64,000 nt of DNA from Stutzerimonas nosocomialis (GTDB taxonomy: Bacteria > Pseudomonadota > Gammaproteobacteria > Pseudomonadales > Pseudomonadaceae). Positions 1 through 64,000 of the stretch are shown one piece after another; position 1 is the first letter of the stretch; each line of letters starts with the position of its first letter. A program made the translations under genes and the position numbers. The notes beneath the pieces are model-generated. The model was given only the letters and a program-made list of their open reading frames with translations. It made no database searches and was not told the DNA's origin. The stretch covers positions 43,157-107,156 of the forward strand of contig NZ_QLAE01000014.1 of assembly GCF_005876855.1 (NCBI RefSeq), in the 5' to 3' direction.

Positions 1-145
1 AGCCAACGCCGAGCCAAGCCCGATGCGTAAGCGCCGGGAAGGTGTAGAGAGCAGACGGCGGGCACCTAAGGCGCAAGGCTAAGGTGAAGGCGTGCTCCAG
101 ACCACGAACAGCGACGCTGCTGGCGGTGAAAGCCGAAGTGGTAAG
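1..145 (+). ncRNA. Group I intron (IC3-like), 3' part, interrupting tRNA-Leu
   Basis: The window opens inside a self-splicing group I intron. Several blocks closely resemble the Azoarcus tRNA-Ile intron as I remember it: the segment with GCCGAGCCAAGC near 9-20, GAAGGTGTAGAGA at 38-50, and CACCT..AGGTG forming P8 (63-67 with 82-86). The P7 helix pairs GAGCA (49-53) with TGCTC (93-97). In Azoarcus the strands are GACUA/UAGUC, so two base pairs differ by compensatory changes, which supports a folded RNA. A P9 stem pairs ACCAC (101-105) with GTGGT (138-142). The terminal G of the intron is position 145, directly before the tRNA 3' exon. The 5' part of the intron and the 5' exon lie upstream of the window. 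No homing endonuclease ORF is seen in the visible part. Confidence 0.88.
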
Positions 146-197
146 AAAATCCCCCGACTTAACCGTCGTGCCGGTTCGATTCCGGCCTCGGGCACCA
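146..197 (+). tRNA. tRNA-Leu(UAA), 3' exon
   Basis: This is the 3' half of a leucine tRNA. It starts with AAAA, which would be anticodon positions 35-36 plus 37-38. It continues with the anticodon 3' stem TCCCC (150-154), a long class II variable arm (CGAC 155-158 with GTCG 165-168), the T arm (GCCGG/CCGGC around TTCGATT, 170-186), acceptor strand CTCGGGC (187-193), discriminator A194 and encoded CCA 195-197. The long variable arm and acceptor strand point to Leu. Position 34 lies in the missing 5' exon, so UAA is inferred (CAA is possible). The break between 34 and 35 is the same site used by the cyanobacterial tRNA-Leu(UAA) group I intron. Confidence 0.9.
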
Positions 198-203
198 ATA
201 TCG

Positions 204-238
204 AAGCCGTCTCTGTTCAAGCAGAGGCGGCTTTTTTC
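204..238 (+). terminator. Rho-independent terminator of tRNA-Leu
   Basis: A 12-bp stem (204-215 with 222-233, one T-G pair) around a 6-nt loop is followed by a run of T to 237. It lies 6 nt after the CCA end of the tRNA. Confidence 0.9.
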
Positions 239-407
239 GTTATGTCCTTCGGATAGCCATGCAGGGCGCCCGAGTCGGTCCTGGGTTGGCCCGGGAACGG
301 GCGAGCGCCTTTGGCGGCGGCCAGCGGATCACGGCGGCAGGCGCGCGCACGGAACTGCACCTGGAGAGAGCGGCCAGATATAGCAAGCGTGCTTTGGAGG
401 CCGGCTC

Positions 408-632
408 ATGAGTGATGCGTTTTCCTACCTGGCGATCATCGGCGCCGTGGCCATCATCCTGCTGGATCTTTGGGCCATCGTCAGCGTGTTCCGCAGCGAT
501 CGCGGCGTCGGGGCGAAGGCGCTCTGGGCCATCGGCATTTCGCTCTTTCCCATCGTTGGGCTGATCGTCTGGGCCATTGCCGGGCCGAGGGCCGCCAAGA
601 CCGGTCCCGTTTGGCGCAGCCCCGAGCCATGA
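408..632 (+). CDS. Small PLDc_N-domain membrane protein
   Basis: This 74-residue protein has the pattern of the cardiolipin synthase/phospholipase D N-terminal membrane domain (PLDc_N). There is a hydrophobic helix at about residues 7-28, a short turn with charged residues (SDRGVGAKA), and a second helix at about 37-58 ending in the family-typical IVWAIAGPR. No catalytic HKD motif follows, so it is the stand-alone small form and probably an inner-membrane protein of unknown role. The start has a GGAGG about 7 nt upstream. It is a single gene between the tRNA and galU, with no visible operon partner. Confidence 0.8.
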   Translation: MSDAFSYLAIIGAVAIILLDLWAIVSVFRSDRGVGAKALWAIGISLFPIVGLIVWAIAGPRAAKTGPVWRSPEP

Positions 633-987
633 GGCGTCTGCTGGAGCGTTAGATAGCCAATCCCTGTCAGTCGGGCCGATAGCCTCGATCAGCCTGCGGC
701 AATGCGTTCGTGGCCCCGGCAGTAGACAGACGGCATCGCCCGGATCACTCTATGCCGCCCGCGAAGACCTGGCTCCAATCCAGGTGGCGGTCGACCGATC
801 CGAGCTGATGCGTACCGTTTGTTAGGGCCCTGCGAACCCCCCGGTCGTTCGGTGGTCGTAGCCTCTAGATTCGGCCCCCTACGCGGTTTTTCCCGTCTCG
901 AAAGGCGTCGGCCGGTCACCTCAAGGCAGCTGTTGCCTGTCGTTCAAGCGGCACATCGATTGGACCCTATCCAACAAGGACTCAGTA
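633..987. other. Intergenic region before galU
   Basis: 355 bases without a gene I can support. Short frames exist on both strands, but none has a convincing ribosome binding site or recognisable product. It presumably holds the galU promoter; I do not see a clear -35/-10 pair. Confidence 0.5.
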
Positions 988-1827
988 ATGATCAAGAAAT
1001 GCCTTTTCCCCGCGGCCGGATACGGTACCCGCTTCTTGCCGGCCACCAAGGCAATGCCCAAGGAAATGCTGCCGGTGGTCAACAAGCCCCTGATTCAATA
1101 CGGGGTCGAGGAGGCGCTGGAGGCTGGGCTCAACCAGATCGCGATCGTCACCGGGCGGGGCAAGCGTTCGCTGGAAGATCACTTCGACATCAGCTATGAG
1201 CTGGAACACCAGATCCGCAATACCGACAAGGAAAAGTACCTGGTCGGCATCCGCAGGCTCATCGACGAATGCAGCTTCTCCTACACCCGTCAGGTTGAAA
1301 TGAAAGGTCTGGGTCACGCCATCCTCAGCGGCCGCCCGCTGATCGGCGATGAGCCGTTCGCCGTGGTGCTGGCCGACGACCTCTGCATCAACCTCGAAGG
1401 CGACAGCGTTCTGTCGCAGATGGTCAAGCTGTACAACCAGTTCCGCTGCTCGATCGTCGCCATCCAGGAAGTACCGCCGGAAGAAACCAGCAAGTACGGT
1501 GTGATCGCCGGCGAAATGATCCGCGACGACATCTTCCGCGTCAGCCACATGGTCGAAAAACCCAAGCCGGAAGACGCGCCGTCGAACATGGCGATCATCG
1601 GCCGCTACATCCTGACGCCGGACATCTTCGAGCTGATCGAGCAGACCGAGCCGGGCAAGGGCGGGGAAATCCAGATCACCGACGCGCTGATGCGCCAGGC
1701 GAAGGACGGTTGCGTGCTGGCGTACAAGTTCAAGGGCCAGCGTTTCGACTGCGGTAGCGCAGAGGGCTACATCTCCGCTACCAACTTCTGCTACGAGCAC
1801 TTCTACCAGACCGGCAAGGCGTTCTAA
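988..1827 (+). CDS. galU: UTP--glucose-1-phosphate uridylyltransferase
   Basis: Makes UDP-glucose from glucose-1-phosphate and UTP, for LPS, exopolysaccharide and other glycans in the cytoplasm. At 279 residues it is the normal bacterial GalU length. The nucleotide-binding signature PAAGYGTRFLPATKAMPKEM lies at the N-terminus, followed by KPLIQYGVEEA; the sugar-binding region with EKPKPEDAPSN and the G-G-EIQ-TDA motif are all present. The start is preceded by AAGGA at suitable spacing. It is monocistronic, with a terminator directly after it. Confidence 0.97.
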   Translation: MIKKCLFPAAGYGTRFLPATKAMPKEMLPVVNKPLIQYGVEEALEAGLNQIAIVTGRGKRSLEDHFDISYELEHQIRNTDKEKYLVGIRRLIDECSFSYTRQVEMKGLGHAILSGRPLIGDEPFAVVLADDLCINLEGDSVLSQMVKLYNQFRCSIVAIQEVPPEETSKYGVIAGEMIRDDIFRVSHMVEKPKPEDAPSNMAIIGRYILTPDIFELIEQTEPGKGGEIQITDALMRQAKDGCVLAYKFKGQRFDCGSAEGYISATNFCYEHFYQTGKAF

Positions 1828-1850
1828 GCCCGCCGTCTGCAGCAGCAAGC

Positions 1851-1876
1851 AAAGCCGCCTTCGGGCGGCTTTGTCG
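1851..1876 (+). terminator. Terminator after galU
   Basis: A 9-bp stem AAAGCCGCC/GGCGGCTTT with a TTCG tetraloop (1851-1872). The T stretch is short and the hairpin is symmetric, so it may serve both galU and the converging VOC gene. Confidence 0.75.
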
Positions 1877-1878
1877 CA

Positions 1879-2301
1879 TCAGGGGATCGGCAACGCCTCG
1901 GCTCCGGGCCCCAGCGGCTGGCCGTAGCTGAACTCGACATAGTTGCCGGCCGGGTCGCGCAGGCCGCAGTAATAGCCGACCGGATATTCGTCTTCGCGCG
2001 GCTCCCAGATGAGACAGCCGGCGGCTCGCGCCCGTGCGGCGATCTCGTCCACGGCCTCGCGGCTTTCCAGGGCGAAGCCGAAATGGCTGTAGTCGGTATC
2101 GGCCAGCGCGCGGGCCTGGCCTCCGGGCATGATCACGAAGATGAACTCGCGTTCCTTGCCGGGCTCGGCCATCCAGACGATGCGAGAGCCCTTGCCGGGG
2201 CGCTCGTGGAACACGTGCAGGCCGCAGAAGCGCTCATAGAAATCGATGCATGCCTCGAGGTCAGGCACGTGGAGGGCCAGGTGGGTCAGGGCAGGGCGCA
2301 T
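1879..2301 (-). CDS. VOC family (glyoxalase/dioxygenase fold) protein
   Basis: 140 residues from the preferred start, which has AGGAG 6 nt upstream; a longer in-frame start at 2367 lacks such a site. The sequence shows one vicinal-oxygen-chelate module pair: LTHLALHVPDLEACIDFYE at the N-terminus, a central HFGFALESREAVDEI, and the C-terminal LRDPAGNYVEFS with the usual metal-ligand glutamate. H near the start, H in HFGF and E in VEFS are the expected ligands. The family covers glyoxalase I, dioxygenases and resistance proteins; the substrate cannot be read from the sequence. It is divergent from gor, so a link to glutathione chemistry is possible but only inferred. Confidence 0.85.
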   Translation of the reverse strand: MRPALTHLALHVPDLEACIDFYERFCGLHVFHERPGKGSRIVWMAEPGKEREFIFVIMPGGQARALADTDYSHFGFALESREAVDEIAARARAAGCLIWEPREDEYPVGYYCGLRDPAGNYVEFSYGQPLGPGAEALPIP

Positions 2302-2373
2302 GCGATACTCCTGGAATGATCTCGGGTGAAGGCCTGGGGTATGCTTGATGGTTCTAGAAGGAGACAACAGCCC

Positions 2374-3732
2374 ATGACCTATGACTTCGACCTGTTCGTG
2401 ATCGGTGCCGGTTCAGGCGGCGTGCGGGCCGCACGTTTCGCCGCCAGCTATGGCGCGCGGGTTGCGATCGCCGAGAGCCGTTATCTGGGCGGAACCTGTG
2501 TGAACGTCGGTTGCGTGCCGAAAAAGCTGCTGGTGTACGGCGCCCACTATGCCGAAGATTTCGGGCAGGCGCAGGGCTACGGCTGGACCCTGGACGGAGC
2601 GACCTTCGACTGGGCGACCCTGATCGCGAACAAGGACAAGGAAATCAAGCGCCTCAACGTCATCTACCAGAACCTGCTGGTCGACAGCGGCGTGACGCTC
2701 CTGCAGGCGCACGCCCGCATCGTCGACGCGCATAGCGTGGAGGTCGACGGCAAGCGCTACACCGCGCAGCACATTCTCGTCGCCACCGGTGGCTGGCCGT
2801 TCGTGCCGGAGATTCCGGGCCGCGAACACGCCATCACCTCCAACGAAGTGTTCTACCTGGAACGCCTGCCGCGGCGGGCGATCGTGGTGGGCGGTGGCTA
2901 CATCGCGGTCGAGTTCGCCTCCATCTTCAACGGCTGCGGCGCCCAGACCACCCAGGTCTATCGCGGCGAGCTGTTCATGCGTGGGTTCGATGGCTCGCTG
3001 CGCGATCATCTGAAGGACGAGATGATCAAGAAGGGCATCGACCTGCAGTTCAACGCCGACATCGTCCGCATCGACAAACTGCCCGATGGCAGCTTGCTCG
3101 CGACGCTCGGAGACGGTCGCACGCTCGAAGCCGACTGCATCCTCTATGCGACCGGGCGCAGGCCCATGCTCGAAGGGCTCGGCCTCGAGGCCGTGGACGT
3201 CGCGCTGGATGACGACGGCTACGTGAAGGTCGACGAGCGCTATCAGACCTCGGTGCCCTCGATCCTGGCGATCGGCGACGTCACTGGCGGCGTTCAGCTC
3301 ACGCCGGTCGCGCTGGCCGAAGGGATGGCCGTTGCGCGCCGCCTGTTCAAGCCCGAGGAATATCGCCCTGTGGACTACCGGCTGATCCCTACCGCCGTGT
3401 TCAGCCTGCCCAACCTCGCGACCGTCGGCCTGACCGAAGAGGAAGCGAGGCAAGAGGTGGGGCAGGTCCGCGTCTACGAAAGCCGGTTCAGGCCGATGAA
3501 GCTGACCATGACCGACAGCCTCGAGCGCAGCCTGATGAAGCTGGTGGTCTGCGTCCAGACCGACCGCGTGCTGGGTTGCCACATGGCCGGACCCGATGCC
3601 GGGGAAATCATGCAAGGGTTGGCGGTGGCGCTGAAGGCGGGCGCCACCAAGCAGGTGTTCGACGAAACCATCGGCATCCACCCGACGGCCGCCGAAGAGT
3701 TCGTCACCATGCGCACGCCCACCGGCATCTGA
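2374..3732 (+). CDS. gor: Glutathione-disulfide reductase
   Basis: NADPH-dependent flavoenzyme that reduces oxidised glutathione in the cytoplasm. The FAD-binding GAGSGG is at residues 11-16, the redox pair is C42/C47 in [13 protein letters not shown], the NADPH fold carries [10 protein letters not shown], the second FAD motif is ILAIGDVTG, and the C-terminal HPTAAEE supplies the catalytic histidine and glutamate. Its 452 residues match the family. I chose the ATG at 2374 because AAGGAG stands about 10 nt upstream and the protein then begins right before the dinucleotide fold; an in-frame ATG at 2326 only adds an atypical leader. A GC-rich hairpin at 3820-3840 may terminate it. Confidence 0.96.
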
Positions 3733-3819
3733 CGCCAGGCCAGGGAAGCCGCCCGCTTGGGTGGCTTCCGCTGGCCCCGGCGCCAGCAATCGCGACGCGC
3801 AGTTTCTCAACGCCCCATC

Positions 3820-3845
3820 GAGCCCGGACCCTCCGGGCTCGCTTC
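3820..3845 (+). terminator. Probable terminator after gor
   Basis: Inverted repeat GAGCCCGGA/TCCGGGCTC (3820-3828 with 3832-3840) with a 3-nt loop, followed only by a weak T-containing stretch. It is the only strong hairpin in the 238-bp gap before the next gene. Confidence 0.5.
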
Positions 3846-3970
3846 GTCACGCAGCAGGGTTAGCGCTAATCCTCATCACAAAGGGTTACATTCGGCCTGA
3901 GCCGGCGAATTGACCTTGCCACCGCGGTAAGCCCTAACGTCGAGGCCTTACAACCCTGGAGGTAGGTTCG

Positions 3971-4339
3971 ATGATGAAGAGATTCGTGGTGGGTACCCTG
4001 GCATGCATCATGGGCTCAGTTGCGCTGGCGAACGAGGCGCCTCATGCGCACGACCATGGTCCGGGCAGCCACGCGGCCGGTCCTGCCAACGAGGCCTACA
4101 TGAAGTCGATGCAGGCCATGCACGACGACATGCACGACGGCATCCTGGCGAAGGACCCAGACGTGGCGTTCGCATCCGGAATGCTGGCTCACCACGAAGG
4201 GGCCATCGAGATGGCGCGAATCCAGCTGCAGTACGGCAAGGATCCCGAAATGCGAGCGCTGGCCGAAGCGGTGATCGCGGCGCAGGAACAGGAAGCCGAT
4301 CAGCTTCGTGCGTGGCTCAAGGCGCACTCCGCCAAATAA
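3971..4339 (+). CDS. DUF305 (CopM-like) periplasmic protein
   Basis: 122 residues with an N-terminal signal peptide (positive MMKRF, hydrophobic core, ALA-N cleavage site near residue 21), then a His-rich stretch ([10 protein letters not shown]) and a single DUF305 domain. Family hallmarks are the methionine/histidine-rich [17 protein letters not shown] and [20 protein letters not shown], then a C-terminal helical part with [14 protein letters not shown]. Members are exported and several bind copper or silver, so copper binding in the periplasm is a reasonable inference from the Met/His content. GGAGGT precedes the start. The other ATG three bases later is equally possible. Confidence 0.85.
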
Positions 4340-4476
4340 GCCTGTCGTGCGGCGGACTGCCCGGCTCGCCGTTGCCTGTCAGGTTCGCGCCCGGTACGCT
4401 CCCTTATCCGGTCATGCCCGGATGAGCAGGCGTAAACGATCCCTCCTGCCCGCGGCATTTGCTCTCTTTGAAAAAG

Positions 4477-4490
4477 CTGATTGCGATCAA
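4477..4490 (+). promoter_or_regulatory. FNR/DNR-type box upstream of nnrS
   Basis: CTGAT-TGCG-ATCAA matches the TTGAT-N4-ATCAA consensus at 9 of 10 positions. It lies about 117 bp before the nnrS start, so nnrS is likely switched on by ANR/DNR under low oxygen or nitric oxide. Confidence 0.75.
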
Positions 4491-4606
4491 GCCTGCCGGG
4501 CGCACCTACCTGTAAAAGTAAGCCAGGCTCCCGCATCCTGAGGGGCTGCCATTCAGTCCGGTGCGTGACGCTTGCGTAGCCGGGCACAGAGCGTCTGGAG
4601 GCTTCC

Positions 4607-5797
4607 TTGCACGTCATCGATCGACGAAAAGCGTTGAGTGTCGCGCCTATCTGGCGGCTCGCATTTCGCCCGTTCTTTCTCGCCGGCAGCCTTTACGCGC
4701 TGCTAGCGATCCCGCTCTGGGTCGCGACCTGGACCGGCCACTGGCCGGGCTTTCAGCCCACCGGCGGCTGGCTGGCCTGGCATCGCCACGAGATGCTATT
4801 CGGCTTCGCCATGGCCATCGTCGCCGGCTTTCTGCTCACCGCAGTGCAAACCTGGACCGGCCAGGCCGCACCCTCCGGCAATCGCCTGAAAGGGCTGGCG
4901 CTGGTCTGGCTGGCGGCGCGCCTGGGCTGGCTGTTCGGTCTGCCGGCCGAGTGGCTGGCGCCGCTGGACCTGCTGTTCCTGTTGGCCCTGGCCTGGCTGA
5001 TGGCGCAGATGCTCTGGGCGGTTCGGCAGAAGCGTAACTACCCGATCGTTGCGGTACTGGCGCTGATGGCTGGAGCCGATCTGCTGGTGCTGATCGGCCT
5101 GCTGCAGAACAGCGATGCGCTGCAGCGCCAGGGCGTGCTGGCCGGTCTGTGGCTGGTCGCGGCGCTGATGGCGTTGATCGGCGGACGGGTGATCCCGTTC
5201 TTCACCCAGCGTGGGCTGGGCAGGGTGGAAGCGGTCAAGCCCTGGGTATGGCTGGATGTGGCCCTGCTGACGGGCACCGGGCTGATTGCCCTGACGCACG
5301 CCTTCGGCCTTGCCATGCGCCCTCAGCCGTGGCTGGGCGTGCTGTTCGCCGCCATCGGCGCTGGCCATGTGCTGCGCCTGGCGCGCTGGTACGACGAGGG
5401 TATCTGGACCGTCGGCCTGCTCTGGTCGCTGCACGTGGCCATGCTCTGGCTGGTGGTGGCGGCGTTCGGCCTGGCGCTCTGGCATTTCGGCCTGCTGGCG
5501 CAGTCCAGCCCGGCGCTGCATGCGCTGACGGTCGGCGCCATGAGCGGGTTGATCCTGGCGATGATCGCCCGGGTGACGCTCGGCCATACCGGCCGCCCGC
5601 TGCAGCTGCCGCCCGGCATCGTCGCCGCCTTCGTCTTGTTCAACCTCGGCACGGCGGCGCGGGTGTTCCTCGCCGTCGCCTGGCCGGTTACCGGCCTGTG
5701 GCTGGCGGCGACCTGCTGGGCGCTGGCCTTTGCCCTCTATGTCTGGCGTTACACGCCGATGCTGGTGGCCCCGCGCGTGGACGGTCATCCGGGCTGA
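4607..5797 (+). CDS. nnrS: NnrS family heme-copper membrane protein
   Basis: 396-residue polytopic membrane protein with about twelve hydrophobic segments. NnrS proteins bind heme and copper and protect cells from nitric-oxide stress, usually next to denitrification genes. Family traits seen are the N-terminal FRPFFLAGSLYAL, WHRHEMLFGFA with paired histidines, GGRVIPFFTQRGL, and the late HALTVGAMSGLILAMIARV / TLGHTGR block. The start is TTG at 4607, preceded by GGAGG (4597-4601). The upstream FNR/DNR box and the downstream nir locus both fit a role in denitrification. Confidence 0.93.
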   Translation: MHVIDRRKALSVAPIWRLAFRPFFLAGSLYALLAIPLWVATWTGHWPGFQPTGGWLAWHRHEMLFGFAMAIVAGFLLTAVQTWTGQAAPSGNRLKGLALVWLAARLGWLFGLPAEWLAPLDLLFLLALAWLMAQMLWAVRQKRNYPIVAVLALMAGADLLVLIGLLQNSDALQRQGVLAGLWLVAALMALIGGRVIPFFTQRGLGRVEAVKPWVWLDVALLTGTGLIALTHAFGLAMRPQPWLGVLFAAIGAGHVLRLARWYDEGIWTVGLLWSLHVAMLWLVVAAFGLALWHFGLLAQSSPALHALTVGAMSGLILAMIARVTLGHTGRPLQLPPGIVAAFVLFNLGTAARVFLAVAWPVTGLWLAATCWALAFALYVWRYTPMLVAPRVDGHPG

Positions 5798-5857
5798 GCA
5801 GCCGGCGATGGGCGCCGGGGCTGGTGTTCACACCTGCTTATCCAAATACTAGGCTCC

Positions 5858-5885
5858 AAAAAAACGCAGCCTCTGCGAGGCGGCC
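5858..5885 (-). terminator. Minus-strand terminator after the LysR remnant
   Basis: Read on the minus strand, GCCTC-GCA-GAGGC is followed by TGCG and seven T. It would end transcription from the decayed LysR gene and fences it from nnrS. Confidence 0.6.
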
Positions 5886-6538
5886 TATGACTGGCATTCC
5901 GCCAGATCGAAAGGTAAAGGCTTTGGGCTCGGTGGCATTGGAGTGCCGGCGACTCGCTGGCGCGGACGTGGGCCAGATGGATCGGGTAGGAGAACTCCGG
6001 AGCCTGTTTCACCCGCTTGAGAATCTCCCTTGTCCAGATAGCGCTGCATCACGCGGGTACGGAATAGCCACGCCCGCCGCACTGCATCAGGTTCTGCAGG
6101 GCCAGCGGCCCGAGGTTGAACGACAGCGCCGCGCGGCTGCATTCCGGCGGCGCCTGGTTGTGCTGCTTGCGAAACGCCGGGCCCCCAGGTCCACGTACAG
6201 GTAGGGCGGGATTCTGCGTCTGCACCACCTGGATCAGCTTTTCCTCCAGCAGCTGCTCGGCCTGCAGGCCCGGCCAGTACCCCGGCTGGTGCGCAGCGCG
6301 GCGTCCAGCACGCCCAGATCGAGCTTCTTCTGCAGTTCTTAGCTACTGGCCACTTCGAGCCGTATCGCATGGCTGGCCAGCCCCTGCCGCAGACGCTGGG
6401 CCCGCGCCAGCATCAACAGGTTGCACAGACTCACCTCGGAGCCGAGGGTGAGCAGCTACCTACCGCTCTGCGACAACGGCGATGAAACCTGCCGCTGCGA
6501 ATGATCTCGAGAAAGGTGCGGGCGAGATCGATGTCCAT
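5880..6538 (-). pseudogene. Decayed LysR-type regulator
   Basis: Translating the minus strand from the ATG at 6538 gives MDIDLARTFLEIIRSGRF, a textbook LysR N-terminus, but the frame is lost within the helix-turn-helix. Further pieces appear in shifting frames: a fragment with VSLCNLLMLARAQRLRQGLA, then YLPGLQAEQLLEEKLIQVVQT-type sequence, then AALSFNLGPLALQNLMQCGG and FRTRVMQRYLDKG with QAPEFSYPIHL near the end. Most of the helix-turn-helix is missing and there are several frameshifts, so no functional product is expected. The target of the original regulator is unknown. Boundaries are approximate. Confidence 0.8.
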
Positions 6539-6634
6539 GGTCGGCACTTCAGTGCGATGAAAGCGATGGACCAGCGATTGTATTGGCTTGCGGATGACAG
6601 GTCGCCCGCCGTTCTCGGCGGCGACCCGCCGGTG

Positions 6635-8128
6635 CTAGTGCGAGGTGCCTTCGGCGAACTCGATCTTGTTGCCGACATTGTACTTGCCCGATGGCTTGTT
6701 CATCGGGATGCGCTTGATCTCTTCCAGCGTGTTGGCGTCGTAGACGATCAGCGCACCGTCGGCGTCCCAGACGCTGAGCAGGGCGTAGCGGCCGTCGTTG
6801 GTGAACTCCACGTGGGCGGCGTTCTTGCCCGGCATCGGCCGCAGGGTGTGGGCGACTTCCAGGGTCTGCTTGTCGATCAGGTGCACGGCGTCGTTGTTCG
6901 GGCCGAAGAACACGTCGGTCCAGGCGTAGGGCGAGTTCGCCTGGCTGCGCATGAAGAAACCCGGGCCTTCCGTGGGGATCTCCTTGATCAGCTTCCAGGT
7001 TTCCAGATCCAACACCGAAATCAGCCCCTTGCTGACGTTGGGGGTGGCGAACACCCACTTGCCGTCGCGCTTCCAGTAAATGCCCGAGCCCAGGTGCGGC
7101 ATGCCCGGAAGAGGAATGTCGGTGACCGCCTGGCCGTTGTCCAGGTTGATCACTTGGCCGCCATGGGCCTTGCGCGAGGTGGCGAGCAGATAGCGGTAGC
7201 CCGGGGTAAAGGAGAAATCGTCGAGGAAGTCGGCAGCCTCGATGCGCCGCGGTTCGAAAGTCGGCTCGCCGGCATAGGAGAGCTCCCAGGCCTCTTTCAC
7301 GTCCTTCAGCGCAACCACGAAGCTGTCGCGCGGCGGCGCGGTGTACACGGCGCTGACCCGTGACGGCGTGCCATCCCGGCCTACGGTGGGGATGTGCTTG
7401 ACCAGCGACAGGTCGCGGGCGTCGAGCAGCACCAGGTTGCCCGGCAGGTAGTTGCCCACGAGCACCCAACGGCCGTCGTTGCTCACCGCCAGGTTGCGGG
7501 TGTTCAGCCCGGCGCGGACCTCGGCGAGCATGGTCAGGTTGTGCAGGTCGTAGACGCTGACCCAGCCGTCACGGGAGGCGAAGTAGACGAAGCGGCCGTC
7601 GGGCGAGAACTTCGGCCCGCCGTGGAGGGCGAAGTGCGACTGGAAGTTGGCCAGTTCCTCGAAGCGATCGCCGTCCAGCACGCGGACGTGATGATTGCCA
7701 GCCTCCACCACGACGAACAGGTTGCGCAGGTCGGCGCCGTGCTGCGGGGTCGTCGGTAGCGTGGCGACGTCGGTGAGAATGCGGTGGCTGGCGCGGATGT
7801 CGGCGTCGCTCCAGGTCGGCGGCACCGCCGAGGGCTGGTAGAGGTAGTCGACCAGGCCGGCGATCTGTGTCTCGTTCAGCATGCTGGAATAGGCGGCCAT
7901 CTGGCTTGCCGGGCGGCCGTCGCGGATAACCGCATAGGCCTCGCCCGGTTTGATGCGAACAAGGCTCTCCGGCAGCAGCGCCGGACCGGCCCCGCCGAGG
8001 CGGTTGACGCCGTGGCAGCTCTGGCAGTGTTTTTCGTACAGCGTGCCGGCCTGCTCCAGACTGTCGTCGTGCGTCGCCGCCCCGGCTGCGGCACAGAGCG
8101 CTATCACAAGAAACGGGACTACTCGCAT
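6635..8128 (-). CDS. nirN: NirN, dihydro-heme d1 dehydrogenase (cytochrome c / d1-type propeller)
   Basis: 497-residue periplasmic protein: a signal peptide (first about 18 residues), a cytochrome c domain with CQSCH at about 36-40, then a long eight-bladed d1-type propeller resembling NirS and NirF. NirN carries out the last step of heme d1 formation, introducing the acrylate double bond, and can pass d1 to NirS. It is the last gene of the nir run. Its ATG overlaps nirE by 10 bp and has GGAGG inside the nirE end. The heme-binding Cys-X2-Cys-His and the propeller repeats (GRFVYFASRDGWVSVYDL, GRWVLVGNYLPGN) are visible. Confidence 0.95.
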   Translation of the reverse strand: MRVVPFLVIALCAAAGAATHDDSLEQAGTLYEKHCQSCHGVNRLGGAGPALLPESLVRIKPGEAYAVIRDGRPASQMAAYSSMLNETQIAGLVDYLYQPSAVPPTWSDADIRASHRILTDVATLPTTPQHGADLRNLFVVVEAGNHHVRVLDGDRFEELANFQSHFALHGGPKFSPDGRFVYFASRDGWVSVYDLHNLTMLAEVRAGLNTRNLAVSNDGRWVLVGNYLPGNLVLLDARDLSLVKHIPTVGRDGTPSRVSAVYTAPPRDSFVVALKDVKEAWELSYAGEPTFEPRRIEAADFLDDFSFTPGYRYLLATSRKAHGGQVINLDNGQAVTDIPLPGMPHLGSGIYWKRDGKWVFATPNVSKGLISVLDLETWKLIKEIPTEGPGFFMRSQANSPYAWTDVFFGPNNDAVHLIDKQTLEVAHTLRPMPGKNAAHVEFTNDGRYALLSVWDADGALIVYDANTLEEIKRIPMNKPSGKYNVGNKIEFAEGTSH

Positions 8129-8964
8129 GCGGCCTCCATGAGGACGGCTTCTTCGGAACGCACCGAGAGCATGCGGGCGGGGTACTCCATGCCGTGTTCG
8201 GCAAACAGGCCAACGACCTGGCCGATGACGGTCAGGGTCGGTGGAACCAGTTGTTTCTCCTGTGCGATGGTCGGCAGTTGTCGGAGGGTGCAGCGCACCA
8301 CGCGTTGGTCTGGTCGGGTGCCGCTGCCGATCAGTGCTGCCGGCGTATCGGGCGGCAATCCGGCGGCGATCAGGTTGCGTGATATTTCATCGACGCTGGC
8401 CAGGCCCATATAAAACACCAGTGTCTGTTTGCCTTCGACGAGGCTGCCCCAGGGCAGTTGCAGGGCGCCGTCTTCCTGGAGATGCCCGGTAACGAATTGG
8501 CAGGAATGCGCCAAGTCACGGTGAGTCAGCGGAATGCCGGCGTAAACACTGCAACCGGCAGCGGCGGTAATGCCAGGAACGACCTGGCTGTTGATGCCGT
8601 GGGCCAGCAAATATTCGAGCTCTTCCGCGCCGCGACCGAAAATGAACGGATCACCGCCCTTGAGGCGCACCACCCGCAGGTTCTGCTTTGCCAGATCAAC
8701 CAGCAACTGGTTGATCTGCGGCTGCGGCAGACTATGGTTGCCGCTGGATTTGCCGACGTAATGGCGTGCGCAACTGGTGGGCAGTTGTTGCATCAGACTG
8801 TCGCTCACCAGGCGGTCGTAAACCACCGCATCGGCCTGCTGCAACAGGCTCCAGGCATGCAGTGTGAGCAGCCCGGGGTCGCCGGGTCCGGCGCCGACCA
8901 GGGCGACCTCACCAGCCGCCAGCGTGGTGCCGAGCGAAGCGGGGAGGGTGTGTGGCTGATCCAT
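8119..8964 (-). CDS. nirE: Uroporphyrinogen-III C-methyltransferase NirE
   Basis: SAM-dependent methylation of uroporphyrinogen III at C2 and C7 to precorrin-2, the first dedicated step to heme d1. The 281-residue sequence shows the SUMT signatures VGAGPGDPGLLTL near the N-terminus, RLKGGDPFIFGRGAEE in the middle, and VVPGITAAAGCSVYAGIPLT. There is no CysG-type N-terminal dehydrogenase domain, as expected for the NirE/CobA form. AGGAG stands before the ATG. It sits 63 bp after nirJ and overlaps nirN, so it is read in the same operon. Confidence 0.96.
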   Translation of the reverse strand: MDQPHTLPASLGTTLAAGEVALVGAGPGDPGLLTLHAWSLLQQADAVVYDRLVSDSLMQQLPTSCARHYVGKSSGNHSLPQPQINQLLVDLAKQNLRVVRLKGGDPFIFGRGAEELEYLLAHGINSQVVPGITAAAGCSVYAGIPLTHRDLAHSCQFVTGHLQEDGALQLPWGSLVEGKQTLVFYMGLASVDEISRNLIAAGLPPDTPAALIGSGTRPDQRVVRCTLRQLPTIAQEKQLVPPTLTVIGQVVGLFAEHGMEYPARMLSVRSEEAVLMEAACE

Positions 8965-9027
8965 ACGAACTCCTGAATTCTCAACGGGCTGCGGTGTTGG
9001 GTGTGGCGGACTCGGGCCGCTCTCTGG

Positions 9028-10209
9028 CTAGATCACGACGCTTGGAATGCATTGGGATTGCGGCAGGCCAATCTCCTGATCGCTCAGATAGCAGCCGGGA
9101 TCTTCGCCCCAGAGATTGCCTTCGGCCCAGGCACGGGTGCGGGTGTTGCCGTTGCAGATCGACAGCCAGCGGCACTGGGCACAGCGCCCGCCGACGGCGC
9201 GGGGGTATCGACGCAGTTCGCTCAGCAGCGGGTCGGGCCGCTCCATCCACAATTCGCGAAAGGATTGCCGCCGCACGTTGCCGACGGTGTACTGCCACCA
9301 GTAAGTGTCCGGATGGACGTCGCCGATGTTGTCGATATTGGCGATGCCGCTGCCCGACGCATTTCCGCCCCAGGCACGCAGCAACAGCTCGAGCCGGTCG
9401 CGGTGTTGCGGCAGCCTGGATTCGACCCACTGCAGTAGCAGGATGGCGTCGGCATCGTTGTTGCCGCTGACGAAGTCCGTCTCGCGGCCGTGCTGTACGT
9501 CCTCCCAAGCCTGTTCGAACAGCTGGTGCATCGCGTCGCGGGTCATCTGGTGAAGGGCGTCGGCCTTGCGGTTGCGTTTGCCGCGCCCACTGTAATTGAG
9601 GTGCGAGAGATAGAACTTTTGCACGTCGTGTTCATGCATCAGGGCCAGCAGAGCGGGCAGCTGTGGGTAGTTGTCCTGGGTCAGTGTGGTGCGAAGGCCA
9701 ACGCGGATACCGTATCGGCGGCACAGGTCGATGGCATGCATGGATGCTGCGAAGCTGCCCTTGAGCTGGCGCCAGTCATCGTGCACCGCCTCCAGCCCGT
9801 CGATGCTGATGCCCACATAGTCATAGTGGGAGGCGGCGATGCGCTCGATGTTGCCGTCGCCGATCAGCGTGCCGTTGGTTGACAGTGCGACGTAAAATCC
9901 CCTCAGGCGCGCGTAGTCGGAAAGCTCGAAGATGTCATCGCGCAGCAGCGGCTCGCCACCCGACAGGATCAATACGCGAACCCCCGCTTCGTGGAGGTCA
10001 TCGATGACCTCGAGCGCTTCGCCTGTATCCAGTTCGTTGCGGAATACGCTGTCCGCCGATGTCGCATAGCAGTGCTTGCAGGTCAGGTTGCAGCGGCGCA
10101 GCAGGTTCCAGATCACTACGGGCGGCCGGCGCGTGTCGGCGCTCCGTGCACCCAGTACCGGCATGGCTGGCCGGGTGAGGGCCCGCAGGTAATGGCTGAT
10201 TCTCAACAT
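9028..10209 (-). CDS. nirJ: NirJ, heme d1 biosynthesis radical SAM protein
   Basis: Radical SAM enzyme that acts on the propionate side chains during heme d1 synthesis. The 4Fe-4S-SAM motif is CNLTCKHC, followed by LILSGGEPLLRDDI. A C-terminal cysteine set (CAQC, LSIC and a later C) forms the auxiliary cluster of the SPASM-like part. The preferred start at 10209 gives 393 residues, close to the family length, begins MLRISHYLRAL, and has GGGAGA about 7 nt upstream. The frame stays open upstream to an ATG at 10371, right after nirH, so a 447-residue form cannot be excluded. Confidence 0.93.
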   Translation of the reverse strand: MLRISHYLRALTRPAMPVLGARSADTRRPPVVIWNLLRRCNLTCKHCYATSADSVFRNELDTGEALEVIDDLHEAGVRVLILSGGEPLLRDDIFELSDYARLRGFYVALSTNGTLIGDGNIERIAASHYDYVGISIDGLEAVHDDWRQLKGSFAASMHAIDLCRRYGIRVGLRTTLTQDNYPQLPALLALMHEHDVQKFYLSHLNYSGRGKRNRKADALHQMTRDAMHQLFEQAWEDVQHGRETDFVSGNNDADAILLLQWVESRLPQHRDRLELLLRAWGGNASGSGIANIDNIGDVHPDTYWWQYTVGNVRRQSFRELWMERPDPLLSELRRYPRAVGGRCAQCRWLSICNGNTRTRAWAEGNLWGEDPGCYLSDQEIGLPQSQCIPSVVI

Positions 10210-10387
10210 GAGCGTCTCTCCCGCGTCACGCACGTCGCGTGGTTCGATGAACGCAGCATCCCCGAGCGGCAGTTGCCGGTCCTTGATCGGAAACAACAAA
10301 CAGGCGGCGTTCGTGGCGATAACCGGCCGATGGGGAAGCCAATCAGCCGGGCGTAATAGCTGCTGGCGCATCGCTGGCCGCGCCTGC
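10210..10387 (-). other. Gap between nirH and nirJ with open in-frame extension of nirJ
   Basis: Every neighbouring gene in this operon overlaps or nearly touches the next, yet nirH and nirJ are 178 bp apart if nirJ starts at 10209. The gap is open in the nirJ frame and could add 54 residues from an ATG 16 nt after the nirH stop. The ribosome site before that ATG is weak. I do not recognise the extra peptide. Confidence 0.5.
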
Positions 10388-10936
10388 TCAGCGCGCCGCA
10401 GCAGCAATCCGCAGCCCGGTCTTTTTCAGGATGCGGCTGCTGACCAGCATTTCGTCGGCACGGCAGGCGCTGCCTAGCAGTTCCCGGATCAGGCTGCGGT
10501 AGGTGTCGATTTTCTCGGCGCTGCGGCCGTGGACCATGGCGAACAGGTTGTAGCGCCAGCCCTGCTGCCGAGGTCGGCGATAGCAGTGGCTGACGAAAAC
10601 CTGGGCACCGATCAAGGGGCCGAGCCGGGCCATTTCCCGGTCATCCACGTCCCAGACGGTCATGCCGTTGTGCCGGTAGCCGAGGCGGTAGTGATTGGGC
10701 ACCGCGGCGATGCGGCGAATCACTCCGTCGGCCTGCAATCGTTGCAACAGCGCGAGGGTCGCCTCGATGTCGATGCCAAGGCGCTCGGCCAGCCAGGCCC
10801 AGGGGTCATCCACCAGAGGAAGGCCCCCTTCGGTGAGTTCCACCAGGCGCGTCGCCAGCGAACGGTCGACAGGTCCAGACGTTGCGATCGAGCCAGGGGG
10901 GGCCTTCGATTCACACCGAAAAGTACAGGCCGACAT
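10388..10936 (-). CDS. nirH: NirH, siroheme decarboxylase subunit (Lrp/AsnC-like)
   Basis: 182-residue member of the NirD/L/G/H group, which converts siroheme to 12,18-didecarboxysiroheme on the way to heme d1. The fold is AsnC/Lrp-like: helix-turn-helix region LVDDPWAWLAERLGIDIEAT, then GVIRRIAAVPNHYRLGYRHN, an FVSHCYRRPR stretch and WRYNLFAMVHG. The active-site histidines are expected in the NHYR/SHCYRR region. The start at 10936 has AGGAGGAG upstream and overlaps nirG by 26 bp. Confidence 0.93.
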   Translation of the reverse strand: MSACTFRCESKAPPGSIATSGPVDRSLATRLVELTEGGLPLVDDPWAWLAERLGIDIEATLALLQRLQADGVIRRIAAVPNHYRLGYRHNGMTVWDVDDREMARLGPLIGAQVFVSHCYRRPRQQGWRYNLFAMVHGRSAEKIDTYRSLIRELLGSACRADEMLVSSRILKKTGLRIAAAAR

Positions 10937-11354
10937 GATAAGTCTCCTCCTTTGGCAGGTTGAGCACCGGCAGGCCGGTCTGTGCCTCGATACGGGCGAT
11001 GGCCTGGGCGACACCCTCCGGCGTCGCGCAGCCGAGCACGAACCACATGTTCCATGCGTGCTCGCGACGGTAGTTGTGCGCCACCTCGGGCATCTCCGCG
11101 AGTTGCTCGGCCACCGCATCGAAGCGCGCCTCTGGCACAGCGAGCGCAGCGAGGGTAAAGGCACCGCCCAACCGGTCGATGTCGAACATCGGGCCGAAGC
11201 GGGTCAGGATGCCGTCATCGAGCAACACCTGGACACGCTCGCGCAGCGTTCGCGAGTCAGTGCCCAGCTCCTCGGCCAGGGCCTGCCAGGGATGGCGAAC
11301 CAGCGGCAATCCGGTTTGCAGACGATTGATCAGAAGGCGGCCCAGGTCATCCAT
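10911..11354 (-). CDS. nirG: NirG, siroheme decarboxylase subunit
   Basis: 147 residues from [13 protein letters not shown], the length and start I expect for pseudomonad NirG. It is an Lrp/AsnC-like protein with helix-turn-helix segment [37 protein letters not shown], and the active-site region [18 protein letters not shown]. It works with NirD, NirL and NirH in siroheme decarboxylation. The alternative upstream ATG at 11444 would overlap nirL far more. The 5' end overlaps nirL by 8 bp. Confidence 0.93.
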
Positions 11355-11865
11355 TTCCTGCAGGCTCCTGCGCAGCGGGTGGCGCATAGCGGCCCCCGCA
11401 CTGCTTGAACGCGCGACTGCTGAACAGCAGCTGATGAGGTACATCGCTCAGCCCATGTTCGGCCAGCAGTGCCTCGATCAACTCGCAAACCTGCCTGCGC
11501 TCGTGACCGTGAACCATGCAGAACAGGTTGTAGGTCCACTGCGGCAGACGCCGCGGGCGTTGATAGCACAGGTTGATTCCGGGGGCTTGGGCGAGGGCGC
11601 GACCGACGGCGTCGACCTGCTCGTCAGGGATATCCATCACCAACATGGCGTTGGCCTGAAAGCCCAAGGCGCGGTGTTTGACTACCAGCCCGACGCGGCG
11701 AAACAGACCGCTCTCGCTCCAGCACCGGACCTGTTCGATCACCGCCTGCTCGCTGGCCCCGATGCGCGCGGCCAGCAACTGATAGGGGCGCGTGGCGAGC
11801 GGGAGTCCGGTTTCCAGCAGGCGGCGCAATTGCAGGGATTGGCGGTCATCGAGAGACGATGTCAT
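11347..11865 (-). CDS. nirL: NirL, siroheme decarboxylase subunit
   Basis: 172-residue Lrp/AsnC-like subunit. Visible are [20 protein letters not shown] (helix-turn-helix), [40 protein letters not shown] and [17 protein letters not shown]. The C-terminal YNLFCMVHG / SSRAFK pattern is shared with NirH, so NirL and NirH form one sequence pair and NirD and NirG the other. The ATG overlaps the nirD stop by 4 bp, showing translational coupling. Confidence 0.93.
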
Positions 11866-12320
11866 GGCATGTCTCCAATGGGAAAGCCGAGGTCGATGCG
11901 GTAGGCAACCTGCATGGGCAGGTCCAGTGGCGTCAGTCCGGTCTCCTCGGCAATTTCGATGAGCAGCCGATCGATATGTGCGCGGTCGGGGCCGGTGAGC
12001 ACGAACCAGAGGTTGTAGCGGTGCTCGCGAAGGTAGTTGTGGTTGACCTCGGGGTACCGGTTGATCCGCTCTGCGACCTGATCCAGTCCTGACTCCGGCA
12101 CGGAAAGGGCAACCAGGGTGCTGGCACCGGCGCGGCGGTGTTCGAACACCGGGCCGATGCGTGACAGGCCACCGTCCTGCGCCAATCGTTCGAGGCAGGC
12201 CAGTACCTGGTCTTCACTGCAATCAAGCGCTTCGGCCATGGCTCGGTAGGGTTCGGCACACAAGGGCATGCCGTGCTGGAAGCGGTCGATCAGGCGCCGG
12301 CTGAGGGGGTCGATTCGCAT
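11862..12320 (-). CDS. nirD: NirD, siroheme decarboxylase subunit
   Basis: 152 residues from [15 protein letters not shown]. Lrp/AsnC-like, with [18 protein letters not shown] as helix-turn-helix, [15 protein letters not shown], and the active-site region [18 protein letters not shown] with the paired histidines. It partners NirLGH in making didecarboxysiroheme. The start follows the nirF stop by one base (TGA-T-ATG), so translation is probably coupled to nirF; an upstream in-frame ATG at 12365 lies inside nirF and is less likely. Confidence 0.93.
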
Positions 12321-12321
12321 A

Positions 12322-13500
12322 TCACAACCCCGTCTCGTGGGCGCGGCTGGTGAAAAAAATGCCACTCGGGCTGTCGGCGGGCAGGCGCGCGGTCAATTCG
12401 AGGGTGTAGGGATCCCAGACCTGGACTTCGTTACCGTCGCGTACCGACAACCAGAGTTGGTCGCCTCGCGCGGTGAATTCCATGTGCAGCACCGCTGGAC
12501 CTGGTTCGAGGGTGGCGATGATGTCGTGGGTCTCGCTGTCGATCACCTGCACCTTGCCGTTGTCCGGGTGGGCGAAGTTGACCCAGATCTGACGGGCGTC
12601 CGGCCGGGCCATGACGAATACCGGCTGGCCAGCCACGTCGATGACGTCCGTCTGCTTCCAGCTCTGCGAGTCGATCACCAGCACTCGATGCTGACCGATG
12701 GCGGGAACGAAGGTCTGGTTGCCGGCCACCGCCCATCCTTCCAGATGGGGCATCTTGTAGACCGGCAGTTTTTCCTGACCGCGACCGTAGCCGTCGATGA
12801 TGCGCTCGACACCGCGGGCCGTGTGCCAAAGGTCGATCTTGGCCATGCCGTCCTCGCCGAACAGGCCGGCCACGTAATAGCGGCCGTCGGGCGTCAACAG
12901 CGCGTCGTAGGGCTGCTTGCCGACATTCTCGAAGCGGGTGACGAGAGGTGCATCGCCTTGGCTGAAATCCAGCAGCCAGGTCTCGTTGGTATCGAACAGG
13001 CTGTAGATGAAGCGCTGGCCGGGGGCATCGATGACGCCGACCACACGGGCGTTGCGGCTGCCGTCGGCCAGGGGCGTAGCAGGAATGTCGGCCACCGGTT
13101 CCAGCGTCTCGGCATCGAAGACCTTCACTCCGCCCGGTTCATAGTTGCCGACCGCGATCAGGCGGCCATCCTGGCTGATCGCGCCGCCGATGCTGTTGCC
13201 CGCCTGGATCACGCGCTTCTCGATACGCTGGCGCAGCAGGTCGACCTTGGTCAGCCCGCCATCACGGCCAAAGACATAGGCGAAACGTTCATCGCGGGAA
13301 AACACCACCGAGGCGTGGGACAGATCGCCGAGCCCCTCGATGCGCGCCAGGCGGGTCTTGCCGCTGGTCTCGATGATCTGAAGCGAGCCGGTGGCGCGTT
13401 CGACCACTACGCCCATGTCACCGGTGCCGCGCAGCGGTTGCTGGGCACAGGCACCGAGCAGCAGGCTGGCGATGGCCAGCGGAAGAGATGAGCGAATCAT
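12322..13500 (-). CDS. nirF: NirF, heme d1 biosynthesis lipoprotein
   Basis: 392-residue protein with a lipoprotein signal (hydrophobic start ending LLLGAC, cysteine near residue 18), so it is probably anchored in the periplasm. The rest is an eight-bladed d1-type propeller without a cytochrome c domain. Blades show as GRLIAVGNYEPGGVKVFD, GRYYVAGLFGEDGMAKIDLW and similar. NirF is required for heme d1 maturation before NirN. It overlaps nirC by 4 bp. Confidence 0.95.
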   Translation of the reverse strand: MIRSSLPLAIASLLLGACAQQPLRGTGDMGVVVERATGSLQIIETSGKTRLARIEGLGDLSHASVVFSRDERFAYVFGRDGGLTKVDLLRQRIEKRVIQAGNSIGGAISQDGRLIAVGNYEPGGVKVFDAETLEPVADIPATPLADGSRNARVVGVIDAPGQRFIYSLFDTNETWLLDFSQGDAPLVTRFENVGKQPYDALLTPDGRYYVAGLFGEDGMAKIDLWHTARGVERIIDGYGRGQEKLPVYKMPHLEGWAVAGNQTFVPAIGQHRVLVIDSQSWKQTDVIDVAGQPVFVMARPDARQIWVNFAHPDNGKVQVIDSETHDIIATLEPGPAVLHMEFTARGDQLWLSVRDGNEVQVWDPYTLELTARLPADSPSGIFFTSRAHETGL

Positions 13501-13838
13501 GGCTGTGGATATCCTTCCAGTAGCAGATCGACCAGCCAGGCGATGTCGTGCTCGTCGAGCAAGGCACTCCAGCCGGGCATGGCGGTGCCTGGCCGTCCGT
13601 AGGTCACGGTGGCGATCAGGTTGGCGCGCGGCGTATCGGCAATCGCATCACGTGTCAGCGCAGGACCCAAGCCTCCGGTCATGCGCAAGCCGTGGCAGGA
13701 GCCGCAGTCCTGCACCAGCAAATGTTCGAGTTGGCCCTGACGGCCGGGTGAGGGGACGTCGGCCAAGGCGGCAGAACAGGGGAGGAGGGACGCCAGGATG
13801 AGTCCGGCACCGAATAGCGTATGCAGATGCTGAACCAT
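13497..13838 (-). CDS. nirC: NirC, monoheme c-type cytochrome
   Basis: 113 residues with a signal peptide ending near ALA-D (about residue 26) and one heme c site, CGSCH, followed by the distal methionine in PGTAMPGWSALL. NirC is a periplasmic cytochrome that supports nitrite reductase function or maturation. GGAGGA lies before the ATG. It is the first gene after nirS in the run; a hairpin lies in the 193-bp spacer. Confidence 0.94.
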   Translation of the reverse strand: MVQHLHTLFGAGLILASLLPCSAALADVPSPGRQGQLEHLLVQDCGSCHGLRMTGGLGPALTRDAIADTPRANLIATVTYGRPGTAMPGWSALLDEHDIAWLVDLLLEGYPQP

Positions 13839-14003
13839 GGCGTCCTCCTTTGTGCGTCTGGCCCGGAACCCGCCAGGCGAGAGTTCTCGTTTCCTTCAAC
13901 GAATGGGCTGGCCGCTGGCCTTGTACCGTTCTGATGTGGTGACGAACGTCTCGGCATTGCCTTCGCGCTCACGAACCCTGGAGCCGGACGACCGCGGCCA
14001 GAT

Positions 14004-14021
14004 GGAGGGGCAAGCCCCTCC
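14004..14021 (-). terminator. GC hairpin in the nirS-nirC spacer (attenuator or mRNA stabiliser)
   Basis: Perfect 8-bp inverted repeat GGAGGGGC-AA-GCCCCTCC, 11 bp after the nirS stop, with no T run. It is a likely partial terminator or 3' end protector, giving more nirS than nirCFDLGHJEN transcript. Confidence 0.55.
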
Positions 14022-14031
14022 GGCTGGGCAC

Positions 14032-15966
<1,935 letters not shown>

Positions 15967-16106
15967 TTAGGCCAGGGCAGGGAGATGTGGCCTCGGTCGA
16001 TGGGTTCCTGGTCGGACGACTACATCCCAGGGCCTGCCCCAGCCAGCGGTTCGCCAGAGAGCCGGGCTGTCTGCGCCAGATAAAACGCCACCCTGTCAAC
16101 GCCCCT

Positions 16107-16138
16107 AAACCCGAGTGCCGTGTTCGGGTTTTCTTGAT
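16107..16138 (+). terminator. Terminator-like hairpin before norC
   Basis: AAACCCGA (16107-16114) pairs with TCGGGTTT (16124-16131), followed by TCTTG. It lies directly before the norC activator box, so it could insulate norCBD from upstream transcripts. Confidence 0.4.
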
Positions 16139-16147
16139 TGCTATCAA
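16134..16147 (+). promoter_or_regulatory. FNR/DNR box of norCBD
   Basis: Perfect TTGAT-TGCT-ATCAA palindrome, 58 bp before the norC ATG. This spacing leaves room for a class II activated promoter (site centred near -41.5) and a short leader. Confidence 0.88.
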
Positions 16148-16204
16148 GCAGGTTTCGGTAGGCCGCTTCTTAAACTGGCCACGCCAAGCCATGAGGAGGC
16201 GACC

Positions 16205-16645
16205 ATGTCCGAGACCTTCACCAAGGGAATGGCCAGGAATATCTACTTCGGGGGAAGCGTGTTTTTTCTCCTGGTATTCCTGGGCCTGACCTATCACACG
16301 GAGCAGACCTTTCCAGAGCGATCCAACGAGTCGGAGATTTCCGAAGCGGTCGTTCGTGGCAAAGCGATCTGGGAAAACAACAACTGTATCGGCTGCCACA
16401 GCCTGCTTGGCGAAGGCGCCTACTTTGCGCCGGAGCTGGGGAACGTCTTCGTTCGCCGCGGTGAGGATGCGGCCTTCAAACCATTCCTGCAGGCATGGAT
16501 GAAGGCTCAGCCGTTAGGTATTCCGGGTCGTCGCGCCATGCCGCAGTTCCACCTGAGCGAGCAGGAAGTGGACGACATGGCTGAGTTTCTAAGGTGGACC
16601 TCGAAGATCGATACCAATAACTGGCCGCCGAACAAGGAGGGTTGA
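16205..16645 (+). CDS. norC: Nitric oxide reductase subunit C
   Basis: Membrane-anchored cytochrome c of the cNOR complex, passing electrons to NorB. The 146 residues fit the family. One N-terminal transmembrane helix (about residues 12-30), one heme c site CIGCH, and the GAYFAPELGNVF and RRAMPQF motifs with the axial methionine are present. The ATG at 16205 has AGGAGG upstream; a longer frame start at 16115 would lie before the regulatory box. norB follows after 3 bp. Confidence 0.97.
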   Translation: MSETFTKGMARNIYFGGSVFFLLVFLGLTYHTEQTFPERSNESEISEAVVRGKAIWENNNCIGCHSLLGEGAYFAPELGNVFVRRGEDAAFKPFLQAWMKAQPLGIPGRRAMPQFHLSEQEVDDMAEFLRWTSKIDTNNWPPNKEG

Positions 16646-18073
<1,428 letters not shown>

Positions 18074-18157
18074 GACGGTTCGCAATGAGCATCGACGGCC
18101 CGGCTGGGTAGCGGCGGGCCGTTTTGCGTTTCAGCTGCCAGCACGGAGTAACCCGCC

Positions 18158-19999
18158 ATGGCTTTTACCATCGAAGTGGAGGAGTGGGTCGGTAGTGTCT
18201 GGCACCGCTTCATCACCCGTCGCGCCAGCCCGGACTTCCCGGAGGCGCGGGTGGAGCTGGAGAGCATGCAGCGGCCGCTGTCGCTGCTGTTCCGCGCCAT
18301 GGGCGGCGCCAGCGGCGTCGGTGTCGAAGCCGCCAGCGCGCGTGACATGCTCGTGCGGCGCAACCTGCTGCAGCAGGTCGCCGGCACCTGCAAGCAACTG
18401 CCGGTGGCCTGGTGCGACGCCAGCAACCTGCGGCTGCCACAGAGCCTGGCGGTGTACCCGGAAGTCTCGCTGAACCAGGACCTGTATCGCTGGCTGGCGC
18501 TGCTCGCCGCGCAGGCGGGTCAGATGCGCCATTGGGCGCGGGACAACCAGCGCTGGACCCAAGCCATCCTCGAGCAGCTCCCGGCCATGCGTGCGCGTTA
18601 CCGGCGCCTGGTCGAGGCCCATCTGCAGTTGCGCCCGGACCCGAGCCAGCTGCCGAAGGCCGAGGCCGCACTGGAAAGTGCGCTGTGCCAGGCGCTGCGT
18701 GAACCGGGCAGCGTCAGCCAGTTCCCACGTAGCGAGCGCGCGCCCTGGCCGTTGCCGCTGTGGCTGTATCCGGCTGACAACCTCGGTGAACCCCAGGCCG
18801 CGCAGCGCGCCGAGGAAGGCGACGGCAATCTGGAAACCCCACCCGGCGGCGAGTCGCGCCAGCGCAAGCGGGCTCGGCGGGTCGAGGAAAGCTCGAGCAA
18901 GGGCGGCCTGCTGCTGTTCCGTCTGGAAAACCTGTTCAGTTGGTCCGAGCACATCGAGTTGGATCGCTGCGGCGACGACACCGAAGATCTGGACGCGGCC
19001 CGTGTCGCCGAGGACCTCAACGAGCTGGCCCTGTCGCGTCAACGTATGCGTCAGGGCGGTGGACTGAAGCTGGACCTGGACCTCCCGGCCGCAGACTTCG
19101 ACGATGTGCCGTTGGGCGAGGGCATCAAGCTGCCCGAGTGGGATTATCGCAAGCAATGCCTGCAGAAGGACTTCGTCAACCTGCAAATGATGTTGCCACG
19201 TGGCTCCGAGGCCAAGCCGTTGCCGCTGCACCTGTCGCCCCTGGCGCGGCGGTTGCGCCGGCAGTTCGAGCACCTGCGCAACGACCGCCAGTGGCTACGC
19301 CAGCAACCCCAGGGTTCCGAACTGGACATGCAGGCCTGGCTCGATTTTCACGTCGAGCGGCAGAACGGCCAGTGCGCCGAGCGCGGCCTGTTCATGGAAC
19401 AGCGGCAGAACCGCCGCGACCTGGCCTGTCTGCTACTGGCCGACCTGTCGATGTCCACCGATGCGCACCTGGACAACGATCACCGGGTGATCGACGTGGT
19501 GACCGACAGCCTGCTGCTATTCGGCGAGGCGCTGTCGGCGGTGGGCGATCCCTTCGCGCTGTACGGATTCTCCTCACTGCGTCGCCATCAGGTACGCCTG
19601 CAGGAGCTCAAGGGCTTCGGCCAGCCCTACGGCGACGAGACCCGCGGCCGCATCCAGGCGCTCAAGCCCGGTTACTACACGCGCATGGGCGCGGCGATCC
19701 GTAGAGGCAGCGAGTTGCTCGGCAACTGTAAACAACGGCGCAAGCTGCTGTTGCTGGTGACCGATGGCAAGCCCAACGACCTGGACCTCTACGAGGGCCG
19801 CTACGGTGTCGAGGACACCCGCCAGGCGGTACTCGAAGCACGTAGCCTGGGGCTGCTGCCGTTCTGCATCACCATCGACCGCGAGGCTGGAAGCTACCTG
19901 CCTTACATGTTCGGCGCCAACGGTTACACCCTGATCAGGGACCCAAAACAACTGCCGCTACGGCTGCCGCAGCTTTATCGGCAACTGACCCAGCCATAG
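18158..19999 (+). CDS. norD: NorD, VWA-domain protein for NO reductase activation
   Basis: 613 residues with a C-terminal von Willebrand A domain. The MIDAS motif DLSMST lies near residue 432, followed by LLLVTDGKPNDLDLYEGRYG and PFCITIDREA. The N-terminal half is helical and charged, typical of NorD. In the family NorD works with the MoxR-type AAA+ ATPase NorQ/NirQ to activate cNOR, probably by inserting the FeB iron. No norQ gene lies in this window. It follows norB by 84 bp in the same direction. Confidence 0.94.
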   Translation: MAFTIEVEEWVGSVWHRFITRRASPDFPEARVELESMQRPLSLLFRAMGGASGVGVEAASARDMLVRRNLLQQVAGTCKQLPVAWCDASNLRLPQSLAVYPEVSLNQDLYRWLALLAAQAGQMRHWARDNQRWTQAILEQLPAMRARYRRLVEAHLQLRPDPSQLPKAEAALESALCQALREPGSVSQFPRSERAPWPLPLWLYPADNLGEPQAAQRAEEGDGNLETPPGGESRQRKRARRVEESSSKGGLLLFRLENLFSWSEHIELDRCGDDTEDLDAARVAEDLNELALSRQRMRQGGGLKLDLDLPAADFDDVPLGEGIKLPEWDYRKQCLQKDFVNLQMMLPRGSEAKPLPLHLSPLARRLRRQFEHLRNDRQWLRQQPQGSELDMQAWLDFHVERQNGQCAERGLFMEQRQNRRDLACLLLADLSMSTDAHLDNDHRVIDVVTDSLLLFGEALSAVGDPFALYGFSSLRRHQVRLQELKGFGQPYGDETRGRIQALKPGYYTRMGAAIRRGSELLGNCKQRRKLLLLVTDGKPNDLDLYEGRYGVEDTRQAVLEARSLGLLPFCITIDREAGSYLPYMFGANGYTLIRDPKQLPLRLPQLYRQLTQP

Positions 20000-20104
20000 C
20001 CGTGACGGGATGGCGCGGCGCTGCCCCGCCCAGCCGCGCAGATGTGGTGGGATGAAATCCATAGGTCGCGGGTCTGCACTGACGGTATTCGGTCGTTCTG
20101 GATC

Positions 20105-20296
20105 TCAGAAGAGATGGCGCGGCAGCCAGACGATCATCACCGCACAGAACAGCGCCAGGGCGATGCAGAACCACAGGAAGCGGCGCTGTCGACGCGCCGG
20201 GGCCGCGTCAGCCAGCACGGGAAGCGGCATGCCGCAACCGTGACATTCGGTTTCGCCGGGCGGTGCGTCTCGCTGGCAGTACAGGCATCTGGGCAT
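20105..20296 (-). CDS. dnrP: DnrP-like small zinc-ribbon membrane protein
   Basis: 63 residues: an N-terminal CXXC...CXXC zinc ribbon (CLYC and CHGC) and one transmembrane helix (about 38-58, FLWFCIALALFCAVMIVWL). It starts 4 bp after the dnr stop in the same direction, so the two form an operon. Small proteins of this shape next to DNR genes are called DnrP in pseudomonads, as far as I recall; their function is not established. It may bind zinc on the cytoplasmic face of the membrane. Confidence 0.68.
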   Translation of the reverse strand: MPRCLYCQRDAPPGETECHGCGMPLPVLADAAPARRQRRFLWFCIALALFCAVMIVWLPRHLF

Positions 20297-20300
20297 CAGG

Positions 20301-20984
20301 TCACTCGAACTGCTCGAGGCGCTGGCGGTCGAGGATCGTGATCAGCCGGCCCTCCAGCTCGATGATCCCCTCGTCAAGGAGGCGGCGCATGATTCGCGAG
20401 AAAGTCTCCGGCTGGATCGACAGGTGACCCGCTACCAGCTGCTTTGCCATTGGCAGCTCGAATCGGTTGCCACACTCGGGCACCCGCACCGATTGGGTAA
20501 GCAGGTATCGGATCACCCGGTGGGTGGCGTTCTTCAGCGACAGGGTCTCGATCTCGTTGATGCGCTGGTGCAGCCGCATGCTGAGCTTGCCGAGCAGGGC
20601 GAAGGTGAGCCGCTGGTTGGCTTCCAGAAGCCGCATGTAGGAAGCGTTGGAGAAACGGTAGGCCTGCGTCGGACATAACGCCTGGGCCGACGCCACGTAA
20701 TTGGGCGTGTCCATGAGCATCATGGCTTCGGCGAAGGTCTGGCGATTGCCGACCACTTCGAAGACCTTTTCCTGGCCGTCCGGAGTCAGCCGATAGATCT
20801 TCGCCGCGCCGGAAATCAGAAAGTAGAACGAATCCGCCGGCTCACCCTGCTGGAAAAGGTGGTCACTCTTGTCCAGGTTGAGCAACTGACTGGTGGCCAT
20901 CAGCTCCTCCAGCTGGTCGTCGCTGAGTGGTTCGAACAGGTGATGGCTGCGAAGAATCTGGTGGTGTACGCGGTGAAGCAGCAT
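20301..20984 (-). CDS. dnr: DNR-type Crp/Fnr regulator of denitrification
   Basis: 227 residues from the ATG at 20984 (AGGA 8 nt upstream), the same length as Pseudomonas aeruginosa DNR and very similar to it in memory: LFEPLSDDQLEELMATSQL, GEPADSFYFLISGAAKIYRL, FAEAMMLMDTPNYVASAQA, ETLSLKNATHRVIRYLLTQ and QLVAGHLSIQPETFSRIMRR. An N-terminal cNMP-like sensor is followed by a winged helix. There are no FNR cysteines for an Fe-S cluster, as expected for the heme/NO-sensing DNR branch. It is likely the activator of nirS, norC and its own locus. It lies convergent to norCBD. Confidence 0.93.
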   Translation of the reverse strand: MLLHRVHHQILRSHHLFEPLSDDQLEELMATSQLLNLDKSDHLFQQGEPADSFYFLISGAAKIYRLTPDGQEKVFEVVGNRQTFAEAMMLMDTPNYVASAQALCPTQAYRFSNASYMRLLEANQRLTFALLGKLSMRLHQRINEIETLSLKNATHRVIRYLLTQSVRVPECGNRFELPMAKQLVAGHLSIQPETFSRIMRRLLDEGIIELEGRLITILDRQRLEQFE

Positions 20985-21048
20985 GCAGGGCATCCTGTTT
21001 GTCGTGGAACCGGCGGGTGAACCATAGACCTGCGCCGGTTTTTCTGTC

Positions 21049-21062
21049 CTGAGCTGGATCAA
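21049..21062 (-). promoter_or_regulatory. Degenerate FNR/DNR half-box before dnr
   Basis: On the minus strand TTGAT-CCAG-CTCAG: the first half is perfect, the second matches at 3 of 5. Its centre lies about 70 bp before the dnr ATG, a fitting place for ANR or autoregulation. It also overlaps the end of the 43-residue ORF. Confidence 0.4.
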
Positions 21063-21190
21063 CGCACCAGCGGTACGCTGCCGTTGGTGCTGCCTCCGGA
21101 CGTCGTGATGTTCAGGGACAGGACGCTGGCGAAAGCAAGGACCGAGGCCAGCACCAGGCTCCAGGCGAAAGGGAAGATGAGCGTCTTCAT
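21059..21190 (-). CDS. 43-residue membrane peptide, unknown
   Basis: A short frame beginning MKTLIFPFAWSLVLASVLAF with one hydrophobic helix (about residues 4-28) and a polar, Thr/Ser/Gly-rich tail ending SGGSTNGSVPLVR. It could be a secreted peptide or a single-pass membrane protein. GGGA lies about 9 nt before the ATG. It sits between dnrN and dnr on the same strand, 31 bp after dnrN, so it may be cotranscribed with dnrN. I do not recognise a family. Confidence 0.5.
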   Translation of the reverse strand: MKTLIFPFAWSLVLASVLAFASVLSLNITTSGGSTNGSVPLVR

Positions 21191-21221
21191 GGTCGTATTC
21201 CCGGTTGGCCGTTGGAGGGGG

Positions 21222-21893
21222 TTAGCCCCGGACCGCGCATGGGAAGAGGATGTTGTTTTCAAGGTGAATGTGCTGCATGAGGTCGTCGCGCAGCTCGTCC
21301 AACCCGCGATAGAGGGCGCGCCAGGTGTTGCAGGCGTGCGCCGGCGGAGTGATGTTGTTCGTCAGTTCGGCCAGTCGAGCCAGAGCTTCGCCGTGCTGGT
21401 CATGTTCCAGGCGCATTACCGAGATCGGGCCGCTGGCCTGAGGCGAACCAATGTCACGGCGAAGCAGCGGGAAAAGGATTTTTTCCTCCTTGAGCATGTG
21501 GCTCTCGAGCTCCTGCTGCATCTGCCACAGATGTTCGGCGAGGCCTCTGGGGCACTCGGAGCGTTCACCATGGACCTGTTCGACACGGGCAGCCAGGCGG
21601 ATGAGTTCGGGAAATTGTTCGCGGTGGCGTTCGTGATAGCGCGCCAGCAGATGGTCGATCAGGGCGCCGTGCGTGGTCTGGCGCCAGTCCACCGGGTCGC
21701 CCGATTGCGCATCAAGTGCAGCCAATTCGTCGGCGATGCGCTCTGCATCCAGCGCCTGGCGCATGGCCGCTTCCCCGAGGGTCAGGCCGCCGGCGCAACA
21801 GAAGTCCAGCTTGTGCTGGCGCAGCACGCGGGTCGCCCCGGGAAGGGAGCAGGCCAGGTCACCAAGGGTCCGTTCAAGCAGTGCAAGAGTCAT
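21222..21893 (-). CDS. dnrN: Di-iron iron-sulfur cluster repair protein (YtfE/ScdA/DnrN)
   Basis: 223 residues: a ScdA-N domain with KLDFCCAGG (paired cysteines), then a hemerythrin-like four-helix bundle with iron-ligand histidines and glutamates in HGALIDHLLARYHERHREQF, LESHMLKEEKILFP, RLEHDQHGEALARL and MQHIHLENNILFP. The family repairs Fe-S centres damaged by nitric oxide; DnrN is the denitrifier name. The start at 21893 has AGGGA upstream. An FNR/DNR box at 22084-22097 lies in the divergent region shared with ubiU. Confidence 0.9.
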   Translation of the reverse strand: MTLALLERTLGDLACSLPGATRVLRQHKLDFCCAGGLTLGEAAMRQALDAERIADELAALDAQSGDPVDWRQTTHGALIDHLLARYHERHREQFPELIRLAARVEQVHGERSECPRGLAEHLWQMQQELESHMLKEEKILFPLLRRDIGSPQASGPISVMRLEHDQHGEALARLAELTNNITPPAHACNTWRALYRGLDELRDDLMQHIHLENNILFPCAVRG

Positions 21894-22083
21894 GTTGGAA
21901 TTCCCTGCAGAGAGTTTTGCCAGGGCCTTCGCAAACACTGTGCCAGCCGCCAGGGCGCATGAATCCTGGCGTCGAGCACCGTCAATGGTGGAAATGACCA
22001 CGAAAAGCCCGGTATCGATCACCAGAAGGGTGAATCCGACCCTGGGCTTCTTGCTGGGCCGCCTGCCCGACGAGCGGGCAACC

Positions 22084-22097
22084 TTGACCCCTATCAA
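22084..22097. promoter_or_regulatory. FNR/DNR box in the dnrN-ubiU divergent region
   Basis: TTGAC-CCCT-ATCAA matches TTGAT-N4-ATCAA at 9 of 10 positions. It is about 190 bp from dnrN and about 102 bp from ubiU, so it may drive either or both. Confidence 0.78.
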
Positions 22098-22198
22098 TGT
22101 CCGCTGCCGAACGGCTGCCTAGACTGCCGGCCGTCCCGCCGCTGCGCCTGGCGCGGCGCGAACGTGCGCAGCGGCCTTCCCATCGACGAGGAATTGTC

Positions 22199-23194
22199 AT
22201 GCACCTGGTCTGCCCGGCAGGAAGCCTGCCCGCGCTCAAGGCCGCCGTCCAGCAGGGCGCCGATGCCATCTATGTCGGATTTCGCGACGACACCAATGCC
22301 CGCCACTTCGCGGGGCTCAATCTCGATGATCGTCAGCTGGACAAGGGGCTGCAGCTGATCCGCGAGAAAGGACGCCAGCTCTACGTGGCGGTCAACACCT
22401 ATGCCCAGCCGGAAGGCTGGGTGCGCTGGAAGCGGGCGGTGGACCAGGCGGCCGACCTGGGCGTCGACGCGCTGATAGCGGCCGACCCCGGCGTGCTCGG
22501 CTATGCCAGCCGGCGTCATCCGGCGCTCAAGCTGCACCTCTCGGTGCAGGGCTCGGCGACCAACGCCGCCGCCCTGGCGTTCTACCACGAGCGCTACGGC
22601 ATCAGCCGCGCGGTGCTGCCGCGCGTGCTGTCGCTCAAACAGGTCAGGCAGGTGGCGGCCAGCAGCGTGGTGCCCGTCGAGGTGTTCGCCTTCGGCAGCC
22701 TGTGCATCATGGCCGAGGGGCGCTGTCACCTGTCGTCCTACCTGACCGGCGAGTCGCCGAACCTGTGCGGCGTCTGCTCGCCGGCCAAGGCGGTGCGCTG
22801 GGTCGAGGAGCCGGAGGGACTGACCTCGCGCCTGAACGGCGTGCTGATCGACCGCTACGGCAAGGGCGAGGCGGCCGGCTACCCGACCCTGTGCAAGGGG
22901 CGGTTCCTGGTCAATGGCCAGCGCTTCCACGCGCTGGAGGAGCCGACCAGTCTGAACACGCTGGACCTGATCCCGGAATTGGCCGCCATGGGCGTCAGCG
23001 CGGTGAAGGTCGAAGGGCGGCAACGCAGCCCGGCCTATGTCGAACAGGTCACTCGCGTCTGGCGCGCCGCACTCGACGCCTATCTGCAGGCGCCCCAGCA
23101 CTATGCCGTGCAGCCCGCCTGGCGCTCGGTTCTCGACGGCCTTTCCGAGGGCTCGCAAACCACCCTGGGTGCCTACCACCGGGCATGGCAGTGA
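22199..23194 (+). CDS. ubiU: UbiU, oxygen-independent ubiquinone hydroxylation (U32 family)
   Basis: 331 residues from the ATG at 22199 (GAGGAA upstream). A U32 peptidase-family protein that, with UbiV, forms a 4Fe-4S heterodimer hydroxylating ubiquinone precursors without O2. The N-terminal MHLVCPAGSLPALKAAVQQG and the cysteine set in FGSLCIMAEGRCHLSSYL, NLCGVCSP and the later TLCKGRF fit the cluster ligands. It is the first gene of ubiU-ubiV-ubiT, next to denitrification genes that need a quinone pool under anoxia. Confidence 0.93.
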   Translation: MHLVCPAGSLPALKAAVQQGADAIYVGFRDDTNARHFAGLNLDDRQLDKGLQLIREKGRQLYVAVNTYAQPEGWVRWKRAVDQAADLGVDALIAADPGVLGYASRRHPALKLHLSVQGSATNAAALAFYHERYGISRAVLPRVLSLKQVRQVAASSVVPVEVFAFGSLCIMAEGRCHLSSYLTGESPNLCGVCSPAKAVRWVEEPEGLTSRLNGVLIDRYGKGEAAGYPTLCKGRFLVNGQRFHALEEPTSLNTLDLIPELAAMGVSAVKVEGRQRSPAYVEQVTRVWRAALDAYLQAPQHYAVQPAWRSVLDGLSEGSQTTLGAYHRAWQ

Positions 23195-23217
23195 ATCCCC
23201 CTATGCAGGAGCCAACC

Positions 23218-24108
23218 ATGAAACTGAGCCTCGGCCCGGTGTTGTTCTACTGGGATCGCCAGAAGCTGCACGACTTCTACGCCGACATGGCGAGCCAGCC
23301 GCTGGACGTCATCTACCTGGGTGAAACCGTCTGCTCGAAGCGACGCAGCATGGGGCTGGACGACTGGATCGGCCTCGCCCGGGAGCTGGCGCAGCAAACC
23401 AAGGCGCAGATCGTCCTGTCCAGCCTGACCCTGGTGGAAGCCGCTTCGGAGCTGTCCGGCGTGCGCCGCCTGTGCGAGAACGGCGAGCTGCTGGTCGAGG
23501 CCAACGACATGGGGGCCGTGCAGTACCTGTCGGAGCGGCGCCTGTCCTTTGTCGGCGGACCTGCGCTGAATCTCTACAACGGCCATGCGCTGGCCGAACT
23601 GGTGAGCAGTGGCATGTGCCGCTGGGTACCACCGGTGGAAATGTCGGGCGCCCTGGTACGCGGTGCTCGCAAACAGCTGGCGGAACTGGAGGTCGGCCTG
23701 CCGGAAATCGAGATATTCGCTTATGGCCACCTGCCGCTCGCCTATTCGGCGCGATGTTTCACCGCGCGGGCGGAAAACCGGCCTAAGGATGACTGCCAGT
23801 TCTGCTGCAAGCACTACCCCGAAGGCATTCCGCTGCTCAGCCAGGAGGGCGAGGCACTGTTCACCCTCAACGGTATCCAGACCCTGTCCGCCGCGACGTC
23901 CAACCTGTTGGCCGATTACCCGACATTGCAGGCATGCGGGGCCGATCTGCTGCGCCTGAGCCCGCGTGCCGAAGGCATGGGGGCGGTCATCGCGGCCTTC
24001 GATGCAGTGCGCCAGGGCGCGCAGCCGCCGCTCGCCGTCGAGGGGTGCAACGGTTACTGGCACGGCCGGCCGGGGATGCTCCGCGCAGAGGAGGCCGGCC
24101 TGTGCTGA
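23218..24108 (+). CDS. ubiV: UbiV, oxygen-independent ubiquinone hydroxylation
   Basis: 296 residues, start at 23218 with AGGAG 7 nt before it. A U32-family partner of UbiU starting MKLSLGPVLFYWDRQKLHDF; IYLGETVCSKRR holds one cysteine, and CFTARAENRPKDDCQFCC holds the later ligands of the 4Fe-4S cluster. Follows ubiU by 23 bp and overlaps a possible GTG start of ubiT. Confidence 0.93.
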   Translation: MKLSLGPVLFYWDRQKLHDFYADMASQPLDVIYLGETVCSKRRSMGLDDWIGLARELAQQTKAQIVLSSLTLVEAASELSGVRRLCENGELLVEANDMGAVQYLSERRLSFVGGPALNLYNGHALAELVSSGMCRWVPPVEMSGALVRGARKQLAELEVGLPEIEIFAYGHLPLAYSARCFTARAENRPKDDCQFCCKHYPEGIPLLSQEGEALFTLNGIQTLSAATSNLLADYPTLQACGADLLRLSPRAEGMGAVIAAFDAVRQGAQPPLAVEGCNGYWHGRPGMLRAEEAGLC

Positions 24109-24125
24109 ACCCCCGCGAGCATGCG

Positions 24126-24578
24126 ATGAAACTGGGCGAGCAGTTGCTGCCGTGGCTGGCCCGTACGCCTTTCGCGCTGCAGCGCACGGTGCTGGAGCGA
24201 AGCCTCAACCGGCTGTTCGCCGAGCCGCTGGCCGACGATGCCTTCGAGGCCCTGGAGGGCAACTGGATGCGTCTGGAGGTCGCCGACCTCGGGCTCGCCT
24301 GGTGCCTGACCTGCGAGCGACGAGCGCTGCGCATCGCCCGACAGGCGCCGGTGCGGGTGTCCATCCGCGGCAACTGGCGCGAATTCCTGCTCCTGGCCAG
24401 CCGGCAGGAAGACCCGGACACGCTGTTCTTCCGACGCAGGCTGGTGATCGAGGGGGATACGGAGCTGGGCCTGGCGATCAAGAATCTGATCGACAGCCTC
24501 GACCCCGACCTGCTGCCTCCCTGGCTATGGACGCTATTGCAGCGTGCCGGCATGCAGGTGGCGCAGGTGCAGGGCTGA
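24126..24578 (+). CDS. ubiT: UbiT, SCP2-domain accessory factor for anaerobic ubiquinone synthesis
   Basis: 150 residues from the ATG at 24126; a GTG at 24102 overlapping the ubiV stop would add 8. It carries an SCP2 lipid-binding domain: LTPFALQR-type N-terminus (here ARTPFALQRTVLER), a middle part binding the isoprenoid substrate, and the highly conserved DPDTLFFRRRLVIEGDTELG. UbiT replaces UbiJ for the anaerobic route. Third gene of ubiUVT. A strong GC hairpin lies 9 bp after its stop. Confidence 0.92.
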   Translation: MKLGEQLLPWLARTPFALQRTVLERSLNRLFAEPLADDAFEALEGNWMRLEVADLGLAWCLTCERRALRIARQAPVRVSIRGNWREFLLLASRQEDPDTLFFRRRLVIEGDTELGLAIKNLIDSLDPDLLPPWLWTLLQRAGMQVAQVQG

Positions 24579-24582
24579 TACG

Positions 24583-24981
24583 TCAGACCGGGAGCGTTCG
24601 CTCCCGGGGCTGCATGCGATCGCTGGCCAGGATGTCGCGCATGTCTTCGAACAGGGCGTTGGTCTCGGCCTCGCTGCAGTCCTGCCCATAGCGCTTGCGA
24701 AGACCGTAGCTGCTGAGGGTGATGTGTACCTCGGCGGTGACCCCGTGCTGCGCCAGGCAAGCCCGCGCGCAGTGCAACCGGCAACCGTCGATGGCCAGGA
24801 TGGCCCGTCCGGAGTTGGCCTTGTTCACCAGCGACCCGACCCGACCGCCGACGCCGGCGATACAGGACATCTCCGCGAGCCCGGCTCGATCCAGCCGCAC
24901 CGCGAGCGTGTTGGCCAGTTGCGCCACGTTCGAGCAGCCGGAGCAGGAATACACCAGGGGCAGGGTAGTGGACTTGGACAT
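24583..24981 (-). CDS. DGC-type putative zinc-binding cysteine protein
   Basis: 132 residues from the ATG at 24981, which has GGAG 6 nt upstream (a second ATG lies six bases earlier). It shows YSCSGCSNVAQLANTLAVRLD, an EMSCIAGVGG stretch, AIDGCRLHCARACL and a C-terminal charged region. These are the conserved cysteines of the DGC family, named for an Asp-Gly-Cys motif (here IDGC), thought to bind zinc. Function unknown. It faces ubiT and precedes the second DNR-type regulator on the same strand, both part of the anaerobic block. Confidence 0.82.
   Translation of the reverse strand: MSKSTTLPLVYSCSGCSNVAQLANTLAVRLDRAGLAEMSCIAGVGGRVGSLVNKANSGRAILAIDGCRLHCARACLAQHGVTAEVHITLSSYGLRKRYGQDCSEAETNALFEDMRDILASDRMQPRERTLPV
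24588..24607. terminator. GC hairpin between ubiT and the DGC gene
   Basis: Perfect 8-bp stem CCGGGAGC/GCTCCCGG with a 4-nt loop, lying at the end of the DGC reading frame and just beyond ubiT. No T run; possible bidirectional transcript end for the converging genes. Confidence 0.4.
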
Positions 24982-25044
24982 GGGCATCTCCGGTTGGGGC
25001 CGATGCGATCGGCCGGTCAGTCAGTTGAGGGGAGGGTCGCGGGG

Positions 25045-25722
25045 TCAGTCCTGGTAGGCCGCCAAGCCCTGGTTGTCGAGGATCTCGATGCGCCGACGCT
25101 GCACGTTGATCATTCCCGACTCGGTCAGCCGATGCAGGATGCGCGAGAAGGTCTCCGGCTGGATGCCAAGCTTGGAAGCGATCAGCCGTTTCGGCACATC
25201 CAGGGTCACCACGCCGTTGTCGTTGTCCTGCGACTGGTAGAGAAACCGCACCACCCGGTGGCTGGCGTTGGCCAGGGTGAGGGTGTCGATCTCGTTCATC
25301 CGTTGGTGCAGGCGGATGCTCAGGGTCGCGAGGATATCCAGGCAGATGCTCGGGTGTTCCTCGAGCATGCGCCGGTAATGCGGACCATGCAGGCTGGCGA
25401 CCAGGCTTGCCTTGAGCGCGGTGGCGGTGACCGGGTAGTTGGGCGTGCCGGTGAACAGCAAGGCCTCGGCGAAGGATTCGCCGGGGCGGATGACCTCCAC
25501 CAGCTTCTCCTGGCCGTCGCATACCACGCGGTGCAGCTTCACCTGGCCACTGAACAGAAAATAGAAACGCTCGGCTTTCCCTCCCTGATGGAACAGCGCG
25601 GTGCCGGCGCAAAGACGCCTGAGATTGGCCGACGCACAGACCTCCTGCAGCGCGGGCTCGGGCAGCCGGCTGAACAGATGATGGCGGCGCAACTGGGCGA
25701 CAAGCGAGGTTTCGGTAAGCAT
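25045..25722 (-). CDS. dnrS: Second DNR/DnrS-like Crp/Fnr regulator
   Basis: 225 residues from the ATG at 25722. Same architecture as the dnr product: effector domain (HLFSRLPEPALQEVCASANL, FYFLFSGQVKLHRVV, GESFAEALLFTGTPNYPVTA) and winged helix (LTLANASHRVVRFLYQSQ, LIASKLGIQPETFSRILHRL). No N-terminal cysteine cluster. P. stutzeri has several DNR paralogues, and one called DnrS is, as I recall, linked to the anaerobic ribonucleotide reductase gene, so the symbol rests mainly on context. Divergent from nrdD with a shared box. Confidence 0.82.
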   Translation of the reverse strand: MLTETSLVAQLRRHHLFSRLPEPALQEVCASANLRRLCAGTALFHQGGKAERFYFLFSGQVKLHRVVCDGQEKLVEVIRPGESFAEALLFTGTPNYPVTATALKASLVASLHGPHYRRMLEEHPSICLDILATLSIRLHQRMNEIDTLTLANASHRVVRFLYQSQDNDNGVVTLDVPKRLIASKLGIQPETFSRILHRLTESGMINVQRRRIEILDNQGLAAYQD

Positions 25723-25843
25723 GTTTTTCCCCAGGCCCCGGCTCGGGACGACTCGGCCGCATCCTAAGAGCGCGGATGCCCCTGTTTCCTTGACCAACGA
25801 CAAGATCGATGCCCGATGGGGAAAAAGCAGTCACCGCCGCGGC

Positions 25844-25857
25844 TTGACGCTGGTCAA
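25844..25857. promoter_or_regulatory. FNR/DNR-type palindrome between dnrS and nrdD
   Basis: TTGAC-GCTG-GTCAA is a perfect palindrome of the TTGAC half-site. It lies 82 bp before nrdD and about 120 bp before dnrS. It fits anaerobic activation of nrdD and/or autoregulation. Confidence 0.75.
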
Positions 25858-25938
25858 TTCCTTCCACCGCCTTACGCACTACATTCCACGACATCTTGTG
25901 GTTTCATTTTTATTTTCTACTAGATGTTGAGGTGAAAG

Positions 25939-27945
25939 ATGGGCGGAACTCCAGATATCCACCTGCCGGCCTCGGTTCGCAAGCGCGATGGCCGCCTGCT
26001 GGCGTTCGAGCTGGACAAGGTCGCGCGGGCGATCGAGGCGGCTGGCGAGGCCACCGGCGAGTTCGGCGCCGACACGGCACTGACGCTCGCCGACCGGGTG
26101 CTGGCGCGGCTGGCCAGGCGGGTCGTCGAGGTCGAGCAGGTGCAGGACGCCGTCGAGCGCGTGCTGATGGAGGCGGGACACTACGCGACGGCGCGTGCCT
26201 ACATCGTCTATCGCGAGCGCCATGGCCGGTTGCGTCGGGACCGCAAGGCCATCGTCGATGTCGCCGCCTCGATGAACGAGTACCTGTCGCGCGAGGACTG
26301 GCGGGTGCGTGCCAATGCCAACCAGGGCTACTCGCTCGGCGGGCTGATCCTCAACGTCTCCGGCAAGGTCACCGCCAACTACTGGCTCGACGAGGTCTAC
26401 AGCCCCGAGATCGGCGCCGCCCACCGCGAGGGCGACCTGCACATCCATGATCTGGACATGCTCGCCGGCTACTGCGCCGGCTGGTCGCTGCGCTCGCTGC
26501 TCAACGAAGGCTTCAACGGCATCTCCGGGCGAGTCGAGGCCGGCCCGCCGAAACACCTCTCCAGCGCCCTGGGGCAGATGGTCAACTTCCTCGGCACCCT
26601 GCAGAACGAGTGGGCGGGGGCCCAGGCCTTCAGCAGCTTCGATACCTACCTCGCACCCTTCGTGCGCAAGGACCGCCTCGGCTACGACGAGGTGCGCCAG
26701 GCGATCCAGGAATTCATCTACAACCTCAACGTGCCGTCGCGCTGGGGCACCCAGACGCCGTTCACCAACCTGACCTTCGACTGGGTGTGTCCGGAGGACC
26801 TGCGCGAGCAGATTCCCTACATCGGCGGCGTGGAGATGCCCTTCGCCTATGGCGAGCTGCAGGCCGAGATGGACCTGATCAACCGCGCCTACATCGACGT
26901 GATGCAGGCCGGCGACGGGCGCGGGCGGGTGTTCACCTTTCCGATCCCCACCTACAACATCACCCACGATTTCCCCTGGGACAGCGAGAACGCCGAGCGT
27001 CTGTTCGAGATGACCGCCCGCTACGGGCTGCCGTACTTCCAGAACTTCCTCAACTCGGACATGAAGCCCAACCAGGTGCGCTCGATGTGCTGCCGCCTGC
27101 AGCTGGACGTGCGCGAGCTGCTCAAGCGTGGAGGCGGTCTGTTCGGTTCGGCCGAACAGACCGGCTCGCTCGGTGTGGTGACGGTCAACTGCGCGCGCCT
27201 GGGCTATCTGCATGCCGGCGACTGGGCGGGCCTGCTCGAACACCTCGACGCCTTGCTGGAGCTGGCGCGGCAGAGCCTGGAGGTCAAGCGCAAGGTGATC
27301 CAGCACCACATGGACGCCGGCCTGTATCCCTACACCAGGCGCTACCTGGGTACGCTGCGCAATCACTTCTCCACCATCGGCGTGAACGGCCTGCACGAGA
27401 TGGTGCGCAACTTCACCGACGATCACGATGGCTTGCACACCGAGCCCGGCCGGCGCCTGGCCGTGGCGCTGCTGGATCACGTGCGGGCGCGGCTGGTGCG
27501 GTTCCAGGAAGAGACCGGCCACCTGTACAACCTGGAGGCGACTCCGGCCGAGGGCACCACCTACCGCTTCGCCAAGGAAGACCGCAAGCGCTTCCCGGAC
27601 ATCCTTCAGGCCGGCACCGCCGAGGCGCCGTACTACACCAATTCCTCGCAACTGCCGGTGGGCCATACCGACGATCCGTTCGAGGCGTTGATGCTGCAGG
27701 ACGAGCTGCAGTGCAAGTACACCGGCGGCACCGTGCTGCACCTGTACATGGCGGAGAAGATTTCCTCCGCGCAGGCCTGCAAGACCCTGGTCCGCAACGC
27801 CCTGAGCCGTTTCCGGCTGCCGTACCTGACGGTCACGCCGACCTTCTCGATCTGCCCCGTGCACGGCTACCTCGCCGGCGAGCACGAGTTCTGTCCCACG
27901 TGCGACGAGGCGCTGCTGGCCCGGCAGGCCACGTGCTGCGCCTGA
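25939..27945 (+). CDS. nrdD: Anaerobic ribonucleoside-triphosphate reductase, catalytic part lacking the glycyl-radical segment
   Basis: 668 residues. An N-terminal ATP-cone (RKRDGRLLAFELDKVARAI) is followed by the 10-stranded class III barrel: NVSGKVTANYWLDEVYSPEI, DLHIHDLDMLAGYCAGWSLR, NVPSRWGTQTPFTNLTFDW, FPIPTYNITHDFPWD, GSLGVVTVNCARLGYL. The zinc-type end is CPVHGYLAGEHEFCPTCDE, after which the protein stops (QATCCA-stop). The usual C-terminal glycyl-radical loop (R-x-x-G-Y) is absent from this chain. It lies 33 bp downstream as a separate small gene. AGGTG lies before the ATG. It makes dNTPs without oxygen. Confidence 0.93.
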   Translation: MGGTPDIHLPASVRKRDGRLLAFELDKVARAIEAAGEATGEFGADTALTLADRVLARLARRVVEVEQVQDAVERVLMEAGHYATARAYIVYRERHGRLRRDRKAIVDVAASMNEYLSREDWRVRANANQGYSLGGLILNVSGKVTANYWLDEVYSPEIGAAHREGDLHIHDLDMLAGYCAGWSLRSLLNEGFNGISGRVEAGPPKHLSSALGQMVNFLGTLQNEWAGAQAFSSFDTYLAPFVRKDRLGYDEVRQAIQEFIYNLNVPSRWGTQTPFTNLTFDWVCPEDLREQIPYIGGVEMPFAYGELQAEMDLINRAYIDVMQAGDGRGRVFTFPIPTYNITHDFPWDSENAERLFEMTARYGLPYFQNFLNSDMKPNQVRSMCCRLQLDVRELLKRGGGLFGSAEQTGSLGVVTVNCARLGYLHAGDWAGLLEHLDALLELARQSLEVKRKVIQHHMDAGLYPYTRRYLGTLRNHFSTIGVNGLHEMVRNFTDDHDGLHTEPGRRLAVALLDHVRARLVRFQEETGHLYNLEATPAEGTTYRFAKEDRKRFPDILQAGTAEAPYYTNSSQLPVGHTDDPFEALMLQDELQCKYTGGTVLHLYMAEKISSAQACKTLVRNALSRFRLPYLTVTPTFSICPVHGYLAGEHEFCPTCDEALLARQATCCA

Positions 27946-27977
27946 ATCTTCTCCCACCCAAGCAAAGGAGCGACACC

Positions 27978-28142
27978 ATGAACCCAGCGAATCCACTGCC
28001 CGAGGCCGAGCGTCAGCGTTGCGAGGTCTGGACCCGCGTGATGGGCTATCACCGCCCGGTAGCGGCCTTCAATCCCGGCAAACAGTCCGAGCACCGAGAG
28101 CGGACGCACTTCACCGAGCGTGCCGCCGGACTGGCGCGCTGA
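27978..28142 (+). CDS. Stand-alone glycyl-radical segment of NrdD (54 residues)
   Basis: A 54-codon gene with its own AAAGGAG 8 nt before the ATG. The product reads like the missing C-terminus of NrdD: CEVWTRVMGYHRPVAAFNPG followed by KQSEHRERTHF. TRVMGYHRP is the glycyl-radical motif (G in MGY, residue 23), and the cysteine and charged tail are typical of NRDD C-termini. It is in a different frame from nrdD, and nrdG starts 3 nt after its stop. So the class III enzyme is encoded in two pieces, and this piece would carry the radical after activation by NrdG. Confidence 0.87.
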   Translation: MNPANPLPEAERQRCEVWTRVMGYHRPVAAFNPGKQSEHRERTHFTERAAGLAR

Positions 28143-28144
28143 GC

Positions 28145-28840
28145 ATGGCCCCCGCCCTGAGGGTCGGGGGCCTGGTGCCCCTGACCACCCTCGATTTCCC
28201 CGACCACCTCGCCTGCGTGTTCTTCTGCCAGGGGTGCGGCTGGCGCTGCCGTTACTGCCACAACCCGCAACTGATTCCCGCCTGCGGTACGTCCGAGCTC
28301 GCCTGGGCGGACCTGTTGGGATTTCTCCGCGAGCGAGTCGGGCTGTTGGAGGCGGTCGTCTTCAGCGGTGGCGAACCGACGCTGCAGCATGCGCTGCCGG
28401 ATGCGATCGAGCAGGTCCGCGCGCTGGGCTACAAGGTCGCGCTGCACAGCGCCGGCATCAAGCCGAAGCTGTTCCGCCAGGTTCTGCCACTGGTCGACTG
28501 GGTGGGCTTCGACGTCAAGGCCACGCCGGAGCGCAGCCGGTCGATCACCGGCGTGCCGGGCAGCGGCGAGGCCAACTGGCAGAGCCTGCTCTACCTGCTC
28601 GATAGCGGGGTGGCCCATGAATGCCGCACCACCGTGCACTGGCAACTGTTCGAGCCCGACGAGCTCTGGAACATGGCCCGCCGCTTGCGCACCCTGGGTG
28701 TGCAACGCTTCGCCGTGCAGTGCGTGCGCACCGCCCGGATGCTCGATCCGGAGCTGGCCGACAGCCGCCCGCCCTACGATCAGCAGAAGCTCTGGGAGCG
28801 TCTGGACCAGCTGTTTCCTTCATTCGTGCTGCGCGGATAG
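28145..28840 (+). CDS. nrdG: Anaerobic ribonucleotide reductase activating protein
   Basis: 231-residue radical SAM activase with the cluster motif CGWRCRYCHNPQL (CX3CX2C) near the N-terminus, FSGGEPTLQ, and D-V-K in WVGFDVKATPERS. It generates the glycyl radical on NrdD, here presumably on the separate 54-residue piece. It begins 3 nt after the stop of that gene. An extended upstream frame exists but overlaps the small gene and is rejected. Confidence 0.93.
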   Translation: MAPALRVGGLVPLTTLDFPDHLACVFFCQGCGWRCRYCHNPQLIPACGTSELAWADLLGFLRERVGLLEAVVFSGGEPTLQHALPDAIEQVRALGYKVALHSAGIKPKLFRQVLPLVDWVGFDVKATPERSRSITGVPGSGEANWQSLLYLLDSGVAHECRTTVHWQLFEPDELWNMARRLRTLGVQRFAVQCVRTARMLDPELADSRPPYDQQKLWERLDQLFPSFVLRG

Positions 28841-28886
28841 ATGCCGTCCGACCGTGCCCTGGAAGGTGCTGGCACGCGGGCGAAGC

Positions 28887-30305
28887 TCAGGCCCAGCCCC
28901 AGAACTGCAGGTACCAGCCGTAACCGACCACGGCGCCTCCCAGGACACAGCAGCCGAACGCAAGCGGCCGGCGAAGGCCGTTGGCGCCATGCCGGCTGAT
29001 GACCTGCCAGCTCAGGTACAGGGTCCAGGCGACCGCGCCGCACAGGAGCCAGGCGCGAGCCGGCTGCGCCCAGGCCAGAAGGAAGCCTTCGTAGCGCAGC
29101 AGCTTCACGGTGGTGGCCGACAGGCCGAGAAAGAGACCCGCGCCGGCCAGCGGGGTGAAGGTCAGGGCCAGGTGCCGGAACACCGGCTCGCCGCGCCTCA
29201 TCACCGCTGCCGCGACGCGTAGCGCGAGCCACAGGGCGCCTCCGATCAGCATCGTGCTGGCGCCGAGGTAGCTCAGGATCGTGGCACCGTCGAGCCAGGT
29301 GAAGGCGTCGTTGACCTCGGGATAGTGGGTCAGCAGCCACCAGGGCGCACTGGCCTCCAGCGGCCAGAGAATGTCCTGTTCGACCAGCCATCCGGCCGCC
29401 GCCTGCTTGAGGCCGATGAACCAGGGGCTGACCGTCCACTGGAAGGCGCCCATGGCGAGGCCGATCATGCCGAACAGAAGCAGGCGCACATCCCAGCGGC
29501 CATGCTGTGCTTGATCACCGACGATGAGTATCTCCGCATTGGGCGAGCGTGCGGTCAGCGCCACGGCACCGCGCTGGCCGCTGCAGCGCCCGCAGGCGTG
29601 GCACTCGCGATTGCCGCGCATGCGCCGGATGTCGATCAGCGGCGCGCAGTTGGGTGGCGTCAGGCGCGGACCCTGGTTGGCCTGCCAGAGCGCCTCGTCG
29701 ACCCGGTAATGCAGCGGCGCAAGCCGCGCCAGCAAGCCGAACACACCGCCGACCGGGCACAGGTGCCGACACCAGATGCGCTTGCCGCGCCCATAGAAGA
29801 AGCCCACCAGCATGGCCGCGACGGTGGAGCCGCCGAGAATCAGCGCGGCCGCTCGGCCATAGTCGTAGACGCTGATCAGCTGTCCGTAGACGGTGGTAAG
29901 GATGAAGGCGACCGTCGGCCAGCCGCTCCAGCGAATCCAGCGTGGCGTGCGCCTGTTCAGGCCGCGCCAGCTGATCCATTCGCTGAGCGAGCCTTCCGGG
30001 CACAGCAGGCCGCACCAGAGGCGGCCGAACAGCCCCACCGACAGCAGCACGAAAGGCCACCACAGGCCCCAGAAGACGAATTGTGCGAGCAGGGTCAGGT
30101 GGTCGAGCATGCGTGCCTGCGACGGTGGCAGGGCGATCAGGGCGGGGACCAGCAGCAGAATCAGATAGAAAATCACCACCAGCCACTGGACGAGGCGGAT
30201 GGCGCCGGCATGGTCGCGCAACCAGTCGCCGATGCGTGCCAGCGCGGCAGGTTCCGGCGCGCCGCTGGCCTGTCCTCGGCGCGCCTGGGCGGTGAAGACG
30301 TTCAT
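28887..30305 (-). CDS. FtrD-like membrane polyferredoxin
   Basis: 472-residue membrane protein of the NapH/CcoG-like 4Fe-4S class. Cysteine clusters lie in GRLWCGLLCPEGSLSEW, IWCRHLCPVGG and CHACGRCSG. There are about ten hydrophobic helices, most in the first and last thirds. In FtrABCD ferrous-iron systems the FtrD subunit is thought to take electrons away from, or supply them to, the FtrB-FtrC iron path. The ATG overlaps the ftrC stop (ATGA), so the two are coupled. It is the last gene of the operon. Confidence 0.85.
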   Translation of the reverse strand: MNVFTAQARRGQASGAPEPAALARIGDWLRDHAGAIRLVQWLVVIFYLILLLVPALIALPPSQARMLDHLTLLAQFVFWGLWWPFVLLSVGLFGRLWCGLLCPEGSLSEWISWRGLNRRTPRWIRWSGWPTVAFILTTVYGQLISVYDYGRAAALILGGSTVAAMLVGFFYGRGKRIWCRHLCPVGGVFGLLARLAPLHYRVDEALWQANQGPRLTPPNCAPLIDIRRMRGNRECHACGRCSGQRGAVALTARSPNAEILIVGDQAQHGRWDVRLLLFGMIGLAMGAFQWTVSPWFIGLKQAAAGWLVEQDILWPLEASAPWWLLTHYPEVNDAFTWLDGATILSYLGASTMLIGGALWLALRVAAAVMRRGEPVFRHLALTFTPLAGAGLFLGLSATTVKLLRYEGFLLAWAQPARAWLLCGAVAWTLYLSWQVISRHGANGLRRPLAFGCCVLGGAVVGYGWYLQFWGWA

Positions 30306-31159
30306 GCCGGCACGGCCTGTGTTTGTCGCGGCGCTCGTGGACGCAACCACAGCCAGACCGCTAGCCAGTAGGCCGCCATCGACAGCACGGCCGCCAGCGA
30401 CGGCATCGCCCGGTAGCCGGTCAGGCCGGCAAGGGTGGCGCCCAGACTGCCGCCGTCGTCGAGCAGAGCGGAGCTGTCCCACAAAGGGTCGCCGAACACG
30501 CCGTACAGGACCTCGGGCAGCTCCATGCCCATCAGCTGGCCGCTCAGGCGATCCAGGCCCGCCATCAGCAGGGCGGCGCCGAGGAGCAGCAGCAACGCTT
30601 CGCTGATCTGGAAGAAGCATCGCCAGGAGAACAGCCGGCTGCCGGCCCGCAGCGACGCATAAGTGAGCAGCGCCAGGCCGAAGCCGAGCACGCCGCCAGC
30701 GGCGAAGCCGACCAGGCTGGCCCCTTGCTGCTGATAGCCGATGCCGTAGAGGAAGACCACCGTCTCGCTGCCCTCGCGCGCCACCGCCAGCATCGCCAGC
30801 ACCAGCAGGCCGAGGCCACGGCCGCTGTTCAGCTGCGCCTCGGCGCGGCCCACCAGGCCGCGCTCGAGACCACGCCCGTGGCGATGCATCCAGCCGACCA
30901 TGTGCAGGATGAGAAAGCTGGCCGTCAGCAGCATGGCGCAGTGGAACCATTCGCCGGCCGGCCCGGCCAGCCAGTCGCCGGCTCGGAGGATGCCCCAGGC
31001 TAGCAGCGAGGCCAGGCCGAGCCCGGCGATCACGCCGCCCCAGAGCATGCGCAAGGCGTGACGGTTGCCCGGCTGCTGGCTGAGCCAGGTGTGCAGGATG
31101 CCGATGACCAGCAGCGCCTCGACGCTCTCGCGCCAGACGATGAAGAGGGATTGGCCCAT
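30302..31159 (-). CDS. Ftr1-family iron permease (FtrC)
   Basis: 285 residues with seven hydrophobic segments and both iron-path motifs of the Ftr1/EfeU family, RESVE near residue 10 (WRESVEALL) and REGSE in the middle (AREGSETVVF). It transports iron across the inner membrane with the cupredoxin and P19-type partners encoded just upstream. Confidence 0.92.
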   Translation of the reverse strand: MGQSLFIVWRESVEALLVIGILHTWLSQQPGNRHALRMLWGGVIAGLGLASLLAWGILRAGDWLAGPAGEWFHCAMLLTASFLILHMVGWMHRHGRGLERGLVGRAEAQLNSGRGLGLLVLAMLAVAREGSETVVFLYGIGYQQQGASLVGFAAGGVLGFGLALLTYASLRAGSRLFSWRCFFQISEALLLLLGAALLMAGLDRLSGQLMGMELPEVLYGVFGDPLWDSSALLDDGGSLGATLAGLTGYRAMPSLAAVLSMAAYWLAVWLWLRPRAPRQTQAVPA

Positions 31160-31208
31160 GTCGCTTCTCCTGGGTGATCGTGGTGCGCCTGCTCGAATGG
31201 CCGCAGGA

Positions 31209-31541
31209 CTACCTGGCGATGATTTCCCCTTCCGGCAGGTCCATGTGGAACTCGTCGAAGAAGGGGTAGCGGCCCGGTTTGAGCGGATGGATCACCACGA
31301 ACGAGGTCACGCCGGGGGAGAGCACTTTCTCCACCCGCAACGGCGTGCTTTCGAACTCGATGGGGCCGCTGCCGGCGTTGTGGATGACGATCTTGAACCG
31401 TTGGCGAGCCGGTACCTCGATGGTCGCCGGCTCGAAATGGCCGTCGCGGATGGTCAGCTCGTAAGTCGGTAAAGCTGCCTGGAGGCTGTCGGCAAAACTG
31501 ACGGCGAACAGAGCGAGTGCCGGAAGCAGGATGCGTCCCAT
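31209..31541 (-). CDS. Cupredoxin-like periplasmic protein (FtrB)
   Basis: 110 residues with a signal peptide (cleavage near AALP, about 23) and a cupredoxin fold: EPATIEVPARQRFKIVIHNAG, PIEFESTPLRVEKVLSPG, and FDEFHMDLPEGEIIAR at the end. In FtrABCD systems it is the copper-type oxidase or binding partner of the permease. Thirteen bp separate it from ftrA and 49 bp from ftrC. Confidence 0.88.
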   Translation of the reverse strand: MGRILLPALALFAVSFADSLQAALPTYELTIRDGHFEPATIEVPARQRFKIVIHNAGSGPIEFESTPLRVEKVLSPGVTSFVVIHPLKPGRYPFFDEFHMDLPEGEIIAR

Positions 31542-31554
31542 GCTGACCTCCTGC

Positions 31555-32094
31555 TCAGTAACCGCCTTTCTTGCCGATGCCGGCGTAGGTGAACTCGTAA
31601 TTCAGCTCGCAGCGCTCGAACCAGGGGGCGACGCCGGTTTCCTTGTCGACGTGGCGGCCGAACATGGCGTGCTCACCGCCCGGCGGCAGAATGGTGTAGG
31701 TCAGCCGGTATTTGCCGGGCCCCATGAGCTTGACGTTGTCGCCATAGTGCGGGCCATCGTTGGCGATCATCGGATGAAAGTCGCCTTCGATCTTCTCGTC
31801 CGAGCCTTGCTTGCTCAACGCATAGCGAATGTTCAGGTAGGGAACGAAACTGCCTTCCTGCCAGCCGTTGCGGTTGTCTTCCGTGGCAGCGATGTCGGCT
31901 TCCAGGTGGATGTCGGATTCGGCCGTAGCGCGCATCATGCCAGCCGGCTCCATCTCCACCGGCTGCAGGTACACGGCCCCGATCTCCATTCCTGCGCACG
32001 GCTGCGGTTCACCGATGGGGTATTCCCTAGCCTGGGCGGGGAGAGCGAAAAGGCTGGCGGCGACGAGCGAAACGGCAGAAGGCATCTGGCGCAT
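31555..32094 (-). CDS. P19/Tp34-type periplasmic iron-binding protein (FtrA)
   Basis: 179 residues from the ATG at 32094 (GGAG upstream). A signal peptide ends near AQA-R. The mature part shows the P19 fold: PCAGMEIGAVYLQPVEMEP, with methionines and H/E ligands (MRATAESDIHLEADI), then WQEGSFVPYLNIRYAL, FHPMIANDGPHYGDNV and FGRHVDKETGVAPW. These Met and His residues bind copper and iron in P19. It is the first gene of the ftr operon and lies 53 bp downstream of a Fur-type box. Confidence 0.9.
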   Translation of the reverse strand: MRQMPSAVSLVAASLFALPAQAREYPIGEPQPCAGMEIGAVYLQPVEMEPAGMMRATAESDIHLEADIAATEDNRNGWQEGSFVPYLNIRYALSKQGSDEKIEGDFHPMIANDGPHYGDNVKLMGPGKYRLTYTILPPGGEHAMFGRHVDKETGVAPWFERCELNYEFTYAGIGKKGGY

Positions 32095-32147
32095 GGTGTA
32101 AATCTCCGTATGAGGTAACACCAAGCTTCGCAGTCAGCGATGCAATC

Positions 32148-32166
32148 GATAATGATTAGCATCAAT
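32148..32166 (-). promoter_or_regulatory. Candidate Fur box of the ftr operon
   Basis: On the plus strand GATAATGATTAGCATCAAT matches the 19-bp Fur consensus at 13 positions, with the first nine identical. It lies 53 bp before ftrA, the expected position for iron repression. Confidence 0.7.
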
Positions 32167-32201
32167 TTTGGAGAAAAGGCTCCTGGGACGAACCGCCACA
32201 G

Positions 32202-32402
32202 TCAGGGGTCTTCGGGAGGCTCGGCCGGCTTGTCGGGCTCGAAGCCCCAGGCGATGTGCCAGTCTTCGCCGAAACTCTCGCTGGGGTGCTCGGTACGTCC
32301 CGCGCCGTTGCCGCAGGCCAGGTCGTTCGCCGGGCAATAGCGGTCGCAGCCCCAGCAGATGCGCTCGGGGTGCTTGGGGTTGAGGGGGAATTTCTTCGCC
32401 AT
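32202..32402 (-). CDS. DUF3079 small cysteine protein
   Basis: 66 residues with the family signature MAKKFPLNPKHPERICWGCD followed by RYCPANDLACGNGAGR and later FGEDWHIAWG. Four cysteines suggest metal binding, probably zinc. Function unknown. It lies alone between the ftr promoter and the terminator of mexEF-oprN. Confidence 0.88.
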   Translation of the reverse strand: MAKKFPLNPKHPERICWGCDRYCPANDLACGNGAGRTEHPSESFGEDWHIAWGFEPDKPAEPPEDP

Positions 32403-32493
32403 GTCCGCTCCGCAGGGTGTCCCGACAGCCTATGCCGATCCCCCCGGGCCGCCTTGATCTGGCTCAAGCTCGACGGGTGCCGGCGTGCCGGGC

Positions 32494-32529
32494 AAAAAAA
32501 GCCCCGCGACCAGGAGCCAATCGCGGGGC
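32494..32529 (-). terminator. Rho-independent terminator of mexEF-oprN
   Basis: On the minus strand a 9-bp stem GCCCCGCGA/TCGCGGGGC with an 11-nt loop, followed by seven T. It lies 29 bp after the oprN stop. Confidence 0.9.
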
Positions 32530-32557
32530 AAAGGTGAAGCGGATGCGGGAGAGGGGG

Positions 32558-33946
32558 TCAGCTGCTGATGTCCCAGCCGCCGCCGAGCGCCTTGTAGATG
32601 GAGACGATGCCGCGATACAGGTCGATCTCCGCCTGCGCCTGGGCATCTTCGGCGGCCAGGCGCTCACGCTCGGCATCGAGCAGGACGAGGAAGTCCACCG
32701 TGCCTTCGCGGTAGCGGATCGCCGCCTGGCCGGCCGCTTCGCGGCTGGCATCGGACTGACGCACCAGGGCCAGCAGGCGTTGCTGGATCTTGGCGTAGTC
32801 ACTGAAGGCGTTTTCCGATTCTTCCAGGGCCAGCAGGACCTGCTGTTCGTACTGCGCCAGGGCGCCATCGGCATCGGCGCGCGCACCGCGCAGACGGGCC
32901 CGTACGCTGCCGAGGTCGAAGGCCGCCCAGCTGAGGGTCGGCGCGACGCCCCAGGCCCGGGCGTCCGACGAGCCTATCTGCGAACCACGCCCGGCGGTGA
33001 AGCCGAGGAACCCCGCCAGGCTGACCCGGGGGAAGAGGTCAGCCGTCGCCACGCCGACGTTCGCCGTGGCGGCCGCCAGTTGACGTTCGGCCGCGCTGAT
33101 GTCCGGGCGGCGGCGCAACAACTCGGCCGGATCGCCGATCGGCAGCGCCTTGGCGATGGCCGGCAGCTCGCGGGGCGAGAGGTCGACCGTCAGCTGATCG
33201 GGGCGCTGGCCCATCAGCGTGGCGATGCGGTTGCGGGCCCGTACCTGCTGGGCCTGCAGCATCGGCAGCGTGGCTTCGATGGCGGCCAGGCGGGCATCGG
33301 CGCGCATCACGTCCAGCTGGCTGCCGATGCCGGCTTCGCGCAGCTGTTCGGTCAGGGCGCGCGAGTTCTGCTGGTTCTCGAGGTTGGCGCGGGCGATGCG
33401 CTCGCGCAGCTGGGCACCGCGCAGATCGCCATAGGCGTCGACCAGGTCGGCGATCAGGGTGATCTGCAGCTGATAGAGCTCGGCCTCGGCGCCCTGCGCC
33501 TGGGCTTCGCTGGCTTCGAGCTGGCGCTGGATACGGCCGAAGAGGTCGAGCTCCCAGGCCATGTCCAGGCCCAGGTCGTAGCGCTCGGCGTTGCCGCGGC
33601 GCTCGCTGAAGCCAGGCTGCTGCGCCTTGCCGATTTCGGCGCTGGCGCGGCTGCTCACGACGGGGAAGGCGTCGTTGCCGACGTCGTCACGGATCGCCCT
33701 GGCCGCCCGCACGCGGGCAAAGGCGATGCGCAGTTCGCGGTTTTCCTCGAGCGCCTGCTCCACCAGCTGGTCGAGGGTGCGGTCTTCGAACTGGCGCCAC
33801 CAGGCACTCTCGAAGCGGCTGCGGTCGAGCGATGCCGCCTGGGCGTGGATCAGGTTGGCCGGCGCGGTCTCCGGCGCGCGGTAGTCCGGGCCTACCGCAC
33901 AGGCGGACAGCGCCAGTGCGAGCAGGGCGGGGGCAAAGGCCTTCAT
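32558..33946 (-). CDS. oprN: RND efflux outer membrane channel (OprN-like)
   Basis: 462 residues from the ATG at 33946. A lipoprotein signal with the lipobox LALSAC gives an acylated Cys near residue 16; the mature part has two TolC-like repeats with typical DQLVEQALEENRELRIAFAR and RRPDISAAERQLAAATANVG. It forms the outer membrane exit of the MexEF pump. The start overlaps the mexF stop by 4 bp (ATGA). Confidence 0.92.
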   Translation of the reverse strand: MKAFAPALLALALSACAVGPDYRAPETAPANLIHAQAASLDRSRFESAWWRQFEDRTLDQLVEQALEENRELRIAFARVRAARAIRDDVGNDAFPVVSSRASAEIGKAQQPGFSERRGNAERYDLGLDMAWELDLFGRIQRQLEASEAQAQGAEAELYQLQITLIADLVDAYGDLRGAQLRERIARANLENQQNSRALTEQLREAGIGSQLDVMRADARLAAIEATLPMLQAQQVRARNRIATLMGQRPDQLTVDLSPRELPAIAKALPIGDPAELLRRRPDISAAERQLAAATANVGVATADLFPRVSLAGFLGFTAGRGSQIGSSDARAWGVAPTLSWAAFDLGSVRARLRGARADADGALAQYEQQVLLALEESENAFSDYAKIQQRLLALVRQSDASREAAGQAAIRYREGTVDFLVLLDAERERLAAEDAQAQAEIDLYRGIVSIYKALGGGWDISS

Positions 33947-36900
33947 GCATGAATCTCCTTGAGACGGGTCTGCCGGCGTGCTTCTCGACGTTCGACGAAG
34001 GCACGCAGCAGGACATAGAACACGGGGGTCAGCAGCAGCCCGAAGAAGGTCACGCCGAGCATCCCGGAGAACACCGCGACACCCATCGCATGGCGCATCT
34101 CGGCACCCGCGCCGCTGGAGATCACCAGCGGAACCACGCCCATGATGAAGGCGAAGCTGGTCATCAGGATCGGCCGCAGACGCAGGCGGCAGGCTTCGAG
34201 CACAGCGGCCACCCGGTCGAGGCCTTCTTCCTGTTTCTCCTTGGCGAACTCGACGATGAGGATCGCGTTCTTGCACGCCAGGCCCACCAGCACGATCAGG
34301 CCGATCTGGGTGAAGATGTTGTTGTCGCTGCCGGCGAGGATCACCCCGGCGATGGCCGAGAGCAGGGTCATCGGCACGATCAGGATGACCGCCAGCGGCA
34401 GGCTCCAGCTTTCGTACTGGGCGGCCAGCACGAGGAAGGCCAGCAGTACGCAGAGCGGGAAGACGAACATTGCGGTGTTGCCGGCGAGGATCTGCTGGTA
34501 GGTCAGGTCGGTCCACTCGAAGCTCATGCCGTTGGGCAGCTCCTCGCGCAGCAGGCGCTCCATCGCCGCTTCGGCCTGGCCGGTGCTGTAGCCGGGCGCC
34601 GGCGCGCCGTTGATCTCGGCGGTGATGAAGCCGTTGTAGTGCATGACCCGGTCGGGGCCTGAGCTGTCGCTGACCTTGACGAAGGTCGACAGCGGCACCA
34701 TCTCGCCCCGGTTGTTGCGCACCTTCAACTGGCCGATCTGCTCGGCTTCGAGCCGGAACTGCTGCTCGGCCTGCACGTTGACCTGGTAGGTCCGGCCGAA
34801 CCGGTTGAAGTCGTTGGCGTACAGCGAGCCGAGGTAGATCTGCATGGTGTCGAAGATGTCGTCGATGGCCACGCCGTGGGTCTTGGCCTTTTCCCGGTCG
34901 ATCGCCGCTTCCACCTGGGGCACGTTGACCTGATAGCTGGAGAACAGGCCGGCCAGCTCGGGCACGCTCTGGCTCTTGGCGATGATGTTCTGGGTCTGCC
35001 GGAACAGCTCGTCATAGCCCAGGTTGCCGCGGTCCTGGATCTGCACGCGGAAGCCACCGATGGTGCCCAGGCCCATGACCGGAGGCGGCGGGAAGATGGC
35101 GATGAAGGCGTCCTGGATGCCGGCGAACTGGCCGTTGAGCTCGCCGGCGATGGCGCCGGCCGACAGCGAGGCGTCCTTGCGCTGGTCGAAGTCCTTGAGC
35201 GTGACGAAGACGATGCCGCTGTTGCTGCTGTTGGTGAAGCCGTTGATCGAGAGGCCGGGGAAGGCCACGGTGTTCTCCACGCCCGGGTGCTTGAGGGCGA
35301 GTTCGGACATCTTCTTGATCACCTCTTCGCTGCGGTCGAGGGTCGCCGCGTCCGGCAGCTGGGCGAAGGCCACCAGGTACTGCTTGTCCTGCTGCGGCAC
35401 GAAACCGGTCGGCGTGTTGGCGAAGCCCATCCAGGTCAGGGCCATCAGCCCGGCGTAGATCAGTATCGCGATGCCGCTGCTGCGCAGGATGCGACGCACC
35501 GCGCCGACGTAGCCGTGGCTGGCGCGGTCGAACATGCGGTTGAACGGCTTGAACAGCCAGCGTCCGAACAGTGCATCGAGCAGGCGCGAGAAGCGGTCCT
35601 TCGGCGCGTCATGGGCACGCAGCAGGGCGGCAGCCAGCGCGGGCGACAGCGTGAGCGAGTTGAAGGCGGAGATCACCGTCGAGATGGCGATGGTCAGCGC
35701 GAACTGCTGGTAGAACTGCCCGGTGAGTCCGGAGATGAACGCCGTCGGCACGAATACCGCGCACAGCACCAGCGCCGTCGCCACGATGGGGCCGGTGACC
35801 TCCTTCATGGCCTGCTTGGTCGCCTCGACAGGCGTCTTGCCCAGGCCGATGTTGCGCTCGACGTTCTCGACCACCACGATCGCGTCGTCGACCACGATGC
35901 CGATCGCCAGCACCAGGCCGAACAGCGAGAGGGCGTTGAGCGAGAAGCCGAACATGTGCATGACCGCGAAGGTGCCGATCAGCGATACCGGTACCGCCAC
36001 CAGCGGAATGATCGAGGCACGCCAGGTCTGCAGGAACAGGATCACCACCAGCACCACCAGCACCACCGCCTCGAGCAGCGTATGGACCACCGCCTCGATG
36101 GAGCCGCGCACGAAGATGGTCGGGTCGTAGACGATTTCGTAATCGACGCCCTGGGGGAAGGCTTCCTTCAGCTCGGCCATCTTTGCCCGCACGTTGTTGG
36201 ACACGTCGATGGCGTTGGAGCCCGGGCGCTGGAAGATCGGCATGGCCACGGCGGGCTTGTTGTTGAGCAGCGAGCGCAGCGCGTACTGGTTCGAGCCGAG
36301 TTCGATCCGCGCGATCTCGCGCAGGCGGGTGATCTCGCCGTCTTCGCCGGCGCGCACCACGATGTTCTCGAATTCCTCCTCGGTGACCAGCCGGCCCTGG
36401 GTGTTGATCGACAGCTGGAAGCTGTTGCCGGCATTGGACGGCGGCGCGCCCAGCGAGCCCGCGGCGACCTGGCGGTTCTGTTCGCGAATGGCGGCGACCA
36501 CGTCGGTGGCGGTGAGGTTGCGCGAAGCGACCTTGGTCGGGTCGAGCCAGACGCGCAGCGAGTATTCGCCAAGACCGAACAGCTGCACGTCGCCGATGCC
36601 GTCCAGCCGCGCCAGCTCGTCCTTGACGTTGAGCGTGGCGTAGTTGGACAGGTAGAGCATGTCGTAGCGCTCGTCCGGCGAGGTCAGGTGCACCACCATG
36701 GTCAGGTCGGGCGAGGCCTTGTCGACGGTGACGCCCAGGCGCTGCACCTCGGTCGGCAGGGTCGGCATGGTCCGGGTCACGCGGTTCTGTACCTGCACCT
36801 GGGCGGTGTCCAGGTCCGTGCCGAGGGCGAAGGTGATGGTCAGGGTCATCTTGCCGTCGGCGGTGGCCTGGGACGACATGTAGAGCATGCCCTCGACGCC

Positions 36901-37116
36901 GTTGATGGCCTGCTCGAGCGGCGAGGCGACGGTTTCACCGATGACCTTGGGGTTGGCGCCCGGGAAGTTGGCGCGCACCACCACGGTCGGCGGAACCACT
37001 TCCGGGTATTCGCTGATGGGCAGCTGGAACAGCGCGATGGCGCCGCCGATCAGGATGATCAGCGAAAGCACCGCCGCGAAGATCGGCCGCAGGATGAAGA
37101 ATTGAGAGAAGTTCAT
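33943..37116 (-). CDS. mexF: RND multidrug efflux permease (MexF-like)
   Basis: 1057-residue inner-membrane proton/drug antiporter of the HAE1 group with 12 transmembrane helices and two large periplasmic loops. The N-terminus MNFSQFFILRPIFAAVLSL and the ISEYPEVVPPTVVVRANFPG stretch match MexF as I know it. Proton-relay aspartates lie in GLVLAIGIVVDDAIVVVENV in helix 4. In P. aeruginosa the pump exports chloramphenicol, fluoroquinolones and quinolone-signal precursors. It is separated from mexE by 118 bp containing hairpins. Confidence 0.94.
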   Translation of the reverse strand: MNFSQFFILRPIFAAVLSLIILIGGAIALFQLPISEYPEVVPPTVVVRANFPGANPKVIGETVASPLEQAINGVEGMLYMSSQATADGKMTLTITFALGTDLDTAQVQVQNRVTRTMPTLPTEVQRLGVTVDKASPDLTMVVHLTSPDERYDMLYLSNYATLNVKDELARLDGIGDVQLFGLGEYSLRVWLDPTKVASRNLTATDVVAAIREQNRQVAAGSLGAPPSNAGNSFQLSINTQGRLVTEEEFENIVVRAGEDGEITRLREIARIELGSNQYALRSLLNNKPAVAMPIFQRPGSNAIDVSNNVRAKMAELKEAFPQGVDYEIVYDPTIFVRGSIEAVVHTLLEAVVLVVLVVILFLQTWRASIIPLVAVPVSLIGTFAVMHMFGFSLNALSLFGLVLAIGIVVDDAIVVVENVERNIGLGKTPVEATKQAMKEVTGPIVATALVLCAVFVPTAFISGLTGQFYQQFALTIAISTVISAFNSLTLSPALAAALLRAHDAPKDRFSRLLDALFGRWLFKPFNRMFDRASHGYVGAVRRILRSSGIAILIYAGLMALTWMGFANTPTGFVPQQDKQYLVAFAQLPDAATLDRSEEVIKKMSELALKHPGVENTVAFPGLSINGFTNSSNSGIVFVTLKDFDQRKDASLSAGAIAGELNGQFAGIQDAFIAIFPPPPVMGLGTIGGFRVQIQDRGNLGYDELFRQTQNIIAKSQSVPELAGLFSSYQVNVPQVEAAIDREKAKTHGVAIDDIFDTMQIYLGSLYANDFNRFGRTYQVNVQAEQQFRLEAEQIGQLKVRNNRGEMVPLSTFVKVSDSSGPDRVMHYNGFITAEINGAPAPGYSTGQAEAAMERLLREELPNGMSFEWTDLTYQQILAGNTAMFVFPLCVLLAFLVLAAQYESWSLPLAVILIVPMTLLSAIAGVILAGSDNNIFTQIGLIVLVGLACKNAILIVEFAKEKQEEGLDRVAAVLEACRLRLRPILMTSFAFIMGVVPLVISSGAGAEMRHAMGVAVFSGMLGVTFFGLLLTPVFYVLLRAFVERREARRQTRLKEIHA

Positions 37117-37156
37117 CGGAGCATGTCCTGTGTATCGCTCGGCAAGGGGGCGCCGC

Positions 37157-37228
37157 TGCCCGCGGCAAGCGGGCAGGGCACAGACAGCACTGCAAAAAAG
37201 GGTGAACGCCTCCCGCGGCGCGGGAGGT
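37157..37228 (-). other. Hairpins in the mexE-mexF spacer
   Basis: Two GC palindromes, TGCCCGC/GCGGGCA (37157-37175) and a CCTCCCGCG/CGCGGGAGG repeat (37209-37227). On the minus strand the latter is followed after eight bases by six T. They may act as a partial terminator or mRNA processing site and set the mexE:mexF ratio. Confidence 0.5.
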
Positions 37229-37234
37229 CAGGCA

Positions 37235-38476
37235 TCAGCTTCTGGGAGAACCGTTGGCATCGCGGCGGGCGACGCTCGGGGCCGGGTTCTGCTGCGCGGC
37301 CTCGATCGCTTCGCGCTGGCTGGCCAGGGCGGCGAGGGTGGCTTCGCTCGCCATGGGCACGTCCTGCGGTTCGACGTGCATGCCCGGGCGCACCCGTTGC
37401 AAGCCGTTGACCACGATGCGCTCGCCCTTGGCCAGCCCGCTGCGCACGATGCGCAGGCCTTCGAGGCGCGGGCCGAGTTCGACGGCGCGGTAGTCCACGT
37501 CATTGTTGGCATCGATGACCAGCACGAACTTCTTGCCCAGGTCCGTGCCGACGGCGCCGTCCTGGATCAGGGTGGCGTCGTAGCGGCCGCTGCCCACCAG
37601 CTTCAGGCGAGCGTACAGCCCGGGGGTGAAGCGCCCGTCGCGGTTGTCGAACACGGCGCGGCCGCGAATGGTGCCGGTGCGTGGGTCGACGCGGTTGTCG
37701 ATGAAGTCCATGTGGCCGAGGTGCGGATGGCCGTCCTCGTTGGTCAGCCCGAGGTAGACCGGCGTGGCGTCGCCGCGCGAGCCCTTGCGGGCCAGTTCGC
37801 GGTGCTTGAGGTAGACGCGCTCGTCGGCCTCGAAGTAGGCGTAGACGCGGTCCGTGGAAACCAGCGTCGTCAGCAGGGTCTCCCCGGCGTTGACCAGGTT
37901 GCCCGCGGTCACCGCCGCATTGCTGACCTGGCCGTCGATGGGCGCGGTGACCTGGGTGAAGCCGAGGTCCAGCCGGGCCGAATCGAGCTGTGCCTGGATC
38001 GCCGCCACCGCCGCCTTGGCTTCCTCGGCGGCGCTGATGCGCGCATCGGCCAGTTCAGCCGAAATGGCGTTGCTCGAACGCAGCCGCTCGCCACGCTCGG
38101 CCTCGCTGGCGGTCCGGCGCTGCTGGGCGCGCGCCTGCTGCAGCTGGGCTTCGAGCCGCTTGACCTCGGCCTGGAACGGGCGTGGATCGATCTGGAACAG
38201 CAGGTCGCCTTTCTTCACCCTGGCGCCCTCGGTGAAGGCCACCTTGTCGATGTAGCCCGACACCCGGGGGCGGATCTGTACCGATTCAGGCGCCTCCAGG
38301 CGGCCGGTCAGCTCATCCCATTCGGTAATGGGTTGCTCGATCACCTGGGCGACGCTGACGGTCGGGGCCGAGGGCGCGGCCGATGCGCTGGCCTGGGGGG
38401 CCTTGTCGCAGGCGGCGAGCGCGATCATCGCGAGAGCGGCCAGAGGAAAACGCAAGGCCTTGATTGACTGATCCAT
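37235..38476 (-). CDS. mexE: RND periplasmic adaptor (MexE-like)
   Basis: 413 residues from the ATG at 38476 (GGAG 7 nt upstream). The lipobox IALAAC gives an N-terminal lipid anchor. Membrane-fusion protein order: beta-barrel/lipoyl halves with RLEAPESVQIRPRVSGYIDK, a long helical hairpin (KRLEAQLQQARAQQRRT), LDLGFTQVTAPIDGQVSNAA, and the C-terminal beta-barrel domain. It links MexF to OprN. First gene of the pump operon. Confidence 0.94.
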   Translation of the reverse strand: MDQSIKALRFPLAALAMIALAACDKAPQASASAAPSAPTVSVAQVIEQPITEWDELTGRLEAPESVQIRPRVSGYIDKVAFTEGARVKKGDLLFQIDPRPFQAEVKRLEAQLQQARAQQRRTASEAERGERLRSSNAISAELADARISAAEEAKAAVAAIQAQLDSARLDLGFTQVTAPIDGQVSNAAVTAGNLVNAGETLLTTLVSTDRVYAYFEADERVYLKHRELARKGSRGDATPVYLGLTNEDGHPHLGHMDFIDNRVDPRTGTIRGRAVFDNRDGRFTPGLYARLKLVGSGRYDATLIQDGAVGTDLGKKFVLVIDANNDVDYRAVELGPRLEGLRIVRSGLAKGERIVVNGLQRVRPGMHVEPQDVPMASEATLAALASQREAIEAAQQNPAPSVARRDANGSPRS

Positions 38477-38586
38477 GTAAGGGCTCCGCAAAGCAGGGAA
38501 TAGACAGTGCGGCGAGTGTGCGTCCCGCGCGGTGGTACGACGAATCGAACAACGCGAAGATGAATATCACTGCCGGTGATGATTTA

Positions 38587-38610
38587 GTTGTATGTATCGA
38601 TGCAGGTGAA
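38587..38610 (-). promoter_or_regulatory. Candidate MexT (nod-type) box upstream of mexE
   Basis: On the minus strand TTCA-N5-ATCGAT-N4-ACAAC compares with the MexT consensus ATCA-N5-GTCGAT-N4-ACYAT at 11 of 15 defined positions, with spacing intact. It lies about 110 bp before mexE, between mexT and the pump genes. Confidence 0.4.
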
Positions 38611-38685
38611 GATCGACGGACAGCACTGCGGCGGGGCGCACGGCTTGCCGTCCACCCAAGGTCGGATCGTTGACGAGGCTCGGTG

Positions 38686-39603
38686 CTAGAGGCTGTCCGG
38701 GTCGCCGATGAACATCTGGATCCGCGAACGCAGCCAGCGCTCGGCGGGGTCGTTGTCCTGGGCGCCGCGCCAGGCCATCGAAAGCTCGAAGGTGGTGTCG
38801 GTCTCGAACGGCAGCGGCTCGGCGCGAACGCCTCCGTTGGCCGCCAGGGCCGCGGCGGCATAGTCCGGCACCGTGGCGATGATGTCGGTGCCGGCGATCA
38901 GACTGGCTAGGCCGTTGAACTGGGGAACCGCCAGCACGACCTTGCGCTTGCAGCCGCGCAGGGCCAGCTCGTCGTCGATGAAGCCATTGAGGTCGCCGGC
39001 GAACGAGACCATCGCGTGGGGCCGCGCGCAGTATTCCTCCATGGTCAGCGTGCCGGGCTTGGAATCGGCGCGCAACAGCCGGGGTCGGCTGCGGCGCAGC
39101 ACCTTGCGCTTGGCGTTGGCTGGCAGCTCGTCGGTATAGCTGACGCCTACCGAGATCTCGCCCGAGGCCAGCAGGCTCGGCATCAGCAGGTAGTTGGCAC
39201 GGCGCACCACCAGCACCACACCCGGCGCCTCGGCGCGAATCCGTCGCAGCAGGGGCGGCAGCAGGCCGAACTCCACCTCATCGCTCAGGCCGATGCGAAA
39301 CACCATGGTGCTGGTAGCCGGGTCGAACTGGCTGGCGCGACTGACCGCGGTGGAGATCGAGTCCAGCGCCGGCGAGAGCAGCCCGAAGATCTCCTGGGCG
39401 CGCGCGGTCGGCTCCATGTTGCGGCCGGTGCGCACGAACAGCGGATCGTCGAACAGCGAGCGCAGACGCCCGAGCGCGGCGCTGATAGCGGGCTGGCCGA
39501 GGAACAGCTTTTCCGCCGCGCGCGTCACGCTGCGCTCGTGCATCAGCGTTTCGAATACGATCAGCAGATTGAGGTCGAGGCGACGAAGGTCGTTGCGATT
39601 CAT
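38686..39603 (-). CDS. mexT: LysR-type activator MexT
   Basis: 305 residues from MNRNDLRRLDLNLLIVFETL, with the winged helix containing KLFLGQPAISAALGRLRSLF and a substrate-binding domain holding RRANYLLMPSLLASGEISVG and ADSKPGTLTMEEYCARPHA, all very close to P. aeruginosa MexT as I recall it. MexT activates mexEF-oprN and mexS. It sits next to the pump on the same strand, with mexS divergent, the same arrangement as in P. aeruginosa. The reading frame is intact. Confidence 0.93.
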   Translation of the reverse strand: MNRNDLRRLDLNLLIVFETLMHERSVTRAAEKLFLGQPAISAALGRLRSLFDDPLFVRTGRNMEPTARAQEIFGLLSPALDSISTAVSRASQFDPATSTMVFRIGLSDEVEFGLLPPLLRRIRAEAPGVVLVVRRANYLLMPSLLASGEISVGVSYTDELPANAKRKVLRRSRPRLLRADSKPGTLTMEEYCARPHAMVSFAGDLNGFIDDELALRGCKRKVVLAVPQFNGLASLIAGTDIIATVPDYAAAALAANGGVRAEPLPFETDTTFELSMAWRGAQDNDPAERWLRSRIQMFIGDPDSL

Positions 39604-39913
39604 GCCATCCACGCTAGGTCAGTGGCCGGATAATCGAGCGTTACCCGATAAACGATGTCTCAGGGCTAATGGTAGTGTCTCGTGCCTGGATGACGAATGC
39701 CCGATCATATCGGTGGCTTGCCTGATTCCCCGGCATGAGAGCACGCCGGCGCATCGCCGTCGACTGCCCTGGAACGCTTTCGAAGCAGCCTCGGCGGTCG
39801 AGATCATTAGCACCGGGCATGAGCACTATCAACGGGAATACCCCCTCGCCGGGTGGTGTTGTTCGGGGAGTGCAGATAGAGTCGCTCCAGCCTAGAAGTA
39901 AGTGAGGTGCACG
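39604..39913. promoter_or_regulatory. mexT-mexS divergent region
   Basis: 310 bases without a supported gene. It must hold both promoters. I looked for the ATCA-N5-GTCGAT MexT box and found no convincing match here. A 64-codon minus-strand frame inside has no ribosome site and no recognisable product. Confidence 0.5.
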
Positions 39914-40930
39914 ATGTCGCGCATGATCCGGTTTCACCAGTTCGGCCCTGCCGAAGTACTGCAATTCGAAAACGTCGAAGTCGGCTCGCCTGCGCCTGGC
40001 GAAGTGCTGATTGCAGTCAAGGCGATCGGCGTCAACTGGCACGATGTGCTCTGGCGTCAGGACCTGGCGCCGCGCCATCCGCGCCTGCCCACCGGACTCG
40101 GCAGCGAGGTCGCCGGCGAGGTGCTGGCGGTCGGCGAAGGCGTCGAACGCTTCAAGGTCGGCGACGCGGTGGCGAGCTTCCCGGCGCACGACCTCAACGA
40201 CTATCCCGCCTACGGCGAGCGCGTGCTGATGCCGCAGACCTCGCTGGTGATTTACCCCGACGTGCTGACCCCCGAGCAGGCGTGCGTGCACTACACGCCG
40301 CTGCTGATCGCCTATTTCGGGCTCAGGGACCTTGCCCAGCTGCAGGCCGGGCAGCAGGTGCTGATGACCGATGCGAGCCACTGCACCGGACCGTCGGCCG
40401 TGCAGCTCGCCTCCGCGCTGGGCGCGCGGGTGATCGCCACCACCGACACCAGCGAAGACCGCGACTTTCTCCTGGAGCTGGGCGCCAGCGCCGTGATCGC
40501 CACCGAGGAAGAAGACCTGGTCGGGCGCGTCCAGAAGCTCACCGAGGGCCGGGGCGTGGAGGTCATCCTCGACGCTTGCGGCGGTTCGCAGATGGCGCTG
40601 CTGGGCGACGTCATGGCGCCCTGCGGCAAGCTCGTGCTCTACGGGCTCAACGGCGGCAACGAGACCGCTTTCCCGGCCTGCGCCGCGTTCGAGAAGAACA
40701 TCAAGTTCTTCCTGCACTGCCTGGGCGACTTCACCGGATTGCCGGAACTGGGCATCCCGCAGAAGGCCGAGGCGGTCGAGCGGGCACTGACCCACATCAA
40801 CCAGCTCACCGCCGACCGCCTGCTGCAGCCGGCCATCGCCCGCGTCTATGGTTTCGACGAGGTGGTGGAGGCGCACCGCTATCTCGAAAGCGGCGCCGCC
40901 CGGGGCCGCGTGGCGTTGCGCGTCGACTGA
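39914..40930 (+). CDS. mexS: MexS-like zinc-independent quinone oxidoreductase/dehydrogenase
   Basis: 338 residues starting MSRMIRFHQFGPAEVLQFEN. MDR-family oxidoreductase with VNWHDVLWRQDLAPRHPRLP, a GSEVAGEVLAVGEGVE motif, a Rossmann domain whose glycine motif is altered (DASHCTGPSAVQLASALGA), and LDACGGSQMALLG. It lacks the four-cysteine structural zinc site. MexS loss in P. aeruginosa turns MexEF-OprN on, so it probably detoxifies an electrophile that MexT senses. Divergent from mexT. Confidence 0.88.
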   Translation: MSRMIRFHQFGPAEVLQFENVEVGSPAPGEVLIAVKAIGVNWHDVLWRQDLAPRHPRLPTGLGSEVAGEVLAVGEGVERFKVGDAVASFPAHDLNDYPAYGERVLMPQTSLVIYPDVLTPEQACVHYTPLLIAYFGLRDLAQLQAGQQVLMTDASHCTGPSAVQLASALGARVIATTDTSEDRDFLLELGASAVIATEEEDLVGRVQKLTEGRGVEVILDACGGSQMALLGDVMAPCGKLVLYGLNGGNETAFPACAAFEKNIKFFLHCLGDFTGLPELGIPQKAEAVERALTHINQLTADRLLQPAIARVYGFDEVVEAHRYLESGAARGRVALRVD

Positions 40931-41034
40931 CCACCGCAGGCCTCCCGTTCGGCGGGCGCCCAGCCCGCTGACGGAAACTTTTGTTTCGTCCCGCCAGTCC
41001 TCCAAAGACAGTCGTAACGCTTTGGAGACGCCGT

Positions 41035-41892
41035 ATGTCGGACGCCAGCCAGACCCTCCCGCCCCAGCAGCAACCCGAGCCCGGCGACGAGAGCCGCATG
41101 AGCCCGCGCCCCGCTTACAAGGGCGAGGACTACCGCGCGGCGGGCAAGCTCGAAGGCCGGGTGGCGATCATCACCGGCGCCGACAGCGGCATCGGCCGCT
41201 CCGTTGCGGTGCTCTATGCCCGTGAGGGCGCCGACGTGGTGGTGCTCTACCTGAACCAGGTGGACGATGCCGAGGAGACCCGTCGGGAGGTCGAAAAGCA
41301 CGGCCGCCGCTGCCTGACCTTCGCCGGCGACGTGGCCGATGCGGGGTTCTGCCGGCGGGTCATCGAGGAAACCCGGCGGGTCTTCGGCCGGCTCGACATC
41401 CTGGTCAACAACGCCGGTGAGCAGCATCCGCAGAAGCGTCTGGAAGACATCAGCGAGGAGCAGTGGGAGCGCACTTTCCGCACCAACATCTTCGGCATGT
41501 TCCAGCTGACCAAGGCCGCCTTGCCGGCGATGAGGGAAGGCGCGTCGATCATCAACACCACCTCGGTGACCGCCTACAAGGGCAACCCGAACCTGATCGA
41601 CTACTCCTCGACCAAGGGCGCCATCACCAGCTTCACCCGTTCCCTGTCGATCAACCTCGCGCCGCGTGGCATCCGGGTCAATGCGGTGGCGCCCGGGCCG
41701 ATCTGGACGCCGCTGATTCCCTCGACCTTCGATGAGGACCACGTCGCCCACTTCGGCTCGAACACACCCATGGAGCGTCCCGGCCAGCCCGAGGAAGTCG
41801 CTCCCGCCTACGTCTACCTCGCCAGTTCCGATTCGTCCTACGTCAGCGGCCAGGTCATCCATGTCAACGGCGGAACCGTCGTCAACGGTTGA
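41035..41892 (+). CDS. Short-chain dehydrogenase/reductase
   Basis: 285 residues from the ATG at 41035 (GGAG 7 nt upstream). An N-terminal leader rich in Pro/Gln and AYKGEDYRAAGKLEGRVAII precede the NAD(P) motif TGADSGIG; then NNAGEQHPQ, SVTAYKGNPNLIDYSSTKG with catalytic S-Y-K, and a C-terminal YLASSDSSYVSGQVIHVNGG. It belongs to the YghA/GsiB-like SDR subgroup often linked with stress response; the substrate is unknown. ku begins 11 bp after its stop, suggesting co-transcription. Confidence 0.92.
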   Translation: MSDASQTLPPQQQPEPGDESRMSPRPAYKGEDYRAAGKLEGRVAIITGADSGIGRSVAVLYAREGADVVVLYLNQVDDAEETRREVEKHGRRCLTFAGDVADAGFCRRVIEETRRVFGRLDILVNNAGEQHPQKRLEDISEEQWERTFRTNIFGMFQLTKAALPAMREGASIINTTSVTAYKGNPNLIDYSSTKGAITSFTRSLSINLAPRGIRVNAVAPGPIWTPLIPSTFDEDHVAHFGSNTPMERPGQPEEVAPAYVYLASSDSSYVSGQVIHVNGGTVVNG

Positions 41893-41903
41893 GGAGTACA
41901 GCC

Positions 41904-42890
41904 ATGCCACGCACGATCTGGAAAGGGGCCGTCAGCTTCGGCCTGGTACACATCCCGGTGGCGCTGGTGCCGGCGACCACGCGCCAAGGCATCGACTTCG
42001 ACTGGCTCGACAAGCGCAGCATGGACCGGGTCGGCTACAAGCGGATCAACAAGACCACCGGTGAAGACATCGACAGCGACAACATCGTCAAGGGTGTCGA
42101 GTACGAGAAGGGCCACTACGTGGTCATCAGCGACGAGGAGATCCGCGCCGCCCACCCCAAGGCCACCCAGACGGTGGACATCGTCGCCTTCGTCGACGCC
42201 AAGGACATTTCCTTCCTCTACATCGACACTCCGTACTACCTCACGCCGGACCGCCGTGGGGAGAAGGTCTATGCGCTGCTGCGCGAGACGCTGATCCAGA
42301 CCGGCAAGGTCGGCATCGCCAACGTGGTGCTGCGCAACAAGCAGCACCTGGCCGTGGTGATGCCGCTGGGCAAGGCGCTGGTGATGAACACGCTGCGCTG
42401 GGCCGACGAGGTGCGCGGCGTGGAATACCTGGAAATGAAGGACGAAGCGCTCAACGCCGACCTCAACCCGCGCGAGCTGGAAATGGCCAAGCGGCTGGTC
42501 GAGGACATGACCGAGAAATGGAAGCCGGACCAGTACAAGGACACCTTCCAGGACCAGATCATGGAACTGGTCGAGCGCAAGGCGCGCGAGGGCAAGCTCG
42601 AGGCGGTCGGTGGGCCGGAAGAGGCCGTCGATCGGCGCAGCGCGGACGTCATCGACCTCACCGAACTGCTCAAGCGCAGCCTGGCGGCGAAGCCCTCGGG
42701 CAAGGCCGCGGCCAGTGACGAGTATGACGGCGAGGACGAGGAAACGCCGCAGAAGGCGCCGGCGCGCAAGACGGCGGCCAGCAAGGCCGCCGGAAGCAAA
42801 TCCAAGACCGCCGCGAAAACGACGGGCGGCACGACGCGCAAGGCCAGCGCGGCCAAGACCAGTACCAGCAAGTCGAAGAAAGCCAGCTGA
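41904..42890 (+). CDS. ku: Non-homologous end-joining protein Ku
   Basis: 328 residues from MPRTIWKGAVSFGLVHIPVA (GAGGAG upstream). A homodimeric DNA end-binding ring protein: the core domain covers about residues 1-250 with KGYEY-type segment VKGVEYEKGHYVVISDEEI and PYYLTPDRRGEKVYALLRE. The C-terminal tail from about 255 is Lys/Ala/Ser-rich and disordered, as in pseudomonad and mycobacterial Ku, and helps DNA binding and LigD contact. It is followed by a LigD-type polymerase domain gene. Confidence 0.95.
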   Translation: MPRTIWKGAVSFGLVHIPVALVPATTRQGIDFDWLDKRSMDRVGYKRINKTTGEDIDSDNIVKGVEYEKGHYVVISDEEIRAAHPKATQTVDIVAFVDAKDISFLYIDTPYYLTPDRRGEKVYALLRETLIQTGKVGIANVVLRNKQHLAVVMPLGKALVMNTLRWADEVRGVEYLEMKDEALNADLNPRELEMAKRLVEDMTEKWKPDQYKDTFQDQIMELVERKAREGKLEAVGGPEEAVDRRSADVIDLTELLKRSLAAKPSGKAAASDEYDGEDEETPQKAPARKTAASKAAGSKSKTAAKTTGGTTRKASAAKTSTSKSKKAS

Positions 42891-42940
42891 GCCGAGCGCC
42901 GCCGCGCCGGCGCCGAGCGATTCGCGACCAGGAGTCCGCC

Positions 42941-43924
42941 GTGCCCCAAGCCCAGACCCGCGCCGCCACCCAGGCGCCCAGCCGAAAACCCGCATCCCCG
43001 CGCAAACCGTCCAAAAGCAGCGACAGCCGTCCGCTGGTCGGTGGCGTCGGCATCAGCCACCCGGAGCGCGTCATCGATAGCGCCAGCGGGGTGACCAAGA
43101 AGGGGCTCGCCGAGTATTACCTGAGCGTTGCCGAGCACCTGCTGCCGCAGTTGGCCAGGCGGCCGCTGTCCATCGTGCGGGCGCCCGAAGGGGTAGGGGG
43201 CGAGACGTTCTTCCAGCGCCACGCCGGCCGCCTGAAGATGCCGCACATGCGCGAACTGGACAAATCGCTCGACCCCGAGCACGCGCGGCTGATGCAGGCC
43301 GACAGCATCACCGCCGTCATCGAGGCGGTGCAGATGGGCACCATCGAATTCCACAGCTGGAACGCGCGCAGCGACAAGGTGGAGCGTCCCGACCGGGTGA
43401 TCTTCGACCTCGACCCGGACCCCGAGCTGCCCTGGTCGGCGATGGTGGAGGCCACCTGCATGACCCTGGACCTGCTCGAGCGCCTAGGCCTGCGCGGTTT
43501 TCTCAAGACCAGCGGTGGGCGGGGCATGCACGTGATGGTGCCGCTCGCCCGGCGCCACGACTGGACACTGGCCCGCGAGTTCGCCCGCGGCGTGGCCGAG
43601 CGGCTGGCGGCAGAGGCCCCCGAGCGCATCGTCGCCAAGATGGGGCCGCAGAACCGGGTCGGCAAGATCTTCGTCGACTACCTGCGCAACCAGAAGGGCG
43701 CGAGCACGGTGGCGGCCTATTCGGTGCGCGCGCGGCCGGGACTGCCGGTCTCGGTGCCCATCACTCGCGAAGAGCTGGGCCGGATCGACGGCGCCGCCCA
43801 GTGGAACGTGACCAACCTCGCCGAGCGCCTGGCGGACCTTTCCAGCGACCCCTGGACCGAATGCGGCTCGCTCTCCCAGACCATCGGCCAGGCGACCCTC
43901 AAGGCCTTGTCCGATCCGGTGTGA
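42941..43924 (+). CDS. Stand-alone LigD-type primase/polymerase domain
   Basis: 327 residues with a GTG start. It corresponds to the polymerase domain of LigD: GISHPERVIDSASGVTKKGL, APEGVGGETFFQRHAG, MGTIEFHSWNARSDKVERPD, the catalytic DLDPD motif (IFDLDPDPELPW), LKTSGGRGMHVMVPL and VAKMGPQNRVGKIFVDYLRN. No ligase or phosphoesterase domain is fused, unlike the three-domain LigD usual in Pseudomonas. It may fill gaps at broken ends with Ku while ligation is supplied by another gene outside the window. Confidence 0.9.
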   Translation: MPQAQTRAATQAPSRKPASPRKPSKSSDSRPLVGGVGISHPERVIDSASGVTKKGLAEYYLSVAEHLLPQLARRPLSIVRAPEGVGGETFFQRHAGRLKMPHMRELDKSLDPEHARLMQADSITAVIEAVQMGTIEFHSWNARSDKVERPDRVIFDLDPDPELPWSAMVEATCMTLDLLERLGLRGFLKTSGGRGMHVMVPLARRHDWTLAREFARGVAERLAAEAPERIVAKMGPQNRVGKIFVDYLRNQKGASTVAAYSVRARPGLPVSVPITREELGRIDGAAQWNVTNLAERLADLSSDPWTECGSLSQTIGQATLKALSDPV

Positions 43925-44045
43925 AGCACTCCCCAGGCCCGCCCGTCGCATGGCGCGGCGGGATTTAGCGCAATAAGGAACCAAGGAGAATCGCGCGCAG
44001 TCGACTGCCCACTGATGAGCACATAAGAAAGACAGGAGAGACACG

Positions 44046-47000
44046 ATGACCGTGCGTGTATCCCGGCGACAATTCCTGAAGTTCGGCGCCGCAGGCCTGG
44101 GCGCGTCGAGCATGGCCATGATGGGGTTCGCCCCTGACGAGGCCCACGCGTCGATCCGGCATTTCAAGCTGACCGGCGCGAAGATGACCCGCAACATCTG
44201 CACCTACTGCTCCGTAGGCTGCGGCATGTTGCTCTACAGCCGCGGAGACGGCGCGATCAACGCCCATGAAGAGATCTTCCACGTCGAAGGCGATCCGGAT
44301 CATCCGGTGAGCCGTGGTTCGCTGTGCCCGCGCGGTTCCGGTGTGCTCGACTTCATCAAGGCCAAGTCGCGGACCAAGTTCCCCGAGGTCCGCGAGCCCG
44401 GCAGCAACGAGTGGAAGCGAATCAGCTGGGACGAGGCCATGGAGCGCATCGCCCGCTGGATGAAGGACGACCGCGACGCCAACTTCGAGACCCATGACGA
44501 GCAGGGAAGGCTGGTCAACCGCTGGATGACCAGCTCGATGGTGGCCGCATCGGCCTGTACCAACGAGACGGCGTATCTCACCCAGAAGATCACCCGGGCG
44601 CTGGGCATTCTCAAGCTGGATAACCAGGCGCGCGTCTGACACGGACCGACGGTGGCAGGTCTTGCCCCTTCATTCGGTCGCGGTGCCATGACCAACCACT
44701 GGGTCGACATCCGCAACGCACACATCATCCTGTCCATGGGAGGCAACTCCGCGGAGGCGCATCCGGTGGGCTTCCGCTGGGTCATGCAGGCCAAGGAGCG
44801 CAGCAACGCGATCCTGATCTCCATCGACCCGCGCTACAACCGCACCACGGCGGTGGCCGACTATCACGCCTGGATTCGCACCGGCACCGACATCGTCTTC
44901 CTCGGCGGGCTGATCAGCTACCTGATCGAGAACAACCGCTACAACGACGAATACGTGCGCGCCTATACGGACGCCAGCCTGCTGGTCAACCAGGACTTCG
45001 GCTTCGAGGACGGCCTGTTCACCGGCTACGACGAGGCCAGGCACCGCTACGACCGCAAGACCTGGAATTTCCAGCTCGACGAGCAGGGCTTCGCCCGCCG
45101 CGACCCGACGCTGCAGGACCCGCGCTGCGTGTTCCAGATGATGCGCCAGCATTACAGCCGCTACACCGTGGAGATGGTCGAGACCACCTGCGGCATGCCG
45201 CGTGAAACCGTGCTGCAGCTGTGGGACCTGATCGCGCAGTCCGCCGCGCCCGACAAGACCATGACCATTCTCTACGCCCTGGGCTGGACACAGCATTCGG
45301 TCGGCTCGCAGATGATCCGCGCCGCCGCGATGGTGCAGCTCCTGCTGGGCAACATGGGCATGCTCGGCGGCGGGGTGAACGCCCTGCGCGGCCATTCCAA
45401 CATCCAGGGCCTGACGGACATCGGGTTGCTCTCCAACCTGTTGCCGGGCTACATGAACCTGGCCTCGGTCGACCTGCAGAGTTACCAGCAGTACCTGGAC
45501 AAGCGGATCAAGGAGCCGCTTCTTCCCGAGCAGGTGTCCTACTGGAAGTACTACGAGCGCTTCTTCGTCAGCACCATGAAGGCCTTCTACGGCGATGCCG
45601 CCACGGCCGAGAACAACTGGTGCTACGACTGGCTGCCCAAGCTCTCCGAGCCGATCTACGACGTGCTCTATGCCGCCAACGACATGGCCAACAGGAAGAT
45701 GACCGGCGCCTTCTGCCAGGGCTTCAACATCCTGGCCGCGTTCCCCGACAAGGCGAAGATGACCCGGGCGCTGTCGAACCTCAAATATCTGGTCGTCATG
45801 GACCCGTTGCAGACCGAGACCAGCGAGTTCTGGCAGAACTACGGGGCGTTCAACGACGTCGACCCGAGCCAGATCCAGACCACGGTGTTCCGCCTGCCGA
45901 CCACCTGCTTCGCCGAGGACGACGGCTCCATCACCAACAGCTCGCGCTGGCTGCAATGGCACCACCGTGCCGCGCCGCCGCCTGGCGAGGCGCGCACCGA
46001 CACCCACATCCTGGGCGATCTGTTCCAGCGCATTCGCCGGCTCTATGAGCAAGAGGGCGGCGCCTTCCCCGAGCCGATCCTGAACATGGCCTGGGATTAC
46101 GCCGTGCGCGACTACCCGCAGGCCGACGAGCTGGCCCGCGAGTACAACGGCCGGGCGCTGGCGGACATCGAGGATCAGGGACGCATCATCCGGCGCAAGG
46201 GCGAGCTGCTCAACGACTTCGGCGAACTGCGCGCCGACGGTTCCACCGCCTGCGGCTGCTGGATCTATTCCGGCGCCTGGACCGAAGCCGGCAACATGAT
46301 GGATCGGCGCGACAACGCCGATCCATACGACAACGGCCAGACCCTCGGCTGGGCCTGGGCCTGGCCGATGAACCGGCGGATTCTCTACAACCGCGCCTCG
46401 GCACGCCCGGACGGCACGCCCTGGAACCCGGACCGCCGGCTGATCTGGTGGAACGGCGAGCGCTGGGTGGGCGCCGACATCCCCGACTATCCGGTCGCGG
46501 CGCCACCGGAGCAGAACGTCGGCCCGTTCATTCTCAACCAGAGTGGTGGCGGGCACTTCTTCGTCAGCGAGTGGTTGAACGAGGGCCCGTTCCCCGAGCA
46601 CTACGAGCCGTTCGAATCGCCGATCGACCACAACCCGCTCAGCCCCGACAACCCGCTGGCCTACCACAACCCCATCGGCCGGGTGTTCGAGGAAGACAAA
46701 CCCAACTTCGGCACGGCCAAGGAGTTCCCGTACGCGGCGACCACCTACCGGCTCACCGAGCACTTCCACTACTGGACGCACCACGTGCTGCTCAATGCCA
46801 TCGCGCAGCCGGAGAAATTCGTCGAGATCGGCGAAACCCTGGCCGAGGAACTGGGCATCAAGGCGGGCGAAAAGGTCCGGGTGACCTCCAAGCGAGGGTA
46901 CATCGAGGCGGTGGCGGTGGTGACCAAGCGGCTGATTCCGCTGCAGATCACCGGCAAGACCGTGCATCAGGTCGGCATCCCGATCCACTGGGGCTTCCTG

Positions 47001-47123
47001 GGGGTGGCGAAGAAGGCATTCCTCACCAACACCCTCACGCCGGTGGTCGGCGACGGTAATACGCAGACACCGGAATTCAAGTCGTTCCTGGTGAACGTGG
47101 AAAAAGTGGGAGGGCGTGCCTGA
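44046..47123 (+). CDS. fdnG: Formate dehydrogenase-N alpha subunit, selenocysteine enzyme (contains in-frame UGA)
   Basis: The frame runs 44046-44639, meets TGA at 44637-44639, and continues in the same frame to 47123, giving 1025 residues with selenocysteine at 198. The context LDNQARV[12 protein letters not shown] matches the Sec site of FdnG. Other features are a Tat signal ([17 protein letters not shown]), the 4Fe-4S cysteines CTYCSVGCG plus LCPRGSG, and molybdopterin domains through [16 protein letters not shown] and the C-terminal EYNG-type dimer parts. It oxidises formate on the periplasmic side and feeds electrons to quinone through FdnHI. A SECIS-like hairpin follows the UGA. ACAGGAGAG precedes the ATG. 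Confidence 0.95.
44637..44687 (+). promoter_or_regulatory. Selenocysteine UGA and SECIS-like hairpin of fdnG
   Basis: Directly after UGA, an outer pairing GACCGA/TCGGTC (about 44645-44650 with 44682-44687) encloses an apical stem GGCA/TGCC with loop GGTCT. The GGUCU apical loop at this distance is the classic bacterial SECIS layout recognised by SelB. Confidence 0.85.
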
Positions 47124-48058
47124 TGCGTGGCGAACAACCCAACATGCAGAACTTCATCCAGCGCTCGGCAACGCCCACGGCCACGCCGCAGGTGCGCACC
47201 GGTGGCGTCGAGCCGGTGACCAAGCTCATCGACGTTTCGGTGTGCATCGGCTGCAAGGCCTGCCAGGTCGCCTGCTCGGAGTGGAACGACCTGCGCGATG
47301 AAGTGGGCGAGTGCGACGGCACCTACAACAACCCCCAGGACCTGACGCCGCAGTCGTTCGAGGTGATGCGCTTTTCCGAGTACGTCAACGAGGAGGGCGG
47401 CCTGGAGTGGCTGATCCGCAAGGACAACTGCATGCACTGCGCCGAGCCGGGCTGCCTGAAGGCCTGCCCGTCGCCCGGGGCGATCGTGCAGTACGCCAAC
47501 GGCATCGTCGACTTCAACTCCGAGCACTGCATCGGCTGCGGCTATTGCGTGGCCGGTTGTCCGTTCAACATCCCGCGGATCTCGCAGAAGGACCACAAGG
47601 CCTACAAGTGCACGCTCTGCTCGGACCGTGTGTTCGCGGGCCTCGAGCCCGCCTGCGTGAAGAGCTGCCCGACCGGTTCGATCCAGTTCGGCACCAAGGA
47701 GCAGATGCTCGACTACGGCGCGCACCGGGTCGAGAAGCTCAAGGAGCGCGGCTTCCAGAACGCCGGCATCTACGACCCGGCCGGCGTCGGTGGCACCCAC
47801 GTGGTGTACGTGCTGCAGCACGCCGACAAGCCGGAGATCTACAGCGGCCTGCCGAAGGACCCGCACATCAGTCCGCTGGTGGACCTGTGGAAGGGCGTGA
47901 CCAAGCCCTTCATGTCGGCGGCGCTCGGCATCTCGGTACTGGCGGGCTTCTTCCACTACATGATCAAGGGGCCGAAGGAAGAGCCCGAAGACGATCCGGA
48001 TCCGGAACAGGCGGCGGCCGCGCGTGAGCTCGATCGCCGCGAGGAGGGGCGGCCATGA
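47123..48058 (+). CDS. fdnH: Formate dehydrogenase-N beta subunit
   Basis: 311 residues with four 4Fe-4S sets: [11 protein letters not shown] near residue 41, [26 protein letters not shown] and [23 protein letters not shown]-terminal helix near residues 260-285 anchors it in the membrane. It passes electrons from FdnG to FdnI. The ATG overlaps the fdnG stop by one base. Confidence 0.96.
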
Positions 48059-48747
48059 GTCATTCCAACGTCGAGAAAGGCATCCTGCGCTACGGCTGGT
48101 GGTCGCGGTTCAACCACTGGCTGATCGCGATCTGCTTCGTGGCGCTCACGCTGAGCGGGCTGGCGCTGTTCTACCCGGCGTTCTTCGGGTTGACCAGCCT
48201 GTTCGGCGGGCCGACGGCCACGCGCATCATCCACCCCTTCATCGGGGTGTTCATGTGCTTCTTCTTCGTGATCCAGGCGGTGCGCTTCTTCAAGGCCAAC
48301 CTGTTCCGCCGGCACGACGTGCAGTGGGCCAGACAGATCCGCGACGTGCTCTCCAACCGGGACGACCGCTTGCCGCCGGTGGGGCAGAACAACGCCGGGC
48401 AGAAGCTGGTGTACTGGGTCTTCCTGTTCAGCGTGCCGGTCCTGCTGGTGAGCGGGATCATCATCTGGCAGCCGTATTTCGCCATGGCGATGCCGCGCGA
48501 GCTGCTGCGCTGGGGGGCGATGATCCACGCCTATGTGGCCTTCATCGCCATCATCACCCTGGTGATCCACGTCTATTCGGCGATCTGGGTGAAGGGCTCG
48601 ATCCGCGCCATGACCCGGGGCCGGGTGAGCCGCGCCTGGGCCAAGCACCATCATCGGCTCTGGTACGACGAGATCGTTCGTGGGGAAAAGCAGGGCGACG
48701 ACACGCGCCTGCCTGCGACGAGTGAAACCACAAGGAAATCGACATGA
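48055..48747 (+). CDS. fdnI: Formate dehydrogenase-N cytochrome b556 subunit
   Basis: 230 residues, four transmembrane helices with heme-ligand histidines in [39 protein letters not shown] and [20 protein letters not shown]. It reduces quinone at the inner membrane. ATGA overlap with fdnH. Confidence 0.95.
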
Positions 48748-49682
48748 GCGCAGCAGCTGCGGAACACACCTTCGGCAACGCACCGAGCGGCATCATGGAC
48801 CCACCGGCGGTGGTCCTGCCCGACGCGCAGCTGTTCAGCCGTCGCGCGGCGCGGCTGCGGGAGCTGGTGGTGGCGGTTCCGGCGCTCGACGAGTTCCTCT
48901 CCTTCATGGCGCGGGTGGTGCAGGCGCAGGACCTGGTGCTGCAGCGCGATCCCCAATGGCGCCCCGAGCCCGGCGCCTTCGACCTTGCGCTGGAGCACGG
49001 CATGCCGCCGCTCGGCGTGGACGCGCTGCGCCGCGACCTGGACTGGAAGCACGACCTGACGGCGCTGCTCGACGCCATCGAGCTGCATGTGGGCGAGCGT
49101 CAGCGGCCGCTCATCCGGACCCTGCGCGAGCTGTCGTCCGAGCAGCTCGATGCGCTGGCCGACGACGTCATCGACGTGCGCCCGGGTAGCCAGGAAAGCC
49201 GCGGGCTCATGCCCCTGGTCGCGGCCGCGCTGCAGGTGGCCTGGGTCAGGCTGGCCCGCCAGCTACCCCGGCCGCCGAAGCGCCCGGGTGAGGAAAGCCG
49301 TGGCGTGTGCCCGTGCTGCGGCTCCTTGCCGGTGGCCAGCGTGGTGCACAACGAACGGCATCGGGCCGGGGTGCGCTACCTGCATTGCAGCCTGTGCGCG
49401 ACCGAATGGCACCTCGAACGGGTGCGCTGCGCCGTCTGCAACAGCGGGGCGAAGCTGACCTACCTCGGGCTCGACGACGAAAAGGGCAAGCCCTTCCTGC
49501 CGATCCAGGCCGAAGCCTGCGACGAGTGCCACAGCTACCTGAAAGTGGCGCAGCGCGAACTGCACGGCCGCGCCGAGCCGATCGCCGACGACCTGGCGAG
49601 CCTGGGCCTGGACCTGCTGCTGGCCGAGCAGGGCGCGTATGCGCGCAGCGGGTACAACCCTCTGCTGATTCTCGGCGACTGA
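48744..49682 (+). CDS. fdhE: FdhE, formate dehydrogenase accessory protein
   Basis: 312 residues with four CXXC motifs in the C-terminal half: CPCCGSLP, CSLCATEW, CAVCNSGAKL and CDECHSYLK, which bind iron in a rubredoxin-like form. FdhE is needed for activity or maturation of respiratory formate dehydrogenases. ATGA overlap with fdnI. The selA/selB genes, which follow in P. aeruginosa as I recall, are absent here. Confidence 0.94.
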   Translation: MSAAAAEHTFGNAPSGIMDPPAVVLPDAQLFSRRAARLRELVVAVPALDEFLSFMARVVQAQDLVLQRDPQWRPEPGAFDLALEHGMPPLGVDALRRDLDWKHDLTALLDAIELHVGERQRPLIRTLRELSSEQLDALADDVIDVRPGSQESRGLMPLVAAALQVAWVRLARQLPRPPKRPGEESRGVCPCCGSLPVASVVHNERHRAGVRYLHCSLCATEWHLERVRCAVCNSGAKLTYLGLDDEKGKPFLPIQAEACDECHSYLKVAQRELHGRAEPIADDLASLGLDLLLAEQGAYARSGYNPLLILGD

Positions 49683-49805
49683 TTCGCGGTCAAGACTAGG
49701 CGTCCCCAACCGCTCCCACAGGTGTCTGCTCGCTCGGCCAGCATTAACCCGTGGGAGAAACTGGAATCGTTCCGGTTGCCATGGGAGCGGTCTTGACCGC
49801 GAAGG
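49683..49805. repeat. REP-like palindromic element with one 14-bp insert
   Basis: Two arms in inverted orientation. The right arm (49780-49803) reads TGGGAGCG then GTCTTGACCGCGAA. The left arm (49683-49718) reads TTCGCGGTCAAGAC, a 14-bp insert TAGGCGTCCCCAAC, then CGCTCCCA. Without the insert the arms are perfect complements. The same family recurs at 58.1-58.4 kb and at the window end. Confidence 0.8.
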
Positions 49806-49875
49806 TGGACGATGCCGACTCAAGCGCTGGGCGCCGGCCCCTTCATAGAGCAAGCCCGTTCAGCGGCGACTGGCC

Positions 49876-50040
49876 CTAGAGAGGCTGTTGCTGCTGATCG
49901 GCCACCACTTGCCCTCCATAGAGCGTCCCTGGTTTGCAGAACTCGTCGAGTTCGTCGGCGCAGGGCACCTGGGGAAGGTCGCCGGGCTGATCGTGCACGA
50001 TGGGGTCCGGTTGGGGGATGTCGGGGCGTGCGTGAATCAT
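49876..50040 (-). CDS. Small proline-rich acidic protein, 54 residues
   Basis: A 54-codon minus-strand gene with AGGAG 7 nt before its ATG. The product starts MIHARPDIPQPDPIVHDQPG, continues with DLPQVPCADELDEFC and ends in a Gln-rich tail. It has no signal peptide or helix. Short Pro/Asp-rich proteins of this sort occur widely in pseudomonads without known role. It is the only gene I can support between fdhE and glgE. Confidence 0.55.
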   Translation of the reverse strand: MIHARPDIPQPDPIVHDQPGDLPQVPCADELDEFCKPGTLYGGQVVADQQQQPL

Positions 50041-50332
50041 GGAGAACTCCTGCCGTGACGGCCGGTTTCGCAGGGAAATATCGGCCCCTCGGACCGACGC
50101 TGAATTGAGGCGGCCGCAGGCCCTTAGTTCCAGCCGCTCATCCGTTGTCGACAGGCGGCGCAGGCCCCGTTCCTACTGAACTTTTGCCCGGCCGACGCGC
50201 TCGGAAATAACACGGCCGGCAAACCGCGCGAGCGGCTTTTCGGCCCCGCCAGGCAGCCCGGCGCTCCGGTCGATGCCAGGGCGGATAACCGTCTCGTCCA
50301 CAGCATGTTCACGCGCCGCAGGAGTCCGCTCG
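50041..50332. other. Intergenic region before glgE
   Basis: 292 bases without a gene. Contains a candidate AlgU-type promoter and otherwise GC-rich sequence without a clear hairpin terminator. Confidence 0.5.
50178..50205 (+). promoter_or_regulatory. Candidate AlgU (sigma-22/RpoE-type) promoter of glgE
   Basis: GAACTT at 50178-50183, then 17 bp, then TCGGA at 50201-50205. The AlgU consensus is GAACTT-N16/17-TCTGA. It fits stress control of trehalose/alpha-glucan genes. It starts 155 bp before glgE. Confidence 0.35.
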
Positions 50333-52345
50333 ATGACCGACGTACCTCAGCCAGATTCGATGAGCCCCCTTTCCCTCGAAGAGGCGATGCGGGCGCCACG
50401 CATCGCCATCGAGGCGACCGAACCGGCAGTGGATGACGGTCGCTACGCGGCCAAGGCGATCATCGGTCAGCCGGTCGAGGTCAGCAGCAAGATCTTCGCC
50501 GACGGCCACGACCAGCTCGCGGCGGTGGTGTGCTGGCGGCAGAAGGGCGAACAGAACTGGCGGCGCGCGCGCCTGAAGCTGATCACCAACGACCTCTGGC
50601 AAGGGCATTTCACCCCCACCCAGGTCGGTCCCCACGAGTTCCGCATCGAGGCCTGGTGGGACCTCTGGGAAACCTATCGCTACGAGCTGTCGAAAAAGCA
50701 CGCCGCCGGCGTGCCGGTCCAGCTCGAACTCGAAGAAGGGCGCCTGCATCTGGAGCGAGCGGTTCAGCGCGCCCAGGGTGAAACCCGTGCGGTGCTCGAA
50801 GACATCATGCATCGCCTGGCGTCGTCGCACCTGGACGACGAGCGCGTGTCGGTGATGCTGGCCGGCGAGACGGCCGCCGCCATGGCCGATGCCGATGCGC
50901 GCGAGCACTGCAGCGCGAGCCACGTCTTCCCGCTGGAGGTGGAGCGGCCGCTGGCCCAGTTCGCCAGCTGGTACGAACTCTTTCCCCGTTCCGAAACCGA
51001 CAGCCCCGAACGCCACGGCACCCTGCGCGACGTGATCAAGCGCTTGCCGGCGATCCGCGACATGGGCTTCGACGTGCTCTACTTCCCGCCGATCCATCCG
51101 ATCGGGCGCAAGCACCGCAAGGGCCCCAACAACAGCCTCGAAGCCGGCCCGAACGACCCGGGCAGCCCTTACGCCATCGGCAGCGAAGCCGGCGGGCACG
51201 AGGCCATCCACCCGGAACTGGGCACGGTCGACGACTTCCGCGCACTGGTATCCGCCGCCGCGGACCACGGTCTCGAGATTGCCCTCGACTTCGCGATCCA
51301 GTGCTCGCAGGACCACCCCTGGCTCGAGCAGCATCCGGGCTGGTTTTCCTGGCGGCCCGACGGGACCATCCGCTACGCGGAAAACCCGCCGAAGAAGTAC
51401 CAGGACATCGTCAACGTCGACTTCTACGCCGAGGACGCCATGCCCGATCTCTGGATCGCGCTGCGCGACGTGGTGCAGGGCTGGGTCGACCTGGGCGTGA
51501 AGGTGTTCCGCGTGGACAACCCCCACACCAAGCCGCTGCCGTTCTGGCAATGGCTGATCGCCGACATCCGTTCGCGCGACCCCGACGTGATGTTCCTCGC
51601 CGAGGCCTTCACCCGGCCGGCGATGATGGCGCGCCTGGGCAAGGTGGGCTTCAACCAGAGCTACACCTACTTCACCTGGCGCAACACCAAGGCCGAGCTC
51701 ACCGAGTACTTCACCGAGCTGAACGAGCCGCCGCTGCGTTACTGCTACCGGCCGAACTTCTTCGTCAACACGCCGGACATCAACCCCTTCTTCCTGCACA
51801 GCTCGGGCCGGCCGGGGTTTCTGATCCGCGCGGCGCTGGCGACCATGGGGTCGGGCCTGTGGGGCATGTATTCGGGCTTCGAGCTGTGCGAGTCGGCGCC
51901 CTTGCCGGGCAAGGAGGAATACCTGGACTCGGAGAAGTACCAGATCCGTCCGCGCGACTACCGCGCGCCGGGCAACATCATCGCCGAGATCGCGCAGCTC
52001 AACCGCATCCGCCGGCAGAACCCCGCGCTGCAGACCCATCTCGGCTTCAAGGCCTATACCGCCTGGAACGACAACATCCTGTTCTTCGGCAAGCGCACCC
52101 CCGATCGCTCGAACTTCATCCTCATCGCCGTGAACCTGGACCCGCACAACGCCCAGGAAGCGCACTTCGAGCTGCCGCTCTGGGAGCTGGGCCTGCCAGA
52201 CGACGCACACACCCATGGCGAGGACCTGATGAACGGGCACCGCTGGTCCTGGTACGGCAAGACCCAGTGGACGCGGCTGGAACCCTGGAACCTGCCGTTC
52301 GGCATATGGCGCTGGACCATACCGGCGGTGGAGCAGAACGGTTGA
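50333..52345 (+). CDS. glgE: Maltose-1-phosphate maltosyltransferase
   Basis: 670-residue GH13_3 enzyme that extends alpha-1,4-glucan from maltose-1-phosphate. The start at 50333 has AGGAG 8 nt upstream. Domain order is an N-terminal beta-sandwich (KIFADGHDQLAAVVCW), inserted helices, then the catalytic barrel with the nucleophile in VKVFRVDNPHTKPLPFW, the acid in FLAEAFTRPAMM, and NTPDINPFFLHSSGRPGF. First of three clustered genes: GlgE polymerises what TreS-Mak makes and GlgB branches it. Confidence 0.95.
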   Translation: MTDVPQPDSMSPLSLEEAMRAPRIAIEATEPAVDDGRYAAKAIIGQPVEVSSKIFADGHDQLAAVVCWRQKGEQNWRRARLKLITNDLWQGHFTPTQVGPHEFRIEAWWDLWETYRYELSKKHAAGVPVQLELEEGRLHLERAVQRAQGETRAVLEDIMHRLASSHLDDERVSVMLAGETAAAMADADAREHCSASHVFPLEVERPLAQFASWYELFPRSETDSPERHGTLRDVIKRLPAIRDMGFDVLYFPPIHPIGRKHRKGPNNSLEAGPNDPGSPYAIGSEAGGHEAIHPELGTVDDFRALVSAAADHGLEIALDFAIQCSQDHPWLEQHPGWFSWRPDGTIRYAENPPKKYQDIVNVDFYAEDAMPDLWIALRDVVQGWVDLGVKVFRVDNPHTKPLPFWQWLIADIRSRDPDVMFLAEAFTRPAMMARLGKVGFNQSYTYFTWRNTKAELTEYFTELNEPPLRYCYRPNFFVNTPDINPFFLHSSGRPGFLIRAALATMGSGLWGMYSGFELCESAPLPGKEEYLDSEKYQIRPRDYRAPGNIIAEIAQLNRIRRQNPALQTHLGFKAYTAWNDNILFFGKRTPDRSNFILIAVNLDPHNAQEAHFELPLWELGLPDDAHTHGEDLMNGHRWSWYGKTQWTRLEPWNLPFGIWRWTIPAVEQNG

Positions 52346-52501
52346 TCGAACACACTGAAGCTCGTTTCTGAAGAAGGATCACCAACTCTTTGAAATAAAA
52401 GGGTAACGGCACGGGAAAGCCAGGGCGCTACCAACGACCAGGGCCTGCTCGTCGCATCGCCTCCAGAGGGAGGCGGACGAGCCAAGGCAAGGAAAGACAC
52501 C

Positions 52502-55830
<3,329 letters not shown>

Positions 55831-55834
<4 letters not shown>

Positions 55835-58047
55835 GTGATCGACCGGCCATATCCCTGACAGGCGAGACCCTGTTGCCGAGCGATGCGGACGTCGACGCGC
55901 TGGTGCGCGCCGAACATGGCGATCCGTTTTCGATTCTCGGGCCGCATGCCGATGGCGAAGGCCAGGTGGTACGGGCCTATCTGCCCCACGCGCTGGGCGT
56001 CGACCTGCTCGACCGCTCAGGCAACAACGTCCTGGCGGCCATGGAGCAGGGCCAGGTGCCGGGGTTCTACTTCGCCCGGCTCAGCCACGCGCAGCCCTAC
56101 CTGCTGAGCATCCGCTGGGCCGGCGGGCAACAGATCACCGAAGACCCCTACAGCTTCGGCCCGTCGCTGGGGGAGATGGACATCTACCTCTTCGCCGAGG
56201 GCAAGCACCGCAACCTGGCGCACAGCTTCGGCGCCCAGGTGATGGAAATAGACGGCGTGCAGGGCGTGCGTTTCGTGGTCTGGGCGCCCAATGCGCGGCG
56301 CGTCTCGGTGGTGGGCGACTTCAACAGCTGGGACGGTCGTCGCCACCCGATGCGCGTGCGTTATCCGGCGGGCGTGTGGGAGATCTTCATCCCGCGGCTG
56401 CAGCCGGGCGAGCGCTACAAGTACGAGATCCTCGGGCCCGACGGCGTGTTGCCGCTGCGCGCCGATCCGGTGGCGCTGGCCACCGAACACCCGCCGGGCA
56501 CAGCCTCGGTCGTCGCCAAGCCGTTCGAGCACCAGTGGCAGGACGAGGCGTGGATGCAGCAGCGCGTCGTGCGCCAGGGTTACGACAAACCGATGGCCAT
56601 CTACGAGGTGCATGCCGGCTCCTGGCGGCGCGACGGCGGTGACGACGGGCGGCTGTACGACTGGCACGAGCTGGCCGAGCGGCTGATTCCCTATGTGGTC
56701 GACATGGGCTTCACCCACATCGAACTGATGCCGATCATGGAGCATCCGTTCGGCGGCTCCTGGGGCTACCAGCTCCTGTCCCAGTTCGCGCCCAGTGCCC
56801 GCTACGGCAGCGCGGAGGACTTCGCCGCCTTCGTCGACGCCTGCCACAACGCCGGTATCGGCGTGATCCTCGACTGGGTGCCGGCGCATTTCCCCACCGA
56901 CGCCCATGGCCTCGGCCATTTCGACGGCACCTCGCTGTACGAGTACGCGCACCCCTTCGAGGGTTTTCACCAGGACTGGGATACCTACATCTACAACCTG
57001 GGCCGCACCGAGGTGCATGGCTTCATGCTGGCCTCGGGGCTGCACTGGCTGCGCGACTTCCATGTCGATGCGCTGCGCGTCGACGCGGTGGCCTCGATGC
57101 TCTATCGCGACTATTCGCGCAAGGAAGGCGAGTGGATACCGAACCGCTTCGGTGGCCGCGAGAACCTCGAAGCGATCGACTTCCTGCGGCACCTCAACGA
57201 GGTCGTGCCCGCCGAGGCGCCGGGCGCGCTGGTCATCGCCGAGGAATCGACAGCCTTTCCGGGCGTGTCCAAGCCAGCCTCCGAAGGAGGGCTGGGGTTC
57301 GCCTACAAGTGGAACATGGGCTGGATGCACGACAGCCTCAAGTACGTGCAGGAAGACCCCGTCCACCGCACGTACCATCACGACAAGATGACCTTCAGCA
57401 TGGTCTACGCCTATTCGGAGCACTTCGTGCTGCCGATCTCCCACGACGAAGTGGTGCACGGCAAGGGCTCGCTGATCGACAAGATGCCCGGCGACCGCTG
57501 GCAGAAGTTCGCCAACCTGAGGGCGTACCTGGGCTTCATGTGGGCGCATCCGGGCAAGAAGCTGCTGTTCATGGGCAGCGAGTTCGGCCAGTGGCGCGAG
57601 TGGAGCCACGACCGCGAGCTGGACTGGTTCCTGCTCGACGAACCCGACCACCGCGGCGTGCAGTCGCTGATGCGCGACCTGAACAGGCTCTACGTCCAGG
57701 AACCCGCGCTGCACGAGCTGGACCACGAGCCGCGGGGCTTCCAGTGGCTGATCGGCGACGATCGACAGAACAGCATCTTCGCCTGGCTACGCCGTAGCGC
57801 CACCGGGCATCCGTTGCTGGTGGTGGTCAACTTCACCCCCGTGGTGCGCAACGAGTACCGCATCGGCGTGCCGGTCGCCAGCAAGTGGCTGGAAGTGCTC
57901 AACAGCGACGCCGAGGTCTATGGCGGCTCCAACGTCGGCAACGGCGGGGGCGTCGTGGCCGAAGATGAGCCCAGCCACGGCCAGCCATACTCGCTGAAAC
58001 TGACCCTGCCGCCGCTGTCGGTGATCATCCTGCGTCCGCAGGAGTAG
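55831..58047 (+). CDS. glgB: 1,4-alpha-glucan branching enzyme
   Basis: 738 residues from the ATG at 55831, which overlaps the treS stop (ATGA) and follows GGAG. Two N-terminal beta-sandwich modules ([20 protein letters not shown]; then CBM48 with [20 protein letters not shown]) precede the GH13_9 barrel: [32 protein letters not shown] with the nucleophile, [15 protein letters not shown] with the acid, and [14 protein letters not shown]. It places alpha-1,6 branches on the GlgE product. Confidence 0.96.
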
Positions 58048-58080
58048 CGGCGCGGGCAGGGCAGCTGTGCGGGAAGGAAC

Positions 58081-58107
58081 AATGCGCCGGTCTCGGCGCA
58101 TTGTCGT
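58081..58107 (+). terminator. Terminator after glgB
   Basis: Perfect 9-bp stem AATGCGCCG/CGGCGCATT with a GTCT loop (58081-58102), followed by GTCGTTTC. The T run is weak. Confidence 0.65.
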
Positions 58108-58125
58108 TTCAGGAAACCTTAAAGA

Positions 58126-58351
58126 TCGCGGTCAAGACTGGGCGTCCCCAACTAGGCGTCCCCAACCGCTCCCACGGGTGGGTGTCGTCCGCTTGATCAG
58201 TGACCGAGTGCCCTGTCCGCACAGTCGTGGGAGCCACCTGACCGCGGCGGGGCACATACCGCAGGCGTGGGAGCGGTCTCGACCGCGAATGGGCTCGGCT
58301 GGACGCATACCTCGGTTGTGGAAGCGGTCGGGGCAGCCCGGTCTTGATCGC
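58126..58351. repeat. Cluster of REP-like elements between glgB and ybhN
   Basis: Four copies or half-copies: (a) 58126-58175, TCGCGGTCAAGAC, two tandem 14-bp units (TGGGCGTCCCCAAC and TAGGCGTCCCCAAC), then CGCTCCCAC; (b) 58226-58247, a degenerate arm CGTGGGAGCCACC-TGACCGCGG; (c) 58266-58289, arm CGTGGGAGCGGTCTCGACCGCGAA without insert; the 24-base run differs from the 49.8-kb arm by one base. (d) 58318-58351, an arm in the same orientation as c with a diverged 14-bp insert between GTGGAAGCG and GTCTTGATCGC. Copies a and c face each other. Confidence 0.8.
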
Positions 58352-58402
58352 TAAGAGCAGCGATGCCGGTTCCGCCCCCCACCGCGTATTCGCCCTGGCG
58401 AA

Positions 58403-59395
58403 TCAGGACTCCTTCTGTCCCGTCGGACGCCGGGTGCGCAGCTTCTTCGCCCGTGCTTCGAGCACGACATACACCAGGGTGGCGAACAGCAGGGGGATCA
58501 GGAAGTAGATGACGCGGTAGCCGATCAGCGCCGCGACGACGCTGCCCTTGCTCATCTCGTCGGCGAGCATGGCGACGAACACGGCTTCGATCACCCCCAG
58601 GCCGGCCGGGATGTGAGCGATGACGCCGGCGATGCTGCTGATCATCAGGATGCCCAGCACCTGCGGATAGCTGACCTGCTGCGACAGCATGAAGTACACC
58701 ACCAGGGCCATCAGCGACCAGTTGGCGGCGCCGAGCACCAGTTGCACCACCGCCAGGCGCAGCGACGGCAGCTGTATCTCATGGCCGCGCAGAGTCCAGG
58801 AGCGCCGCTTGGAAAATCCGCACAGGGCGAGGTAGATCACCGCGACACCGATCAGCGACGCACCGAGAAAGCGCAGGGCGGTCGCGCCGATTTCCCACTG
58901 CGCCGGCGGGGTGATCCAGCCGAAGGCGAAGATGACGCCGGCCAGCCACATGTAGCCCAGCCAGTTGGTCAGCACGCTGAGGGTGAACACCCGGGTGATC
59001 TGCGCGGGCTTCAGGCCGAGCCGCGAGTAGAGCCGGAAGCGCAGGGCGATGCCGCCGACCCAGGCGCTGAGGTTCAGGTTGAACGCATAGCAGACGAAGG
59101 TGACCGGGAGGATCTGCCTGACCGGCAGCTCGTGCCGGGCGTAGCGCTTGCCCAGTACGTCGAAGCAGCAATACACCGCGTAGCTGCCCAGCGCGGCGGC
59201 GCCGGCGAACAGCAGGGTGCGCGCATCGTAGTTGCGCAGGGTGGTCCACACCTCGTGCCAGTCGATGTTGCGCGCCAGGCTCACCAGCAGGCCGATGACC
59301 AGGGCGAAGAACACATAGGTGACGATCTTCTTGATGATCGGCCACCAGCGGCGCCAGCGGCTCTGGGGTATGTCCTGCGCATGGCCTGCGGTCAT
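58403..59395 (-). CDS. ybhN: YbhN/UPF0104 lysylphosphatidylglycerol synthase-like membrane protein
   Basis: 330 residues with about eight transmembrane helices, of the flippase-like LPG_synthase_TM family. Seen are RRWWPIIKKIVTYVFFALVI, SYAVYCCFDVLGKRYARHEL, FNLNLSAWVGGIALRFRLYS and IAHIPAGLGVIEAVFVAML. It lacks the soluble synthase domain, so it is not an LPG synthase; the role is unknown. The ATG overlaps the clsB stop by 4 bp. The order ybhP-clsB-ybhN copies the Escherichia coli ybhPON cluster. Confidence 0.9.
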   Translation of the reverse strand: MTAGHAQDIPQSRWRRWWPIIKKIVTYVFFALVIGLLVSLARNIDWHEVWTTLRNYDARTLLFAGAAALGSYAVYCCFDVLGKRYARHELPVRQILPVTFVCYAFNLNLSAWVGGIALRFRLYSRLGLKPAQITRVFTLSVLTNWLGYMWLAGVIFAFGWITPPAQWEIGATALRFLGASLIGVAVIYLALCGFSKRRSWTLRGHEIQLPSLRLAVVQLVLGAANWSLMALVVYFMLSQQVSYPQVLGILMISSIAGVIAHIPAGLGVIEAVFVAMLADEMSKGSVVAALIGYRVIYFLIPLLFATLVYVVLEARAKKLRTRRPTGQKES

Positions 59396-60645
59396 TGGCT
59401 GTCTCGCGGCAGAGGGGACGTCTGGGTCGGCCGCAGGGCGCCTTCCTCGGGTGGCGGGGCGCCGAACACGGCGACCTTGGGCGTGTGTGCGGGAATCAGT
59501 CCCACCAGCGCCGGGAAATGACGCAGGAAGTGGAAGATGATGAACACCAGCGGCGCGCGCCAGAAGTACCCGCGCACGATGCGTTCGAGCGGGATGCGGC
59601 GGCAGTCGTTCTGCAGCAGCACGTCGAGCTTTTCATGCAGCTGCCGGTTGAAGGTGTGGTCGCGGATGATCAGGTTCGCCTCCAGATTCAGCGACAGGCT
59701 CAGCGGGTCGAGGTTGCTCGAGCCTACGGTGGACCATTCGTAATCGGCCAGCGCCACTTTGCCGTGCAGCGGGCGCCGGCAGTATTCGTGGATCTCCACG
59801 CCGTCGCGCATCAGGTAGTTGTAGAGCATGCGCGCGCCGAACTTGGCGATCGGCATGTCCGGCTCGCCCTGCAGGATCAGCCGCACCCGCACGCCCCGGC
59901 GCGCGGCGTTGCGGATCTCCCGCAGCACCCGGTAGCCGGGGAAGAAGTAGGCGTTGGCGATCACCAGCCGCGAGCGCGCATCGCGGATCGCCTGCAGGTA
60001 GTGCTCCTCGATGTCGTTGCGGTGTTCCTCGTTGTCGCGGGTGACGAACAGCGTGCGGGCGTCGCCCCGCGATGGCGAGACGCGGGTGTCGTGCTTGTAC
60101 GGGGCGCGGCGGCGGTTCCACCAGCGCCCGGCTTCCGGCGGGGCGACGGTGGTCAGCGCGAAGCGGTGGATGTCGTTGACCACCGGCCCCTCGACCATCA
60201 CCGCGTAGTCCTGCTTGGCGCCGGGGCCGAAATCGCCGACATGGTCGGCGGAGAAGTTGATCCCGCCGATGAACGCGACCTCGGCGTCGACCACCACGAT
60301 CTTGCGGTGCAGCCGGCGGAACACGTTGACCCGCTTGCCGAACAGGCGCTTGCGCGGATCGAACATGTGGATGCGAATCCCCACGTCGGTCAGCGACTTG
60401 ATGAAAGGCTCGCTCAGGTCGGCCGAGCCGTAGCCATCCACCGTGATGTCGATGCTGACGCCGCGCTTGGCCGCATCGATCAGCACCTGCTGCAGGTGGG
60501 TGCCGATCTTGTCTTCGAAGAGGATGAAGGTTTCGAGCAACACTTCCTTTTGGGCCAGTCCGATGGCCTCGAACACTGCGGGGAAGAATTCCTCGCCGTT
60601 CTCCAGCAACTGAAGACGATTTCCGTCTCTCCAGTGAAATTTCAT
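59392..60645 (-). CDS. clsB: Cardiolipin synthase B
   Basis: 417 residues with two phospholipase-D motifs: [20 protein letters not shown] (HKD 1) and [20 protein letters not shown] (HKD 2). It condenses phosphatidylglycerol to cardiolipin and lacks the N-terminal membrane helices of ClsA, matching the ClsB (YbhO) type. The start at 60645 overlaps the ybhP stop by 4 bp. A very long upstream frame is antisense or out-of-frame reading and is rejected. Confidence 0.93.
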
Positions 60646-61442
60646 AGATGTATCTCCACCGCCAGGGGCAGATGATCGGACAGATGAGTCCAGGGTTTGT
60701 TGCCGAGAATTTTCGGCGAATGGCTCGTGGCGTTGCGCACGTAGATGCGGTCGAGCCGCAGCAGGGGCCATCGCGCGGGGAAGGTCTTGGCCAGGCAGCC
60801 ATGGGCGACCTGGAACACCTCGTAGAGGCCGTTGCAGTGGTCCAGGACCTGGCCGGCCCGCAGGCGCCAGTCGTTGAAATCCCCGGCCACCACCACCGGC
60901 GCGCCTTCGGGCAGGCCGTCGAGCAGATCGCAGAGCAGCCTGAGCTGTTGCTGGCGATGCGCTTCGCGAAGGCCCAGGTGCACGCAGATGGCGTGGAATT
61001 CCTCGTGACCGGGCACCTGCAGCACCGTGTGCAACAGCCCGCGGCGCTCCGGGCCGCTGATGGAGATGTCGAGGTTCTCGTAGCGCAGGATGGGAAATTT
61101 CGACAGCACCGCGTTGCCGTGGTCGCCGTCCGGGTAGACCGCGTTGCGGCCGTAGGCGAAGTCGGTCCAGATGCTGTCGGCGAGGAACTCGTACTGCGGC
61201 GTCTGCGGCCAGTTGTGGAAACGCACCGCGTGCTTCTGGTGGGTGCCCAGCACTTCCTGCAGGAACACCACGTCGGCGCTGACGCTGCGTACCGCCTCGC
61301 GCAGTTCCGGCAGGATGAAGCGGCGGTTGAGGGCGGTGAAGCCCTTGTGGGTGTTGACCGTGAGCAGTCGGATCGAATTGACCGCGGTGGCCATGTGCGC
61401 GTCGAGTTGGGTGGGGTCCAGTGGCGCGTGGGGGTGGGTCAC
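60642..61442 (-). CDS. ybhP: Endonuclease/exonuclease/phosphatase family protein (YbhP)
   Basis: 266 residues with a GTG start overlapping the end of the DUF72 gene by one base; an internal ATG at residue 17 is the alternative. EEP-fold motifs are [29 protein letters not shown] with the metal glutamate, [13 protein letters not shown] and [11 protein letters not shown] with the catalytic DH. E. coli ClsB needs no known partner, but YbhP is always next to it, so a role in lipid or membrane metabolism is plausible. Confidence 0.92.
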
Positions 61443-62356
61443 TACTTGTCTCCTTGCAACTGGCCTGGCGTGGTTTCCAGGTCGGCATCCAGACCGAGGC
61501 GCTGAAGCAGGCCTCGCGCGTCATAGGGCGCCCGGACTTTCACGTCGTTGTCGAAATAGCAGTACACGTCTCGGGACTTGCGCCTGGAGGGCGCGACCTG
61601 GCTGATCAGATGGGCGTCTTCGGGCTGGGAGCCGTCGCGCCAGAGGCTGATGCGACGGCACCATTCGTCCAGCGCCTCGGGGGTGTAGCCGCTGGTGTAG
61701 AGCTGCTCGGCGCCATGCAGGCGGATGTAGACGAAGTCGCTGGTCAGGTCCTCCCGGTAAGGCCATTTCCCCGCCGTGTCGGCAACCACCAGCGCCACCT
61801 TGTATTGGCGCAGGAGGGCAACGAAGGCCGGATCGACGAAGCTCTCGTGACGGATTTCCACGGCGTGGCGCATTCGTCGCTTGCGGTCGATTTCCAGACA
61901 ACTGCGGCCTTCCATCCGCGGGTCGCAACCACGGGCCGCTTCGAGCGCCGCCTCGGTGTCGGCCGGCAGCAGCCTGAGGAATGCCTCGAAGACTTCGGGG
62001 TTGAATTTGAAGGAGGGCGGAAACTGCCAGAGGATCGGGCCGAGTTTTTCACGCAGATTGAAAATGCCCGACGCGAAGAAGTTCGCGATGGGTTTTTCGA
62101 CGTCTTGGAGGCGGCGGATATGCGTAACGTAACGCGGCGCCTTGACGCTGAATACGAAGCCTTGCGGCGTGTCGGCATACCAGTTTGCATAGAGCTCCGG
62201 TTTCTGCAGTGAGTAGAACGAACCGTTGATTTCGATGCTGCTGACCGCACGGGAGGCGAAGTGCAGCTCGTTCTTCTGCACCAGCCCCTTGGGATAGAAA
62301 TCGCCGCGCCACGGGGTGTAGCGCCAGCCTGAAATTCCGACGTGGACGGCTGCCAT
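61442..62356 (-). CDS. DUF72 (YecE-like) protein
   Basis: 304-residue TIM-barrel protein: [81 protein letters not shown] and [13 protein letters not shown]. The family is widespread and of unknown function. It is translated right before ybhP, giving a four-gene run with ybhP-clsB-ybhN. Confidence 0.92.
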
Positions 62357-62377
62357 GCCCGACTGCTCCTTCTTCGA

Positions 62378-63667
62378 TCAGCGCTTGGGGTTCTGCATCG
62401 TGGTCGGGTCGCTGGCCGGGAAGGTATCGGCGATGGCGTCGTCGAGCCGCTCCTCGCCACGCGCGCTGTCCGCGGCATCGTCCGAGCGGGTCGACTGTGG
62501 AAGCAGCTCCACCTTGACCCAGCCGTTCTCGCGTCGGTCGAAGGCCTTGAATGCCGCGATCACGTCGTTCATCGGCTTGACCTGGGTGAGGATCTGGGCC
62601 GGGTCGATGCGCTTGGCCATGACCATCTCGATCAGCTTGGGGATGTACTTGCGGTGATGGCAGTTGCCCATGGTGATGGTCAGGTTACGGTTCATCGCCA
62701 TGCCGATCGGAAAGGTCATGGCATCGGGCGGATAGACGCCGATGATCGACAGCGTTCCGGCCTTGGCCAGGCTCTGCACCGCCCATTCCAGGGCTTGCGC
62801 CGGCGCATCGCCGGGCTTCCAGCTGCCATCGGCGCCCTGGGGCTGGTCGCTGACGGGCTTGGCCTCGCTGCGGTGCCCGCACAGGCCATGCTCGGCATCG
62901 ACGCCCACGGCGTCGATCGCCCGGTCCACGCCGATGCCGTCGGTGAGCCGCTTGATCGCTTCGACCGGGTCCTCGCGGTTGAAGTCGATGACCTCGGCGC
63001 CCTGCTTGCGCGCCATGCGCAGGCGGTCGTCGAACTGGTCGATCGCGAAGATGCGGCCGGCGCCCATCAGGCGTGCGCTGGCGATGGCGAACAGGCCGAC
63101 CGGGCCGCAGCCGAATACGGCCACGGTGTCGCCGTCCTTGATGCCGGCCATGTCGGCGCCGAAGTAGCCGGTGGGGAAAATGTCCGACAGCAGGATCGCC
63201 TGGTCGTCGCTTATCTCCGGTGGCAGCTTCACCAGCCCGATATTGGCGAAGGGAATGCGGGCCTTTTCCGCCTGCAGCCCATTGAACGGGCCGGTGGCCG
63301 CCGGGCCGCCGAAGAACGAGGTGCCGGCCGCCTTGCCGTTGGGGTTGGCGGTGTCGCACTGGGCGTAATAGCCGGCTCGGCAGTAGGAACAGTTGCCACA
63401 GGCGATGGTGGAGGGGATCACCACGCGATCGCCGATCTCCAGGTTGCGTACGTCCTCGCCCAGTTCCTCGACGATGCCGACGCCTTCATGGCCGAGGATG
63501 GTGCCGGGCTTCATCTCGCTGACGGTGCCCCGGACGAAGTGCAGGTCGGTGCCGCAGATGGCCGATGCGGTGATCCGCACGATGGCGTCGGTGGGCGCTT
63601 CGATACGCGGCTCCGGCACCTCGTCCAGACGGATGTCGCCTACGTCGTGAAATACAACTGCTTTCAT
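62378..63667 (-). CDS. Zinc-dependent alcohol dehydrogenase with C-terminal tail
   Basis: 429 residues. MDR-family with catalytic zinc ligands in SAICGTDLHF and LGHEGVGIVEELGEDV, the structural zinc set CGNCSYCRAGYYAQC, and a Rossmann GCGPVGLFAIASARLMGAG. It resembles the formaldehyde-dismutase / glutathione-independent formaldehyde dehydrogenase-like group, but the substrate is not certain. The last about 35 residues form a separate tail: GEERLDDAIADTFPASDPTT, a motif also seen in small stress proteins. It lies 21 bp before the DUF72 gene, so it may head a five-gene run. Confidence 0.9.
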   Translation of the reverse strand: MKAVVFHDVGDIRLDEVPEPRIEAPTDAIVRITASAICGTDLHFVRGTVSEMKPGTILGHEGVGIVEELGEDVRNLEIGDRVVIPSTIACGNCSYCRAGYYAQCDTANPNGKAAGTSFFGGPAATGPFNGLQAEKARIPFANIGLVKLPPEISDDQAILLSDIFPTGYFGADMAGIKDGDTVAVFGCGPVGLFAIASARLMGAGRIFAIDQFDDRLRMARKQGAEVIDFNREDPVEAIKRLTDGIGVDRAIDAVGVDAEHGLCGHRSEAKPVSDQPQGADGSWKPGDAPAQALEWAVQSLAKAGTLSIIGVYPPDAMTFPIGMAMNRNLTITMGNCHHRKYIPKLIEMVMAKRIDPAQILTQVKPMNDVIAAFKAFDRRENGWVKVELLPQSTRSDDAADSARGEERLDDAIADTFPASDPTTMQNPKR

Positions 63668-64000
63668 AGTCTCTCCGATCAGTTGGCGGTACAGGGCACC
63701 GTCTCGGGTGGTCCGGCCGCCGTGTCGGCGAGCCGAATGTGCCAGCGAGCCGACAAGGGTCGCGTGCCCTCACGGGGGCGCCTGGCTGCTGCTTCGAGCC
63801 GTGCATTCTCTGAAGATGCCTACTGTTTCCGACTGACGGCGGCTTTGGCGGTTCACCCAGGGGCGAAGTTTTTGCCGGTGGCGCCGGCTCTGTGGCGAGC
63901 CTGGTATGTTGCGGATCGCGCTGGACCAGCTCATTGTCTGGACGTCACTGGCGCCCGGCCGGTAAGCGGCGAGCTTTTCCGGATCGCTTCGCGGTCAAGA
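63668..64000. other. Upstream region of the alcohol dehydrogenase gene
   Basis: 333 bases without a supported gene. It should hold the promoter of the minus-strand run. The last 13 bases (63988-64000) are TTCGCGGTCAAGA, the left arm of the REP family seen at 49.7 and 58.1 kb; the element is cut by the window edge. Confidence 0.6.

Follow-up and report, generated by a model that had tools for sequence, protein, structure and literature searches.

We propose that the intron-split tRNA-Leu(UAA) gene at the start of the window (the whole stretch of 64,000 nucleotides of Stutzerimonas nosocomialis DNA analysed here; genome G000, contig C14, positions 43157-107156) is most likely the domesticated spare tRNA of an integrative and conjugative element (ICE), that its group I intron hides the core of the spare from the integrase, and that the element has since been lost. 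Judging by sequence, we give this reading a probability of roughly 0.7. The clustering of bacterial group I introns in tRNA anticodon loops and the spread of introns too small for a homing gene are open questions, to which the reading offers a concrete and testable answer; i.e., the intron rides in a whole tRNA gene on elements whose att core is that loop, split by the intron. If true, this would give elements a novel route for safe insertion into an essential gene. Within a single genus, moreover, an essential tRNA gene has several times given way to a foreign one that depends on a ribozyme.

The intron-split tRNA-Leu(UAA) gene

The window begins inside the intron, and the sequence that precedes it on the same contig (L001) is the 5' part of the same gene. 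The sequence-only reading had taken the host for a pseudomonad, which holds for the genus Stutzerimonas of the Pseudomonadaceae, and had proposed that a 5' exon be sought upstream, which was present. The features are as follows.

C14:43039-43073, just before the window: 5' exon of tRNA-Leu(UAA), 35 nt, ending GGGGACTT
C14:43074-43301: complete group I intron, 228 nt, of which the first 83 nt precede the window
Window 1-145, + strand: 3' 145 nt of the intron, from the P4 3' strand onward (preceding part, G000:C14:43039-43156)
Window 49-53, + strand: P7 5' strand, GAGCA
Window 57-63, + strand: P3 3' strand, GGCGGGC, with its partner GCCCGTC before the window
Window 65-84, + strand: predicted P8 hairpin, CCTAAG/CTAAGG, with an A-A mismatch
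Window 93-97, + strand: P7 3' strand, TGCTC
Window 101-142, + strand: P9 domain (P9, 101-105/138-142; P9.1, 122-124/132-134)
Window 145, + strand: intron-terminal G; 3' splice site, 145/146
Window 146-197, + strand: 3' exon of tRNA-Leu(UAA), A35 to CCA, 52 nt, starting AAAATCCCC
Window 203-238, + strand: terminator-like hairpin and T-run, directly 3' of the tRNA

We joined the exons in silico and obtained an 87-nt tRNA with a full fold, which ARAGORN read as tRNA-Leu(taa), in agreement with the identity proposed earlier. The break between positions 34 and 35 was also confirmed, which we take to be the intron site of cyanobacterial tRNA-Leu(UAA). The gene occupies the native place behind tRNA-Gly and tRNA-Cys. 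It holds the same nine-base core as the elements described below, split as CTT-intron-AAAATC; the first bases of its 3' exon, AAAATC, are the right part of CTTAAAATC, the att core of that integrative element family. Past the tRNA, likeness to relatives extended to about +38 to +55, over the terminator-like hairpin region. On the practical side, ARAGORN as run overlooked the split gene, reporting it neither in the window nor in L001. Elsewhere in the window, a SECIS_3 selenocysteine insertion element matched at 44634-44692 (79.6 bits).

The Rfam Intron_gpI model (RF00028) matched L001 at 1501-1693 over the whole model (1-253) with 45.1 bits and an E of 1.5e-9, under the curated cut-off of 50 bits. 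The window alone, in which the 5' end of the intron is missing, gave no Intron_gpI match at the curated cut-off; i.e., the match came once the whole intron was searched. This score and the kept helices bear out the claim of a group I intron upstream of the tRNA-Leu 3' half. Membership in group I is indicated by the covariance match over the whole model, the U.G of P1, the P3/P7 pseudoknot and the terminal G. CUU pairs with GAG in P1 and places U.G at the 5' splice site, as was found in 61/61 distinct UAA-class sequences. The terminal G before the 3' splice site was present in 85/85 parsed introns (98 examined, 13 unparsed) with a parser that accepted A or G.

Across the 61 distinct sequences, which include the window's own intron, standard pairs were kept in 98-100% of cells in P1 (365/366), P3 (418/427), P4 (299/305), P7 (305/305) and P9.1 (183/183), and in 91-96% of cells in P2 (445/487), P5 (281/292), P6 (231/244) and P9 (289/305). 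The 5' strand of P7 was part of the search pattern, whereas its 3' strand was not. These counts indicate that the conservation of the helices is not chance. When compared with GACTA/TAGTC of the tRNA introns L034 and L039, two pairs of P7 (GAGCA/TGCTC, 49-53/93-97) are altered on both sides, as the compensatory changes had been read; the G-C pair of P7 is presumably the guanosine-binding pair of the intron. P8 and P9 had been called intact. P9 is present with P9.1; however, P8 is weaker, with its mismatch, and in the register of the window it was kept in only 202/366 cells, failing in most relatives. We take the intron to resemble that of Azoarcus tRNA-Ile.

UUA codons need tRNA-Leu(UAA). A genome-wide tRNA scan of G000 gave 46 matches, in which the leucine anticodons read by ARAGORN were UAG, CAA, GAG and CAG (twice), and UAA was absent. 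Pattern searches of G000 found no uninterrupted tRNA-Leu(UAA), the single looser match being a tRNA-Leu(CAA). That is, the intact gene that would have made the 3' exon a dead fragment was not found, and the intron-split gene is the only UAA reader found in the genome; therefore, its splicing must work, and the intron probably splices in vivo. A pseudogene with a dead intron, with UUA read in another way, is very improbable. The Rfam score under the cut-off and the fact that splicing is a prediction would suit it; however, the core helices are kept in the 61 sequences, the joined tRNA folds fully, and no other UAA tRNA gene was found in G000.

Broken native genes and integrative elements in relatives

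In four genomes of the genus (G006, G017, G036 and G048), promoter-like GGTTATAGTCCTGCG or a close form, i.e., the sequence found before intronless native genes, is followed by a native tRNA-Leu 5' half that runs to the anticodon loop. Foreign sequence with TGTCAAG or TGTAAAG comes next, and then a complete intron-bearing tRNA-Leu, whose allele is different from that of the native half. G033 has the native 5' half upstream too, with a group II intron in between, and G011 has kept the spacer, with the native half-gene absent. The spacer is common to Lysobacter, Ottowia, Variovorax, Hydrogenophaga and Eoetvoesiella. The likeness of G033 to those genera persists for 1.4 kb past the tRNA, to the end of the compared piece; that of G017, G036, G048 and G011 ends at about +38 to +46.

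The group II intron of G033 (GTGCGCC...GACCCAAC; L123 on C1, 4858-7422; L131 on C2, 5248-7813) lies in the anticodon loop of tRNA-Leu(UAA) after CTTAAAA, in one otherwise complete gene and in one broken native half-gene. The C1 copy has an RT/maturase (TIGR04416). Within the intron lies a complete tRNA-Leu(UAA) of its own, whose anticodon stem is altered (GGGCACTTAAAATGCCC).

We searched 21 genomes for the tRNA-Leu 3' half, with a pattern that missed that of G036 owing to one changed base. The native 3' half lies downstream on the same strand, at a distance from the 3' exon of the spare of 67.7 kb in G006, 44 kb in G033, 40.6 kb in L. concretionis, 45 kb in Ottowia, 51 kb in Eoetvoesiella and 65.5 kb in P. 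jinjuensis; in G036 it lies about 14 kb downstream. In G017, G048 and G011, none was found within 20 kb downstream or by the genome pattern, the same that missed that of G036. The acceptor stems (7 bases) of the far-apart halves were exactly complementary in 5/5 compared (G006, L. concretionis, Ottowia, Eoetvoesiella and P. jinjuensis), e.g., GCGTCCA/TGGACGC in Eoetvoesiella, and none of the five equals the GCCCGAG of the spare; therefore, the near and far pieces are the two halves of one gene.

Seven elements of about 14-68 kb (about 68 kb in G006 and 47 kb in G033) were delimited inside the native tRNA-Leu(UAA), with its 5' half at one end and its 3' half at the other. In each, a complete intron-bearing tRNA-Leu(UAA) lies about 150-205 bp inward of the left end. 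The right ends of all seven read GCTTAAAATC and then the native tRNA. Undecayed left ends read ACTTAAAATC and then the element, exactly so in 4/7 (Lysobacter, Ottowia, Eoetvoesiella and P. jinjuensis); those of G006 and G036 are altered, and the group II intron splits that of G033. Based on the sequences shared by the left and right ends, the core is CTTAAAATC, the anticodon loop plus two bases, which forms a 9-bp att direct repeat around the carrier in relatives.

G006 encodes a 399-aa tyrosine integrase (PF00589, E 1.6e-18; arm-binding PF13356) that starts 177 nt from the right core, and the copy in G033 is 92% identical to it. N-terminal parts of the integrase were found at the right ends in Lysobacter (L350), Ottowia (L352), Eoetvoesiella (L354) and P. 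jinjuensis (L356), and the right end of G036 has a truncated integrase; the integrases compared are >90% identical. Behind the spare, on the opposite strand, G006 and G033 carry TrbI, TrbL, TrbE and TraG, and the stretches examined of Lysobacter, Ottowia and Eoetvoesiella carry TrbI and TrbL. Conjugation genes were therefore present in 5/7 delimited elements; no Trb genes were found in the G036 remnant or within 4.9 kb after the spare of P. jinjuensis. With att repeats, a tyrosine integrase at an end and conjugation genes, the carrier in relatives qualifies as an ICE, and its integrase probably acts at CTTAAAATC.

Among the matches listed, a contiguous core was found 120-320 nt upstream in 29/78 UAA-class loci. 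No contiguous core was found at that distance in 46/78, in which the named copy of G006 (L155) is counted since its relic core is altered, and 3/78 had too little upstream sequence. The tRNA-Leu(CAA) class was considered as a second element family and rejected, as no relic lies within the same distance in 33/34 loci (1 too short).

We also searched 399 genomes of the family of Ottowia for the left end of the element only, i.e., independently of the intron. Twelve elements were found, of which those of Ottowia and of the genome of L188 were already known and 10 were new. In all 12, a native tRNA-Leu 5' half is followed after 156-198 nt by an intron-split spare, and an intronless spare was found in 0/12; these elements are related, with much the same left end, and may reflect one founder event instead of 12 independent tests. 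In an even class sample, the left-end pattern matched 0/369 genomes, which indicates rarity only. A pattern without CTT, which would catch insertion into split or CAA genes, matched 11/399 genomes, all at loci already found with CTT. This result agrees weakly with specificity for the core, as its weight depends on how many of the 399 genomes have an intron-bearing resident gene.

A proposed masking role of the intron

We propose that the tyrosine integrase recombines the native tRNA-Leu(UAA) at its 9-bp core in the anticodon loop, which would cut the gene in two, and that the element would supply a complete tRNA-Leu(UAA) near its left end with its own core split by the intron. An uninterrupted spare would put a second core about 200 bp from the left core as a direct repeat, leading to recombination with the left or right core. 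The intron-split spare would present no intact core at the DNA level; i.e., neither recombination of the spare with attL or attR nor re-insertion would be expected. At the RNA level, the ribozyme would remove itself and yield a functional tRNA. As the element decays, the host could not lose the spare because the native tRNA-Leu(UAA) gene is broken. The anatomy suggests that masking is the reason for the intron. In a broader form, the intron may be a DNA-level cloak that shields the loop of the spare from its own integrase and from other users of the site, with hosts becoming dependent and the spare stranded as the only copy; we put the odds of this at about even.

Alternatively, the element may at some time have picked up an intron-bearing tRNA-Leu(UAA) from a host, in which case the intron would have no role and any complete spare would do. 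We regard this as rather doubtful, albeit credible. One capture could suffice, given the much the same left end of the elements and the likeness of their integrases, and intron-bearing tRNA-Leu genes free of a relic are common (the 46/78 among the matches listed). However, the intron site falls within the 9-bp core, and none of the 12 elements found without using the intron has an intronless spare. On the intron tree, moreover, copies with and without a trace of the element were clustered yet interleaved (11 changes, at least 6 forced, against a shuffled mean of 20).

Two further loci bear on this choice. G039:C21 (L380-L382) has an intron-bearing tRNA-Ile2(CAU) in an apparent integrative element at the native tRNA-Ile2. 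Its anticodon-loop core CTCATAATCC lies about 190 nt upstream, and the intron splits the core of the spare into CT and CATAATCC, an apparent parallel in another tRNA that speaks against an intron without a role. Transporter, transposase and autotransporter genes lie between the apparent ends, and the only integrase found belongs to a neighbouring element. The locus may be an independent case of an intron-split core, and both it and the G033 group II intron with its own spare may be convergent cases. G068:C7 (L377-L379) also has an intron-bearing tRNA-Ile2(CAU) in an apparent element, and the native gene is broken in the T-loop. The apparent core lies in the T-loop, where the intron leaves it unsplit, as would be expected if the intron had no role; a loose motif scan found no integrase. 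We did not count G068 as support for masking. It resembles an insertion into the T-loop and argues against masking as a general rule.

Distribution, descent and related systems

We surveyed the genus under strict filters, using a covariance model made from the relatives found first. The tRNA-Leu(UAA) intron was found in 9/56 Stutzerimonas genomes, along with one tRNA-Ile2 intron (G039); among 116 relatives, RF00028 matched at least 9, with strict filters that missed the window's own intron. The uninterrupted gene was found in most of the other genomes: a first pattern matched 34, including the intron-bearing G033, and a second pattern matched 12 of 14 others, the exceptions being G004 (71% complete) and, less clearly, G014. 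In 8/9 intron-bearing genomes, no intact tRNA-Leu(UAA) was found; the exception, G033, has two, both within group II introns.

On an rpoB tree of 55 genomes (G004, in which no rpoB was found, was left out), the nine intron genomes were scattered, with 8 changes, at least 6 of them forced by strong branches, and a shuffled mean of 8.6. The nine introns do not form one clade (p-AU 1.2e-7 with a duplicate record present; 3.6e-5 with the duplicate record and the CAA class left out). The intron of G033 is identical to that of Lysobacter concretionis at 228/233 positions and to that of the betaproteobacterium Ottowia beijingensis at 224/232. Intron and exons travel together across classes. The suggestion of horizontal transfer is upheld. 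The 8 changes and the differing intron lineages disfavour vertical inheritance with losses, and reverse splicing was rejected as the sole route in G006, G017, G033, G036 and G048, where the intron brought exons and flanks along and the native half-gene is still in place. For G000, G047 and G009, reverse splicing is possible.

The genus also presents a decay series. G006 and G033 have long elements, and G036 has a 14-kb remnant with a truncated integrase. In G017, G048 and G011, the left-end spacer and the spare are left. In the last stage (G000 and G047), the spare alone stands directly behind native-type promoter sequence. Searches of the G000 locus (window and L116) gave no match to the integrase, to Trb/TraG, to the right end or to a native 3' half, and no native half-gene relic or spacer was found. 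The gene of the window fits the last stage of decay, and no mark at the locus itself proves an origin from an element. Direct intron gain or plain gene transfer is possible there.

A resident tRNA-Leu(UAA) in the lineage of G000 and G047 may have gained the intron through reverse splicing or the transfer of an allele, or may have inherited it, with no element involved. Besides the bare locus, the native place of the gene behind tRNA-Gly and tRNA-Cys would suit such an entry, as would G008 and G009, whose intronless and intron-bearing genes have a like exon type and the same surroundings. However, the nearest rpoB relatives outside the G000/G047 pair (G038 and G040) have uninterrupted genes, in five other species of the genus an incoming tRNA of this kind still has the broken native gene upstream of it, and the exons travel with the intron across classes. 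We consider entry into a resident gene unlikely and descent of the window copy from an ICE probable.

The sequence-only reading had called such an intron unexpected in a pseudomonad. This did not hold, as the P7-variant core was found in at least 117 stretches of species-representative genomes; among those listed, 78 are tRNA-Leu(UAA), 34 are tRNA-Leu(CAA) and 5 are unparsed. By this sequence match, tRNA-Leu genes of both Beta- and Gammaproteobacteria share this intron core. In the 34 tRNA-Leu(CAA) loci of the sister class (among L134-L250, e.g., L166, L178 and L186), C34 stands at the 5' splice site, with the sites inferred. A GAG guide was found within 40 nt downstream in 34/34, with a script that sought GAG, and the 19 parsed ones were confirmed by eye. 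The splice-site pair of this class would be C-G, not the usual U.G.

Group I introns in bacterial tRNA genes have long been known, namely in cyanobacterial tRNA-Leu(UAA), Azoarcus tRNA-Ile and alphaproteobacterial tRNA-Arg. The intron described here is likewise a small intron in an anticodon loop and is a further case of these, whereas the element with a ribozyme-split spare varies a known kind in a new way. It differs in its P7 (GAGCA/UGCUC, not GACUA/UAGUC) and in that relatives carry it in a spare tRNA on integrative elements, with the native gene broken. The TrbE, TrbL, TrbI and TraG of the elements are presumably of the IncP/trb type, as in Tn4371-like or trb-type ICEs. The elements probably differ from Tn4371-like ICEs in that they target tRNA-Leu(UAA) and have the integrase at the end away from the Trb/TraG genes.

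ICEMh1 and ICEPmu1 of Pasteurellaceae are described as integrating in a tRNA-Leu anticodon loop with an 11-13 bp direct repeat of the loop (PMC6861422). Their target, however, is the tRNA that reads UUG, and they cope with the insertion in that a complete tRNA is retained at one of the junctions (PMC6861422); the Leu(UAA) elements restore the tRNA at neither end and hold a whole intron-split spare inside. IStrons likewise team a group I intron with a mobile DNA element. The IStron intron is described as rendering insertions harmless (PMC4227781), whereas the intron here interrupts a spare tRNA, in which it may conceal an att site.

Introns in tRNA-Leu(UAA) are described as lying at one exact position, and the majority of bacterial tRNA introns at 37/38 (PMC4033280). 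Putative group I introns were already reported in tRNA-Leu(UAA) and tRNA-Arg(UCU) of Beggiatoa/Thiomargarita (PMC4853749), which also speaks against rarity. These too lie in tRNA-Leu(UAA) of Gammaproteobacteria and are set beside the window intron by description only; the available part of that description mentions no element, native remnant or core (PMC4853749). The authors of tRNAscan-SE 2.0 noted introns in tRNA-fMet and tRNA-Ile2 (PMC8450103). In the main text of a 2014 review, the words Pseudomonas, proteobacteria and Beggiatoa do not occur (PMC3984707). In the literature covered, mostly at title level and without most subscription journals, we recognised no paper that ties an intron-bearing tRNA to an integrative element.

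The window gene was also matched by plasmids and phages. Among 72,556 plasmid records, 1280 matched, 1243 of them over at least 80% of the gene at about 67% identity, and 922 of the 1280 are predicted to be conjugative. In the one record examined, plasmid pCTX-M3 (L260, 2495-2793), a group I intron (P7 GACTG/CAGTC) interrupts a tRNA-Leu(UAA) next to an aminoglycoside-resistance gene; GCGGACTTAAAA, which is core-remnant-like, lies 164 nt upstream. Phage introns observed until 2014 were all in protein genes (PMC3984707). The core of this intron also occurs within or close to tRNA genes in four phage-like viral contigs (L253, L255, L256 and L258), namely tRNA-Leu(UAA) in L256 and other tRNAs in L253 and L258, and the huge phage LR756511 (L261) matched the window gene in two pieces. 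Acidovorax phage AP1 (L262, 1501-1550) and Aeromonas phage LPM4 matched the tRNA-Leu(UAA) 3' half, A35 to CCA (query 264-315). In AP1, this half lies just after the integrase gene and is likely attP; other integrating elements may use tRNA-Leu(UAA) too.
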